A stretch of DNA of 42,711 nt. It comes from an uncultured Lachnospiraceae bacterium. GTDB taxonomy: Bacteria > Bacillota > Clostridia > Lachnospirales > Lachnospiraceae. Location of the stretch: NCBI GenBank assembly GCA_947624815.1, contig CANQME010000012.1, positions 1 to 42,711 on the forward strand, in the 5' to 3' direction. The position numbers and the translations under genes are program-made. Positions 1 through 42,711 of the stretch are shown here, piece by piece (the stretch's first letter is position 1; every line of letters begins with the position of its first letter). The notes under the pieces are model-generated. The model ran no database searches. It was not told where the DNA came from and saw nothing but the letters and a program-made list of their open reading frames with translations.

Positions 1-1
1 T

Positions 2-292
2 ATCGGCAATACGGTATACGGAGCCACAAAAGCGAGCATGATCCTGTTTACAAAGGTGCTTTCGAAAGAGATGGCACCTGCCGGGGTGAGGGTCAATGCG
101 ATCGCCCCGGGGCTTGTGGATACAGGACTCGCGGATGTGATGGGGGACAAAGCCAAGGAGTCGATGGTGGCGTCGTCGCTGATGCACCGCCTCGGGTCGC
201 CGGAAGAGATCGCGAAGGCGGCGCTGTTCCTGGCGTCGGACAGCAGTTCATTTATCAATGGCCAGGTTATCCGCGTTGACGGCGGAATGTAA
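2..292 (+). CDS. SDR-family oxidoreductase, FabG-like (5' partial)
   Basis: C-terminal 96 residues of a short-chain dehydrogenase/reductase; the start lies before the window. The catalytic YxxxK motif is visible as YGATK at the very left edge, followed by the typical tail: VRVNAIAPG, a flexible substrate lid, SPEEIAKAALFLASD and a closing NGQVIRVDGGM. FabG-type enzymes reduce 3-oxoacyl thioesters with NADPH in the cytosol. The stop lies 36 bases before an acyl carrier protein gene, so an acyl-ACP substrate is plausible, but sugar and alcohol SDRs share the same tail. Family assignment is firm; substrate is inference. Confidence 0.9.
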   Translation: MGNTVYGATKASMILFTKVLSKEMAPAGVRVNAIAPGLVDTGLADVMGDKAKESMVASSLMHRLGSPEEIAKAALFLASDSSSFINGQVIRVDGGM

Positions 293-328
293 GGAATCTG
301 GTAAAAAAGAGAAAGTGAGGGAACAATT

Positions 329-568
329 ATGGACACAAAACAGACAGTTATCAGGATCATGGCGGACCTTTTTGGGGTTCCGGAGGATGAGATCACTTTG
401 GAATCAAGCATCGGGGACTTCCCCAAATGGGACTCCCTGGGGCATATCAGTCTTCTGCAGGAGATCCAGGACGAACTGGATATCGAGTTTGAACCTGAGG
501 AGATCATTGAACTGGAGAATGTGGAGGACATCGTCAGCCTTGCGTCCAGGAAGGAGAACCAGGCATGA
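329..568 (+). CDS. Acyl carrier protein
   Basis: A 79-residue acidic protein of normal ACP length with the phosphopantetheine attachment motif DSLGH (Ser36) and an acidic helix after it. It would carry an acyl group as a thioester for its neighbours. The start is supported by GTGAGG about 10 bases upstream of ATG. The gene ends in a 4-base overlap with the acyl ligase, implying translational coupling and a dedicated ACP rather than the housekeeping fatty-acid ACP. The family is clear; the acyl chain it carries is unknown. Confidence 0.92.
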   Translation: MDTKQTVIRIMADLFGVPEDEITLESSIGDFPKWDSLGHISLLQEIQDELDIEFEPEEIIELENVEDIVSLASRKENQA

Positions 569-2007
569 TCATTCTGCAGGAGATCAGGAAACATGCCGCC
601 GGGCAGCCGGATAAGGTTGCCCTGATCGAAAAAAACACGGAGGTCACCTATTCGCAGATGTGGCAGAGGATCCTTTCCGCATCCGCGTATTTCAGGGCGA
701 GAGTTCCCAGGGGCAGCCGGGTGATCCTTGCGGCGAACAAATCCGTGAATTTTGTATATGCGTACTTTGGCGCACAGCTTGCGGGATTGATTACCGTTAC
801 AGTTGATTCGGCGGTAAACCCGCTGCGCCTGAAGAGGATCTATGACTCAGCCCGGCCGTATGCGATATATGGGAATCTGGATAACCGGCAGGACGAATAT
901 ACCTGCATGCCCTTTTCTGAGATTGACATCTCTTCAGAGGTTGACGAGGCAGGTATGGCCTTCCCTGGTGAGGACGATATGGCCGATATCCTGTTTACGA
1001 CCGGAACTACCGGATTTCCTAAAGGGGTCGTACTGTCTCATAGAAATGAGTACAGTGCCGCCGTGATGATCAACACGTTTGTTGGGAATACCAGCGGCGA
1101 TGTGGAGCTTCTGGCCCTGCCGATCAGCCATTCCTTTGGGCTTGGCCGGCTTAGGTGTACGCTTGTCAAAGGAGGCACCATCGATATCCTTGGCAGCTTC
1201 GCAAATGTCAAAAGCTTTTTCCGCGAAATGGAAACCAGGAAGGTCACAGGATTCGGCATGGTCCCTGCCAGCTGGAATTTCCTGAAACGGACAAGTGGGG
1301 AGAAGATCAGGGAGTACTCCGGGCAGCTGAGATATATTGAGATCGGCAGCGCCCCGATGAAGCATGAGGATAAGGAGCTGCTGATAAAGCTGCTTCCCCA
1401 GACACGGATATGCATGCACTATGGCCTGACGGAGGCGTCGCGGAGTTTGTTCATCTGTTTCAACGAGGAGCAGGACTTCCTGGACAGCATAGGGCACCCG
1501 TCCCCCGGCGTCAGTGCGAAGATACTGGATGAAACCGGGGAAGAGCTGCCTGTGGATGAGCCGGGAGAGCTCTGTGTGAAGGGAACACATGTCTGCTGTG
1601 CCTACTGGGGAACGGACCAGGACAGATACAGCGATTCCTTCTTCGGCGACTATTTCAGGACCGGCGACTGGGGCTATAAGGACGGGAATGGATATTATTA
1701 CCTGATCAGCAGGAAAAAGGAACTGATCAATGTCGGAGGCAAGAAGGTGAGCCCCATAGAGGTGGAAGAGGTCATCGGCCGGGTTGCCGGGGTCGTTGAC
1801 TGTGCCTGCATCGGCGTCCCGGATGATGTGCTCGGCGAGACCGTAAAGGTTTTTGTAGTCAGGGGAGAGGAAGGGCCTGACGGGAAAGACATCATTGATT
1901 ACGCAGGCAAGTATCTGGAAGGGTACAAGGTACCGGCCAGCGTTGAGTTCATTGACGAGATTCCCAAAACCAGTTCGGGAAAGGTCCAGAGGCTTCTCCT
2001 GAAATAA
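565..2007 (+). CDS. AMP-forming acyl-CoA/acyl-ACP ligase
   Basis: A 480-residue ANL-superfamily enzyme. The P-loop-like signature TTGTTGFPKG (near residue 143), the YGLTE motif, the GDWGYKD hinge region and the C-terminal lysine motif PKTSSGKVQR are all present. Such enzymes adenylate a carboxylic acid and pass it to CoA or a pantetheine arm. The start overlaps the ACP stop, so the likely acceptor is that ACP. It precedes a LuxE-LuxC fusion that would reduce the activated acyl group. The acid substrate cannot be read from sequence. Confidence 0.9.
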   Translation: MIILQEIRKHAAGQPDKVALIEKNTEVTYSQMWQRILSASAYFRARVPRGSRVILAANKSVNFVYAYFGAQLAGLITVTVDSAVNPLRLKRIYDSARPYAIYGNLDNRQDEYTCMPFSEIDISSEVDEAGMAFPGEDDMADILFTTGTTGFPKGVVLSHRNEYSAAVMINTFVGNTSGDVELLALPISHSFGLGRLRCTLVKGGTIDILGSFANVKSFFREMETRKVTGFGMVPASWNFLKRTSGEKIREYSGQLRYIEIGSAPMKHEDKELLIKLLPQTRICMHYGLTEASRSLFICFNEEQDFLDSIGHPSPGVSAKILDETGEELPVDEPGELCVKGTHVCCAYWGTDQDRYSDSFFGDYFRTGDWGYKDGNGYYYLISRKKELINVGGKKVSPIEVEEVIGRVAGVVDCACIGVPDDVLGETVKVFVVRGEEGPDGKDIIDYAGKYLEGYKVPASVEFIDEIPKTSSGKVQRLLLK

Positions 2008-2018
2008 GATCGAAAGGC

Positions 2019-4502
2019 GTGTTGGAAGATATGGAACAGAACGTATCAAACATGGACAGGCTGTTTTCGTGTGAGCCATATGCACCTGTCCGGGAGAGCC
2101 GGGAAGCTTTCATGCAGGCAGTCAGGGATGAGCTTGTATTCCATTATGAGAATAATGAAATGTACCGTTCCTTCTGTAAGCGGAAGGGATTCAGCCCCTA
2201 CGGCAGTTTCCGGCCCGAGGACATCCCGCCTGTTGCGGTCAGTGTCTTTAAGAACCTTGGCGGCAGCCTCAGTTCGGTCTGTCCTGATGATATCAAACTG
2301 AGGCTCCAGTCGTCCGCGACATCCGGGGTCCCGAGTACGGTTGTCGTGGACAGGATAACCAGCAAAAGACAGGCCAAAGCCATGGTAAAGGTCGTCCAGT
2401 CCTTTATTGGAAAGCATCTGCGTCCGTTTTTGGTGATGGACATCGATCCCAGGTCCGGCTACGGGAGGGACCTTGGGGCCAGGTTTGCCGCTGTCAGCGG
2501 ATACCTGAAGTTCTCGAGCAAGACCGGGTATTTCCTGAAGACGCGGCAGGACGGAACATCCTATTTTGATGTGGAATACATGAAGAGCTTTATCGGGGAG
2601 ACCGGCGATACCCCGGTGATACTGTTTGGCTTTACCTATATCCTGTTTTCCAATGTGCTGAAGGAGATCGGCGACAAAAAGATCGACATAAAGCTTCCCG
2701 AAGGGAGCAAAGTTCTGCATATAGGCGGATGGAAGAAACTGGAAAGTGAAAAGGTCAGCAGGGAAGAGTTCAATGACCGGATCTCGGAATGCTTCGGAAT
2801 CCGGCCAGAGGATGTCATAGATGTCTATGGTTTTACGGAGCAGATGGGACTGAACTATCCGGACTGTGAGGACGGCTGGAAGAGGACGTCCGTTTTTTCG
2901 GAAGTCATTGCAAGGGACCCGGTGACGCATGATGTGCTGCCGTATGGAAAAGAGGGCGTACTGGAATTTGTCACCCCGATACCGCACTCCTACCCGGGCA
3001 ATGCCGTCCTGACGGATGACCTCGGCATTGTGATGGCACCTTCGGAGTGCGGCGGCAAATACGGAACCCGGTTCCGGGTTACGGGGCGGATGAAAAAGGC
3101 CGAGGTACGCGGCTGCGGGGATATCCTTTCGCAGAAACTGACATTCCAGCACAGCCGTCACGGGGAAGGAGGGGGCAGCAGTGAGTTTGACGTGATCATG
3201 TCCTGTGCCGAGACCACATCTGCCGACCCGGTGGGAAAACTGAAGGAGATCTGCAGTTCCCTGAGAAAGGAGCAGGAATGGCTGGAGAGGCAGCCGATTG
3301 AGGCGCTGATCGGTCTTATCGCGTCCGTATCCTCAAAATGGATTACCGATCCCGGGCTCCGGCATCTGAAGGATAAGGGTCTTGTATTCCTTTCGTCATG
3401 GCTTGATGAAAAGAACTTAAGGTCGCTTTCCTTGATCGGACTAAAAGGCAACATCAGCTATATGGATGAGTTCTGCCCCTGCCCGGATTCGGACAGGCAT
3501 TATATGAAGGCCGGCGCCAGAGGACTGGTCTGCCACTGGCTGGCCGGAAATGTCCAGATCCTGGGGATGTTTGCGCTCGTCCAGTCCATCCTTACCAAAA
3601 ACGTTAATCTGCTGCGGGTGTCGTCCAAGGACGACGGCGTATTCCGCAGCCTCCTGGACACATTTAAGGATGGTGAATATAAAACGGACAGCGGATATGT
3701 GATCAGGGGCAGCGACCTGCTTAGGACGGTAGCCCTGGTGTCGTATCCCCACGATAATGAAACACTGGGACAGTATATGTCCGCCCAGGCGGACGTCCGT
3801 ATCGCCTGGGGAGGCAGGGAGGCTGTGCAGACAGTCTCCGGCTATCCGTCCAGGATCGGTGCGGAGACGGTTATCTTCGGGCCAAAGCTATCCTTCGCAG
3901 CCATAGCCAGGGAATCCCTTGGCTCTGAGAAGGAAGCAAAATCCCTGGCCAGGAGGCTGGCTGTCGATGTATCCGTCTTTGACCAGACCGGGTGCGCATC
4001 CCCGCATAACCTCTATATTGAGGATGGGGGCAGTGTGACGGCGGACCGGTTTATCGAGCTGCTGGCAGCTGAGATGGATAAAGCGGAGGAAAGGATCCCC
4101 AAGCCGGATGTATTGCCGGAACAGATCTCCCAGATCCATTCGATTAGGGGGGTGTATGACTTTAAGGGAAGAGTGGTGGGGAGCGGTTCCCTTTCCTGGA
4201 CGCTGCTGGTCGATGACGGAACGGCAGATGAACTGTGCCCTCCGGTGTACTCGAGGGTGCTCTTTATCCATAAGGTGGACTCCATCTTTGACTGCCTGGA
4301 AAATGTTTCCGGGGATATCCAGACGATTGGGCTTGCCGCACCGCCGGATAAGGGGACGGCGTTTGCCGTGGAAGCGGTCAGGAGGGGAGCGGCAAGGCTG
4401 CCGCAGATCGGCAGGATGCTAAACTTTGAGATGCCATGGGACGGACTCTTCCTGTTTGACCGTCTTGTCCGATGGAATACACTGGGCGGACCATTAAGGT
4501 GA
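2019..4502 (+). CDS. LuxE-LuxC fusion: acyl-protein synthetase plus acyl-CoA reductase
   Basis: An 827-residue two-domain protein. The N-terminal part (about 1-375) reads as a LuxE-type acyl-protein synthetase, with the adenylate-binding motif SSATSGVPS at 98-106. The C-terminal part (about 400-827) reads as a LuxC-type acyl-CoA reductase, with the nucleophile region QTGCASPHNLY and the likely catalytic Cys at 659. In luminous bacteria these are separate subunits of the fatty-acid reductase that makes aldehyde; here they form one chain. The start is uncertain: GTG 2019, TTG 2022 and ATG 2031 are in frame, and a weak AAAGG (2013-2017) fits TTG 2022 best. With no luciferase nearby, the aldehyde probably feeds the following aldo/keto reductase. 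Confidence 0.85.
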   Translation: MLEDMEQNVSNMDRLFSCEPYAPVRESREAFMQAVRDELVFHYENNEMYRSFCKRKGFSPYGSFRPEDIPPVAVSVFKNLGGSLSSVCPDDIKLRLQSSATSGVPSTVVVDRITSKRQAKAMVKVVQSFIGKHLRPFLVMDIDPRSGYGRDLGARFAAVSGYLKFSSKTGYFLKTRQDGTSYFDVEYMKSFIGETGDTPVILFGFTYILFSNVLKEIGDKKIDIKLPEGSKVLHIGGWKKLESEKVSREEFNDRISECFGIRPEDVIDVYGFTEQMGLNYPDCEDGWKRTSVFSEVIARDPVTHDVLPYGKEGVLEFVTPIPHSYPGNAVLTDDLGIVMAPSECGGKYGTRFRVTGRMKKAEVRGCGDILSQKLTFQHSRHGEGGGSSEFDVIMSCAETTSADPVGKLKEICSSLRKEQEWLERQPIEALIGLIASVSSKWITDPGLRHLKDKGLVFLSSWLDEKNLRSLSLIGLKGNISYMDEFCPCPDSDRHYMKAGARGLVCHWLAGNVQILGMFALVQSILTKNVNLLRVSSKDDGVFRSLLDTFKDGEYKTDSGYVIRGSDLLRTVALVSYPHDNETLGQYMSAQADVRIAWGGREAVQTVSGYPSRIGAETVIFGPKLSFAAIARESLGSEKEAKSLARRLAVDVSVFDQTGCASPHNLYIEDGGSVTADRFIELLAAEMDKAEERIPKPDVLPEQISQIHSIRGVYDFKGRVVGSGSLSWTLLVDDGTADELCPPVYSRVLFIHKVDSIFDCLENVSGDIQTIGLAAPPDKGTAFAVEAVRRGAARLPQIGRMLNFEMPWDGLFLFDRLVRWNTLGGPLR

Positions 4503-4506
4503 GGAT

Positions 4507-5376
4507 GTGGTGATCATGGAGAAAGTGGTTCTCCGCAACGGCGTTGAGATGCCGGCGGTTATTATGGGGACATCTGTTGATGACCGGAAGGGATCAAGGA
4601 AGAAACTGATCAGGAACATGTCGGAGGCGGTATGCTTTGCCGTCCAGCACGGGCTTGTCGGGTTTGACACATCCAGGGATTATTCCAACGAGGACATACT
4701 CGGGAAGGTCTTTTCCGGCCTGATCCGCTCCGGGGATATAAAACGGGAGGATGTTTTCATTACGACAAAAGTCGGAAACGGCCAGCAGCGCAAGAAAAAC
4801 ATGGCTGAACAGATCGATATCTCGCTCAGGTCGCTGAAGCTGGATTATATTGACCTGTGGCTGCTGCACTGGCCGCTTCCTGACTATTATCTTGAGAACT
4901 GGAGCCAGGTCTGTGAGATATACAGGACAGGGAAGGTGAGGGCAATCGGGATCGCGAACTGCCGGGAGAGGCATATCGAGGCGCTGGAAAAGAGCTGTCC
5001 GGAATGCCTTCCGCATGTGGTCCAGATTGAATACCACCCGTTCCGGACAGTCCCTGCGATGCGGGAACTGTGCCGGGAAAAACAGATCCGGATCGAGGCG
5101 TACTCGGCAAACTGCGTCATGCTCCCATTCGTCAGGGAGAATGAGGTTTTGGGAAGGCTGGCTGAAAAATACGGGAAGACCATAACCCAGATCATGATGC
5201 GCTGGCATGTCCAGCAGGGAACCGTGCCCATCTTCAGTTCCCTGAACCGGGACCATATCCTTGAGAATATTGATATCTTTGATTTCGAGATTGAGGATGA
5301 AGACATGGAAGAGATATTCCGGCTCAACTGCGATTATAAATTCCATCCGGAGTCATTAAACTGTCCGGGATACTAA
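4507..5376 (+). CDS. Aldo/keto reductase
   Basis: A 289-residue NAD(P)H-dependent TIM-barrel reductase. The catalytic tetrad is visible: Asp54 in GFDTS, Tyr59, Lys88 in VFITTKV and His121 in LLHWPLP. Alternative in-frame starts are GTG 4510 and ATG 4516; the GGTGAGG upstream fits 4510 best. It begins almost directly after the LuxE-LuxC gene, so a natural role is reduction of the aldehyde made there to an alcohol, or of a keto sugar. The family is certain; the substrate is inference from context. Confidence 0.88.
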   Translation: MVIMEKVVLRNGVEMPAVIMGTSVDDRKGSRKKLIRNMSEAVCFAVQHGLVGFDTSRDYSNEDILGKVFSGLIRSGDIKREDVFITTKVGNGQQRKKNMAEQIDISLRSLKLDYIDLWLLHWPLPDYYLENWSQVCEIYRTGKVRAIGIANCRERHIEALEKSCPECLPHVVQIEYHPFRTVPAMRELCREKQIRIEAYSANCVMLPFVRENEVLGRLAEKYGKTITQIMMRWHVQQGTVPIFSSLNRDHILENIDIFDFEIEDEDMEEIFRLNCDYKFHPESLNCPGY

Positions 5377-5389
5377 GGGAAGGCTGATT

Positions 5390-6445
5390 ATGAAACAAAA
5401 ACTGAAATGGCTGTTAATCTTGATTCTTGTTATTGAGATTATTCTATTTTTTGTATATAAACCATTTTTTTTATTTGTGGCGATTCTTTTTGCCATTTTT
5501 CTCCTGGCCGGAATGCTACTCCTTGTTCTTAACGCATTGTATAAAAGAACGAACCATTGGAAGAACCAGTTTATATTTGAAAAGAATTTTATTTCCAACC
5601 TTGGTTACCGTGACAACCTGAGCAGGAACCTGGATGTTGTCAACCTGGGAAGTAATCCTGCATTGTTCGGGTTGTTTTATGAGAAAGTACGCGGACAGAA
5701 CTGGGCAACTGGATCGCAGGGTCTGGAGATGGATTTCGAGATCCTAAAGTATTTCCACAGTTATGTCAGGGATGGCGGGATCGTCCTCCTGCCGATCATG
5801 CCGTTTACTGCCATTTCGCAGTATATCAAAACAAAAAAAGGGTACTGGAATGATTCCTATTATATCAAATTTGCAAAAATATTGGACGCTAGCCAGGTAA
5901 GGAATATGCCGGGTGGAATTAATCTGCGTAGAATGTCAAAATATCCTTTAGTATATAACCCAAAACTCTTGCGCTATATTTTGGTGGATGTACCCAGGGA
6001 CTGCAGGCTGGAGATAACGGAGCAGACGATGTCCGCTGTCGAGCTTGAACAGGATGCAGGCATGTGGATCAATGGCTGGAAAAAGGAATTTGATGCGGTA
6101 AGTATAAAAGATTTTACACACGACCAGAAGTATCTGCCTTACAGGAAGGAAGCTGTGGATATCGTCAGAAGTATGATCGAGTATTGTGAATCAAGGAACC
6201 TTAAGCCGGTACTCATTACGATACCGATGTCCAGATACCTGGCCGATAAATTTGATGCGGATTTCCGCAGAAGCATGATCGATGATTTTGTGAAGGAACT
6301 TGGTATTGGAGGTGTGGAATTCCTCGATTATATGTTTGATCCAGGATTTGATGATCCGGCATTGTATAACGGATCCTTTTTCCTGAATCTGAAAGGAAGA
6401 AAGCTTTTCAGCAGCCAGGTGATGAAGGACCTGCAGCTGCAGTGA
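5390..6445 (+). CDS. Membrane-anchored SGNH/DltD-like protein with eroded catalytic triad
   Basis: A 351-residue protein with two hydrophobic N-terminal helices (about 7-26 and 27-50) and an extracytoplasmic or peripheral domain. NLGSNPALFG resembles the nucleophile block of DltD/AlgX-like SGNH proteins, and FFLNLKGRKL near the C-terminus sits where such enzymes carry DxxHLNxxG. Here the Asp and His positions appear replaced (GSFFLN), so the fold may be kept without esterase activity. It is co-directional with the acyl module and may help acylate an exported glycan. The family call is tentative; A/T-rich early codons suggest a separate origin from its neighbours. Confidence 0.5.
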   Translation: MKQKLKWLLILILVIEIILFFVYKPFFLFVAILFAIFLLAGMLLLVLNALYKRTNHWKNQFIFEKNFISNLGYRDNLSRNLDVVNLGSNPALFGLFYEKVRGQNWATGSQGLEMDFEILKYFHSYVRDGGIVLLPIMPFTAISQYIKTKKGYWNDSYYIKFAKILDASQVRNMPGGINLRRMSKYPLVYNPKLLRYILVDVPRDCRLEITEQTMSAVELEQDAGMWINGWKKEFDAVSIKDFTHDQKYLPYRKEAVDIVRSMIEYCESRNLKPVLITIPMSRYLADKFDADFRRSMIDDFVKELGIGGVEFLDYMFDPGFDDPALYNGSFFLNLKGRKLFSSQVMKDLQLQ

Positions 6446-6478
6446 CGGATTAATGACTTGAAGGAGCGGCTGGACGGA

Positions 6479-7420
6479 ATGGTTTCTGATTTTGAGAAGC
6501 ATAAATTTACAAACAGTAAAGTCTCAATCATTGGTTCGGGATTTGTGGGGGCAACAATCGCATATGCCCTGACCATCCGGAATCTTTCGAGGGAGATCGT
6601 TCTGATAGATGAACAGAATGAAAAAGCTGCAGGCGAGGCCATGGACATCCAACATGGAATACCATATATCGGAGTGAGCAATATCCATGAAGGGGGCTGG
6701 TCTGACTGCGGGCATAGTGGACTGATTATCATATGTGCGGGAAGAGGGCGGAGACCCGGGGAGTCAAGACGCGATCTCGCGGGTGAAAATATACAGATCC
6801 TGCGGAATATCGTGGAGTGCATAGGTCCCTATTATAATGGGTGTCCAGTGATGATGGTGTCAAATCCGAATGACATCCTTACCTTTGAAGCTGACCGGCT
6901 CCTTGGTACAGACAACGGCGTGGTATTTGGAACAGGCTGTATTCTTGACAGTTCAAGGCTTGTCAGTCTAGTGGCAGGAAGGCTTGGCATAGACACGGAT
7001 GCAGTCCGGGGATTCGTCGCAGGAGAACATGGGGACGCACAGTTCCCAATATGGAGCAGACTGTCTGTTGCCGGGGTCCCCCTGGCTGAATACTGCCGGA
7101 ATGTAGGAATCAGCTGGTCAGATGCGGACAGTGCCCAGGTAGCGGAACAGGTTCTGGGGATGGGGGCCGATATCATAAAGAAAAAAGGCAGGACCCATTA
7201 TGGGATTGCGACATGCGTCTGTTTTTTGGCAGATATCATTATCAATAAGCGGCAGAACATAGCCTCAGTTTCCTCACCTTTTCAGGGGGAATACGGAATA
7301 AAAGGTGTTTCTTTAAGTGTTCCGTCGATAATTGGGGCGAACGGTGTTGAAAGACGGCTGGAGGAAACCTTGAGTAATAATGAGTTAATGAAGTTGAAAC
7401 AGTCCGCGGCTCTCTTATGA
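6479..7420 (+). CDS. Lactate/malate dehydrogenase-family 2-hydroxyacid dehydrogenase
   Basis: A 313-residue NAD-dependent enzyme with the Rossmann motif GSGFVG (19-24), active-site Asp157 and Arg160 in LDSSR, and His184 in GEHGD. Start ATG 6479 gives a normal LDH-type N-terminus; TTG 6458 is possible but sits too close to AAGGAG. The substrate-discriminating loop reads AGRGRRPGESR: the residue that is Gln in lactate dehydrogenases aligns with Arg91, as in malate dehydrogenases, while the GESR that follows is LDH-like. It may therefore act on a dicarboxylic or unusual 2-oxo acid. Sitting in a surface-glycan locus, it could make a hydroxyacid substituent rather than serve central metabolism. 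Confidence 0.85.
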   Translation: MVSDFEKHKFTNSKVSIIGSGFVGATIAYALTIRNLSREIVLIDEQNEKAAGEAMDIQHGIPYIGVSNIHEGGWSDCGHSGLIIICAGRGRRPGESRRDLAGENIQILRNIVECIGPYYNGCPVMMVSNPNDILTFEADRLLGTDNGVVFGTGCILDSSRLVSLVAGRLGIDTDAVRGFVAGEHGDAQFPIWSRLSVAGVPLAEYCRNVGISWSDADSAQVAEQVLGMGADIIKKKGRTHYGIATCVCFLADIIINKRQNIASVSSPFQGEYGIKGVSLSVPSIIGANGVERRLEETLSNNELMKLKQSAALL

Positions 7421-7429
7421 AGGTTGGTG

Positions 7430-7507
7430 ATGGACATTGACGACTACGATACGAAGAACCTCTTTTTGGCCATAACTGTTATCCTCCTTTGTGTTATTTT
7501 TGTTTGA
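7430..7507 (+). CDS. Possible single-TM micro-ORF (25 aa)
   Basis: A 25-codon reading frame starting at ATG 7430, ten bases after the dehydrogenase stop. GAAGG overlapping that stop lies 6 bases from the ATG, a good ribosome site. The product starts with an acidic head (MDIDDYDTKN) followed by about 15 uninterrupted hydrophobic residues ending FV, so it would be a one-pass membrane peptide. It could be an extra component of the membrane-protein module downstream or a chance frame. No family is recognised; expression is unproven. Confidence 0.4.
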   Translation: MDIDDYDTKNLFLAITVILLCVIFV

Positions 7508-7565
7508 CCAATAAGATAATCACAGAAAGTTAGCAGTTATGGCTGAAAAGATCACTAACAGATGA

Positions 7566-7726
7566 AACACCACAAAACGGAGAAGCTCTATTAAAAAATG
7601 AGGGGATTGTCAAAGAAACACCAGGAAACAGCTTTTGTGCATCCCCCAAGAACAGAGAAGAGCTTCTATGAAAGTTGGTGAAACACCGGGAAATGGAGAA
7701 GAATCACCAAGTTTTGGAGAAGAACC
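7566..7726 (+). repeat. Degenerate ~20-nt direct repeats upstream of the membrane-protein module
   Basis: Units resembling AACACCNNGAAANGGAGAAG start at 7566, 7617 (decayed), about 7644, 7682 and 7702, with a partial unit at 7723. The 7682-7709 stretch matches 12693-12720 at 25 of 28 bases. The only short frame through it, ATG 7668 to TGA 7736, gives an ETPGNGEESP-like peptide with a poor ribosome site, so I treat the area as noncoding. The rest of 7508-7754 shows nothing else I can name. Possible roles are iteron-like or ParB-family binding sites, an operator, or decay of a repetitive coding sequence. Confidence 0.6.
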
Positions 7727-7754
7727 TAAAGTATGAAAGGGGGCGGAAGGATTT

Positions 7755-8849
7755 GTGAAACAGAAATGGAAAGAATGGCTTCCAGAAATTCTGGCGGTTG
7801 CTATTTTTATGCTTGTGGAAATCATCGATTTCACGGGTGTTGTCCCTTTTCAGCGCAGAGATAAATTTGAGCTGATCAGCAATAGCGCCATGTTTGCGGT
7901 TGCCTTGTATATATTCTTCCGGTCTGAATTCTCCCTTCGGTCAGATGACGAATGTGAGCTGAAAAGCATTTGTAGTAATATTCTTGTGTCTGCAATAGCA
8001 TTTCCCATGAATATCGGTGTGTTTCAGCATACGATCAGACGGGAGCAGTTCTTTGCGGATATCTGGGGTGTGCATCTCTGTTGGCTCCTTTGGATGGCAG
8101 TACAGATATTATTTTTGACAAAACTTGGACAGGCGCTGTTGACAGCGGCCCAGGGGTTTCTTGACTGGATAAAGGAAATTATTGGACACGCAGGAGCAGT
8201 GCTTACTCATGTTTTTGAAGCATTTGAAAAGCTTGAGAGACAAAAGCTTCTGGTATTGTCTTTTGGCAGTTTGAGTTGGATTGTATATTTGGGTGTCAGG
8301 ATTCATATCGTTGGAACGACGGCCGCCCTATCGGATTCAGATTTCTGGTGGGAAAGCATATGGGTTTGGGCCATTTCTCTTGCCATCTGTTTTCTTGTGC
8401 AGATCTTCCCGGAAATTCTTCGTAAGGCCATTGATGTGCTGCAAAAAGGAAACAGCGGCAGAGTGACAGCTGCTGCGATACTTTTTGTACTGGTCACCGT
8501 AATGGCCGTATATCCGCCGTTTTTTAAGACGATGTTGTTTCTTGTCATAAGCCTGTTTATACCGGGGGTTTTGTTGTGGAATTTTGTAAAGAAAATATCT
8601 CAGATAGAGATATCTGCGGGAGACGGCGATCATGAAGTGTCGGAGCGTAGGATTGGAATCAACCTGCGGGATCTAAGGGCTGTTATGTTCGCTTTCATTT
8701 TTCTGCCAATGACGTTGCTTGTTCTTATAACAGCGTACCTTCCCGATGGCAGAAATATCATTGTGAACAAGTCCCTTACGGATGCTGCCACATGGATAGA
8801 GTTTATAAATGCGGTGGCGGAAGTCTCTAAGACGATACTTGATTTATAA
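7755..8849 (+). CDS. Unrecognised polytopic membrane protein, module gene 1
   Basis: A 364-residue protein with roughly eight or nine hydrophobic segments (near 8-26, 43-57, 75-90, 104-122, 172-190, 206-222, 238-256, 258-276, 310-330). The start is GTG 7755, with a purine-rich AAAGGGGGCGGAAGG just upstream. A cytoplasmic loop or amphipathic helix (about 123-170) contains FEAFEKLERQK. I recognise no domain, no MotA/ZorA-type motif and no transporter signature. It is followed 18 bases later by a second membrane protein and a third overlapping that, so the three probably form one complex. Composition is A/T-richer than the glycan genes on both sides, suggesting separate acquisition. Confidence 0.75.
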   Translation: MKQKWKEWLPEILAVAIFMLVEIIDFTGVVPFQRRDKFELISNSAMFAVALYIFFRSEFSLRSDDECELKSICSNILVSAIAFPMNIGVFQHTIRREQFFADIWGVHLCWLLWMAVQILFLTKLGQALLTAAQGFLDWIKEIIGHAGAVLTHVFEAFEKLERQKLLVLSFGSLSWIVYLGVRIHIVGTTAALSDSDFWWESIWVWAISLAICFLVQIFPEILRKAIDVLQKGNSGRVTAAAILFVLVTVMAVYPPFFKTMLFLVISLFIPGVLLWNFVKKISQIEISAGDGDHEVSERRIGINLRDLRAVMFAFIFLPMTLLVLITAYLPDGRNIIVNKSLTDAATWIEFINAVAEVSKTILDL

Positions 8850-8867
8850 TATGATGACAGGATAAGG

Positions 8868-10058
8868 TTGGTGGATAGTGTGGATGATGTAATAGCGGTT
8901 ATCAGATTCTGCTGTGTGATTGGTACAGTCGCCATATGTCTTGGACTGATTATCTCCAGGATTCTCAGGTGGCTTGCGCCTGCTGATAAGAGGGAAGGAA
9001 GGCTTAATATCGCGGCGTGGATCGCAGGGGCCGTGTTGGCGGGCGAGGGTACGTTATTTTATGTGTGGAAGGTATCGGGAGATGACAAGATAGCACATGT
9101 AAAAGCTATTTATTTTAATGCAATTCAGACATTGATTATTTCCCTTTTTGCAACGGTCACAGTCGCGTCCATAGTCGAACTCTTGCTTCTTATTGGTAAG
9201 GTAATGCTTTTGGGATGGAAGCTTATTATCCATGCCAAAGATCAGAAGGAGGGATTAAAAAAAGAAGCGGATGACTATAAAGATGCACTAAACAATCCTG
9301 CCGTTATGTTTACGGTAGCGTGGGGGATATTAGCGCTATTTCTTATGCTTCCATTCTTTACAGGGGAGCAGGGGTCAGGGCTGATAGATACTTGGGTGAA
9401 AGGAACCAACAGCATTGCCGTCTGGTTTGATATGGATGCGAAACCCAGTGACCAGGGGACGCTGGGTAATGTAGGGTCATATATATTATTATATATTATC
9501 GTTATAGGCGTAGGAGTAGCGGTAATTAAGATATTTTACTCGCTTATCAAGCATCTATTTAAAAAAGAAAATAACAGTTTCATTGATGAATATTCCAACC
9601 CCATGGCACTAATGGCAGTTGGGGTGGCTTTACTGTGGTCATTAAGACTTAAAGTATTTCAGATGACAAGCCGCAGGAAGTTGATTTTCGAGTTATTCAA
9701 ATGTTTTGCAGCTGTAATTATCGTATTTACGATTGCGATCCTGACATTGGAAATCATCCGACTGCTAATGGATATGCGTGAGAAGATCATTCGTCAGGAA
9801 GCAAGATACCTGTTTATTTTTCTGGTGGGTCAATGTACCATGATGCTGATGGATATTCTGATATTGGTTTGCGGTGCATTGGATAATTCCGTTAACAGTT
9901 TGCCATTTCATAAAATGTTTGAACTTGAAGATAAAATGCGGGCAAAAATGAAGAAGATTATAGATGATGAGGCGGATGACAGAACGGATTCCATGGCTGA
10001 AACCAGTGACCGGCATAGGACGTTTCTGGTGTTTTCAGGGAGAACGACGAAGAAGTGA
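8868..10058 (+). CDS. Unrecognised polytopic membrane protein, module gene 2
   Basis: A 396-residue protein with about seven or eight hydrophobic segments (near 9-34, 47-65, 81-110, 145-165, 205-228, 248-262, 275-300, 316-338) and a charged cytoplasmic tail rich in Asp, Glu and Lys (about 350-396). In-frame starts are TTG 8868, GTG 8871 and GTG 8880; the AAGG at 8864-8867 makes 8871 or 8880 equally possible. The stop overlaps the ribosome site of the next gene, implying tight co-translation. No conserved motif was recognised. Its layout (membrane core plus acidic tail) is compatible with a sensor or channel subunit, which is inference only. Confidence 0.75.
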   Translation: MVDSVDDVIAVIRFCCVIGTVAICLGLIISRILRWLAPADKREGRLNIAAWIAGAVLAGEGTLFYVWKVSGDDKIAHVKAIYFNAIQTLIISLFATVTVASIVELLLLIGKVMLLGWKLIIHAKDQKEGLKKEADDYKDALNNPAVMFTVAWGILALFLMLPFFTGEQGSGLIDTWVKGTNSIAVWFDMDAKPSDQGTLGNVGSYILLYIIVIGVGVAVIKIFYSLIKHLFKKENNSFIDEYSNPMALMAVGVALLWSLRLKVFQMTSRRKLIFELFKCFAAVIIVFTIAILTLEIIRLLMDMREKIIRQEARYLFIFLVGQCTMMLMDILILVCGALDNSVNSLPFHKMFELEDKMRAKMKKIIDDEADDRTDSMAETSDRHRTFLVFSGRTTKK

Positions 10059-10069
10059 GGAGAAGATAT

Positions 10070-12667
10070 ATGGACAATAAGGACATCATTCCGGGCTTGA
10101 AAGCTGGGAACAGGGAACAGACATACCTCCTGCGTATCGGCGTTATATTTCTGGCAGTTGTGTCCTTTTTCACAACCGCGAATGGTATGCGGGAATACAT
10201 TTTTCATAATAAAGCGATCGCATATGCTGCATCCGCCGCAATTCAGGGGATCCTGCTTGCGCTGAGTATGAATCTTCCATCGTATCTGCGTGCTATCTGC
10301 AGGGAACCTTTGCAGGGGCAGGATAAAGGCTTTTATTGGTTGAGAAAAGTCGGACGATTTCTGGTGAAAACGCTTTTTTGCCTGATCGTTCTCTTGTTGA
10401 CAGGTGTCGTTATCTTTTGTTCTTCATGGTTCAGTTATGTTTATATTGCGGAGACTATCCATCAGGATTCCTGGGGATCGGACAGTGAGTTGCTGGTTCA
10501 GCAGACTTATCGCGCGGAGCTTTATGATGCGCAGGACTATGCGCATAGGTACCGCAATTACCTGGAAGGGGATATCGGCGAGAAGATCCTGCAGCTTGAG
10601 GGACAGGCCATGGCGCTGTCTGATTTCGTGGCGGACATGGATATGGATTGGGAGACGGAGCGGCAGAACTATGCGCCGGATGATGGGTCTACTGTAGCCA
10701 GTTATATGGCCGAGGTGATCAATGCAATGGAAGAGGCCATGGAGAGCGGCTCGTCACAGGAGGCAAGGGATATCGCTGTTACGGCGATTTCAGATGCGAA
10801 GGAGAATATTGAAATTCGAATGGCTGATATCCAGCAGAATATTAATTCGCTTGTCGGGGATATCACCACTTATAATGAGCAGGTCACCAATCTGAGAAAC
10901 CAGATTGCCCGCCTGCCGGAGGGCGTTGATCCTGCACCTTATGTGGATTCGCTCAATACTTCTCTGAGTCTTGTGAACACGGCGGTCCAACGGCAGGCAA
11001 CCCTCCAGACGGAGTATATGGATCTGGAACGGGCGCTGGAACGGTTGCCGCTCTATGAGAGCCGCTTGGGTTTGTCCAGTTCTACCAGTTCGCTTTCTAT
11101 AAGAAGCTTGCTTCTGGAGCTTCAAACAGAATTTTTTCAGTCAGAACCGGATCAAACTCATATGCTGGAACTTGCAACGGAGATTTTTGAGAATCTTCAG
11201 ATCGCATCACGTTCGTCCGGTGCGGAAAGCGGCAGCGTCTCTGTGGGAGAAGACGAGACGCTTCTCTATATGAATCTGCTGACGCAGATGAACAATCTCA
11301 TCCGGAACCTGACGGATTATTCTGAATTGGCGGATATTGAAACATCCTTGAATGCTCTGGTCGAAGAACTGCGCACGGAGACCTTTGCAGGAAGGGGAGC
11401 ATTGTCAGCATCAACTTCGGAGGGGGCGGAAGGGATAACGTCTTCGGCAGGGACAGATGGGACAGAAGGGAAGCAGGCTGTATCTGAGACAGATGTCCCA
11501 GAAGAAACTTCGCCGATATCCGAGACTGATGCCGCGGAAGAATCCTTGTCTATATCCGAGACAGAGGCTGCGGAAGAGACGTTGCCTCCTGGAGAGGAAG
11601 AAGAGTCGGAAGGAGAGGACGGCGTTCCGACTGAATCGAGTTCTGCTTCGGGATCGGAGACGTCGGTAGGGGAAAATCCATCAGAAGAATCAGATTCCGC
11701 CGCACAGGATAGTGCATGGAAAGCAGGGTGGAGTAATAGGCTGGCCGCGTTAAAGGCCCAGATTAGTGCGCTCCCGGTTTTTATTGATGATATGGATACA
11801 GATGGGGAAACTGTAACGATCTTATCGAAGTCCCAAATAGAATTCTTACGCAGCTATGACCGGGAGGAATCAAGCCGCATATTGGACGATATGATTCGCA
11901 GGTATATCTCCGAACATAACGCGATTTACCAGGGAATCATTTATCTTCAGAGCCCATACCGGTCACTTGCGCTATTTGCACTGGTGCTTGCATTTTCATT
12001 TGACATTTCAGGCTTTATATTCGGTTTCGTGGCGCAGGGGGAAACGCGGAATGGCGATGCCGGGCCGGTAAATCAGACAGAAGCGGACGATTCGGCGAAG
12101 CAAGGAGATGGCGGAGAGGCTGCATATGTATCGATTCAAAGAGACGGCATTCAGGCGGAGTGGAGCGTTCTTGAGATGTTAACGCCTTATCTGGTGTTGA
12201 CCGGAGATTATGAGAAGCAGGATGGTATCTATTTCTATGAAGCGTTCCGGAATGGAGAACAGTACCGTTGGGAAGTGCATGATACGCAGCCGTATTCGCA
12301 GGGGATTTATATCCAGAAAGGGACGCAGGGGCAACGGATCCAGTCAGAAGGACAGGAACTGCTTTTTGAATCGCAGGCAGGCGGTCCCAGGGATGGTATT
12401 TACATGAACTGCCGGCTGGTGTTCGATGAAGGAAGTCTTATCCTGATACAAAAGGGACAGAAGACGTTTCTGGCTGGTATTGACGAATATGTTCCCGTAC
12501 ATATCTATATACCGGATAAGGGAGAACATAGAACGATCCCTGCCCTTCAGCTTACGGAAGAAAACATTGAGCCGGGGGAAACTGTTGTGGCGCTGAATTC
12601 AAAGGGTACCAGAATAGCTGCAATTTATATGAATTTGTTTGTACATGAATCTTCGGATAGCCGATAG
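10070..12667 (+). CDS. Large coiled-coil membrane protein, module gene 3
   Basis: An 865-residue protein started from ATG 10070, with AGGAG at 10058-10062 (7-base spacing). Three hydrophobic helices occupy the first ~120 residues. A long Gln/Leu/Glu-rich stretch (about 165-445) looks coiled-coil, then comes a low-complexity Ser/Thr/Glu/Pro acidic linker with SETDAAEE-like repeats (about 447-545), another short helical part, a fourth membrane helix (about 627-655) and a C-terminal beta-rich domain of about 200 residues. If three helices precede the coiled coil, it is extracytoplasmic and the C-terminal domain cytoplasmic, a sensor-like layout. I recognise no enzyme motif. The acidic linker may be length-variable among relatives. 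Confidence 0.78.
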   Translation: MDNKDIIPGLKAGNREQTYLLRIGVIFLAVVSFFTTANGMREYIFHNKAIAYAASAAIQGILLALSMNLPSYLRAICREPLQGQDKGFYWLRKVGRFLVKTLFCLIVLLLTGVVIFCSSWFSYVYIAETIHQDSWGSDSELLVQQTYRAELYDAQDYAHRYRNYLEGDIGEKILQLEGQAMALSDFVADMDMDWETERQNYAPDDGSTVASYMAEVINAMEEAMESGSSQEARDIAVTAISDAKENIEIRMADIQQNINSLVGDITTYNEQVTNLRNQIARLPEGVDPAPYVDSLNTSLSLVNTAVQRQATLQTEYMDLERALERLPLYESRLGLSSSTSSLSIRSLLLELQTEFFQSEPDQTHMLELATEIFENLQIASRSSGAESGSVSVGEDETLLYMNLLTQMNNLIRNLTDYSELADIETSLNALVEELRTETFAGRGALSASTSEGAEGITSSAGTDGTEGKQAVSETDVPEETSPISETDAAEESLSISETEAAEETLPPGEEEESEGEDGVPTESSSASGSETSVGENPSEESDSAAQDSAWKAGWSNRLAALKAQISALPVFIDDMDTDGETVTILSKSQIEFLRSYDREESSRILDDMIRRYISEHNAIYQGIIYLQSPYRSLALFALVLAFSFDISGFIFGFVAQGETRNGDAGPVNQTEADDSAKQGDGGEAAYVSIQRDGIQAEWSVLEMLTPYLVLTGDYEKQDGIYFYEAFRNGEQYRWEVHDTQPYSQGIYIQKGTQGQRIQSEGQELLFESQAGGPRDGIYMNCRLVFDEGSLILIQKGQKTFLAGIDEYVPVHIYIPDKGEHRTIPALQLTEENIEPGETVVALNSKGTRIAAIYMNLFVHESSDSR

Positions 12668-12692
12668 ACAACTATTCTAAGTCCGCTAATAA

Positions 12693-12733
12693 ATCACCAG
12701 GAAATGCAGAAGAATCACCATAAGACAGAAGGA
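12693..12733 (+). repeat. Second copy of the 28-bp repeat, upstream of the methyltransferase
   Basis: Positions 12693-12720 match 7682-7709 at 25 of 28 bases, including an identical AGAAGAATCACCA end; a second partial unit runs on from 12713 into the ribosome site GGAAGGAG. The two copies bracket the three membrane-protein genes, so recombination between them would delete those genes and leave the methyltransferase-ParB pair. They may equally be shared operators. Confidence 0.65.
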
Positions 12734-12744
12734 AGGAGATCCCA

Positions 12745-13605
12745 ATGAACCCCTCTCCGCTACGATACCCCGGCGGTAAGTACAAGCTTTATGGATATGT
12801 AGCAGAACTGATAAAAGGAAATGGCTGCAATACTTACATAGAGCCGTTCTGCGGCGGGGCGGCGGTTGCTTTGGAACTGCTGTTTGATGGCATAGTGAAA
12901 GATATTGTTATTAATGATTATGACTATACCATATTCTGTTTTTGGGACAGCGTTATTCATCGCACGAAGGACTTCGTGCAGATGATTTCAGACATAGAGG
13001 TTACCATGGATGAGTGGGAACGGCAGAAAGCGATCAGGGACAACTTGAATGAATATTTGCCTTTAGAGATTGGTTTTTCTACATTTTTCCTTAATCGTAC
13101 AAACAGATCGGGGATTATTGACAAGGCCGGGCCGATCGGGGGAGCAGGTCAGGCCGGGGATTATCCGATGGATTGCCGTTTTAATAAAATGCGGCTTATT
13201 TCCCGGATTGAGAAGATCGCGGAGTACAGAGACCATATAAGCCTTTATAATTTGGAAGCGCTTGATTTTATTGAAGAGGTAATTCTGAGAAAAAAGAATG
13301 CCTTTATTTTTTTTGATCCTCCGTATTACGGAAAGGGTCCGGGGCTGTACACGAACTTTTATTCCCATGGCGACCATGCGAATCTGGCCAATATGATAAC
13401 GCGCCGCCTGAAGAACCGGAAGTGGATTGTTACATACGATAATGCAAACGCGATCAAAGCGATGTATGCGAAATCGCCGAGCCTTGAATTTAAACTGCAG
13501 TATTCGCTGCAGGAGAAACGTTCCGGGAGCGAAGTGATGTTTTTCGCCAGAAATGTGCAGAGGCCTGCGAATGAAAGTGATCTTATCAATATACTTGTGA
13601 GGTGA
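12745..13605 (+). CDS. D12-class N6-adenine DNA methyltransferase (Dam-like)
   Basis: A 286-residue methyltransferase of usual Dam length. RYPGGK (7-12) is the SAM-site entry motif, EPFCGGAAV (33-41) is motif I and DPPY (191-194) is the catalytic motif IV. ATG 12745 follows AAGGAAGGAG. It should methylate adenine N6 in a short DNA site, which cannot be read from sequence. No restriction endonuclease of a known type adjoins it; instead it is followed 10 bases later by a ParB-fold protein, a pairing also seen in phages and mobile elements. It may mark self DNA for the module. Confidence 0.92.
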   Translation: MNPSPLRYPGGKYKLYGYVAELIKGNGCNTYIEPFCGGAAVALELLFDGIVKDIVINDYDYTIFCFWDSVIHRTKDFVQMISDIEVTMDEWERQKAIRDNLNEYLPLEIGFSTFFLNRTNRSGIIDKAGPIGGAGQAGDYPMDCRFNKMRLISRIEKIAEYRDHISLYNLEALDFIEEVILRKKNAFIFFDPPYYGKGPGLYTNFYSHGDHANLANMITRRLKNRKWIVTYDNANAIKAMYAKSPSLEFKLQYSLQEKRSGSEVMFFARNVQRPANESDLINILVR

Positions 13606-13615
13606 GGGGAAAAAG

Positions 13616-15142
13616 ATGCGCGGGACAATACAACAGATAAAGGTCGGTGAACTGCTCAATTATTATGAGAATCCCCGCCACGCCATTGGCAGCGATGAGG
13701 AGGATACGCTAAAGAAACTGTTTGCCGCCGTTGGGAACCAGTACATGCTCAATCTGGCAGAAGATATACAGAAAAACGGACTGCTCGGCAATCAGCAGAT
13801 CGTGGCGGTGTATTCTGAAGACAGGCAGAAGTATGTAGTATATGAAGGCAACCGGAGAATAGCGGCCATCAAAATGTTATTGGATCCCGATTCATTTGGC
13901 TTCCTTGACAGGGCGACGATCGACAGAGCAAGAAGGATCGCTCAGGAAGGAGGAATCCCGGAAACGGTCAACTGCTATATCACGGATGAGCAGGAGGCTT
14001 TTTTGATCATGGAGAGAGTGCACTCCGGGGAAGATAAAGGAAGGGGCACGAAGCAGTGGACACCGCGCGAAAAGGAGGCTTTCATAGTCCGCCAGGGCAA
14101 TAAGAAAAGTCTTTCTTATCTGGTGAGCTTCCATATCAAGAGGTATTTTGACGGGTTTGATATTACGCTGGTCTTGCCATTCACAACGATCCAGCGGATA
14201 TTTAACAACCGCGAAGTAAAGAACATGATCGGTCTGGATGTCTCCGATGAGTCGACATTTACGAGAGAAAAAATGCAATTAGTCATAGATGCTTCCCGAT
14301 GGATCGCCTCAGAGGCAACTGCTTCCGGTATTGCGGTGACCCGGCTTTTTAATAAGGCGCGGGTGATCGAAGATACGTTATTGCCGTGGATCCGGGATTA
14401 TATGCAGAACTGTGCGGGTAAGGCCGGTAAGAAAGATGATGCGGAAACGGAGCAGGATGAAACAACAGGAACAGCGGAAGCAGGCGACGCGGGGAATACT
14501 GATGAGGGGGCCTCGGCGGCTGCTGATTCCGGAGCGAACGGTGAGACGAATGCATCAGATCAGAATGACCATGGCGCTGCAGGAAGCGGAGCTACCGGCG
14601 GATCAGGAAGCGGGTCTGCCGGCGGTACAGGAGGCGCGGCTGCCGGCACCGGTTCCGGGGGAAACAGAAACCTGCCGTATTTCTTCCAGGGGCTTCAATA
14701 TGGCGCGCTGAACCCGAATGATGCAGATACCCATGGCGTAACGGCAGTATGCAGGGAGCTCCAGCTGTTCTCTGACAGAAAGCTGGTTGCGGCATGTCCG
14801 ATCGCGGCCGCGTCTCTTGTACGTGCCATCATTGAGCAAGCGATCAAGTTCTATTCCAAAAAGCATTGTATCCAGGGGCAGGATAAACTGATATGGGAGG
14901 ATATCAAGAATATAACCAAACTAAATAGGATTATTGATAAATACAAGCAGAATCTCCATAATTACATTACCGATATCAATATGAGGCAATATTTCATGGC
15001 GTTATTTGGTAATTATGAAGATAACATCGATCCGCTGAACTGGGTAATACACAGGCCTGCGGAGTTCCAATTGGATGCCGTCACATTAATTGAATTGCCA
15101 AAGAGGGGGCTGCTGGCTTTGATCAATTTCCTCATTGCGTGA
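13616..15142 (+). CDS. ParB/sulfiredoxin-fold DNA-binding or nuclease protein
   Basis: A 508-residue protein. The N-terminal ~130 residues read as a ParB/Srx fold: an opening strand (IQQIKVGELLNYYENPR), the loop DIQKNGLLGNQQIVAV and the nucleotide-site motif YEGNRRIAA (Glu77-Gly78-Asn79-Arg80-Arg81). A helical middle (about 140-265) is followed by a Gly/Ala/Ser/Asp-rich low-complexity linker (about 270-345) and a helical C-terminal domain that is unassigned. ParB-fold proteins bind DNA, hydrolyse CTP or act as nucleases in different families; which applies here is unknown. ATG 13616 is preceded by GTGAGGGG. It is coupled to the methyltransferase and could supply the effector or recognition step. 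Confidence 0.8.
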   Translation: MRGTIQQIKVGELLNYYENPRHAIGSDEEDTLKKLFAAVGNQYMLNLAEDIQKNGLLGNQQIVAVYSEDRQKYVVYEGNRRIAAIKMLLDPDSFGFLDRATIDRARRIAQEGGIPETVNCYITDEQEAFLIMERVHSGEDKGRGTKQWTPREKEAFIVRQGNKKSLSYLVSFHIKRYFDGFDITLVLPFTTIQRIFNNREVKNMIGLDVSDESTFTREKMQLVIDASRWIASEATASGIAVTRLFNKARVIEDTLLPWIRDYMQNCAGKAGKKDDAETEQDETTGTAEAGDAGNTDEGASAAADSGANGETNASDQNDHGAAGSGATGGSGSGSAGGTGGAAAGTGSGGNRNLPYFFQGLQYGALNPNDADTHGVTAVCRELQLFSDRKLVAACPIAAASLVRAIIEQAIKFYSKKHCIQGQDKLIWEDIKNITKLNRIIDKYKQNLHNYITDINMRQYFMALFGNYEDNIDPLNWVIHRPAEFQLDAVTLIELPKRGLLALINFLIA

Positions 15143-15256
15143 GTCGGCGCAGTATTATGTTTCATCCGTAACAGGCAAGATTGTGGGCATAGATTTTAGA
15201 ATTAAGCCAGTTATGATACTGAGGATTTTTAGAGCTGATACTAGTGGTAATAAAGT

Positions 15257-16666
15257 ATGAATCGCTCAGGGAACCATTCAATAATGAACAAGCAAAGAGA
15301 TAACGGCCAGTTCGAGCAGTACAAGCGGGTTGTGAAATTCTTTGGCTCAGCCGCCGCTGTGGCACTGGAGCTGGCTATTTTTTATTATGTATGGATCAAT
15401 TACTATAACGTAAATCAGTCGATCTTCTGGAGACGGGGCAACTGGCTGACAGCCGGGGAGTATCTCGTACTTCTTCTGTTCTTTCATCAGATGTACGGCG
15501 GGTTGAAAGTGGGGATCTACCGTTATTGGACCCTGGTTTATTCCCACATGATATCACTGGTCTTGGTCAACGCCTTCTTTTATGTCCAGGTCGTTCTGTT
15601 TGATAAGAGGATCCATAACCCCGCAGCCCTGGTCGTCATGACGGCAGCGGAGTTTTTTCTTGTCATGGTCTGGGCGTTTGCTTTTAAGAAGGTGTACCGG
15701 TTCCTTTTCCCGCGGAAGAGACTGCTCCTTGTATATGGAGACCGTCCCATGTCTAACCTGATGAACCGGATCGGAACAAGGGAGGATAAGTATGAGATCA
15801 CGGAAATGATATCCGTGGAAAAGGGTGTACCGCAGATCATAGAACGTGCGGCGCTGTATGACGGAATCATTATCGGGGATATTCCATCCCATTTCAGGAA
15901 CCGGTTGGAAAAGCTGTGTTTCGCGGAAAATATCCGCAGCTACACGGTTCCGAAGATCAGCGATATCCTGCTACGCAGTTCTACAGAGCTGGATATATTT
16001 GATTCTCCACTGTATCTGTCCAGGAATAATGACGGTCTGGCATGGGATCAGTTGTTTTTTAAGCGCCTGGAAGACATCGTTATCACGGCGCTGCTCCTTG
16101 TCATTACAAGCCCTCTGTTCCTGCTGATCGGGCTTGCGGTCAAATGTACGGACGGTGGACCGGTTTTCTATACCCAGAGCCGTCTGACCAGGGGTGGGAA
16201 GGTCTTTCATATTTATAAATTTCGAACTATGGTAGTAGATGCGGAGAAGCTGACCGGGCCGGTCAAGGCGGGGGAAAGGGATCCCAGGATCCTGTCGGTG
16301 GGACGCCTTCTGCGCGCCACCCGTCTGGACGAACTGCCACAGCTGCTGAACATCCTGAAGGGCGACATGAGTCTGGTCGGGCCCAGGCCGGAGAGGCCTG
16401 AGCTGGCCCGAATCATTACGAAAAATATCCCGGAGTTTGAGTACCGGCTGAAGGTGAAAGCCGGGTTGACCGGATATGCGCAGGTTCATGGAAGGTACTG
16501 CACGACCAGCTATGACAAGCTGAAGCTGGACTTGATCTATATCCGTAATTATTCGTTTTTCCTGGACCTGAAACTGATCTTCATGACGCCGAAGATCCTG
16601 TTCATGAAGGAATCGACCGACGGCTTTGAAGAGGGGGCCTGGGAAGACCCGGCATTAAAGGAATAG
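15257..16666 (+). CDS. Polyprenyl-phosphate sugar phosphotransferase (initiating)
   Basis: A 469-residue WbaP/EpsL-type phosphoglycosyltransferase. There are four or five N-terminal membrane helices, a CoA-binding-like middle domain, one more helix (about 272-295), then the catalytic domain: KFRTM, LDELPQLLNILKGDMSLVGPRPERPE and AGLTGYAQVHGRY. It moves a sugar-1-phosphate from a nucleotide sugar to undecaprenyl phosphate, starting each repeat unit. It opens the polysaccharide operon, which continues immediately with glycosyltransferases. The 114 bases upstream hold no feature I can name. The sugar is not predictable from sequence. Confidence 0.93.
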   Translation: MNRSGNHSIMNKQRDNGQFEQYKRVVKFFGSAAAVALELAIFYYVWINYYNVNQSIFWRRGNWLTAGEYLVLLLFFHQMYGGLKVGIYRYWTLVYSHMISLVLVNAFFYVQVVLFDKRIHNPAALVVMTAAEFFLVMVWAFAFKKVYRFLFPRKRLLLVYGDRPMSNLMNRIGTREDKYEITEMISVEKGVPQIIERAALYDGIIIGDIPSHFRNRLEKLCFAENIRSYTVPKISDILLRSSTELDIFDSPLYLSRNNDGLAWDQLFFKRLEDIVITALLLVITSPLFLLIGLAVKCTDGGPVFYTQSRLTRGGKVFHIYKFRTMVVDAEKLTGPVKAGERDPRILSVGRLLRATRLDELPQLLNILKGDMSLVGPRPERPELARIITKNIPEFEYRLKVKAGLTGYAQVHGRYCTTSYDKLKLDLIYIRNYSFFLDLKLIFMTPKILFMKESTDGFEEGAWEDPALKE

Positions 16667-16669
16667 GGG

Positions 16670-17665
16670 ATGGGTGCTGTGGGGAAAGTGCTGACGGTAG
16701 TCATACCGATGTACAATGTTGAACAATATATTGAGAAATGCCTGGATTCCTTTGTTGTTCCGGAAGTCATGGATTTTCTGGAGGTCCTTGTCATCAATGA
16801 CGGGACTCCGGACGGCTCCCGCGAAAAGGCAGCTGTTTATGAAAGGAATTACCCACAGGTGTTCCGGATCGTGGACAAGGAAAATGGCGGACACGGTTCC
16901 GTCATCAACCGGGGAATCGAAGAGGCTTCCGGCGCCTACTTTAAGGTGGTGGATGGGGACGACTGGGTAGATCCGGAGGGACTGGCCCATCTGATCGGTT
17001 ACTTAAAGGAAAGTACCGCGGACATGGTCCTGACCAATTATTACTGGGTGGACGATGCAACGGGACACCGGTCGGAGGAGATTGAAGAGGTATGTCCGGG
17101 AATCACTTACGGGGCTGTCTATCCATTTGAAGAGATTGCTGGCAGAATTTTTATGAAGATGCACGCGTTGACGTTCCGGACAGACATCCTGAAGCAGCAG
17201 ACGGAACGGCTGGATGAGCATTGTTTTTATGTCGATGCGGAATATACGCTGTTTCCCCTGCCTTATGTAAAGACGGTGGCGGCTCTGCCGGATTTTGTTT
17301 ACCAGTATCGGATCGGCGCGCCGGGGCAGAGTATGAATCCGGAGAATATGAGGAAACGCTGCCGGCAGCATGAAAAGGTACTGTTCCGGCTGCTGAGGTT
17401 TTACCGCGGGATAGAGGGGCAGGCTTGTGAGGCGGCTGTCCGTGATACGATCGGACGGATGGTGGCCAGCCAGTATAAGATCTATCTGAGTTTCCCGAAG
17501 AGCCATAAAAGGGATATGCTGCTTCTTGAGAAGAAACTGAGGCAGGAATATCCGGAGATATATCAGGCGGTCCGCAGGCCGTCTGTTTTACTGTTGAGAC
17601 GTAGCCATTATTTCCTGTACCCGGTTGCTTCCGTGGCGCTGCGCGTGAGCCTGCGAAGGAGGTAA
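16670..17665 (+). CDS. Family 2 glycosyltransferase
   Basis: A 331-residue GT-A enzyme. VVIPMYNVEQYIEKCLDSF at the N-terminus, VINDGTPDGS for the nucleotide and VVDGDDWVD for the metal-binding Asp triad are clear. It starts 4 bases after the phosphotransferase. ENGGHGSVINRG is shared almost word for word with the enzyme at 18600, so the two are paralogues adding similar residues. It should act on the cytoplasmic lipid-linked repeat unit. Donor and acceptor are unknown. Confidence 0.9.
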   Translation: MGAVGKVLTVVIPMYNVEQYIEKCLDSFVVPEVMDFLEVLVINDGTPDGSREKAAVYERNYPQVFRIVDKENGGHGSVINRGIEEASGAYFKVVDGDDWVDPEGLAHLIGYLKESTADMVLTNYYWVDDATGHRSEEIEEVCPGITYGAVYPFEEIAGRIFMKMHALTFRTDILKQQTERLDEHCFYVDAEYTLFPLPYVKTVAALPDFVYQYRIGAPGQSMNPENMRKRCRQHEKVLFRLLRFYRGIEGQACEAAVRDTIGRMVASQYKIYLSFPKSHKRDMLLLEKKLRQEYPEIYQAVRRPSVLLLRRSHYFLYPVASVALRVSLRRR

Positions 17666-17742
17666 AAGGGCAGGCTGGGTTTATGCCGGTACCTGCGGTG
17701 AAATGGTCTGTGTGATGGAAGCGGAAAGGGGCGGACTGAAGG

Positions 17743-18603
17743 ATGGCAGTCGATAACCGTATATCAGGGCCCGACCAGCTTTATTCCGTACTGATGGCGG
17801 TATATGTGAAAGAACGGCCGGAATATTTCAGACTTGCAATACAGAGCATGCTGGATCAGACCGTTGCGCCGAGAGACTTTGTGATCGTCTGCGACGGACC
17901 GCTGACGAGAGAGCTGGATGATGTCATTGCAGAGTTTGCGGACACATACCCAGAAATGTTTCGGGTCATACGTATGGATCAGAACCGGGGGTTGGGGAAT
18001 GCGCTGAATGCAGGCCTGGAATCCTGCAGGTACGACCTGGTAGCCAGAATGGACAGCGATGACATCTCTCTTCCATACCGGTGCGAATGTCAGCTGGAAA
18101 TGTTCCGGAAGGATCCGCAGCTGGCGTTGTGCAGCGGCGATATCGCAGAATTTGCTTCCGATCCTGATGACATCGAGGGGATCCGGCATGTGCCGAAGAC
18201 CCATGGGGAGATCCTTAAGTACGCCAGGAGACGGAACCCGGTCAACCACATGGCCGTGATGTACAGGAGATCTGCAGTGAAGGACGCGGGGGGATATATC
18301 GAGGTAAAGCTGGCAGAGGATTACTACCTGTGGGTCCGTATGCTGCAGAAGGGGTACCGCGCGGCCAACGCGGACAGGGTTCTGGTGAAGGCAAGGGCCG
18401 GGGATGGTCTGTATGCGCGCCGGGGAGGACTGGGATATGTCAGGAGCGTATGCCGGCTGCAGGGACTGTTCCTTGAAACGCGTTTCATCACATACCCGGA
18501 GTATGTCCGGAACTGCGTGGAACGTGTCCTGGGCGGTCTGCTGCCATCCTGGATCAGGAAGTGGCTTTACCGGAAGTACCTCAGGAGGAAAGCAGATTTA
18601 TGA
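17743..18603 (+). CDS. Family 2 glycosyltransferase (amylovoran-type)
   Basis: A 286-residue GT2 enzyme with SVLMAVYVKERPEYF, an IVCDGPL nucleotide loop, NRGLGNALNAGL and ARMDSDDISLP for the metal site; a later KLAEDYYLWVRM fits the catalytic base region. This pattern is that of the amylovoran/EpsE-like subgroup. A basic C-terminus (WLYRKYLRRK) may contact the membrane. It overlaps the next gene by 4 bases at ATGA. The sugar specificity is not inferable. Confidence 0.9.
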   Translation: MAVDNRISGPDQLYSVLMAVYVKERPEYFRLAIQSMLDQTVAPRDFVIVCDGPLTRELDDVIAEFADTYPEMFRVIRMDQNRGLGNALNAGLESCRYDLVARMDSDDISLPYRCECQLEMFRKDPQLALCSGDIAEFASDPDDIEGIRHVPKTHGEILKYARRRNPVNHMAVMYRRSAVKDAGGYIEVKLAEDYYLWVRMLQKGYRAANADRVLVKARAGDGLYARRGGLGYVRSVCRLQGLFLETRFITYPEYVRNCVERVLGGLLPSWIRKWLYRKYLRRKADL

Positions 18604-19664
18604 GCAAAGTTATATCATTTATCATACCGGCCTATAACTCCCAGGACTGCCTGGAGAAGTGCCTGGATTCCTTTCTGGTAGGCGAAAAACCGCTGCCAGA
18701 GACGGAAGTGATTGTCATAAATGACGGTTCCACCGACGGGACGGAAGCTGTGGCCCAAAGATACGCGGGCCGGTTCCCGGACGTTTACCGGGTCATCAGC
18801 AAGGAGAACGGGGGACACGGGTCGGCGATCAACACAGGAAGCCGGATGGCGGAAGGGACCTATTTCAAGGTCATCGATGCGGACGACTGGGTCGTCAGTG
18901 AGAACCTGCCGGTATTCGTAGACAGCTTGCGGACCTGCAGCGCAGATGTAGTCCTTACTCCATTCCATCAGGTCGATATCCGGACAGGGGAACGGAGCGC
19001 CTGGAGGATGTACTGTAAGGAGTATGGGCGCAGTGTCACGATGGAAGATGTGGTGGAGAACTGGAAGGACTATGACCGGTGCGCGTTTTTCCACGGGATC
19101 ACATACCGGACGGAATTCTATAACCGGAACCGGCATGAGCTCCCGGAAAAGATCTCCTATGAGGATCAGGAATACGCCACGATTCCCTGCTGCCTGGCAG
19201 GATCGGTATGCCCGCTGGATATTTACCTGTACCAGTACTCGGTAGGGAACAGCGGGCAGAGTGTGGCATTGCAGAACCGCCTGTCCCGGCAGACCCATGA
19301 GAGGCGGGTCACGGTGAACATCCTGCGGTACATCAGGGGTCACGAGGATCTGAGCAGCGCCGCGGGGGAGTACCTCAGGAAGAGGGCGGAGGCCCAGATC
19401 GTGAGCCACTATGCGCTCATCTTTCTGATCGAGCCGGACAGGCGGAAGGGCCGTGAGACCGCCGCGCGCTACCGTGGGATGATCCGGAGGATGGATCCGG
19501 AACTGTGCGGACGGACGGAGCGGAAGTACAGGGCTTTCCTGCTGATGAACCGGCTCCATGTGCCGTACCGGTTCTTCCAGGCCCTGCTGCATACCAGGAT
19601 CTACAGTATCGTCAGGAAGAACCACCGCATTGAGGTAGAAGAAACCACTCCACAACATCTTTAA
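18600..19664 (+). CDS. Family 2 glycosyltransferase
   Basis: A 354-residue GT2 enzyme. The start is ATG 18600, because AGGAGG lies 11 bases upstream and the ATGA overlap with the previous stop is typical of coupling. Motifs are SFIIPAYNSQDCLEKCLDSF, VINDGSTDG, ENGGHGSAIN and IDADDWV. It is the paralogue of the enzyme at 16670, including the ENGGHGS motif and the same C-terminal helical extension. It probably adds the second of two similar residues to the repeat unit. Confidence 0.9.
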   Translation: MSKVISFIIPAYNSQDCLEKCLDSFLVGEKPLPETEVIVINDGSTDGTEAVAQRYAGRFPDVYRVISKENGGHGSAINTGSRMAEGTYFKVIDADDWVVSENLPVFVDSLRTCSADVVLTPFHQVDIRTGERSAWRMYCKEYGRSVTMEDVVENWKDYDRCAFFHGITYRTEFYNRNRHELPEKISYEDQEYATIPCCLAGSVCPLDIYLYQYSVGNSGQSVALQNRLSRQTHERRVTVNILRYIRGHEDLSSAAGEYLRKRAEAQIVSHYALIFLIEPDRRKGRETAARYRGMIRRMDPELCGRTERKYRAFLLMNRLHVPYRFFQALLHTRIYSIVRKNHRIEVEETTPQHL

Positions 19665-19739
19665 CAGCATGGCCGGACCTGTGGAAAAGGGAAAGACAGG
19701 CTGTGACTTATTTAAATAATAGGAGTATTGAAAGAAAGT

Positions 19740-20528
19740 ATGTTAAAACTGAAGGCCCGGATCGAAGTATTCAGGCGCTACCTGCCGCTGTTTGAGCAAC
19801 TGGTTATCAAGGACATCAAACTGAAATACCGGAGGAGCTTTTTAGGCTATCTCTGGAGCATCCTGAACCCGCTCATGATCATGGGGATCATGGTGCTGGT
19901 GTTCTCCAACATGTTCCGGTTCTCAATCGAGAACTACCCGGTCTATCTGATCATCGGGCAGACGATCTTCAATTTTGTGTCCGAATCCACCAACCAGGCC
20001 ATGTGGTCGATTACGGGGAATGCGGCGCTGATGAAGAAGATCTATGTACCGAAATATATCTTTACCCTGTCGCGGGTTACCAGTTCCTGCGTCAACATGC
20101 TGTTCGCCCTGGGGGCCATGGTCATCGTGTTCCTGTTCTGTCATGCCCGGTTCACCTGGTACATGCTCTTCATCCCGATGATCCTGCTGCAGGTATACTT
20201 TTTCGCATTGGGACTGGGATTATTCCTGGCAAGCGGGACAGTGTTTTTCCGGGATATCCAGTACATTTACAGCGCCTTCCTGACGGCGTGGATGTATGCG
20301 ACCCCCATCTTTTATCCGATCGACCAGCTGCCGGTCCGGCTTCAGTGGATTATTAAGCACTTTAACCCGCTGTATGCCTATGTGACGCAGTTCCGTAGGA
20401 TCGTGCTGGAGGGGATGTTCCCGGACCCGAGGCTGATCCTCTACGGGTTTGTGACGGCCGGCGCCATGCTTTTGGTGGGGAGTGTTACATTCCTTAAGAC
20501 ACAGGACCAGTTTATCCTGTACATCTAG
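19740..20528 (+). CDS. ABC transporter permease for polysaccharide export (Wzm/TagG type)
   Basis: About 262 residues with six membrane helices and the N-terminal amphipathic motif LVIKDIKLKYRRSFLGYLWSILNPL typical of ABC-2 polysaccharide exporters. TTG 19728 is an alternative start, since AGGAG is at 19721-19725. Together with the ATPase that follows it would move a finished lipid-linked glycan or teichoic-acid-like polymer across the membrane. Its presence beside an EpsG-type polymerase raises the question of which export route is used. Confidence 0.92.
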   Translation: MLKLKARIEVFRRYLPLFEQLVIKDIKLKYRRSFLGYLWSILNPLMIMGIMVLVFSNMFRFSIENYPVYLIIGQTIFNFVSESTNQAMWSITGNAALMKKIYVPKYIFTLSRVTSSCVNMLFALGAMVIVFLFCHARFTWYMLFIPMILLQVYFFALGLGLFLASGTVFFRDIQYIYSAFLTAWMYATPIFYPIDQLPVRLQWIIKHFNPLYAYVTQFRRIVLEGMFPDPRLILYGFVTAGAMLLVGSVTFLKTQDQFILYI

Positions 20529-20544
20529 GAGGTGGGAGGCGGTC

Positions 20545-21294
20545 ATGGATGACAGAATTGCAGTACGTGTCGACCACGCGGTGGTACGCTTCAACATGGC
20601 GTCGGAGCGGATCGACAACCTGAAGGAATACTTTGTGAAGCTGCTGCGCAGGGAACTGATGTTTAAGGAGTTCCTGGCGCTTAAGGATGTCAGCCTGGAA
20701 GTGAGGAAGGGCGAGGCGTGGGGGGTCATCGGAACCAACGGCTCGGGGAAGTCGACGCTCCTGAAACTGATCTGCGGGATCCTGAAGCCCTACAGGGGGA
20801 GTGTGCGGATCAGCGGTTCCATCGCGCCGCTGATCGAACTGGGTGCCGGATTCGACGGGGACCTGACGGCGAGGGAGAACATCTATCTGAACGGGGCAGT
20901 TCTGGGATATAACAGGCCGTTCATGAAGGAACATTTCGAGGAGATCGTCGATTTCGCGGAACTGTGGGATTTCCTTGACATGCCGATCAAGAATTACTCA
21001 TCCGGGATGGCGGCGCGGCTGGGGTTCGCGATCGCGACGGTGGTGCGTCCGGACATCCTGATCTGTGACGAGGTGCTGGCGGTGGGTGACTACGCATTCC
21101 AGCAGAAATGCGAGGGAAGGATGCGCGAGATGCGGGACAGGGGGACGACTCTCCTGTATGTCTCCCATTCCATCGGGTCCGTCCGGAGCGTCTGCGACCA
21201 CGCGCTCTGGCTGGACAGGGGGATTGTCCGGATGGCCGGGGATGTGGGCGAAGTGGGGGATGCGTATGTGGATGAACTGCTGGTGCGTGGATAA
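20545..21294 (+). CDS. ABC transporter ATPase for polysaccharide export (Wzt/TagH type)
   Basis: A 249-residue ATPase. Walker A is GTNGSGKST (63-71), the signature is YSSGMAARLG and Walker B is ILICDEVLAVGD. ATG 20545 follows TAGGAGGTGGGAGG. The chain ends soon after the nucleotide-binding domain, so it lacks the C-terminal carbohydrate-binding extension of Wzt proteins that recognise a capped O antigen; export here should not depend on a terminal cap. It pairs with the permease 16 bases upstream. Confidence 0.93.
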   Translation: MDDRIAVRVDHAVVRFNMASERIDNLKEYFVKLLRRELMFKEFLALKDVSLEVRKGEAWGVIGTNGSGKSTLLKLICGILKPYRGSVRISGSIAPLIELGAGFDGDLTARENIYLNGAVLGYNRPFMKEHFEEIVDFAELWDFLDMPIKNYSSGMAARLGFAIATVVRPDILICDEVLAVGDYAFQQKCEGRMREMRDRGTTLLYVSHSIGSVRSVCDHALWLDRGIVRMAGDVGEVGDAYVDELLVRG

Positions 21295-21391
21295 AACCAC
21301 CAGTTTATGTTTATAAGGAAGAAACAAAAAGGGTGAGGTAATTGATGGCCTTTCGGTCACAGGAATATAGAAAAGACAGGAGGATTTGACC

Positions 21392-23218
21392 ATGGAATAT
21401 AAAATTCAGTCGCTGGTTTTTCCAACTGAGACAAAACATCAGCAGTGCAGGGAACTCTTCTTTCACGGAAGCAGCGGATATATGGATCGCCAAAATAAAT
21501 GTCTGATACTGACTCAGGGGCAGAATGTGGACTTTACTACATATCTGAATGCCTGCTCTTATGAAAAATGGCTTACCTATACCAGGGCGGAGGGGGCCGT
21601 GCTTTATCTGGATGTCCAGGGGGACTTTCGGATTTGCTATCTGGGATATTCCAAGGATGTAGTCATGATTGAACGATCGGAATTTGCGTCAGAGGAATAT
21701 CACCTGGATAAGAGAGGGGAAATCCGCTTTGCATTTCCGGAGCGCAGGAGCCGCATGTTAGGGTTTGAACTGTACCCCTTGGGCCCATGCACGATTTACG
21801 GCGGGTATTATACACTCTCCTGTGAGGAGCAGGATTTACGGGATGTGACGCTTTGTATTGCGACGACGACCTGTCGGAAAGAAGCCTACATCAAGAAGAA
21901 TATCCGTCTGCTGAAATCGGAGATTCTTTCTCAGGGGGAGGACGTCGGGAGGAATCTATACATCCATGTTGTAGACAATGGACAGACGCTGACAGAGGAA
22001 GACATTTATGGGGAGCACATATTCCTGCACCCCAACCATAATACAGGCGGCTCAGGGGGATTCGCGAGAGGAATGGTGGAGTCCATGGCCCAGACGCCAA
22101 AAGCGACCCATGTCCTCTTAATGGACGACGACGTGCTGGTATTGCCAGAGAGCATTATCCGGACATACCACCTGCTTCGCATGATGAGGCCAGAATACCA
22201 GAAGCATTTCATCAGCGGAGCAATGCTGTTCTATGAGGAGCCAAACAGGCAGCATGAAGATATCGGGACAGTGACGGAGGACTGCTTCTTCGTTTCGCTA
22301 AAGCCCCGTTTTGATCATAGCCAGCTGAATAACAACCTGGATAATGAAGGGGAATTTATCCGCCAAAAGAATGAGTACGCGGGCTGGTGGTATTGCTGTA
22401 TCCCCGTTCCGGTGATTGAAGAGAATGGGCTGCCGCTTCCCCTGTTCATCCGTTGTGACGATATCGAATATTCCTTAAGGTGCCAGGCAAAGATCATTAC
22501 GATGAACGCGATCTGCGTGTGGCACATGGGGTTTGTGACGAAATATAATGCGGCGTTTGACAAATACCAACAGTGCAGAAACCTGCTGGTTGCCAAGGCA
22601 AGTTCGGATATCATGAAGAATGTTGGGGTGTTCGAATTTGTAAAGCGTTCCTACCGGGCGGAGATGCTGAAATTTAATTATAATGCGGCGGAACTGGTCG
22701 TCAGGGCATTTGAGGATTTTCTGAGGGGCCCGGGGTTTTTGGAGACAGACAACGGAGAACAGATCGTGAAGGAGAATTCCGCCCTGAATGATCAGATGAG
22801 CCCGCTGAACGATATGGAGGAGGCGGATATCCTGGATGTATATTCGTGCTACTATGATCCACCCAGGAGAAAGTTGGAAACCCTTTTGTACCGGATCACC
22901 TATAATGGACATCGATTCTGGCCCAGGGCATTAAGCAGGAAAAAGTATGCCTATATCGCGTTTGACCATACGTACCAGCCGTCGAAGATGGCGATGCATG
23001 ATCGGCTGATAGCGGTAAATCCCTACAATCGGACTGGGGTGATCCGAAGAATAGATAAAAAGCGTTATAAGGAGTTAATGGCGCGCTGGAGGAAGGCGGA
23101 AGCGTGCTACGGGAAGAACCATAGGCGGGTTGAGGAAAGTTACAGGAAAGCCAAAGGTTTCCTTACCTCGGAGGAATTCTGGAGAAAATACCTGGGACTA
23201 GGAAACCTTCATCCATAA
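21392..23218 (+). CDS. GlfT2-like galactofuranosyltransferase
   Basis: A 608-residue protein laid out like mycobacterial GlfT2: an N-terminal beta-sandwich (about 1-150), a GT-A domain opening with CIATTTCRKE, HPNHNTGGSGGFARGM, the metal motif DDD (245-247), a WWYCCIPV acceptor loop, FIRCDDIEYSLR and WHMGF, then a helical C-terminal domain. GlfT2 enzymes polymerise galactofuranose from UDP-Galf. ATG 21392 has AGGAGG 8 bases upstream. The UDP-galactopyranose mutase that would supply the donor is not in this window. The 97 bases before it hold no clear element. Confidence 0.85.
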   Translation: MEYKIQSLVFPTETKHQQCRELFFHGSSGYMDRQNKCLILTQGQNVDFTTYLNACSYEKWLTYTRAEGAVLYLDVQGDFRICYLGYSKDVVMIERSEFASEEYHLDKRGEIRFAFPERRSRMLGFELYPLGPCTIYGGYYTLSCEEQDLRDVTLCIATTTCRKEAYIKKNIRLLKSEILSQGEDVGRNLYIHVVDNGQTLTEEDIYGEHIFLHPNHNTGGSGGFARGMVESMAQTPKATHVLLMDDDVLVLPESIIRTYHLLRMMRPEYQKHFISGAMLFYEEPNRQHEDIGTVTEDCFFVSLKPRFDHSQLNNNLDNEGEFIRQKNEYAGWWYCCIPVPVIEENGLPLPLFIRCDDIEYSLRCQAKIITMNAICVWHMGFVTKYNAAFDKYQQCRNLLVAKASSDIMKNVGVFEFVKRSYRAEMLKFNYNAAELVVRAFEDFLRGPGFLETDNGEQIVKENSALNDQMSPLNDMEEADILDVYSCYYDPPRRKLETLLYRITYNGHRFWPRALSRKKYAYIAFDHTYQPSKMAMHDRLIAVNPYNRTGVIRRIDKKRYKELMARWRKAEACYGKNHRRVEESYRKAKGFLTSEEFWRKYLGLGNLHP

Positions 23219-23239
23219 AGCAGTTGTACTGGAGGCATT

Positions 23240-24847
23240 ATGTTGGATCTCAAAGATAGCGAGACGAAAAGCAGGATACCGATTAAGGGACACATAATGA
23301 TTCTTACATTGATCATAATAGTTCAAATTTGTTTCTTTGTATCAGCCGGTATATCGAAAAAAGGTTTCTTTGTAGATGAATTATGGACGTTTGGATTGTC
23401 AAACAGTTACTATCATCCCCATATATATTCGGGTAATGAATTTACCAGCGATCAGTATCTATCCCCGGAATATTTCCGTGATTACCTGGAAGTGACTGGC
23501 GACGACGCTTTTTCCTATGGTTCCGTTATGTACAATCAGGAGCAGGATATCCATCCTCCCCTGTTTTATATTGTGCTCCATACAGTCTGTTCCATTTTCA
23601 AAAATCAGTTCAGCAAATGGTTTGGGATCATCCCCAATCTGTTTTATTATACGGTTGCGGCGTTGGCGTTATACAGGCTTTCGCAGAAACTGCTAAAAAA
23701 CGACTATGCTGCATTGGCCCCAGTGATAATCTGGGGTTTCAGTACGCAGACAGTCAGTTATGCGATCCTGATCAGGATGTATATGATGTTCGCAATGTTC
23801 GCGGTCCTTGACTGTCTGAACCACAGCGATTATCTTCTGGAGGGGAAGGCCTGGACAAAGCGGCGGTGGGCAGGCCTCTATTTGATTACAGTCGGCGGCT
23901 GCCTGACGCAGTATTACTACTATATCTTCGCATTCTTTTTATCGGCGGTTACTTCCCTGGTGATGTGGAGCAAAAAACAGTGGAAGCTGTTCCTTTGTTA
24001 TGCAGGAGTCATGTTTTCCGGGATCCTTACGGCGTGGGTCATATTTCCCGGAATCATCAGGACATTTCTATATGATAAGGGGAAGGATTCCGTTGAGGGG
24101 CTGTTTGCGAAAACAAATTACGCGGAGCCGTTAAAAGGGTATCTGCTCAACCTGCAGGATAAAATGTTTTATGGCCTGAACAGGTATTTAGTACTGATCG
24201 CTCTGGTATGTGTGATTTTGTGTCTGGTTTTATACATCCCGTGGGAAAGGGTCAATATGCTTTTCTGGGCAGTGGCTGCGGCAGTGCTTTTTTATATGCT
24301 CACAGTAATAAAGATTGCCCCGTGGATAACAGACCGGTACTATTTTGCGGTTACCCCGTGCATCTGGCTGCTGCTGGTGTATTTTGTCTGTCAGGCAATG
24401 AGGGGATCCGTTTTCAGGGTAACGGCTGGTTTGATACTGGTCCTGGGGATATCGTTGTTTTCTGATGTGCAGGGTTACCGGGATGGAAAGATCATGTATC
24501 AGTTCCCGCGTCAGGAAGAAGTTATGGACAAATTAAAGGAATATGAAGGGATGTCCTGTATTTTTGTAATCAATGGCCGGGAATATACTGCTACCGCCCA
24601 CGCTTTGGAGCTGCAAAATTTTTCAGAGATCAAACTGATAGACCTGGCGAGGAAGCCATTGATGGACTGGGATATCCATCATGAGACGCCGTTTTTGGTG
24701 GCATATGTGGACGACTGGATTGATCAGAACGAAATTATAAACCAGATATCCCAGAAAACAGGATATATGGATTGTGCATTGCTGGGAAGGGGAAGCGGTA
24801 TCTGGTGGGAAGACGCCGAGGAGCTGTATATTTATGTTTTTCACTAA
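23240..24847 (+). CDS. Multi-pass GT-C glycosyltransferase (ArnT/PMT-like)
   Basis: A 535-residue membrane protein with about ten or eleven helices. The first external loop contains FVDELWTFGL and later DIHPPLFYIVLH, the acidic and HPP motifs typical of dolichyl- or undecaprenyl-phosphate-dependent GT-C enzymes. It ends in a soluble extracytoplasmic domain. Together with the GtrB-like enzyme directly downstream (lipid-sugar synthesis) and the GtrA-like protein at 27378, it forms a three-part side-chain glycosylation set working on the outer face of the membrane. Confidence 0.8.
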   Translation: MLDLKDSETKSRIPIKGHIMILTLIIIVQICFFVSAGISKKGFFVDELWTFGLSNSYYHPHIYSGNEFTSDQYLSPEYFRDYLEVTGDDAFSYGSVMYNQEQDIHPPLFYIVLHTVCSIFKNQFSKWFGIIPNLFYYTVAALALYRLSQKLLKNDYAALAPVIIWGFSTQTVSYAILIRMYMMFAMFAVLDCLNHSDYLLEGKAWTKRRWAGLYLITVGGCLTQYYYYIFAFFLSAVTSLVMWSKKQWKLFLCYAGVMFSGILTAWVIFPGIIRTFLYDKGKDSVEGLFAKTNYAEPLKGYLLNLQDKMFYGLNRYLVLIALVCVILCLVLYIPWERVNMLFWAVAAAVLFYMLTVIKIAPWITDRYYFAVTPCIWLLLVYFVCQAMRGSVFRVTAGLILVLGISLFSDVQGYRDGKIMYQFPRQEEVMDKLKEYEGMSCIFVINGREYTATAHALELQNFSEIKLIDLARKPLMDWDIHHETPFLVAYVDDWIDQNEIINQISQKTGYMDCALLGRGSGIWWEDAEELYIYVFH

Positions 24848-24865
24848 ATGCAGAGGAGAAAGAGG

Positions 24866-25813
24866 ATGAAGGTATCAGTTGTCATTCCGGTTTACTATAA
24901 TCAGGATAACCTTAAACCGTTATATCAGGACATACAGGAAAAACTGTTCTCCCATACGGAGTATGAGTGGGAGGTTGTCATGGTAAACGACGGTTCCAAA
25001 GACGGGAGCTATTCTGTGATGCGGGAGATAGCCGGGTCAGACAACAGGATCAGGATATTCAGCCTTTCCCGCAATTTCGGTTCCCATGCCGCGATTCTCT
25101 GCGGCCTGTCAAAGGCGACAGGGGACTGCTGTATCATAAAGGCGGCCGACCTTCAGGAGCCTACGGAAATGATCCTGGAAATGCTTGATTCCTGGAAGCA
25201 GGGCAACAACGTGGTTCTGGCGGTCCGTTCCGGCCGGGAGGAAAGTTTTGCACAGAAATTCTTCTCCAACAGCTATTACCAGATGGTCAGGTGGTTCGCC
25301 CTTCCCGGTATGCCCAAGGGGGGCTTTGATGTCTACCTGATAGACCGGAAAGTCGTAAATGTGCTGCTGGCGCTGGATGAGAAGAACAGTGCGCTGACCG
25401 GACAGATCCTGTGGAGCGGCTTCCGGACCGGTATTGTCTATTATAAGAGGCTTAAGAGGGAGATCGGAAAAAGCCGGTGGACGCTGCGGAAGAAAATAAG
25501 GCTTGTGACGGACACGATGTTTTCCTTCTCATCCGTTCCGATCGCGGTGGTGTCGGGGATCGGCGTGGTGTCAATCCTGGGCGCTTTTCTGTGGGCGGTA
25601 TTTGTCCTGATCGCAAAGCTGCAGGGGAATATCCCGGTTTCCGGCTGGACGAGCCTGTTCATATTCGACCTGTTCAGTTTCGGGATCATCATGCTGACAC
25701 TGGGGATCCTGGGGGGATACCTGTGGAGGACATTCGATGCGTCCAGACACCGCCCTGCCTATATCGTTGAGGATGAGGGGCCGCAGCAGCCGGAGATGCG
25801 AAAAGAGGAATAG
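24866..25813 (+). CDS. Undecaprenyl-phosphate glycosyltransferase, GtrB/DPM1-like
   Basis: A 315-residue GT2 with two C-terminal membrane helices. VSVVIPVYYNQDNLKPLY, VNDGSKDGS, LSRNFGSHAAI and AADLQEP match polyprenyl-phosphate glucosyl or mannosyl transferases. ATG 24866 is chosen because AGGAG lies 8 bases upstream; an ATG at 24848 has no ribosome site. It would load one sugar onto undecaprenyl phosphate for flipping by the GtrA-like protein and use by the GT-C enzyme next door. Confidence 0.9.
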   Translation: MKVSVVIPVYYNQDNLKPLYQDIQEKLFSHTEYEWEVVMVNDGSKDGSYSVMREIAGSDNRIRIFSLSRNFGSHAAILCGLSKATGDCCIIKAADLQEPTEMILEMLDSWKQGNNVVLAVRSGREESFAQKFFSNSYYQMVRWFALPGMPKGGFDVYLIDRKVVNVLLALDEKNSALTGQILWSGFRTGIVYYKRLKREIGKSRWTLRKKIRLVTDTMFSFSSVPIAVVSGIGVVSILGAFLWAVFVLIAKLQGNIPVSGWTSLFIFDLFSFGIIMLTLGILGGYLWRTFDASRHRPAYIVEDEGPQQPEMRKEE

Positions 25814-25866
25814 AGGGACCGGAGTGGGAGCTGTGGAACCCGACAGAAAGGAGATGGGACGGAATT

Positions 25867-26958
25867 ATGAAAATCATGCCAAACCGCATGGACCGGGGAT
25901 TTGAGCTTTATCAGGATGAATTTGAGAAGAAGGCGCTGAAGGTGCTGCGATCCGGCTGGTACGTGCTTGGGAAAGAGGTATCGTCTTTTGAGGAGGAGTT
26001 TGCCGCGTACACAGGTGCAAAATACTGCGTCGGGCTTGCCAGCGGACTGGACGCGCTGTGGATCGCAGTGAAAATCCTGGGGATCGGGCCGGGGGACGAG
26101 GTTATCGTCCAGGGGAACACCTATATAGCGAGCGTGATGGGGATCACCATCAACGGAGCGGCGCCGGTATTTGTTGAACCGGATGAGTTTTATAATATTG
26201 ATGCATCCAGAATTGAAGAAAAGATAACGCCGCGGACCAAAGCCATCATGGTTGTGCATTTATACGGCCAGTCCTCCAATATGGTCCCAATCGCAGCCCT
26301 TGCAGAGAAGCATGGGCTTTTTTTGATTGAGGACTGTGCACAGTCCCACGGCGCGGATTTTCATGGGAAAATGACAGGCACGTTCGGGGATATCGGCTGC
26401 TTTTCATTTTATCCTTCCAAGAACCTGGGCGCCTTCGGGGACGCGGGGGCCATAGTGACGGATAACAAGCAGATCGCCGATGATATCCGGGTGTTCCGGA
26501 ACTATGGAAGTGAGAAAAGGTATTATAACAGGGTGGTCGGGGCGAATTCGAGGCTGGATGAGCTGCAGGCCGGCCTGCTCCGTGTCCGCCTCCGCCATCT
26601 GGATGAACTGAACAGGGAAAAGGAACGGCTGTGCAGAAAATATCTGGAGCACCTGGACAGGAACAGGTTTATTCTTCCACAGATTCGGGATGGCGCGACA
26701 TCCGTATGGCACCAGTTTGTGATACGCAGCAGCCGCAGGGATGAACTGATCGAATACCTTAACGCACATGGCATCGGGACGATCATCCACTATCCGATCC
26801 CGCCGCATCTGTCAGAGGCGTACCGGTACCTGGGGATGAAGGAAGGCTCCCTCCCGGTGACGGAACGGTATGCAAGGGAGGTGCTTTCGATCCCGCTCTA
26901 TAACGGGATGACGGAAGAGGAGCAGGATTATGTGATTGAACACATGAACCGATTTTGA
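25867..26958 (+). CDS. Sugar aminotransferase, DegT/DnrJ/EryC1 family (FdtB/QdtB-like)
   Basis: A 363-residue PLP enzyme. The Schiff-base lysine is Lys185 in FYPSKNLGAFGD, with EDCAQSHGA upstream and the dimer-arm motif NSRLDELQAGLL. The next gene is a 3,4-ketoisomerase, the usual partner of FdtB/QdtB enzymes that aminate dTDP-3-keto-6-deoxyhexose at C3. The product would be dTDP-Fuc3N or dTDP-Qui3N. Which epimer is made depends on the ketoisomerase and cannot be told here. Confidence 0.9.
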   Translation: MKIMPNRMDRGFELYQDEFEKKALKVLRSGWYVLGKEVSSFEEEFAAYTGAKYCVGLASGLDALWIAVKILGIGPGDEVIVQGNTYIASVMGITINGAAPVFVEPDEFYNIDASRIEEKITPRTKAIMVVHLYGQSSNMVPIAALAEKHGLFLIEDCAQSHGADFHGKMTGTFGDIGCFSFYPSKNLGAFGDAGAIVTDNKQIADDIRVFRNYGSEKRYYNRVVGANSRLDELQAGLLRVRLRHLDELNREKERLCRKYLEHLDRNRFILPQIRDGATSVWHQFVIRSSRRDELIEYLNAHGIGTIIHYPIPPHLSEAYRYLGMKEGSLPVTERYAREVLSIPLYNGMTEEEQDYVIEHMNRF

Positions 26959-26971
26959 GGAGGAAAGGCTT

Positions 26972-27388
26972 ATGCATAACATGAACCAGGTCAAAATGCT
27001 GGATTTTCCCCAGCGGGGGGATGAAAGGGGACATCTTGTTATCATAGAGGGAAACCAGGATATACCCTTCGAGATCAAGAGGGCGTTTTACATTTTCGGG
27101 TCGGATCATGACGTGGTAAGGGGACAGCATGCAAACCGCCGCACCCAGTTCGTCCTGATCAATGTGGCGGGGACAAGCAAGGTGAAGGTGAAGGACGGGG
27201 AGGGGAACGAGGCGATCTTCTGCCTGAACCGGCCGCATACGGGGATCTATCTGCCAACGATGGTATGGAAGGACATGTATGACTTTTCGGAGGACAGCGT
27301 GCTGCTGGTACTTGCAAGCGAGCATTACGACCCGACGGAGTATATCAGGGATTACCAGCAGTTCGTGGAGGAGATCGATGAGGACTGA
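26972..27388 (+). CDS. dTDP-6-deoxy-hex-4-ulose 3,4-ketoisomerase (FdtA/QdtA-like)
   Basis: A 138-residue cupin of normal family length with the conserved opening DERGHLVIIEG, FYIFGSDHDVVRGQHANRRT (metal-free cupin histidines) and YLPTMVWKDMYDFSEDSVLLVLAS. It converts the 4-keto sugar to the 3-keto form used by the aminotransferase 13 bases upstream. GAGGAGG precedes ATG 26972. Dehydratase and thymidylyltransferase (RmlA/RmlB) are not in the window, so they must lie elsewhere. Confidence 0.92.
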   Translation: MHNMNQVKMLDFPQRGDERGHLVIIEGNQDIPFEIKRAFYIFGSDHDVVRGQHANRRTQFVLINVAGTSKVKVKDGEGNEAIFCLNRPHTGIYLPTMVWKDMYDFSEDSVLLVLASEHYDPTEYIRDYQQFVEEIDED

Positions 27389-27794
27389 GCGGGACAGGGA
27401 TAAGGTGAGGAAGACCGTATTCCAGTTCATTAAATTTGGGATTGTGGGCGTGTCAAACACGCTTATCAATTATGCGGTTTATTTCGTACTGGTTTCTCTC
27501 GGGGTGCATTATCTGGCAGGCAATGCAGTGGGTTTCTTTGTCAGCGTGGCAAATGCGTTCTATTGGAACAACCGGGTCGTTTTCCGCAGGCAGGAGGGAA
27601 GGGGAAGGAACCTGCTGCATGCGTTTGTGAAGAGCCTTGTTTCCTATTCGTTCAGCAGCCTGTTCCTAACCTCCGTGCTTCTGTACCTGTGGGTGGATTG
27701 TCTGCAGATATCGCCGTATCTTGCTGCGATCATCAATCTGGCCATAACGGTGCCGCTTAATTTCGTTCTGAATAAGTTCTGGGCATTTAAGTAG
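27378..27794 (+). CDS. GtrA-family membrane protein
   Basis: A 138-residue protein with four membrane helices and the GtrA hallmarks FIKFGIVGVSNTLINYAVY at the start and LNFVLNKFWAFK at the end. ATG 27378 overlaps the ketoisomerase end by 11 bases. GtrA proteins are thought to flip undecaprenyl-phosphate sugars; with the GtrB-like and GT-C enzymes upstream it completes a side-chain set. Placing the amino-sugar genes between these parts suggests the side chain itself may be the amino sugar, which is inference. Confidence 0.9.
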   Translation: MRTERDRDKVRKTVFQFIKFGIVGVSNTLINYAVYFVLVSLGVHYLAGNAVGFFVSVANAFYWNNRVVFRRQEGRGRNLLHAFVKSLVSYSFSSLFLTSVLLYLWVDCLQISPYLAAIINLAITVPLNFVLNKFWAFK

Positions 27795-27842
27795 CGGGCG
27801 CGGGGAAGAAGATCTGTTTTGACGTCAGGGAGGATGAAGCAA

Positions 27843-28349
27843 ATGAGGCTGAGGTTACTGGAGAACAAAGATATCGGGTATATTCTGGAATGGATGCATG
27901 ATCCGGCTGTTAACAGGTTCTTTCAGACGGATTTTTCGACTTACACGGAAGAAAAAGTAAGGGAGTTTGTAGCCGGTTCATTTTCAGATACAGCGAGGCA
28001 TTATGCCTGTGTTGATGATACCGATGAATATCTTGGTACAGTCAGTCTGAAGAATATCAATTATGCGGCAGGTAACGCGGAATATGCTGTCAGTTTCAGG
28101 AAGAATGCCCACGGAACGGGAGCTTCCTTTTTTGCGACGAAGGAGATCCTGAGGATCGCTTTTGAAGAACTGGGGCTGAACAGGGTATATTTGAACGTGA
28201 TCGGAAGCAATCAGAGAGCGATGGCCTTTTATAAGAAAGCGGGATTTATATATGAAGGGACATTTCGCAGACATATCCTGGTAAATGAGGTGTTGGAAGA
28301 TCTGAACTGGTATGGAATCCTAAAGGACGAATATGAAGATAAGGGATAA
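27843..28349 (+). CDS. GNAT acetyltransferase (RimJ/RimL type)
   Basis: A 168-residue acetyltransferase started from ATG 27843 because AGGGAGG lies 9 bases upstream. The acetyl-CoA site reads NAHGTGASFFATKEIL (R/QxxGxG/A type), with LNVIGSNQRAMAFYKKAGF after it. Its location after the amino-sugar genes points to N-acetylation of the 3-amino group, as PseH or WecD do in other pathways. A protein N-terminal acetyltransferase role cannot be excluded. Confidence 0.82.
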   Translation: MRLRLLENKDIGYILEWMHDPAVNRFFQTDFSTYTEEKVREFVAGSFSDTARHYACVDDTDEYLGTVSLKNINYAAGNAEYAVSFRKNAHGTGASFFATKEILRIAFEELGLNRVYLNVIGSNQRAMAFYKKAGFIYEGTFRRHILVNEVLEDLNWYGILKDEYEDKG

Positions 28350-28395
28350 ATCGCAGATGTAATGACCTATTTTTGAGGGAGGAAAATATAGAGGT

Positions 28396-29505
28396 ATGCC
28401 AAAAGAAAATGTGCTGTCTAAGGGCAGCATTTCAGGACGTTTCGCCTGGGTGGATTGCTGTAAGGCGATGGCAATTATTGCGGTGCTGGTAGATCATACA
28501 AATGGAATTCTCTATACCAGCCGGTATGTAGGCAGGGCATCCTATTATTCTGTAGGGTTATTTGTGCTTCTTTCCGGGATGACGCACGCAGCTTTAAAAC
28601 CTGAAAAACTGACATTTCAGAGCCGGTTGAAAAAGGTTGGCTTACTCTTTGGACAGTATGCTGCTGCCTGTTTTCTGATTGTAATGATATATCAGAAATT
28701 CTTTGACTTTAATACATATATTACGGCGTTACTTAGTTTTAATTTGCAAGGCCCCTTTTACTTTTTTGTATTTTTCTTTCAATTACTTTTAATTGCGCCT
28801 GTATTGGCGACATGGTGCAGGTACTGCGATGCAGGAAAATGGAGATATTTATTCCATGTGTTGACAGTACTTTTTTTATTCTGTTTTTCTTCGGTCAGTA
28901 TCCGGTACACATATATACTTCCGGTTCATGGAGGAGGAAAGTACCTTTTTGGCGGAACGTATATTGTGCTGTTTTACATTGGAATCGTATTGGGGCAATG
29001 CGGGTTATTATCTAAGCGTCAGGATCACTGCATTTGTGCCTTCGCCGGTTCATTACTCGCCTGGGTAGTTTGTGTTCTCTCGATAGATGCGGGGGCAATG
29101 ATCGATCGGCTGTTTGAGCCATACTTGGGGGATGGGTTCAATCCTCCGGGTATACAGTACATTATTTTTACCATTATATCTTTCATGATGTTCCGTTCCC
29201 TGTTTTTATTTCTCGAATATCATAAGGACTTAAAAATATGCAGCGGAGCGGTTAAGCTTTTCTCCCTGATAGGCCGCAATTCTCTTTATGTATTTATGTA
29301 CCATTTGACAGTCAGGGATTGGATGACGAATTTGATAACACCCGATACCACGAGTGTCTGGGTTTATCGGATATTGATATTTATGCCGATGCTGCTAATA
29401 CCAGTATTGGTTCCTTCGGGGCTTGGGTTAATCAAATCCAATATCAGAGCTGTGTGTGGAGACGTTACCTCGGGCACTATTAGAAGCAGGTCGAATGACG
29501 GTTGA
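28396..29505 (+). CDS. Membrane acyltransferase, acyltransferase-3 family
   Basis: A 369-residue protein with about ten helices. WVDCCKAMAIIAVLVDHTNG is the conserved opening, with the catalytic-type His in DHT, and YVFMYHLTVRDW near the end fits the family. Such proteins O-acetylate or otherwise acylate exported polysaccharides across the membrane. Low-GC composition compared with the sugar-nucleotide genes upstream. It could be the acceptor end of the acyl module at 1-5376, but simple acetylation is as likely. Confidence 0.83.
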   Translation: MPKENVLSKGSISGRFAWVDCCKAMAIIAVLVDHTNGILYTSRYVGRASYYSVGLFVLLSGMTHAALKPEKLTFQSRLKKVGLLFGQYAAACFLIVMIYQKFFDFNTYITALLSFNLQGPFYFFVFFFQLLLIAPVLATWCRYCDAGKWRYLFHVLTVLFLFCFSSVSIRYTYILPVHGGGKYLFGGTYIVLFYIGIVLGQCGLLSKRQDHCICAFAGSLLAWVVCVLSIDAGAMIDRLFEPYLGDGFNPPGIQYIIFTIISFMMFRSLFLFLEYHKDLKICSGAVKLFSLIGRNSLYVFMYHLTVRDWMTNLITPDTTSVWVYRILIFMPMLLIPVLVPSGLGLIKSNIRAVCGDVTSGTIRSRSNDG

Positions 29506-29548
29506 AAAACGGGTTAGTATGTAGAAAACTTTTTTAGAAGAGGTTAAA

Positions 29549-31807
29549 GTGAAGCGGATCATAGATTTAAAAATACAAAACAAAGAGATGCTTTTTGAAA
29601 ACCTGTATCTTACAGCTCTGGCATTATATCTGCTGAAGGTTTTCTTTGATACCACGCTGTTTTCAATACCATGGCCGCTGCATTATGATAGTATCCTGCG
29701 GTTAATTATCCTGGCGGTGGTGCTGTTCCGGGAGGGATACCGGACAGAAGGGCGGGACATCCTGTGGGTTTTCTGCATCGCTGTTGGAGGGGTCTTCGCA
29801 TTTTCCTGGATCCATACTGGATATGCGTTCTTGCTGGACATCCCGCTTCTGATGCTTGGGGCGTTTGATGTCCCGTATAAAAGGATTTTGAAGGTTTATA
29901 TTGGCTGCGGACTGTTGGTACTGGCTACGGCGGTGATTGGCTCCTGTACCGGATGCATCGAGGATCTGATCTATTTTGATTCCAGTGATAAAATAAATTT
30001 CAAGCATTCGTTTGGAATCGTATATTCGACGGATTTTGCTGCCCATGTGGTGTATTTATTATTTGCTGTATGGGTGGTTTACGACAGGCTTCCTCTAAGT
30101 CTTTATATGGTCATAACGGCGGCTCTTGCAGGGGCAGTTTATTTTTATTCCGGTGCGAAATGCAGCACGATCGTAATCCTGCTGTTCATGGCCGGTATGG
30201 TGTATGAGAAGCTTCTGTGTTTTTTGGAAAGAAAGAACAGATTCGGCAGGATCACGGCTTTTTTGGATAGCCTGTTTTATGCGGTACTTCCGTGCTGTGC
30301 GGCCGTCATGATCGCCCTGATGTTCCGGTTTGATCAGGAGAATTCGGCAATGCAGAAAGTGAATTCTTTGCTTTCGGGACGGTTGCGGCTTGCCCATGAC
30401 GCGTTGGGGAAATACGGGATCAGCAAGTGGGGAACAGCCTTTGACATGATTGGCAATGGCGGAAATACGGTGACGCATCAGGGGTATAATTTTGTAGACA
30501 GTTCTTACTGCATGGTCCTAATCCGGTATGGTTTGATGGTATTTCTTACCGTCTGCGGGTTGTACGTTATGTTCGTCTGGAGATCCGGGAAGAGCAACCG
30601 GAGACGGCTGCTGGTCATTCTTTCGTTGGTGGCGGTTCATAATGCGGTTGAGCATCATATTCTTGAGCTGGCCTATGATATATTTATTATTCTGCCTTTC
30701 GCCCGTCTGGATGGGGCAGAACAGCAGGAAATCCAGGAGAAGTCCTTTGCGGGTGAAGCCCGGCGGACTGCGGTATTGGCCGGGGGTGCGGTACTCGGAG
30801 CAGGGGCAGCTTTCTGGGCGGTGGCATATGGGAAAACGCTGGTCACCCTGCTCCGGCTAAATGAGCCGGACCGACACCGGTATTTTGTCATGGCAGTGTC
30901 CGGACTTGCGATAATCGTTTTTCTATTCGCTAAAGAAGCAGCCGGTGTGTTAACGGGGACGTTAAAAAGAGCGGAATTCAGAAAGAAGGATTTTGTTATA
31001 CTGTTCGGGGCCCCTTTACTCCTGCTGGCTGTCTGGGGGGCTTCAAACAGGATAATCCGTATCAAGATGCCCATATATGAGGAAAGTATACGGAAGGGAG
31101 TGGAGACAGTTTCGGCAATAAATACTGGCATGGGAGATTCCGTAAAGATATATGCTGATGATCTTCCTGCGTTATACAGGAAAAACGGGACAGAGATATC
31201 ATGGAATATCTTATCAGGAGAGGGACTGGTTTCGAAAGAAAACGTTGTTTTATTGACAGGGAAAGATAAGGAACTGAGAAGGCTGATGGAAAAAGGCTTT
31301 TTGTTTGGAGAGTTGTCGGAACAGGAAGGCATTTACACAAACGATAAAGAGGCGGCGCAGATCTTGGAAAACTCCGGAATCGTGATGCACGAATTTTACA
31401 GTGCGAAAAAGGATGTCGACATGGCGCTGATGGCGGATGCGAATGGGCTGGTGCGGACGGATGCAGGCGGGATTCTGGTTGAAGGGGAGAACCGGTCCCT
31501 GATACACGGCCCCTGGTTGACGTTGTACCGGGGACGATATCGGGTGGAATATCATTTAAAATTAAAAGGGACGTCTATAGGCGACGGTTCATGCGCAACG
31601 GTTCGCTTATCATCTGACTCCGGGAAGAAGATCATTCAAGCCAAAGATTTGTTGAAAACGGATTTTGACGAAAATGGCGAATGTGTCTGTGTCATGGAGG
31701 CGGATATATGGGATGTGGAAGGCGTGGAATTCCTGTTGTTTGCCCACGGAGATACGGTTATCGAGGTTGAACGTATCGAATATGAAAAGGTGGGAAAAAT
31801 TGGCTGA
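29549..31807 (+). CDS. Large membrane protein with O-antigen polymerase/ligase-like core and C-terminal exodomain
   Basis: A 752-residue protein starting at GTG 29549 behind AGAGG. The first ~375 residues hold about ten helices with a long external loop containing NSLLSGRLRLAHDALGKYG, a pattern of polymerase/ligase proteins. Two more helices follow (about 410-475), then an extracytoplasmic domain (about 515-752) rich in Asp, Glu and beta strands. The overall layout is unusual: a polymerase-like core fused to a large soluble tail. I cannot name a family with certainty, and the tail has no motif I recognise. Confidence 0.6.
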   Translation: MKRIIDLKIQNKEMLFENLYLTALALYLLKVFFDTTLFSIPWPLHYDSILRLIILAVVLFREGYRTEGRDILWVFCIAVGGVFAFSWIHTGYAFLLDIPLLMLGAFDVPYKRILKVYIGCGLLVLATAVIGSCTGCIEDLIYFDSSDKINFKHSFGIVYSTDFAAHVVYLLFAVWVVYDRLPLSLYMVITAALAGAVYFYSGAKCSTIVILLFMAGMVYEKLLCFLERKNRFGRITAFLDSLFYAVLPCCAAVMIALMFRFDQENSAMQKVNSLLSGRLRLAHDALGKYGISKWGTAFDMIGNGGNTVTHQGYNFVDSSYCMVLIRYGLMVFLTVCGLYVMFVWRSGKSNRRRLLVILSLVAVHNAVEHHILELAYDIFIILPFARLDGAEQQEIQEKSFAGEARRTAVLAGGAVLGAGAAFWAVAYGKTLVTLLRLNEPDRHRYFVMAVSGLAIIVFLFAKEAAGVLTGTLKRAEFRKKDFVILFGAPLLLLAVWGASNRIIRIKMPIYEESIRKGVETVSAINTGMGDSVKIYADDLPALYRKNGTEISWNILSGEGLVSKENVVLLTGKDKELRRLMEKGFLFGELSEQEGIYTNDKEAAQILENSGIVMHEFYSAKKDVDMALMADANGLVRTDAGGILVEGENRSLIHGPWLTLYRGRYRVEYHLKLKGTSIGDGSCATVRLSSDSGKKIIQAKDLLKTDFDENGECVCVMEADIWDVEGVEFLLFAHGDTVIEVERIEYEKVGKIG

Positions 31808-31847
31808 ACATATGGAAGATCACGTACATCAGAAGTGAAAGAATAAA

Positions 31848-32897
31848 ATGACTGTGTATTTTGCGAATGTTATTCTGATCGTTCTTGAAATATGGATATG
31901 CAAGAGTCTGGGCGGACCGCAGAGAAAGATTGAAAACGCCTTTTTGTTTATTACGTTTGCCCAGCTTTCCTGTCTGGTCTGTCTGCGTGCGGATACCGTA
32001 GGCGTGGATACGCAAAGCAATCTGGAGTTTTTGTATAGGCTCTGCTCGGGTGAGAAGCTTGAATTTATGGAGTTCGGTTCCCGGATGATTTTCAAGGCCG
32101 CAGCGTTTCTGGGAGAAAATGAAACGGTCTGTCTGACGCTTTTTGCTCTGCCGGCGGTTGCGCTATACTTCCGTTTTATACGGAAGAATTCTTCCGATGT
32201 CTATCTTTCGGTATTGATCTTTGCCATGTTTATGTTCTGGTTCCTGCTGTTTAATATCATGAGGCAGACGCTGGCGATGGCGATTGCCCTGCAGGCGCTC
32301 GATCCGGCGATGCGAAAGAAACGGTTGGAGGCGGTTCTGATCGTATTCCTGGCCAGTCTTGTCCATACTTCGGCGTGGCCGTTTTTGATTGTGGTGTTTT
32401 TGATATCCTTCCGCGTAAAGATCGATATGTATTATCTGCTTGCATTATCGATGATCTGCGTATGTGTTTTGGTGTCAGCTCCGTATGTGATTCAGTTCGC
32501 GGCTGTACTGATGGGATATACCGCATATATCGGAACCTCATTCACGGGTGCGGGCACCTTGTTTCATCCGCTGTTATATTATTTGATCCTGTGTTGTGTC
32601 ATAATCCTTCTGGATCAAAAGCATATCAAGGAGTATGACAGAATGATGATCTATATGCTGAGCATCGGCGTGCTTTTGTATGCGGTATCGATAAGGGTAC
32701 AGATCGTAAACCGGGTTACGTATTATTTTACTTCCGCGGTGCTGGTGCTGTTCCCGAATCTGATCTCTTATCTGACGAAAACGGAGACGAAGCGGACTGT
32801 GAAATTTTGCTGCTATTCGTTTGTGACATTGTACGGGATCATTCTTATTATGCGGAATGCGCAGGGAATTCTCCCGTATCGTTTTTTCTGGCAGTAA
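31848..32897 (+). CDS. EpsG-family polysaccharide polymerase
   Basis: A 349-residue protein with about ten helices. CLRADTVGVDTQSNLEF is the conserved EpsG loop and LLFNIMRQTLAMAIALQAL the central helix motif. EpsG-like proteins are taken to polymerise exopolysaccharide repeat units on the outer face. It is the last glycan gene; beyond it base composition and gene types change. ATG 31848 has a weak GTGAAAGAA ribosome site. The presence of both EpsG and an ABC exporter suggests two polymers or a mixed pathway. Confidence 0.85.
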   Translation: MTVYFANVILIVLEIWICKSLGGPQRKIENAFLFITFAQLSCLVCLRADTVGVDTQSNLEFLYRLCSGEKLEFMEFGSRMIFKAAAFLGENETVCLTLFALPAVALYFRFIRKNSSDVYLSVLIFAMFMFWFLLFNIMRQTLAMAIALQALDPAMRKKRLEAVLIVFLASLVHTSAWPFLIVVFLISFRVKIDMYYLLALSMICVCVLVSAPYVIQFAAVLMGYTAYIGTSFTGAGTLFHPLLYYLILCCVIILLDQKHIKEYDRMMIYMLSIGVLLYAVSIRVQIVNRVTYYFTSAVLVLFPNLISYLTKTETKRTVKFCCYSFVTLYGIILIMRNAQGILPYRFFWQ

Positions 32898-32914
32898 AGG
32901 AGCAGTAGAGCATC

Positions 32915-32943
32915 TTTTCATTTATAGCAAGATAACGTATAAT
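32915..32943 (+). promoter_or_regulatory. Probable sigma-A promoter for the HEPN-candidate gene
   Basis: TTTTCA (32915-32920), a 17-base spacer and a perfect TATAAT (32938-32943), about 40 bases before the ATG at 32984. It marks the change from the glycan operon to the accessory island. Confidence 0.6.
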
Positions 32944-32983
32944 ATTATCAGTGGACTATTGTATTTTGCAAAGGAGAAATATT

Positions 32984-34150
32984 ATGCGGATAAATGAGAG
33001 TGTGATAAAGAACATGGCAAAGATGGCGTCTGTGACAAAATACGCCAGCTCAGCAGATTTTCAGGGATTTGTCAAGACCGTAGCGCCATGGACCGGTGTG
33101 TTAGAGAAAGAATATAAACCCTGGCTGAATAATTTGACTGGGATAATGAGCATAAGCAATACTATAGGTAATGGGGAGTTGCAAAGACTTGCGCAGTTGG
33201 AGATACAGACAGCGAAGAAATTGAGCACACAGCTCCCCGTTAGCACTGTGATTACTGAAGCGTCTGTCCACATTGCCGAGCTAAACGGACTGGTGTCCCA
33301 TATAAATAAAGAGTTTCATGTGGCTGATTCACCGGTTTCTTTGATTCTGAAAAATTATCAAAGCGTTGCAGAGCGCCAGTATCAAGAGATACTGCGCCCT
33401 GAGGCGAATGTTGCAGCACGTCTGGCAATGCTGGATGCGATTTCTGGTTTTGTTGACAGGCAGGTATCTTGGGTTTCTGATTATGCGGAAAGAATGCCGG
33501 AGACTCAGATGCCCGATAAAGAGAACATTGAGGAAGAGGATACATATGAGAAGGAGATGGCGGAGGAATCCGTTGTCACAAGGATACCTCAGCATATAGG
33601 CTATGCGAATAGGCGTAATAGTGAGATAACGCCGGGCGAAGCGTTGGAAAAATCTCAGCTAAACAGGATTCTGGAGATGGGGAAGCGAATTGTAGAATTG
33701 GTTGCCCAGATAAATGAAATCTGTTGCGGGTGCGCGAAAGACCTTATGTTTAAGCCTACGTCGAAGTCTATGATGATGGGAATGAGAATTGGGACGTCTG
33801 TCTGCGACGGGCAGGAGGCATTTTCGATCATTATAGATAATCTTTATTTTCTGTTTTATGAAAATCTTGAGAGAATAAAAGCCGTGGTTACAGATGATGA
33901 GGTGCGGAAAAATTCTCTCTATTCCTGCATTTTTGCCATAAAGGATTTCAGAACATACTACCGTCATGATTTTGAGCATGGAAAACAAAATAATATAAAA
34001 AAGAAGAGCGAGGATATCCGAGCCTGTTTTATGAAATACTGCGGTAAAATGCCTGTTAAATCCAAGGATTATTTGAAACTTCAGTATAATCTTTATAATG
34101 ATATTTTATCAATGGAGGAAGGGCTTATCGAGATAATGGAAGAAGCTTGA
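32984..34150 (+). CDS. Unrecognised protein with candidate HEPN Rx4H motifs
   Basis: A 388-residue soluble, mainly helical protein. ATG 32984 follows AAAGGAG; an upstream in-frame GTG lacks a ribosome site. No domain is recognised with certainty. In the C-terminal helical part RTYYRHDFEHG (323-333) contains two overlapping Rx4H patterns, Arg323-His328 and Arg327-His332, the catalytic pattern of HEPN ribonucleases found in toxins and abortive-infection proteins. A Cys-rich spot (ICCGCAKD) precedes it. It has its own promoter and opens a stretch dense in toxin-antitoxin parts, so a defence role is plausible but unproven. Confidence 0.6.
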   Translation: MRINESVIKNMAKMASVTKYASSADFQGFVKTVAPWTGVLEKEYKPWLNNLTGIMSISNTIGNGELQRLAQLEIQTAKKLSTQLPVSTVITEASVHIAELNGLVSHINKEFHVADSPVSLILKNYQSVAERQYQEILRPEANVAARLAMLDAISGFVDRQVSWVSDYAERMPETQMPDKENIEEEDTYEKEMAEESVVTRIPQHIGYANRRNSEITPGEALEKSQLNRILEMGKRIVELVAQINEICCGCAKDLMFKPTSKSMMMGMRIGTSVCDGQEAFSIIIDNLYFLFYENLERIKAVVTDDEVRKNSLYSCIFAIKDFRTYYRHDFEHGKQNNIKKKSEDIRACFMKYCGKMPVKSKDYLKLQYNLYNDILSMEEGLIEIMEEA

Positions 34151-34220
34151 AAAAAACCGGGCGGATGAGAGACATATTGCATATAGGGAGAACTGCTCAA
34201 ATGAATGCAATGGAACATAA

Positions 34221-34286
34221 GAAAGTGTAGAGAGGCACTGTTATAGTACCAGAAAGAAAAAGCCTGTCAGATCACGCACTGAGCAT
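34221..34286 (+). repeat. Direct repeat copy A (66 bp), truncated terminator-like element
   Basis: From GAAAGTGTAG to GAGCAT this copy is nearly identical to 37138-37204 (a few substitutions and one extra A there). It keeps the left arm of the hairpin found in copy B but not the right arm. It is the main feature of the gene-poor stretch 34151-34545; the rest of that stretch shows no gene I can support. Confidence 0.8.
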
Positions 34287-34467
34287 ATCAATGGAGCAGG
34301 TGTAATATATTTTGAGAAAAATTGGGTACAACTAATAGACCTTGCCGTTGGTATGGTGTATAATGGTATTGCTTATGGAGTTAAGCGGCTTTTTCAAAGA
34401 TATCCCTTTTAGGCGGATTATACTTGGTAAATAATGCGCTTCTATTTTCGTCCTTTAGCAGTCTTCC

Positions 34468-34641
34468 GACATTTCCTATATATTGAATACGGAGTTTGTG
34501 TCTGCGAACAAAATGTCTGTTTTGTAACAGGAGGACGAGAAAACTATGGTGTGGAAGAAGAGACAGTTGTCTATCGGTATGGAATCCTATTACAAAGAAG
34601 ATTTTCGAGCTGAGTGCGAAAATGAATATTTTATAAAATAG
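34468..34641 (+). pseudogene. Remnant of the promoter and first 31 codons of an AAA-ATPase gene
   Basis: The leader 34468-34500 parallels 39813-39846 (CATTTCC, a TATA-rich box, then GAGTTTGTGT), and the frame at 34546-34641 begins MVWKKRQLSIGMES, matching MVKVKRPLPIGTEF of the intact gene at 39896. It drifts off the family before the P-loop and stops at TAG 34639. So a second copy of the AAA-ATPase/PD-(D/E)XK gene once sat here and has been cut down. Confidence rests on by-eye alignment of both leader and coding start. Confidence 0.7.
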
Positions 34642-34669
34642 CAGATAAGCAAGAGTTAGGAGAATGATG

Positions 34670-35092
34670 ATGGAATACCAGGTATATGAAAAGGAATGCA
34701 ATCAAATCAGAGAGATCAACGAAGGCCTTCTTGAACTATTTGAAAAGGACATGGTTGCCCAGGGACTATCAGAGAGGACCATCCGCAGGCACATATCCAA
34801 TGCGGATTCCTATATCAATGATTTTCTGCTATACTACGATATTCATCCAATGGAGGACGGCTTGCATATGGTCAGCGGATATCTGGGCGACTTTTTTATC
34901 CGTAAGGATCTTTCGTCAACTCCCGATACGATCAAAACGGCTGCAGCCAGTATCAAAAAGTTTTATCAATGTATGCTTGAGCATGGAAAGATAAAGAAGG
35001 AAGATTACGATTATCTGCGTTGGGAGATACATGATGAAATGGAATTGTGGCAGGAGGAATGTGCTGCGTTCAATGCCTATGAGGGAGAATAG
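34670..35092 (+). CDS. Small protein resembling an integrase core-binding (SAM-like) domain
   Basis: A 140-residue, helical, acidic protein. Three ATG codons stand in a row; ATG 34670 has the best spacing (7 bases) from TTAGGAG. The stretch MVAQGLSERTIRRHISNADSYINDFL and DTIKTAAASIKKFYQCMLEHG resembles the N-terminal SAM-like domain of tyrosine recombinases, with no catalytic domain after it. It could be a stand-alone DNA-binding protein or an excised piece of an integrase. I cannot assign a function. Confidence 0.6.
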   Translation: MEYQVYEKECNQIREINEGLLELFEKDMVAQGLSERTIRRHISNADSYINDFLLYYDIHPMEDGLHMVSGYLGDFFIRKDLSSTPDTIKTAAASIKKFYQCMLEHGKIKKEDYDYLRWEIHDEMELWQEECAAFNAYEGE

Positions 35093-35160
35093 GTATCTGA
35101 ATTTTCTACGAGATTTCTCACTCAATGAAAAAGCAGAGCGAGTGATACCATAAAATGTCA

Positions 35161-35421
35161 AGAAGATTCCGATCAGAAGGCCAGTGCGCAGGGGGAACAG
35201 ATCGAGGCAAAGGAGGCATTGGAACTATACAAGAGCAGGGATACGTCGGAAAAGCTGTTTTCCGGTGATAAAAGCTATCTAGGGAATAAAAGCCTGTGGT
35301 AGCAGCGACACAGAAAACAATCCTGGGTGCATTCAGGATGGATGCGAGAACAGTGAAGAACCGGGCCAATGAACTTAGCGAATTACTGGCAGGAAACGCT
35401 CTGAGAAAGCTATTTGAGTGA
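35161..35421 (+). pseudogene. Remnants of an IS transposase
   Basis: Two broken frames lie here. The first (35161-35301) reads EALELYKSRDTSEKLF and GDKSYLGNKSLW before a stop, wording I associate with the DDE domain of IS4/IS1634-like transposases; the second (35299-35421) reads TQKTILGAFRMDARTVKNRA and ends LRKLFE, like the C-terminal tail. The middle is missing, so an internal deletion inactivated it. No terminal inverted repeats were found. This is the only content of the stretch 35093-35463. Confidence 0.65.
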
Positions 35422-35463
35422 GAAAAAGCAGGAAGTTCAGAAGCTATTTTTTTTGAACACATA

Positions 35464-35492
35464 TTGACATTTATGCCTTTAGTTTATATAAT
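35464..35492 (+). promoter_or_regulatory. Consensus sigma-A promoter for abiEi
   Basis: TTGACA (35464-35469), 17 bases, TATAAT (35487-35492): a perfect match in both boxes and spacing. It would start a transcript near 35499, about 30 bases before the GTG start of the antitoxin gene. Confidence 0.85.
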
Positions 35493-35530
35493 AACAAGCA
35501 TAAAAGACGATATAAGGCAGATGAAATATT

Positions 35531-36124
35531 GTGGAAATAATTGAAAAAATAATTAAAATGGCGAAAGAAAATAATGGTGTGGTTACTACAGCGATGATTG
35601 TTGCGGCAGGTTTTTCACGTGGGAATATTAAATATTTGGTTGACAAAGGAAAACTGGAGAAATCTTCCAGAGGAGTATATATTTTACCGGGAGTCTGGGA
35701 CGATGAAATATTCAATTTGCAGAATCGTTTTAAAAAAGGCATATATTCTCATGAAACCGCGCTGTTTTTGTGGGATTTGACAGATAGAACACCAAATAAG
35801 TACCATATGACATTTCCATTGAATTACAATTTGAAAAATCCCAAGGAAGAGGATATTCAATGCGCACAGTGCAAAAAAGAGTTATACAGTTTGGGATTAA
35901 CAGAGGTGATCACACCAGGAAGACATATCGTAAAAGCTTATAGTGCGGAGCGTACACTTTGCGATATTTTAATACCCCGTAGTCATGTGGACATTCAGAT
36001 GGCAGCTGAGGCGTTTAAGCGTTATGCTGTCAGAGTGGATAGAAACATTCCGCTATTGTCAGAGTACGCAAAAATACTAAAAGTTGAAGCTAAGATCAGA
36101 GCGTATCTGGAGGTATTGCTATGA
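35531..36124 (+). CDS. abiEi: AbiEi-type antitoxin of a type IV toxin-antitoxin system
   Basis: A 197-residue protein with an N-terminal winged helix (TTAMIVAAGFSRGNIKYLVDKGKLEKSSRGVYILPG) and the AbiEi core: YSHETALFLWDLTDRTPNKYHMTFP and ERTLCDILIPRS. Start GTG 35531 with a distant AAGG; no better ATG exists in frame. AbiEi proteins repress their own promoter and counter the nucleotidyltransferase toxin AbiEii, normally encoded by an overlapping gene. Here the overlapping ATGA is present, but the toxin frame stops after 15 codons, so this is an orphan antitoxin, possibly protecting against related toxins elsewhere. Confidence 0.88.
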   Translation: MEIIEKIIKMAKENNGVVTTAMIVAAGFSRGNIKYLVDKGKLEKSSRGVYILPGVWDDEIFNLQNRFKKGIYSHETALFLWDLTDRTPNKYHMTFPLNYNLKNPKEEDIQCAQCKKELYSLGLTEVITPGRHIVKAYSAERTLCDILIPRSHVDIQMAAEAFKRYAVRVDRNIPLLSEYAKILKVEAKIRAYLEVLL

Positions 36125-36168
36125 AAAATGTAATGCAGTTAAAAATGGTAATTTTGCTGGATAGTTAA
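36121..36168 (+). pseudogene. abiEii: Truncated abiEii toxin start
   Basis: The frame begins MKNVMQLK in the expected ATGA overlap with abiEi, which is how clostridial AbiEii proteins start, then shifts to unrelated residues and ends at TAA 36166 after 15 codons. The body of the nucleotidyltransferase is gone; I find no later piece of it. The following 36169-36348 shows nothing I can name. Confidence 0.7.
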
Positions 36169-36348
36169 AATCGCTTGATTATGTTAGTTCTGTACACAAT
36201 GGGCAATGAAGCTGTCCAACCGGAACAGGAGAAAACAGTTGTCGCGCCTGATTGTCACGTTGCGTAAGAATTACAAGATCTGGCTGGGCAATGGAAGACT
36301 GCCGGCTTGGGGATCTTTTTGATGAGGATGGAAAATGAAAATAAGAGA

Positions 36349-36377
36349 TTGACTTATCTATCCGCAGCGCATATAAT
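36349..36377 (+). promoter_or_regulatory. Strong sigma-A promoter of the type III antitoxin RNA
   Basis: TTGACT (36349-36354), 17 bases, TATAAT (36372-36377). The predicted transcript start, about 7 bases later, falls at the first base of the first antitoxin repeat (36384), as expected for this class of locus. Confidence 0.85.
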
Positions 36378-36383
36378 AAGAGT

Positions 36384-36491
36384 GTGGGTGTATCTCAGCC
36401 CTAAATGAGAAAATATTACGTGGGCTTCTCTTGGCCCAAATCAAGACAGTTACAAGTGAGTGTTTCGCCACTCCAAACGCGGATGCAGCAG
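36384..36491 (+). ncRNA. Type III antitoxin RNA: three tandem ~36-nt pseudoknot repeats
   Basis: Three diverged units start with GTGGG/GTGGG/GTGAG at 36384, 36420 and 36456. Each can form an H-type pseudoknot with pairs at matching offsets. Unit 1: GGGT/GCCC stem, loop TCTCA (36393-36397) with TGAGA (36406-36410). Unit 2: TGGGC/GCCCA stem, loop TCTTG (36429-36433) with CAAGA (36442-36446). Unit 3: GAGTG/CACTC stem, loop TTCGC (36464-36468) with GCGGA (36479-36483, one G-U). Sequence changes while pairing is kept. The unit length and design match ToxI/AntiQ antitoxins, which are cut into single pseudoknots by their own toxin and wrap around it. Confidence 0.85.
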
Positions 36492-36519
36492 CGGAGGCAA
36501 GATCATCTTACCTCCGCTG
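36489..36519 (+). terminator. Attenuating terminator between antitoxin RNA and toxin
   Basis: Arms CAGCGGAGG (36489-36497) and CCTCCGCTG (36511-36519) pair perfectly over 9 bp, with a smaller inner AAGA/TCTT pairing. Only a short T run (TTT) follows, so it should leak. Type III loci use such a leaky terminator to keep antitoxin RNA in excess of toxin message. Confidence 0.8.
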
Positions 36520-36537
36520 TTTCACAGGGAGACAGAA

Positions 36538-37023
36538 ATGGATAACATCAAACTCTATGAGATCTCTCCGGCCTATATTGATTATCTTGTCCCTTATGTT
36601 TCCCATCTTTTCCAGAATAAACAGGCCGGGCAGCAGAATGAACGAAAATACATAGGTGTTGTATTGTCTGTTAATGACATGGACTATTTTGCACCCCTGT
36701 CTTCCTTTAAGGAGAAGCATCGGAGGATGCAGACGGGACTCGATTTCATTAAGATTAGAAATTATGCGGTTATCAACCTTAACAACATGTTTCCCGTTCC
36801 TGAGGGACAGTATAGTTACGTAGATATTTCCCAGGAAAGAAATCCTCATTATAAGTCTCTGTTGCTGGCAGAATACCGATATATCAAGTCCATCCAGGAG
36901 CGGATCAGGAAGAATGCTGCGACGCTCTATCACTTGAAAATCAGTGGACCGGAATCTGCTCTGACAAGAAGGTGTAATGATTTTGCAAAGCTGGAGACGT
37001 TATGCTTGAAGTATCACCGATAG
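36538..37023 (+). CDS. ToxN/AbiQ-like endoribonuclease toxin (type III TA)
   Basis: A 161-residue protein, close to the usual ~170 for ToxN/AbiQ. ATG 36538 has CAGGGAGA just upstream. The opening LYEISPAYIDYLVPYVSHLF, then RKYIGVVLSVNDMDYFAPLSSFKEKH (the family hallmark, 37-61) and later NLNNMFPVP and SLLLAEYRYIKS fit the toxin fold. These RNases cut mRNA and phage RNA at short A-rich sites and process their own antitoxin; they stop phage growth by abortive infection. The antitoxin repeats, promoter and terminator are all in place upstream, so the locus looks intact. Which subfamily (ToxIN, CptIN, TenpIN) is uncertain. Confidence 0.88.
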   Translation: MDNIKLYEISPAYIDYLVPYVSHLFQNKQAGQQNERKYIGVVLSVNDMDYFAPLSSFKEKHRRMQTGLDFIKIRNYAVINLNNMFPVPEGQYSYVDISQERNPHYKSLLLAEYRYIKSIQERIRKNAATLYHLKISGPESALTRRCNDFAKLETLCLKYHR

Positions 37024-37137
37024 TGTACTGCACATCTAAAAAAGCGATAACTTAGTATGTTATGTGGGTACGGACAGCAGTGCAGATGTACATTTTGCGG
37101 ACAGGGAAGTTAGACTGTCGGATTTTGATGATGAATG

Positions 37138-37204
37138 GAAAGTGTAGAGAGGTACTGTTATAGTACCAGAAAGAAAAAAGCCTGTCAGATCACACACTGA
37201 GCAT
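37138..37204 (+). repeat. Direct repeat copy B (67 bp)
   Basis: Near-identical to 34221-34286. It contains a small perfect palindrome, GGTACT (37151-37156) with AGTACC (37162-37167), and runs into the complete hairpin described next. The two copies flank 2.9 kb holding the integrase-like, IS, AbiE and ToxN-like parts. Confidence 0.8.
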
Positions 37205-37218
37205 GTGATCCAACAGGC
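37180..37218 (-). terminator. Terminator-like hairpin, stronger on the minus strand
   Basis: GCCTGT-CA-GATCAC (37180-37193) pairs with GTGATC-CA-ACAGGC (37205-37218), apart from a 2x2 internal loop. A run of six A lies just before it, giving a U6 tract for minus-strand transcripts; the plus-strand side has only CTTTG. GTGATCCAACAGGC recurs in the terminator at 39746-39795. Confidence 0.6.
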
Positions 37219-37223
37219 CTTTG

Positions 37224-37628
37224 ATGAGGATGGAATATGTGTTCATCCCCCTTGACGTTTACCGCAAAAAGCTTCATAATAAAGCTATAGAAACGGAACT
37301 GGAGGCATGGCTGGGCTTCCTGGCGTTCGACGATCTGGAACGGATCTGGGAGATCAGCCGGTATGACACTGTATTCGGGGAGATGTACCACGAACTTTCG
37401 GAATTTCGGAGGAAGCCAGGGGAGGTGCTGGGGATGTTTTCGGAGGCATTGATACAGTTAGACCAGAATGATGCGAAATACTACGCAGAGACGTTAAGGA
37501 AGAAGACGGAAGCGTTGGAGGCGATGCTTCAGTCGAAGGATGCTGAGATTGCCGGACTGCGCAGGAGCAAGGATGACGAGATCGCCGAGTTGCAGAAGAG
37601 AATTAAACAGTTGGAGAGCAGGCGGTAA
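37224..37628 (+). pseudogene. 3' fragment of an Rpn-family (PD-(D/E)XK) nuclease/transposase-like gene
   Basis: About 134 residues matching only the C-terminal part of Rpn/PDDEXK transposase-like proteins: VFIPLDVYRKKLHNKAIETELEAWLGFLAFDD, then an Ala/Glu-rich region and a coiled-coil tail with repeated SKDAEIAGLRR / SKDDEIAELQK. The nuclease domain that should come first is absent and the frame begins just after a hairpin with no ribosome site. I take it as a truncated remnant; the coiled-coil tail alone might still be made if a promoter reads through. Confidence 0.7.
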
Positions 37629-37646
37629 CGGCCTGCAAAGAAATCC

Positions 37647-37659
37647 TTTACAATGTAAA
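37647..37659. promoter_or_regulatory. 13-bp palindrome before the protease operon
   Basis: TTTACA-A-TGTAAA, a perfect inverted repeat six bases upstream of the GAGGAGGG ribosome site. It could be an operator or overlap a -10 box (TACAAT). Regulator unknown. Confidence 0.4.
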
Positions 37660-37678
37660 CCTACGAGGAGGGCTCACA

Positions 37679-38518
37679 ATGGTTGTATCAACAGGTAATG
37701 ATGATTTTCTTACATTTCAACGCCAAACCCTCGACAAGTCGCCGCAGGATGTTCGGGCGTACTGGACGCCGGAGCGAAAGAAGACGGCGATTCCTGCAAG
37801 CAGAGCCGGTACGGGAGTGAATCTGCCGGATGGATCTGATGCGCCACTACAGGATGGCGCCAACGCCGCGCCTGCGTCCGATCCCAGGCAGGCAGATCTG
37901 AGCCAAATGCCATTTATCACGGGAGGTAAGCTGTTCTTCACCCTGGACGGCGTGGACTACGTTGCAAGCGGGAATATCTTTATGAAAAACAACTTGCTTC
38001 TGACAGCAGCGCATTGCGTTCAGGATGACACTACAGGTCACCTCGCTGAAAACTTCGTATTCGAGCGGTGCTACACGGGAGAGTTGTCCACGGAGGATTT
38101 CACGTTCAGAACTGTCGCGCTCAAAGAGAACTGGTACACCGAAAAGGACAACAGATGGGACTACGCCATCGCGATTTTGAACCGTGCTTCCACGGTTGAA
38201 AAGCCGCTGCAATATCGGATCGAGAACCTTCTCGGCAGAACGGTGACGGCATTGGGCTACCCCACGGATATTTTCGACGGTGCTCAGATGATGTACATAA
38301 CCGGCACGGTCAGCGAGCGGGCAGATTCGTGGATGATCCGCGGCGGCAAGCTGGCGAACGGTGCTTCCGGCGGCGCGTGGGTACTGGAAGATGGCGAAAC
38401 GGTGGTCGGGCTCAATTCCTTCGGCGGAACGACTGCCAAAGGCGGGGCCTACATGGGTTCGCCCAAATTCGATGCGGAATTCGACAAACTATATAATTAC
38501 GTTCTGACACTCATATAG
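37679..38518 (+). CDS. Trypsin-like serine protease A, no signal peptide
   Basis: A 279-residue chymotrypsin-fold protease. The triad is His112 in LLTAAHC, Asp161 in WDYAIAIL and Ser230 in NGASGGAW. An N-terminal segment SPQDVRAYWTPERKK (21-35) resembles the YWTPER propeptide motif of secreted bacterial and fungal trypsins, but the first residues are polar and no signal peptide or membrane helix is visible, so it should stay in the cytosol or leave by another route. A Pro/Ala/Gly/Asp linker (40-75) joins the parts. ATG 37679 follows GAGGAGGG. It is the first of two tandem paralogues. Confidence 0.88.
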   Translation: MVVSTGNDDFLTFQRQTLDKSPQDVRAYWTPERKKTAIPASRAGTGVNLPDGSDAPLQDGANAAPASDPRQADLSQMPFITGGKLFFTLDGVDYVASGNIFMKNNLLLTAAHCVQDDTTGHLAENFVFERCYTGELSTEDFTFRTVALKENWYTEKDNRWDYAIAILNRASTVEKPLQYRIENLLGRTVTALGYPTDIFDGAQMMYITGTVSERADSWMIRGGKLANGASGGAWVLEDGETVVGLNSFGGTTAKGGAYMGSPKFDAEFDKLYNYVLTLI

Positions 38519-38528
38519 GGGGACGCAG

Positions 38529-39359
38529 ATGAATAACAACCCAAACGGCGGGCGGTTTATGCCGATGCAACTGGGCAGCATTGGCAATTCGCCCTATGAC
38601 ATCCGTGAATATTGGACGCCCGAACGGAAGAAGGCGGCGACTCCGGTTATAGGCGGCGCGCCTATTTCACAGGGAATGCCCGGTGCGGACAATGCACCGC
38701 CGCCTCCGCCGCCAACCGATCCGGCACAGGCGAATCTCGCCGAAATGCCGTTCACCACAGGCGGGAAGCTGTTCTATTCCATGAACGGCAAGGACTTCGT
38801 CGCGAGCGGCAACATTTTTATGAAGAACAATATGCTTCTGACGGCAGCTCACTGCATCCAGGATAAGGATTCCGGCAGTATCGGCGAGAATTATGTTTTT
38901 GAACTTGACTATACAGGGGAGCTTTCGTCCGAGGATTTTACATTCAAAACCATAGCTTTACGCGAAAACTGGTATCAGACCAAGAATGAGAAATACGATT
39001 ACGCCATCGCGATTCTGGACAAGCCGTCCAAAATCGCAACGCCCCTTCGCTACACCACCGACACCCAGATTCGGGACAAGCAGATCACCTCGATGGGTTA
39101 TCCGACCGCATATTTTGACGGTGCGCAGATGATGTTTGTTAAGGGCCTTGTGGTACCGATTTACGGGCATTGGGCGATGTTCGGAAGTAAGATGGGAGCG
39201 GGTGCATCAGGCGGCGCGTGGGTACTCGACGACAACGTGACGGCTGTTGGACTGAACGCCTACGTTTCCGTATCCGGAAAGGAAATCCTATATTCCGGCT
39301 CACCGCTGTTTGATGCAGAGTTTGACAGTCTGTATCAGTATGCGCTCACACTGATGTGA
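38529..39359 (+). CDS. Trypsin-like serine protease B, paralogue of A
   Basis: A 276-residue protease with the triad His108 (LLTAAHC), Asp157 (YDYAIAIL) and Ser227 (GASGGAW). It repeats the layout of protease A: SPYDIREYWTPERKK (21-35), then a Pro-rich linker with a run of seven Pro broken only near its end, then the catalytic domain. No signal peptide. It starts 10 bases after protease A, so the pair arose by tandem duplication and is co-translated. Substrate pockets could differ: the stretches before the Ser (KLANGASGG versus KMGAGASGG) and after it have diverged. Confidence 0.88.
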   Translation: MNNNPNGGRFMPMQLGSIGNSPYDIREYWTPERKKAATPVIGGAPISQGMPGADNAPPPPPPTDPAQANLAEMPFTTGGKLFYSMNGKDFVASGNIFMKNNMLLTAAHCIQDKDSGSIGENYVFELDYTGELSSEDFTFKTIALRENWYQTKNEKYDYAIAILDKPSKIATPLRYTTDTQIRDKQITSMGYPTAYFDGAQMMFVKGLVVPIYGHWAMFGSKMGAGASGGAWVLDDNVTAVGLNAYVSVSGKEILYSGSPLFDAEFDSLYQYALTLM

Positions 39360-39372
39360 CAGGAGGCAGAAA

Positions 39373-39735
39373 ATGAATACATTACGATACTTGAAACTCC
39401 AAAACGACGGAGCGTTTGTTGCCCAGATCGTTATTGAATACCGCGAGCGCCATACCGATGGGCAGGGGAACGTCAGCTTTGCCGGAGAATGGAAAAGCTG
39501 GTACACGCCCGGGTACCGGGACATTTTACAGTATGCCGAGCGCTCGGTAGATCTGGCGAAGGATTCCAACATTCCGAATGGCTCGCAGGTGCGTCTTCAC
39601 GTTTATGTTGCGGCAGGATACAGCAATCCGTCCGTCCAGCAGTACATCTACGATGAGAACAGCGGCGCGCAGGCGGTATATGAGATCAGCGGCACGACTC
39701 TGAATAACTATTTGAAGCTTGTTTCTTACGGTTAA
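39373..39735 (+). CDS. Small beta-rich partner protein of the protease operon
   Basis: A 120-residue protein, beta-rich by eye: YLKLQNDGAFVAQIVIEYRE, an exposed WKSWYTPGYRD loop, GSQVRLHVYVAAGYSNPS and a closing AVYEISGTTLNNYLKL. The alternating hydrophobic pattern resembles small lectin- or pore-former-like beta sandwiches, but I cannot name a family. ATG 39373 follows AGGAGG and the gene shares the protease operon, ending at the terminator 39746. It may be a substrate, inhibitor or delivery partner of the proteases. Confidence 0.6.
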   Translation: MNTLRYLKLQNDGAFVAQIVIEYRERHTDGQGNVSFAGEWKSWYTPGYRDILQYAERSVDLAKDSNIPNGSQVRLHVYVAAGYSNPSVQQYIYDENSGAQAVYEISGTTLNNYLKLVSYG

Positions 39736-39745
39736 AGTATTAGGC

Positions 39746-39795
39746 GCCTGTTGGATTGCGATTTGAACATTGTGATCCAACAGGCTTTTCTTTTT
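39746..39795 (+). terminator. Rho-independent terminator of the protease operon
   Basis: GCCTGTTGGAT (39746-39756) and ATCCAACAGGC (39775-39785) pair perfectly over 11 bp, followed by TTTTCTTTTT. It ends the protease operon 11 bases after the last stop codon and isolates the AAA-ATPase gene. Confidence 0.9.
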
Positions 39796-39801
39796 ATCCC
39801 C

Positions 39802-39846
39802 TTGCGGTTTCGCGGCATTTCCGATATACTGAAAATAGAGTTTGTG
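39802..39846 (+). promoter_or_regulatory. Probable promoter and leader of the AAA-ATPase gene
   Basis: TTGCGG (39802-39807), 17 bases and TATACT (39825-39830) form a weak promoter. The block from 39813 on is conserved in the remnant at 34468-34500, which supports it as a real upstream region of this gene family. Confidence 0.5.
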
Positions 39847-39895
39847 TGGGCGTATGAGAGGTCTGGTCATGTCTGGACGAAAAGGGGGACAAACT

Positions 39896-41590
39896 ATGGT
39901 GAAGGTGAAGAGACCGCTGCCTATCGGGACGGAGTTTTTTGATGAACTAAGGAAAAAAGAGTATTACTATGTGGATAAGTCCAGGCTGATCGCGGAACTT
40001 CTGCGTAGTCCAACCAAGGTAACGCTGTTCACGCGGCCTCGGCGGTTTGGAAAGACGCTGGCGATGACGACGTTAAAATGCTTCTTTGAGATCGGAACGG
40101 ATCCGTCGCTCTTTGAAGGACTGGCGATCTCACGGGAGAGGGAGTTGTGTGAGCGGCACATGGGGAAGTACCCGGTGGTGTTCGTAACGCTGAAAGACGT
40201 GGACGCGGCCAGCTTCACCAGGGCCAGGGAGCAGATGGGAAGCGTGATCGCGGAAGCGGCTGACCGACTGAGTTTTCTGGAGAGAAGCGAGAATCTTGAG
40301 GAAAGGGATAAAGAGAAATTCCGCGCACTTCGGCATTACAGCATGTCGAAGCAGGCGATGACGGACAGTCTGTGGACGCTTTGCCATCTTTTGGAGAAGC
40401 ACTATGGCCGCAAAACGGTCCTGCTGATCGACGAGTACGACGTGCCGCTGCAGAAGGCATTCTATCATCATTACTATGATGAGATGGAGCAGCTGATCCG
40501 CAGCATGTTCAGCCAGGTGCTGAAGACGAACGAAAGTCTTGAGTTTGCAGTGCTGACCGGGTGTTTGCGGATCTCGAAGGAGAGTATCTTCACTGGGATG
40601 AATAACCTGCATGTGCTGACGGTTGCAGATCCGCGGTTCAGCGGTTATTTCGGATTCACCGACTGCGAGGTCAGACATTTTTTGGAATATTACGGCATGC
40701 CGGACGCATGGGATGAGGTTCGCGAGTGGTATGATGGATACCGGTTCGGGGATCAGGATATCTACTGCCCGTGGGACGTCATCAACTATATGGATCTTCT
40801 TCTGGCGGATCCGCAGGCCCCGCCTCAGAATTTCTGGGCGAATTCCAGCAGCAACGACGCGGTACGGGAATTTGTGCGGCGGATGGACGCCGGTTCGGCC
40901 CGCCGGGAGCTGCAGGTGCTGGCAGACGGCGGTACGGTGAAGAAGCGGATCCATCAGGAGCTGACGTACCGGGAGATGTATACGACGGTGGAGAACCTGT
41001 GGAGCCTGCTCTACATGACCGGATACCTGACAAGTGCCGGGAAAGCGGATGAGGACGGGATACCGCTGACCATCCCGAACCGGGAGATCCGTGCGATCTT
41101 CGCGGACCAGATCATGGAACTGTTCCGGGAAGAGACGCGGAATGACGGAGAATCGCTGAAGGAACTGTGCGATGCATTCGCGGCCGGAGATGCTGCCGGG
41201 GTGGAGAAGGCGTTCGGCGGCTACCTGCGGCGGGCGATCAGCGTCCGTGACACGTCGGTACGGAAGGCGCGGAAGGAGAGCTTCTATCACGGAATCCTGA
41301 TGGGGCTTCTGGCGTACAAGGCGGACTGGATCGTGACCAGTAACCGGGAGAGCGGCGAGGGCTACAGCGACATCCTGGTAGAGGCCGAGGACAGCAGCCT
41401 CGGGATTGTCATCGTGATGAAGTACGCGGAGGACGGTAACCTGGAGTCTGCGTCGCGGGCGGCGCTTGCGCAGATCGAAACGAGGCACTATGATGAGGTA
41501 TTTGCAGACGAAGGCATTGAGAATGTGCTGAAATATGGGATCGCCTGCTACAAGAAGCGATGCCGGGTGGCGCTGGGGGATGGATGCTAA
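39896..41590 (+). CDS. AAA-ATPase / PD-(D/E)XK (DUF1703-type) protein with altered nuclease motif
   Basis: A 564-residue protein started from ATG 39896 behind AAAGGGGG. The N-terminal opening LPIGTEFFDELRKKEYYYVDKS, the P-loop RPRRFGKT (47-54) and Walker B VLLIDEYD (Asp179-Glu180) define an AAA-ATPase-like domain; the C-terminal part is a PD-(D/E)XK-type domain with SNRESGEGYSDI (Asp492) and IVIVMKYAED (Lys509). In relatives I know, the residue two before that Lys is Glu; here it is Val507 (GTG, one base from GAG), so nuclease activity may be lost. These families are abundant in Lachnospiraceae and Bacteroidetes; their role is unsettled, with links to mobile elements or defence. Confidence 0.85.
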   Translation: MVKVKRPLPIGTEFFDELRKKEYYYVDKSRLIAELLRSPTKVTLFTRPRRFGKTLAMTTLKCFFEIGTDPSLFEGLAISRERELCERHMGKYPVVFVTLKDVDAASFTRAREQMGSVIAEAADRLSFLERSENLEERDKEKFRALRHYSMSKQAMTDSLWTLCHLLEKHYGRKTVLLIDEYDVPLQKAFYHHYYDEMEQLIRSMFSQVLKTNESLEFAVLTGCLRISKESIFTGMNNLHVLTVADPRFSGYFGFTDCEVRHFLEYYGMPDAWDEVREWYDGYRFGDQDIYCPWDVINYMDLLLADPQAPPQNFWANSSSNDAVREFVRRMDAGSARRELQVLADGGTVKKRIHQELTYREMYTTVENLWSLLYMTGYLTSAGKADEDGIPLTIPNREIRAIFADQIMELFREETRNDGESLKELCDAFAAGDAAGVEKAFGGYLRRAISVRDTSVRKARKESFYHGILMGLLAYKADWIVTSNRESGEGYSDILVEAEDSSLGIVIVMKYAEDGNLESASRAALAQIETRHYDEVFADEGIENVLKYGIACYKKRCRVALGDGC

Positions 41591-41714
41591 TTGCTGATTG
41601 AAGGAGATGTACAGGGCAAGGGGCATCAGTGGGGCCGTTGCATTATGTCAGTATGTAAGCAAAGCACCAGTGACGCTTTGTTTGTATCACTCAAGGGGAC
41701 CATTTATCCGTTGA

Positions 41715-41769
41715 GAGGGAATATCCGAAATGAAGACATATAGCTTCAAAAATGGAAGCGTATTCCCTC
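41715..41769 (+). other. Nested inverted-repeat structure
   Basis: GAGGGAATA (41715-41723) pairs with TATTCCCTC (41761-41769), enclosing a smaller hairpin GCTTC (41743-41747) / GAAGC (41755-41759). There is no T run, so it is not a terminator. It sits just upstream of the XRE promoter in the 250-base gap 41591-41843 and could be an RNA structure, recombination site or second operator. Confidence 0.45.
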
Positions 41770-41777
41770 ATTAGTCT

Positions 41778-41815
41778 TCAAAACATTGACAAAATGAAAC
41801 GTTTTGACATATAAT
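41778..41815 (+). promoter_or_regulatory. Promoter and likely self-operator of the XRE regulator
   Basis: TTGACA (41786-41791), 18 bases, TATAAT (41810-41815). A perfect 7-bp inverted repeat, TCAAAAC (41778-41784) and GTTTTGA (41801-41807), straddles the -35 box, where a bound HTH dimer would block RNA polymerase. Confidence 0.75.
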
Positions 41816-41843
41816 AACAGAAAATGACCATGGAGGTGGCATA

Positions 41844-42218
41844 ATGGTTGATATTAATGTTGTAGTTGCCAACAACATCATGGATCAGATGAAAAATCAC
41901 AATGTAAAGCAGATTGAGTTGGCGAACGCGATTGGTGTGACAAAGCAGATTATGAGCAAAATGCTGAATGGCTCACGTATGATCAATATTGCGGAACTTC
42001 ATAGGATTGCGGACTATTTCCATGTCAAGGCGGATGATCTGATGAAACCATCTGTCACTCCCTCTGATACGAATGTTATAAGAGCGTTCATGGGGAAAGT
42101 AGGGTCAGAGGCAGCCAGGGAAGCTTTGCGGACGGCAGATGAACTTGCAGACATGATTATTTTTCATGCAAATATCAGGGAAAATGCAAGAATCATGTCC
42201 GAAACATGGGAGATGTAG
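41844..42218 (+). CDS. XRE-family transcriptional regulator
   Basis: A 124-residue protein. The helix-turn-helix is VKQIELANAIGVTKQIMSKMLNGSRMINIAELHRIADYF (about 19-57), followed by a short helical tail. ATG 41844 has TGGAGG upstream. It lies 3 bases before an ImmA/IrrE-type metallopeptidase gene; such pairs work like ImmR-ImmA of ICEBs1, where the peptidase cuts the repressor to switch on a mobile element or stress genes. Likely autoregulated through the inverted repeat at its promoter. Confidence 0.9.
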   Translation: MVDINVVVANNIMDQMKNHNVKQIELANAIGVTKQIMSKMLNGSRMINIAELHRIADYFHVKADDLMKPSVTPSDTNVIRAFMGKVGSEAAREALRTADELADMIIFHANIRENARIMSETWEM

Positions 42219-42221
42219 AGC

Positions 42222-42711
42222 ATGGCTTCAATTATCAATGGGATTTTGTACAAAGAAAACAGGAAAAGGTTTGAACAGATCCGGGCAATAGCGACTGATT
42301 TTTCTACCTATTATGTCGGTCAGAATATCATACAGGACGATATTTTTACTGTGATTGAAAACTATGCAAGGACAAAGGAAATGCCTTTGGAATGGCTGCG
42401 TTTTCCCATAGAAGACAGGGAACTGTGTGCCTGTACATTTATTCGTGGTGGACACATTTTTGTCATGATGAATTCAGGGATACCAATGTCAGAACAGATA
42501 TTTGCGGCGGCCCATGAGTTGTATCATATCTGGTGTTTTCTGGAGGATAATGACACGGAGCTGGCAAAGAGCGGCTCTATTCTGGATTCCAAAACGATAG
42601 ATGCGGAAACAACAAAGAAAGAAGAGGTGGAAGCCAACGCATTTGCCGGGATCCTTCTTGTGCCGGTAGAGGCGTTGGAGCAGCAGATCCGGATTTACCA
42701 GATCGATAAGA
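42222..42711 (+). CDS. ImmA/IrrE-family metallopeptidase (3' partial)
   Basis: At least 163 residues, continuing past the window. The zinc motif HExxH is AAHELYHIW and the downstream glutamate motif is EVEANAFAGILLVP, both in the usual order and spacing for DUF955 peptidases. ATG 42222 starts 3 bases after the XRE stop. It probably cleaves the paired repressor on a signal such as DNA damage or a partner protein. Whether an integrase follows, which would define a mobile element, cannot be seen. Confidence 0.88.
   Translation, partial: MASIINGILYKENRKRFEQIRAIATDFSTYYVGQNIIQDDIFTVIENYARTKEMPLEWLRFPIEDRELCACTFIRGGHIFVMMNSGIPMSEQIFAAAHELYHIWCFLEDNDTELAKSGSILDSKTIDAETTKKEEVEANAFAGILLVPVEALEQQIRIYQIDK

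Follow-up and report, generated by a model that had tools for sequence, protein, structure and literature searches.

The window analyzed here, that is, a stretch of 42,711 nucleotides that is contig 12 in the genome of an uncultured Lachnospiraceae bacterium (3.54 Mb, 88% complete), contains at positions 36349–37023 what is very probably an active-looking variant of a type III toxin–antitoxin (TA) locus of the ToxIN family, whose antitoxin consists of three unlike units in a defined order (table 1). The near-consensus promoter of the original prediction was confirmed, and so was the hairpin between antitoxin and toxin, though its U run is weak and the terminator scan of the + strand did not include it among its listed terminators. 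The −10 box is separated from unit 1 by 6 nt, and transcription is predicted to start at G36384, the first base of this unit. The motif AGGGAG is read from the sequence just 5′ of the toxN ATG.

Table 1. Features of the ToxIN-family locus in the window
Feature	Position	Strand	Score or support
Sigma-70-type promoter, TTGACT-17-TATAAT	36349..36377	+	11/12 matches
Antitoxin unit 1, H-type pseudoknot: stem 1 GGGU/GCCC, stem 2 UCUCA/UGAGA, 3′ tail AAAUAUUAC	36384..36419	+	
Antitoxin unit 2, pseudoknot: stem 1 GGGC/GCCC, stem 2 UCUUG/CAAGA, tail CAGUUACAA	36420..36455	+	
Antitoxin unit 3, pseudoknot: stem 1 GAGUG/CACUC, stem 2 UUCGC/GCGGA	36456..36491	+	
Hairpin with weak U run, a putative leaky terminator that shares its first bases with unit 3	36484..36524	+	−23.4 kcal/mol, z −5.39, inverted repeat
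toxN, 161-aa ToxN/AbiQ-family endoribonuclease toxin, start ATG 36538	36538..37023	+	ORF of 161 codons

By sequence, predicted fold and active-site residues, the toxin is a ToxN, in agreement with the ToxN/AbiQ-like gene proposed initially. PF13958 is the sole Pfam family found at E 0.001 (7.9e-46, 156.6 bits, cut-off 25), the AbiQ model of PADLOC matches at 8.1e-36, and NCBIfam has no model for the protein. The sequence matches four solved ToxN/AbiQ chains (4ato, 2xd0, 7d8o, and 4glk). The same four were retrieved by Foldseek (E 1e-8 to 1e-11, TM 0.75–0.80; AbiQ 4glk at 1.1e-8) with the AlphaFold (AF2) model of the toxin (pLDDT 90.5), which was built from 23 aligned proteins of the window and the loci; CptN (4rmo) follows as a weak fifth match (E 1.9e-3, TM 0.53). 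In Escherichia coli ToxN, the active site comprises Lys33, Thr52, Ser53, and Lys55, and Lys33 is replaced by arginine in clusters 4 and 5 (PMC8860590, partial text). These four residues are aligned by sequence to R36, S55, S56, and K58 of the window toxin, which are invariant in 23 out of 23 aligned toxins. The change of Thr to Ser at position 52 is a conservative one.

An independent scan for H-type pseudoknots located one in each unit (36386–36410, 36421–36446, and 36458–36483) with a single pairing register, in which all stem pairs read originally (TCTCA/TGAGA, TCTTG/CAAGA, and TTCGC/GCGGA) are present. The units are exactly 36 nt long. In 300 dinucleotide shuffles of 36384–36500, neither the score of the third-ranking pseudoknot nor the summed score of the top three was reached, and the R1 array model matches 36384–36490 at 113.2 bits (the window being one of its 29 training rows). 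Similarly to known ToxIN antitoxins, the units are pseudoknots of ~34–36 nt, but a tandem array of (near-)identical nucleotide repeats is absent from the window. In detail, Tandem Repeats Finder returned 0 rows for it, and its adjacent copies are at best 0.62 identical, a value equal to or slightly over the maximum of 20 shuffles, which ranges from 0.56 to 0.62 over three entries of the window's own locus. The Rfam covariance search gave no match at the gathering score, only matches far beneath the cut-off; this null is uninformative, since five out of five plain ToxN loci were missed as well. A preQ1-II riboswitch match overlapping unit 1 (20.2 bits vs. a gathering score of 47) was rejected as far below threshold.

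Relatives were collected by a peptide-pattern scan of genome contigs, which gave 67 loci; because its patterns derive from the window toxin, close relatives are over-represented. Genome searches gave matches in 27 of 200 genomes at the family level, in 9 of 295 at the order level (E 1e-30) and, with PF13958, in 16 of 398 at the phylum level, the window's own genome being counted each time. The toxin search of viral contigs gave two loci. Plasmid and phage collections showed no toxin relative of at least 60% identity, and the array DNA search found nothing in them either. On whole genomes, R1 matched in 11 out of 392 (order) and 3 out of 398 (phylum). These matches include arrays of like units from other ToxN loci (L152 and L153), a like-unit array with what looks, by eye, like only the first codons of a toxin (L238), and a match of 54.2 bits (L151).

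With the unit types abbreviated as U1, U2, and U3, the order U1-U2-U3 ends 47 of the 94 upstream regions parsed from the pattern scan and the family search (38 distinct, window included). In the tally of the toxin clade, which comprises 76 loci with near-duplicates included, 54 loci are U1-U2-U3 (53 plus L067, whose upstream chance match had given 1123) and eight are U1-U1-U3. Minor forms are U1-U3 (one locus), U1-U1 (one), U1 only (three), and U3 only (one). None of the three types lies in the examined flank of seven loci (L052, L058, L062–L065, and L123), of which L058 has three diverged units of its own and L123 a short flank, and one locus has no flank to examine. Of the 64 arrays with at least two such units, 63 end in U3 (54 U1-U2-U3, 8 U1-U1-U3, and 1 U1-U3), the exception being L055. 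Place 2 is not strictly fixed, since U1 stands there in 8 of the 76 loci. The statement that there are exactly three units is therefore valid for the window and usual in the clade, but not universal, as the tally includes other arrays. That the units are diverged rather than identical proved to be a conserved property of most loci in the toxin clade and not a local decay.

In the midpoint-rooted toxin tree, the tallied loci with long enough toxins form one clade (63 rows, support 98/96). It includes Bacillota with the three-unit form, Actinomycetota with U1-U1-U3, and Spirochaetota with other variants, and this span suggests that the toxin clade has moved by horizontal transfer. Loci L062–L065 of Treponema and Spirochaetaceae have a single pseudoknot unit before the terminator, upstream of toxN, and are the first branch of the clade as drawn, at a weak fork (90/60). 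In L009–L014, ~75 extra bases (~155 in L009) lie between the terminator and the start of toxN.

Units at the same position are highly conserved between loci. Over 23 fixed columns in the 38 arrays, the mean identities between loci are 0.96 for U1, 0.86 for U2, and 0.89 for U3, whereas inside one locus they are 0.59 (U1-U2), 0.65 (U1-U3), and 0.54 (U2-U3). The nearest neighbors of all 114 units are exclusively same-position units, and for 108 of them even the least similar same-position unit exceeds the best sibling. When only pairs of loci with toxins <62% identical are considered (n = 133, a few toxin rows being fragments), the respective means are still 0.96, 0.85, and 0.89. The flanks are near random, with an identity of 0.32 in the forty bases upstream and 0.38 in forty of the terminator region. 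This position-specific conservation shows, at the level of sequence, that the divergence of the units is a real finding, and each unit is very probably maintained by selection in its own form. Most of the clade thus carries an ordered set of three different pseudoknots and not a tandem repeat.

The base changes on both sides of the stems, described originally between the units of one locus, do not represent strict covariation there, but across loci covariation is found. In the 29 of the 38 arrays that were aligned, pairing holds in 99.7% of 754 cells and falls to 36–55% when the partner is slid by 1–3 columns. Both sides are changed in 29 cells compared with 7.9 for shuffles, none of the 500 being as high. 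Double changes affect five pairs, the shuffled mean being 3.4 and the count of five being reached by 18 of 500 shuffles. Stem 1 of unit 2 contributes three of these pairs and stem 1 of unit 3 one; the fifth, in stem 2 of unit 2, is based on one cell. The measure of further pair types showed no excess over shuffles in these 29 arrays, all 500 being as high. So little variation is present in stem 2 of each unit that constraint on structure is there indistinguishable from constraint on sequence. A chance origin of the array is ruled out by the shuffle scan, the conservation across loci, and the compensatory changes.

The window locus shares the promoter, the ~36-nt pseudoknots, the terminator, the toxin fold, and the catalytic residues with the known ToxIN systems of Pectobacterium atrosepticum, Bacillus thuringiensis, and E. 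coli (2xd0, 4ato, and 7d8o). The antitoxins of the latter, however, are described as arrays of one repeated unit, in contrast to three unlike units conserved by position. According to the parts of the sources at hand, ToxI arrays are of 5.5 × 36 nt and 2.9 × 34 nt (PMC5086642), and E. coli ToxI clusters have 3 to 5.6 repeats (PMC8860590). AntiQ-AbiQ of Lactococcus (4glk) resembles the window in toxin family and in having about three units, but AntiQ is given as 2.8 repeats of one 35-nt unit (PMC5086642, in part). Likewise unlike the window, the ToxN/AbiQ-type locus L127 of Lactococcus has an adjacent-copy identity of 1.00. CptIN and TenpIN share the type III logic. CptIN differs in its toxin, 4rmo being only the fifth structural match, and in its repeats, which are of 45 nt (PMC4627078, partial text) as opposed to the 36-nt units of the window.

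The adjacent-copy measure compares 32-nt segments at lags of 28–51 in the last 230 nt before the toxin, and it misses most of the array of L009. The best value is 0.50–0.75 in the 54 U1-U2-U3 loci, mostly within the range of shuffles, with 0.75 reached in L042 and L051. Outside the clade, 51 ToxN loci were compared: 28 have a value of 0.85 or more, 18 are <0.67, and five lie between; the 18 include some fragments and nine loci that form another group with unlike units. In L072, Tandem Repeats Finder reports 3.1 copies at 100%. The group of nine (L074, L075, L076, L079, L080, L083, L084, L096, and L098) is one ToxN branch with no repeat upstream, where two unlike units, the second larger, are seen by eye; this is perhaps an independent unlike-unit antitoxin. 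In four other loci (L097, L112, L128, and L129), arrays of like units lie upstream of toxN, and the last unit before the terminator differs.

Published screens require tandem repeats, as far as their available texts describe (PMC8860590, with Tandem Repeats Finder; PMC5086642), and for this reason the U1-U2-U3 clade is easily missed. In the literature, we found no account of unlike units that are conserved as a set, to the extent that partial texts and an imprecise search by the names ToxIN and ToxI covered it, the founding paper of the type III classification (NAR 2012) lying outside that coverage.

In 18 of the 38 arrays, unit 1 starts 6–7 nt after the −10 box, and its 5′ end would therefore be that of the transcript. 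In 16 of the other 20, UAACA directly precedes unit 1 (in L038 and L046 after a shift of one base); a weak −10-like match 6 nt upstream in L038 was discounted. The same letters commonly end unit 3. Units 1 and 2 end in xAxUUA (36–38 of 38 arrays per base), each base of UUA being kept in 38 out of 38 in unit 2, and this motif is a putative cut site of ToxN. The tail of unit 3 is mostly UAA as opposed to UUA in units 1 and 2. In the window, the tail of unit 1 (AAAUAUUAC) is shifted and off the family consensus, and unit 3, as in L002, is without the 3′ UAA tail usual in relatives. The locus had been described as intact; this stands for the toxin, with its ORF and active site, but because of these two tails it is only likely for the antitoxin.

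For the window locus, we infer transcription, cutting, neutralization, phage defence, and the make-up of the complex as follows. One promoter would give a transcript whose 5′ end is the first base of unit 1 or an adjacent one. In most cases transcription would end at the hairpin after unit 3, giving an RNA of ~110–140 nt, and in some it would read through, so that ToxN is made. Each unit is predicted to fold as an H-type pseudoknot, ToxN is expected to cut the single-stranded tails that join the units, for which units 1 and 2 have the consensus xAxUUA, and the products would hold ToxN inactive as in known ToxIN. There, processed pseudoknots are held in the active site of ToxN in a closed 3:3 ring (PMC8860590, partial text). 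The release of ToxN when the antitoxin supply drops during infection, that is, passive activation, is presented by the authors of PMC5772629, in the portion available, as unconfirmed. Given the toxin and the pseudoknot family, the ToxIN mechanism is by far the most likely one for the window locus. One transcript would supply one each of the three unlike units, which would be enough for one 3:3 complex.

Exact-pattern scans of viral contigs retrieved seven with unit 1, all seven with an adjacent toxN, plus L142, in which U1-U2-U3 are in order (R1, 100.4 bits) and no toxN was detected over 13.3 kb, either with P0001 at E 1 or with 12 ToxN queries at E 0.01. L142 is a phage with terminase, portal, capsid, tail, and integrase genes, and its sibling phage L138 has an array with toxN at the same place, between flanking blocks of 97.9% identity over 1267 bases and 99.3% over 1099. 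As the promoter region differs too, L138 is to be considered a sister allele rather than the ancestor. The array of L142 has a promoter-like site (10/12) and a hairpin followed by six U, with an energy z of only −1.27 and absent from the list of the terminator scan. It departs from the 29-array alignment at 7 of 67 conserved columns, and six of these departures fall within the nine conserved columns of the inter-unit tails (p 5.6e-6 if changes are independent). The tail columns were defined after the sequence was seen, and two multi-base events may suffice to account for the changes. In working loci, too, departures fall in the tail columns beyond chance (5 of 15). In L142, the pseudoknots are whole and both inter-unit tails are altered. 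This toxin-less array, a single case, is a candidate decoy and a lead. Of the best 80 relatives of the L142 terminase, 77 were searched with R1 (L231–L233 left out), and an array was present in two, both already known with toxN.

A similar case is the pseudo-ToxI of phage PhiTE, a phage-borne ToxI-like RNA without a toxin. According to the portion of PMC3475682 that was available, five groups of bases distinguish pseudo-ToxI from ToxI, only group 4 (27–29) mattered in that it abolished the rescue from over-expressed ToxN, and the anti-phage activity of ToxN was still suppressed. By our reading, group 4 would sit in the 3′ tail, and L142 likewise departs mainly in its tails. PhiTE, as far as that text goes, repeats a single unit, with expansion in escape mutants, whereas L142 has three unlike units in order.

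R1 on 53 stretches gave one supported match beyond those known, L250, and six more at E 0.07–0.76. L250, a viral contig that also matches an integrase and a DNA polymerase exonuclease, has a lone unit-2-type pseudoknot with its tail at 8297–8332 (27.1 bits; the first pair of stem 1 unformed) and no toxN within the 10.2 kb examined of its 38 kb. In L150, one of the R1 matches in bacterial genomes, the sequence at ~1501–1610 is a toxin-less U1-U1-U3 array with a broken unit 3 stem, that is, by its sequence, a decaying copy. The viral pattern matches L234–L236, in G+C-rich DNA with neither toxN nor an array, were dismissed as due to chance. A gene for a PBECR4 nuclease (PF18813, 1.3e-22), preceded by a perfect promoter match and ~220 nt of noncoding DNA, lies 3′ of the L142 array at 7983–8873; it is 91% identical in another phage contig, L139, and is perhaps another RNA-controlled nuclease.

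Several readings of the unlike units were weighed. That formerly identical repeats have decayed and lost their function is highly improbable: units only 54–65% alike, among which Tandem Repeats Finder detects no repeat, are what such a history would leave, but the compensatory changes, the near-invariance of each unit across loci from several families, and the intact ORF and active site of the toxin oppose it, and real decay looks different, as the broken stem of toxin-less L150 indicates. An almost even chance is given to a frozen divergence, in which the units drifted apart once, each was locked by the way its own stem 2 and loop 1 fit together, and any unit fills any place; the number would be fixed at three because drift stopped slippage and homogenization. 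Strand slippage is indeed what the authors suggest for the expansion of the pseudo-ToxI repeats (PMC3475682, in part). The occurrence of U1 at place 2 on several branches of the tree and the single unit of the spirochaete relatives fit this reading, and so does the contrast between the near-invariant stem 2 of each unit and stem 1 of unit 2, which varies with compensation as internal locking predicts. Less easily explained is that U1 remains on average 96% identical between the 133 pairs of distant toxins, beyond the apparent need of a mere binding site, and that U3 holds the last place almost without exception.

The constancy of U3 would rather be expected if only the last unit were special, units 1 and 2 being interchangeable and unit 3, at the border of the terminator, perhaps remaining uncut and sparing the toxin message. 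The different tail of unit 3, missing in the window and L002, and the four loci in which like repeats precede an unlike last unit agree with this. However, unit 2 is itself distinct, is found in 54 of the 76 loci, and keeps the UUA of its tail in every array, and we regard this reading as possible though somewhat unlikely. We also offer, as a conjecture that is probably wrong in its full form, that U1, U2, and U3 are three different subunits closing with three ToxN into one ordered ring, that neutralization needs the full set, and that phages answer with a toxin-less, tail-changed decoy such as L142, which folds but is uncut or bound differently. The loci with U1 at place 2 argue against a strict need for all three units, whereas the position of U3 suggests that at least the end unit matters. 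If the ordered ring were true, neither one unit nor copies made by slippage could supply neutralization.

In the neighborhood of the locus, the stretch 35531–36168 directly upstream has an AbiEi-like antitoxin gene (PADLOC AbiEi, 5.1e-68). Behind this gene, at 36121–36168, the sequence resembles by eye the opening codons of AbiEii before the resemblance breaks off, and a type IV AbiE pair has seemingly been cut off on the ToxIN side. Downstream, 37679–39359 and 39842–41590 cover two adjacent trypsin-like genes and a gene with AAA-ATPase_like and PDDEXK_9 domains.

For the clade as a whole, in Bacillota, Actinomycetota, and Spirochaetota, a tandem-repeat test of type III loci would miss most members. 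The presence of three unlike RNAs conserved by position would offer a route to asking whether places in the 3:3 ring can be told apart, how the ring is assembled, and where ToxN cuts, and the natural variants of the array are ready-made constructs. The sibling phages, one with the full locus (L138) and the other with the tail-altered RNA alone (L142), would represent a natural experiment on RNA counter-defence.
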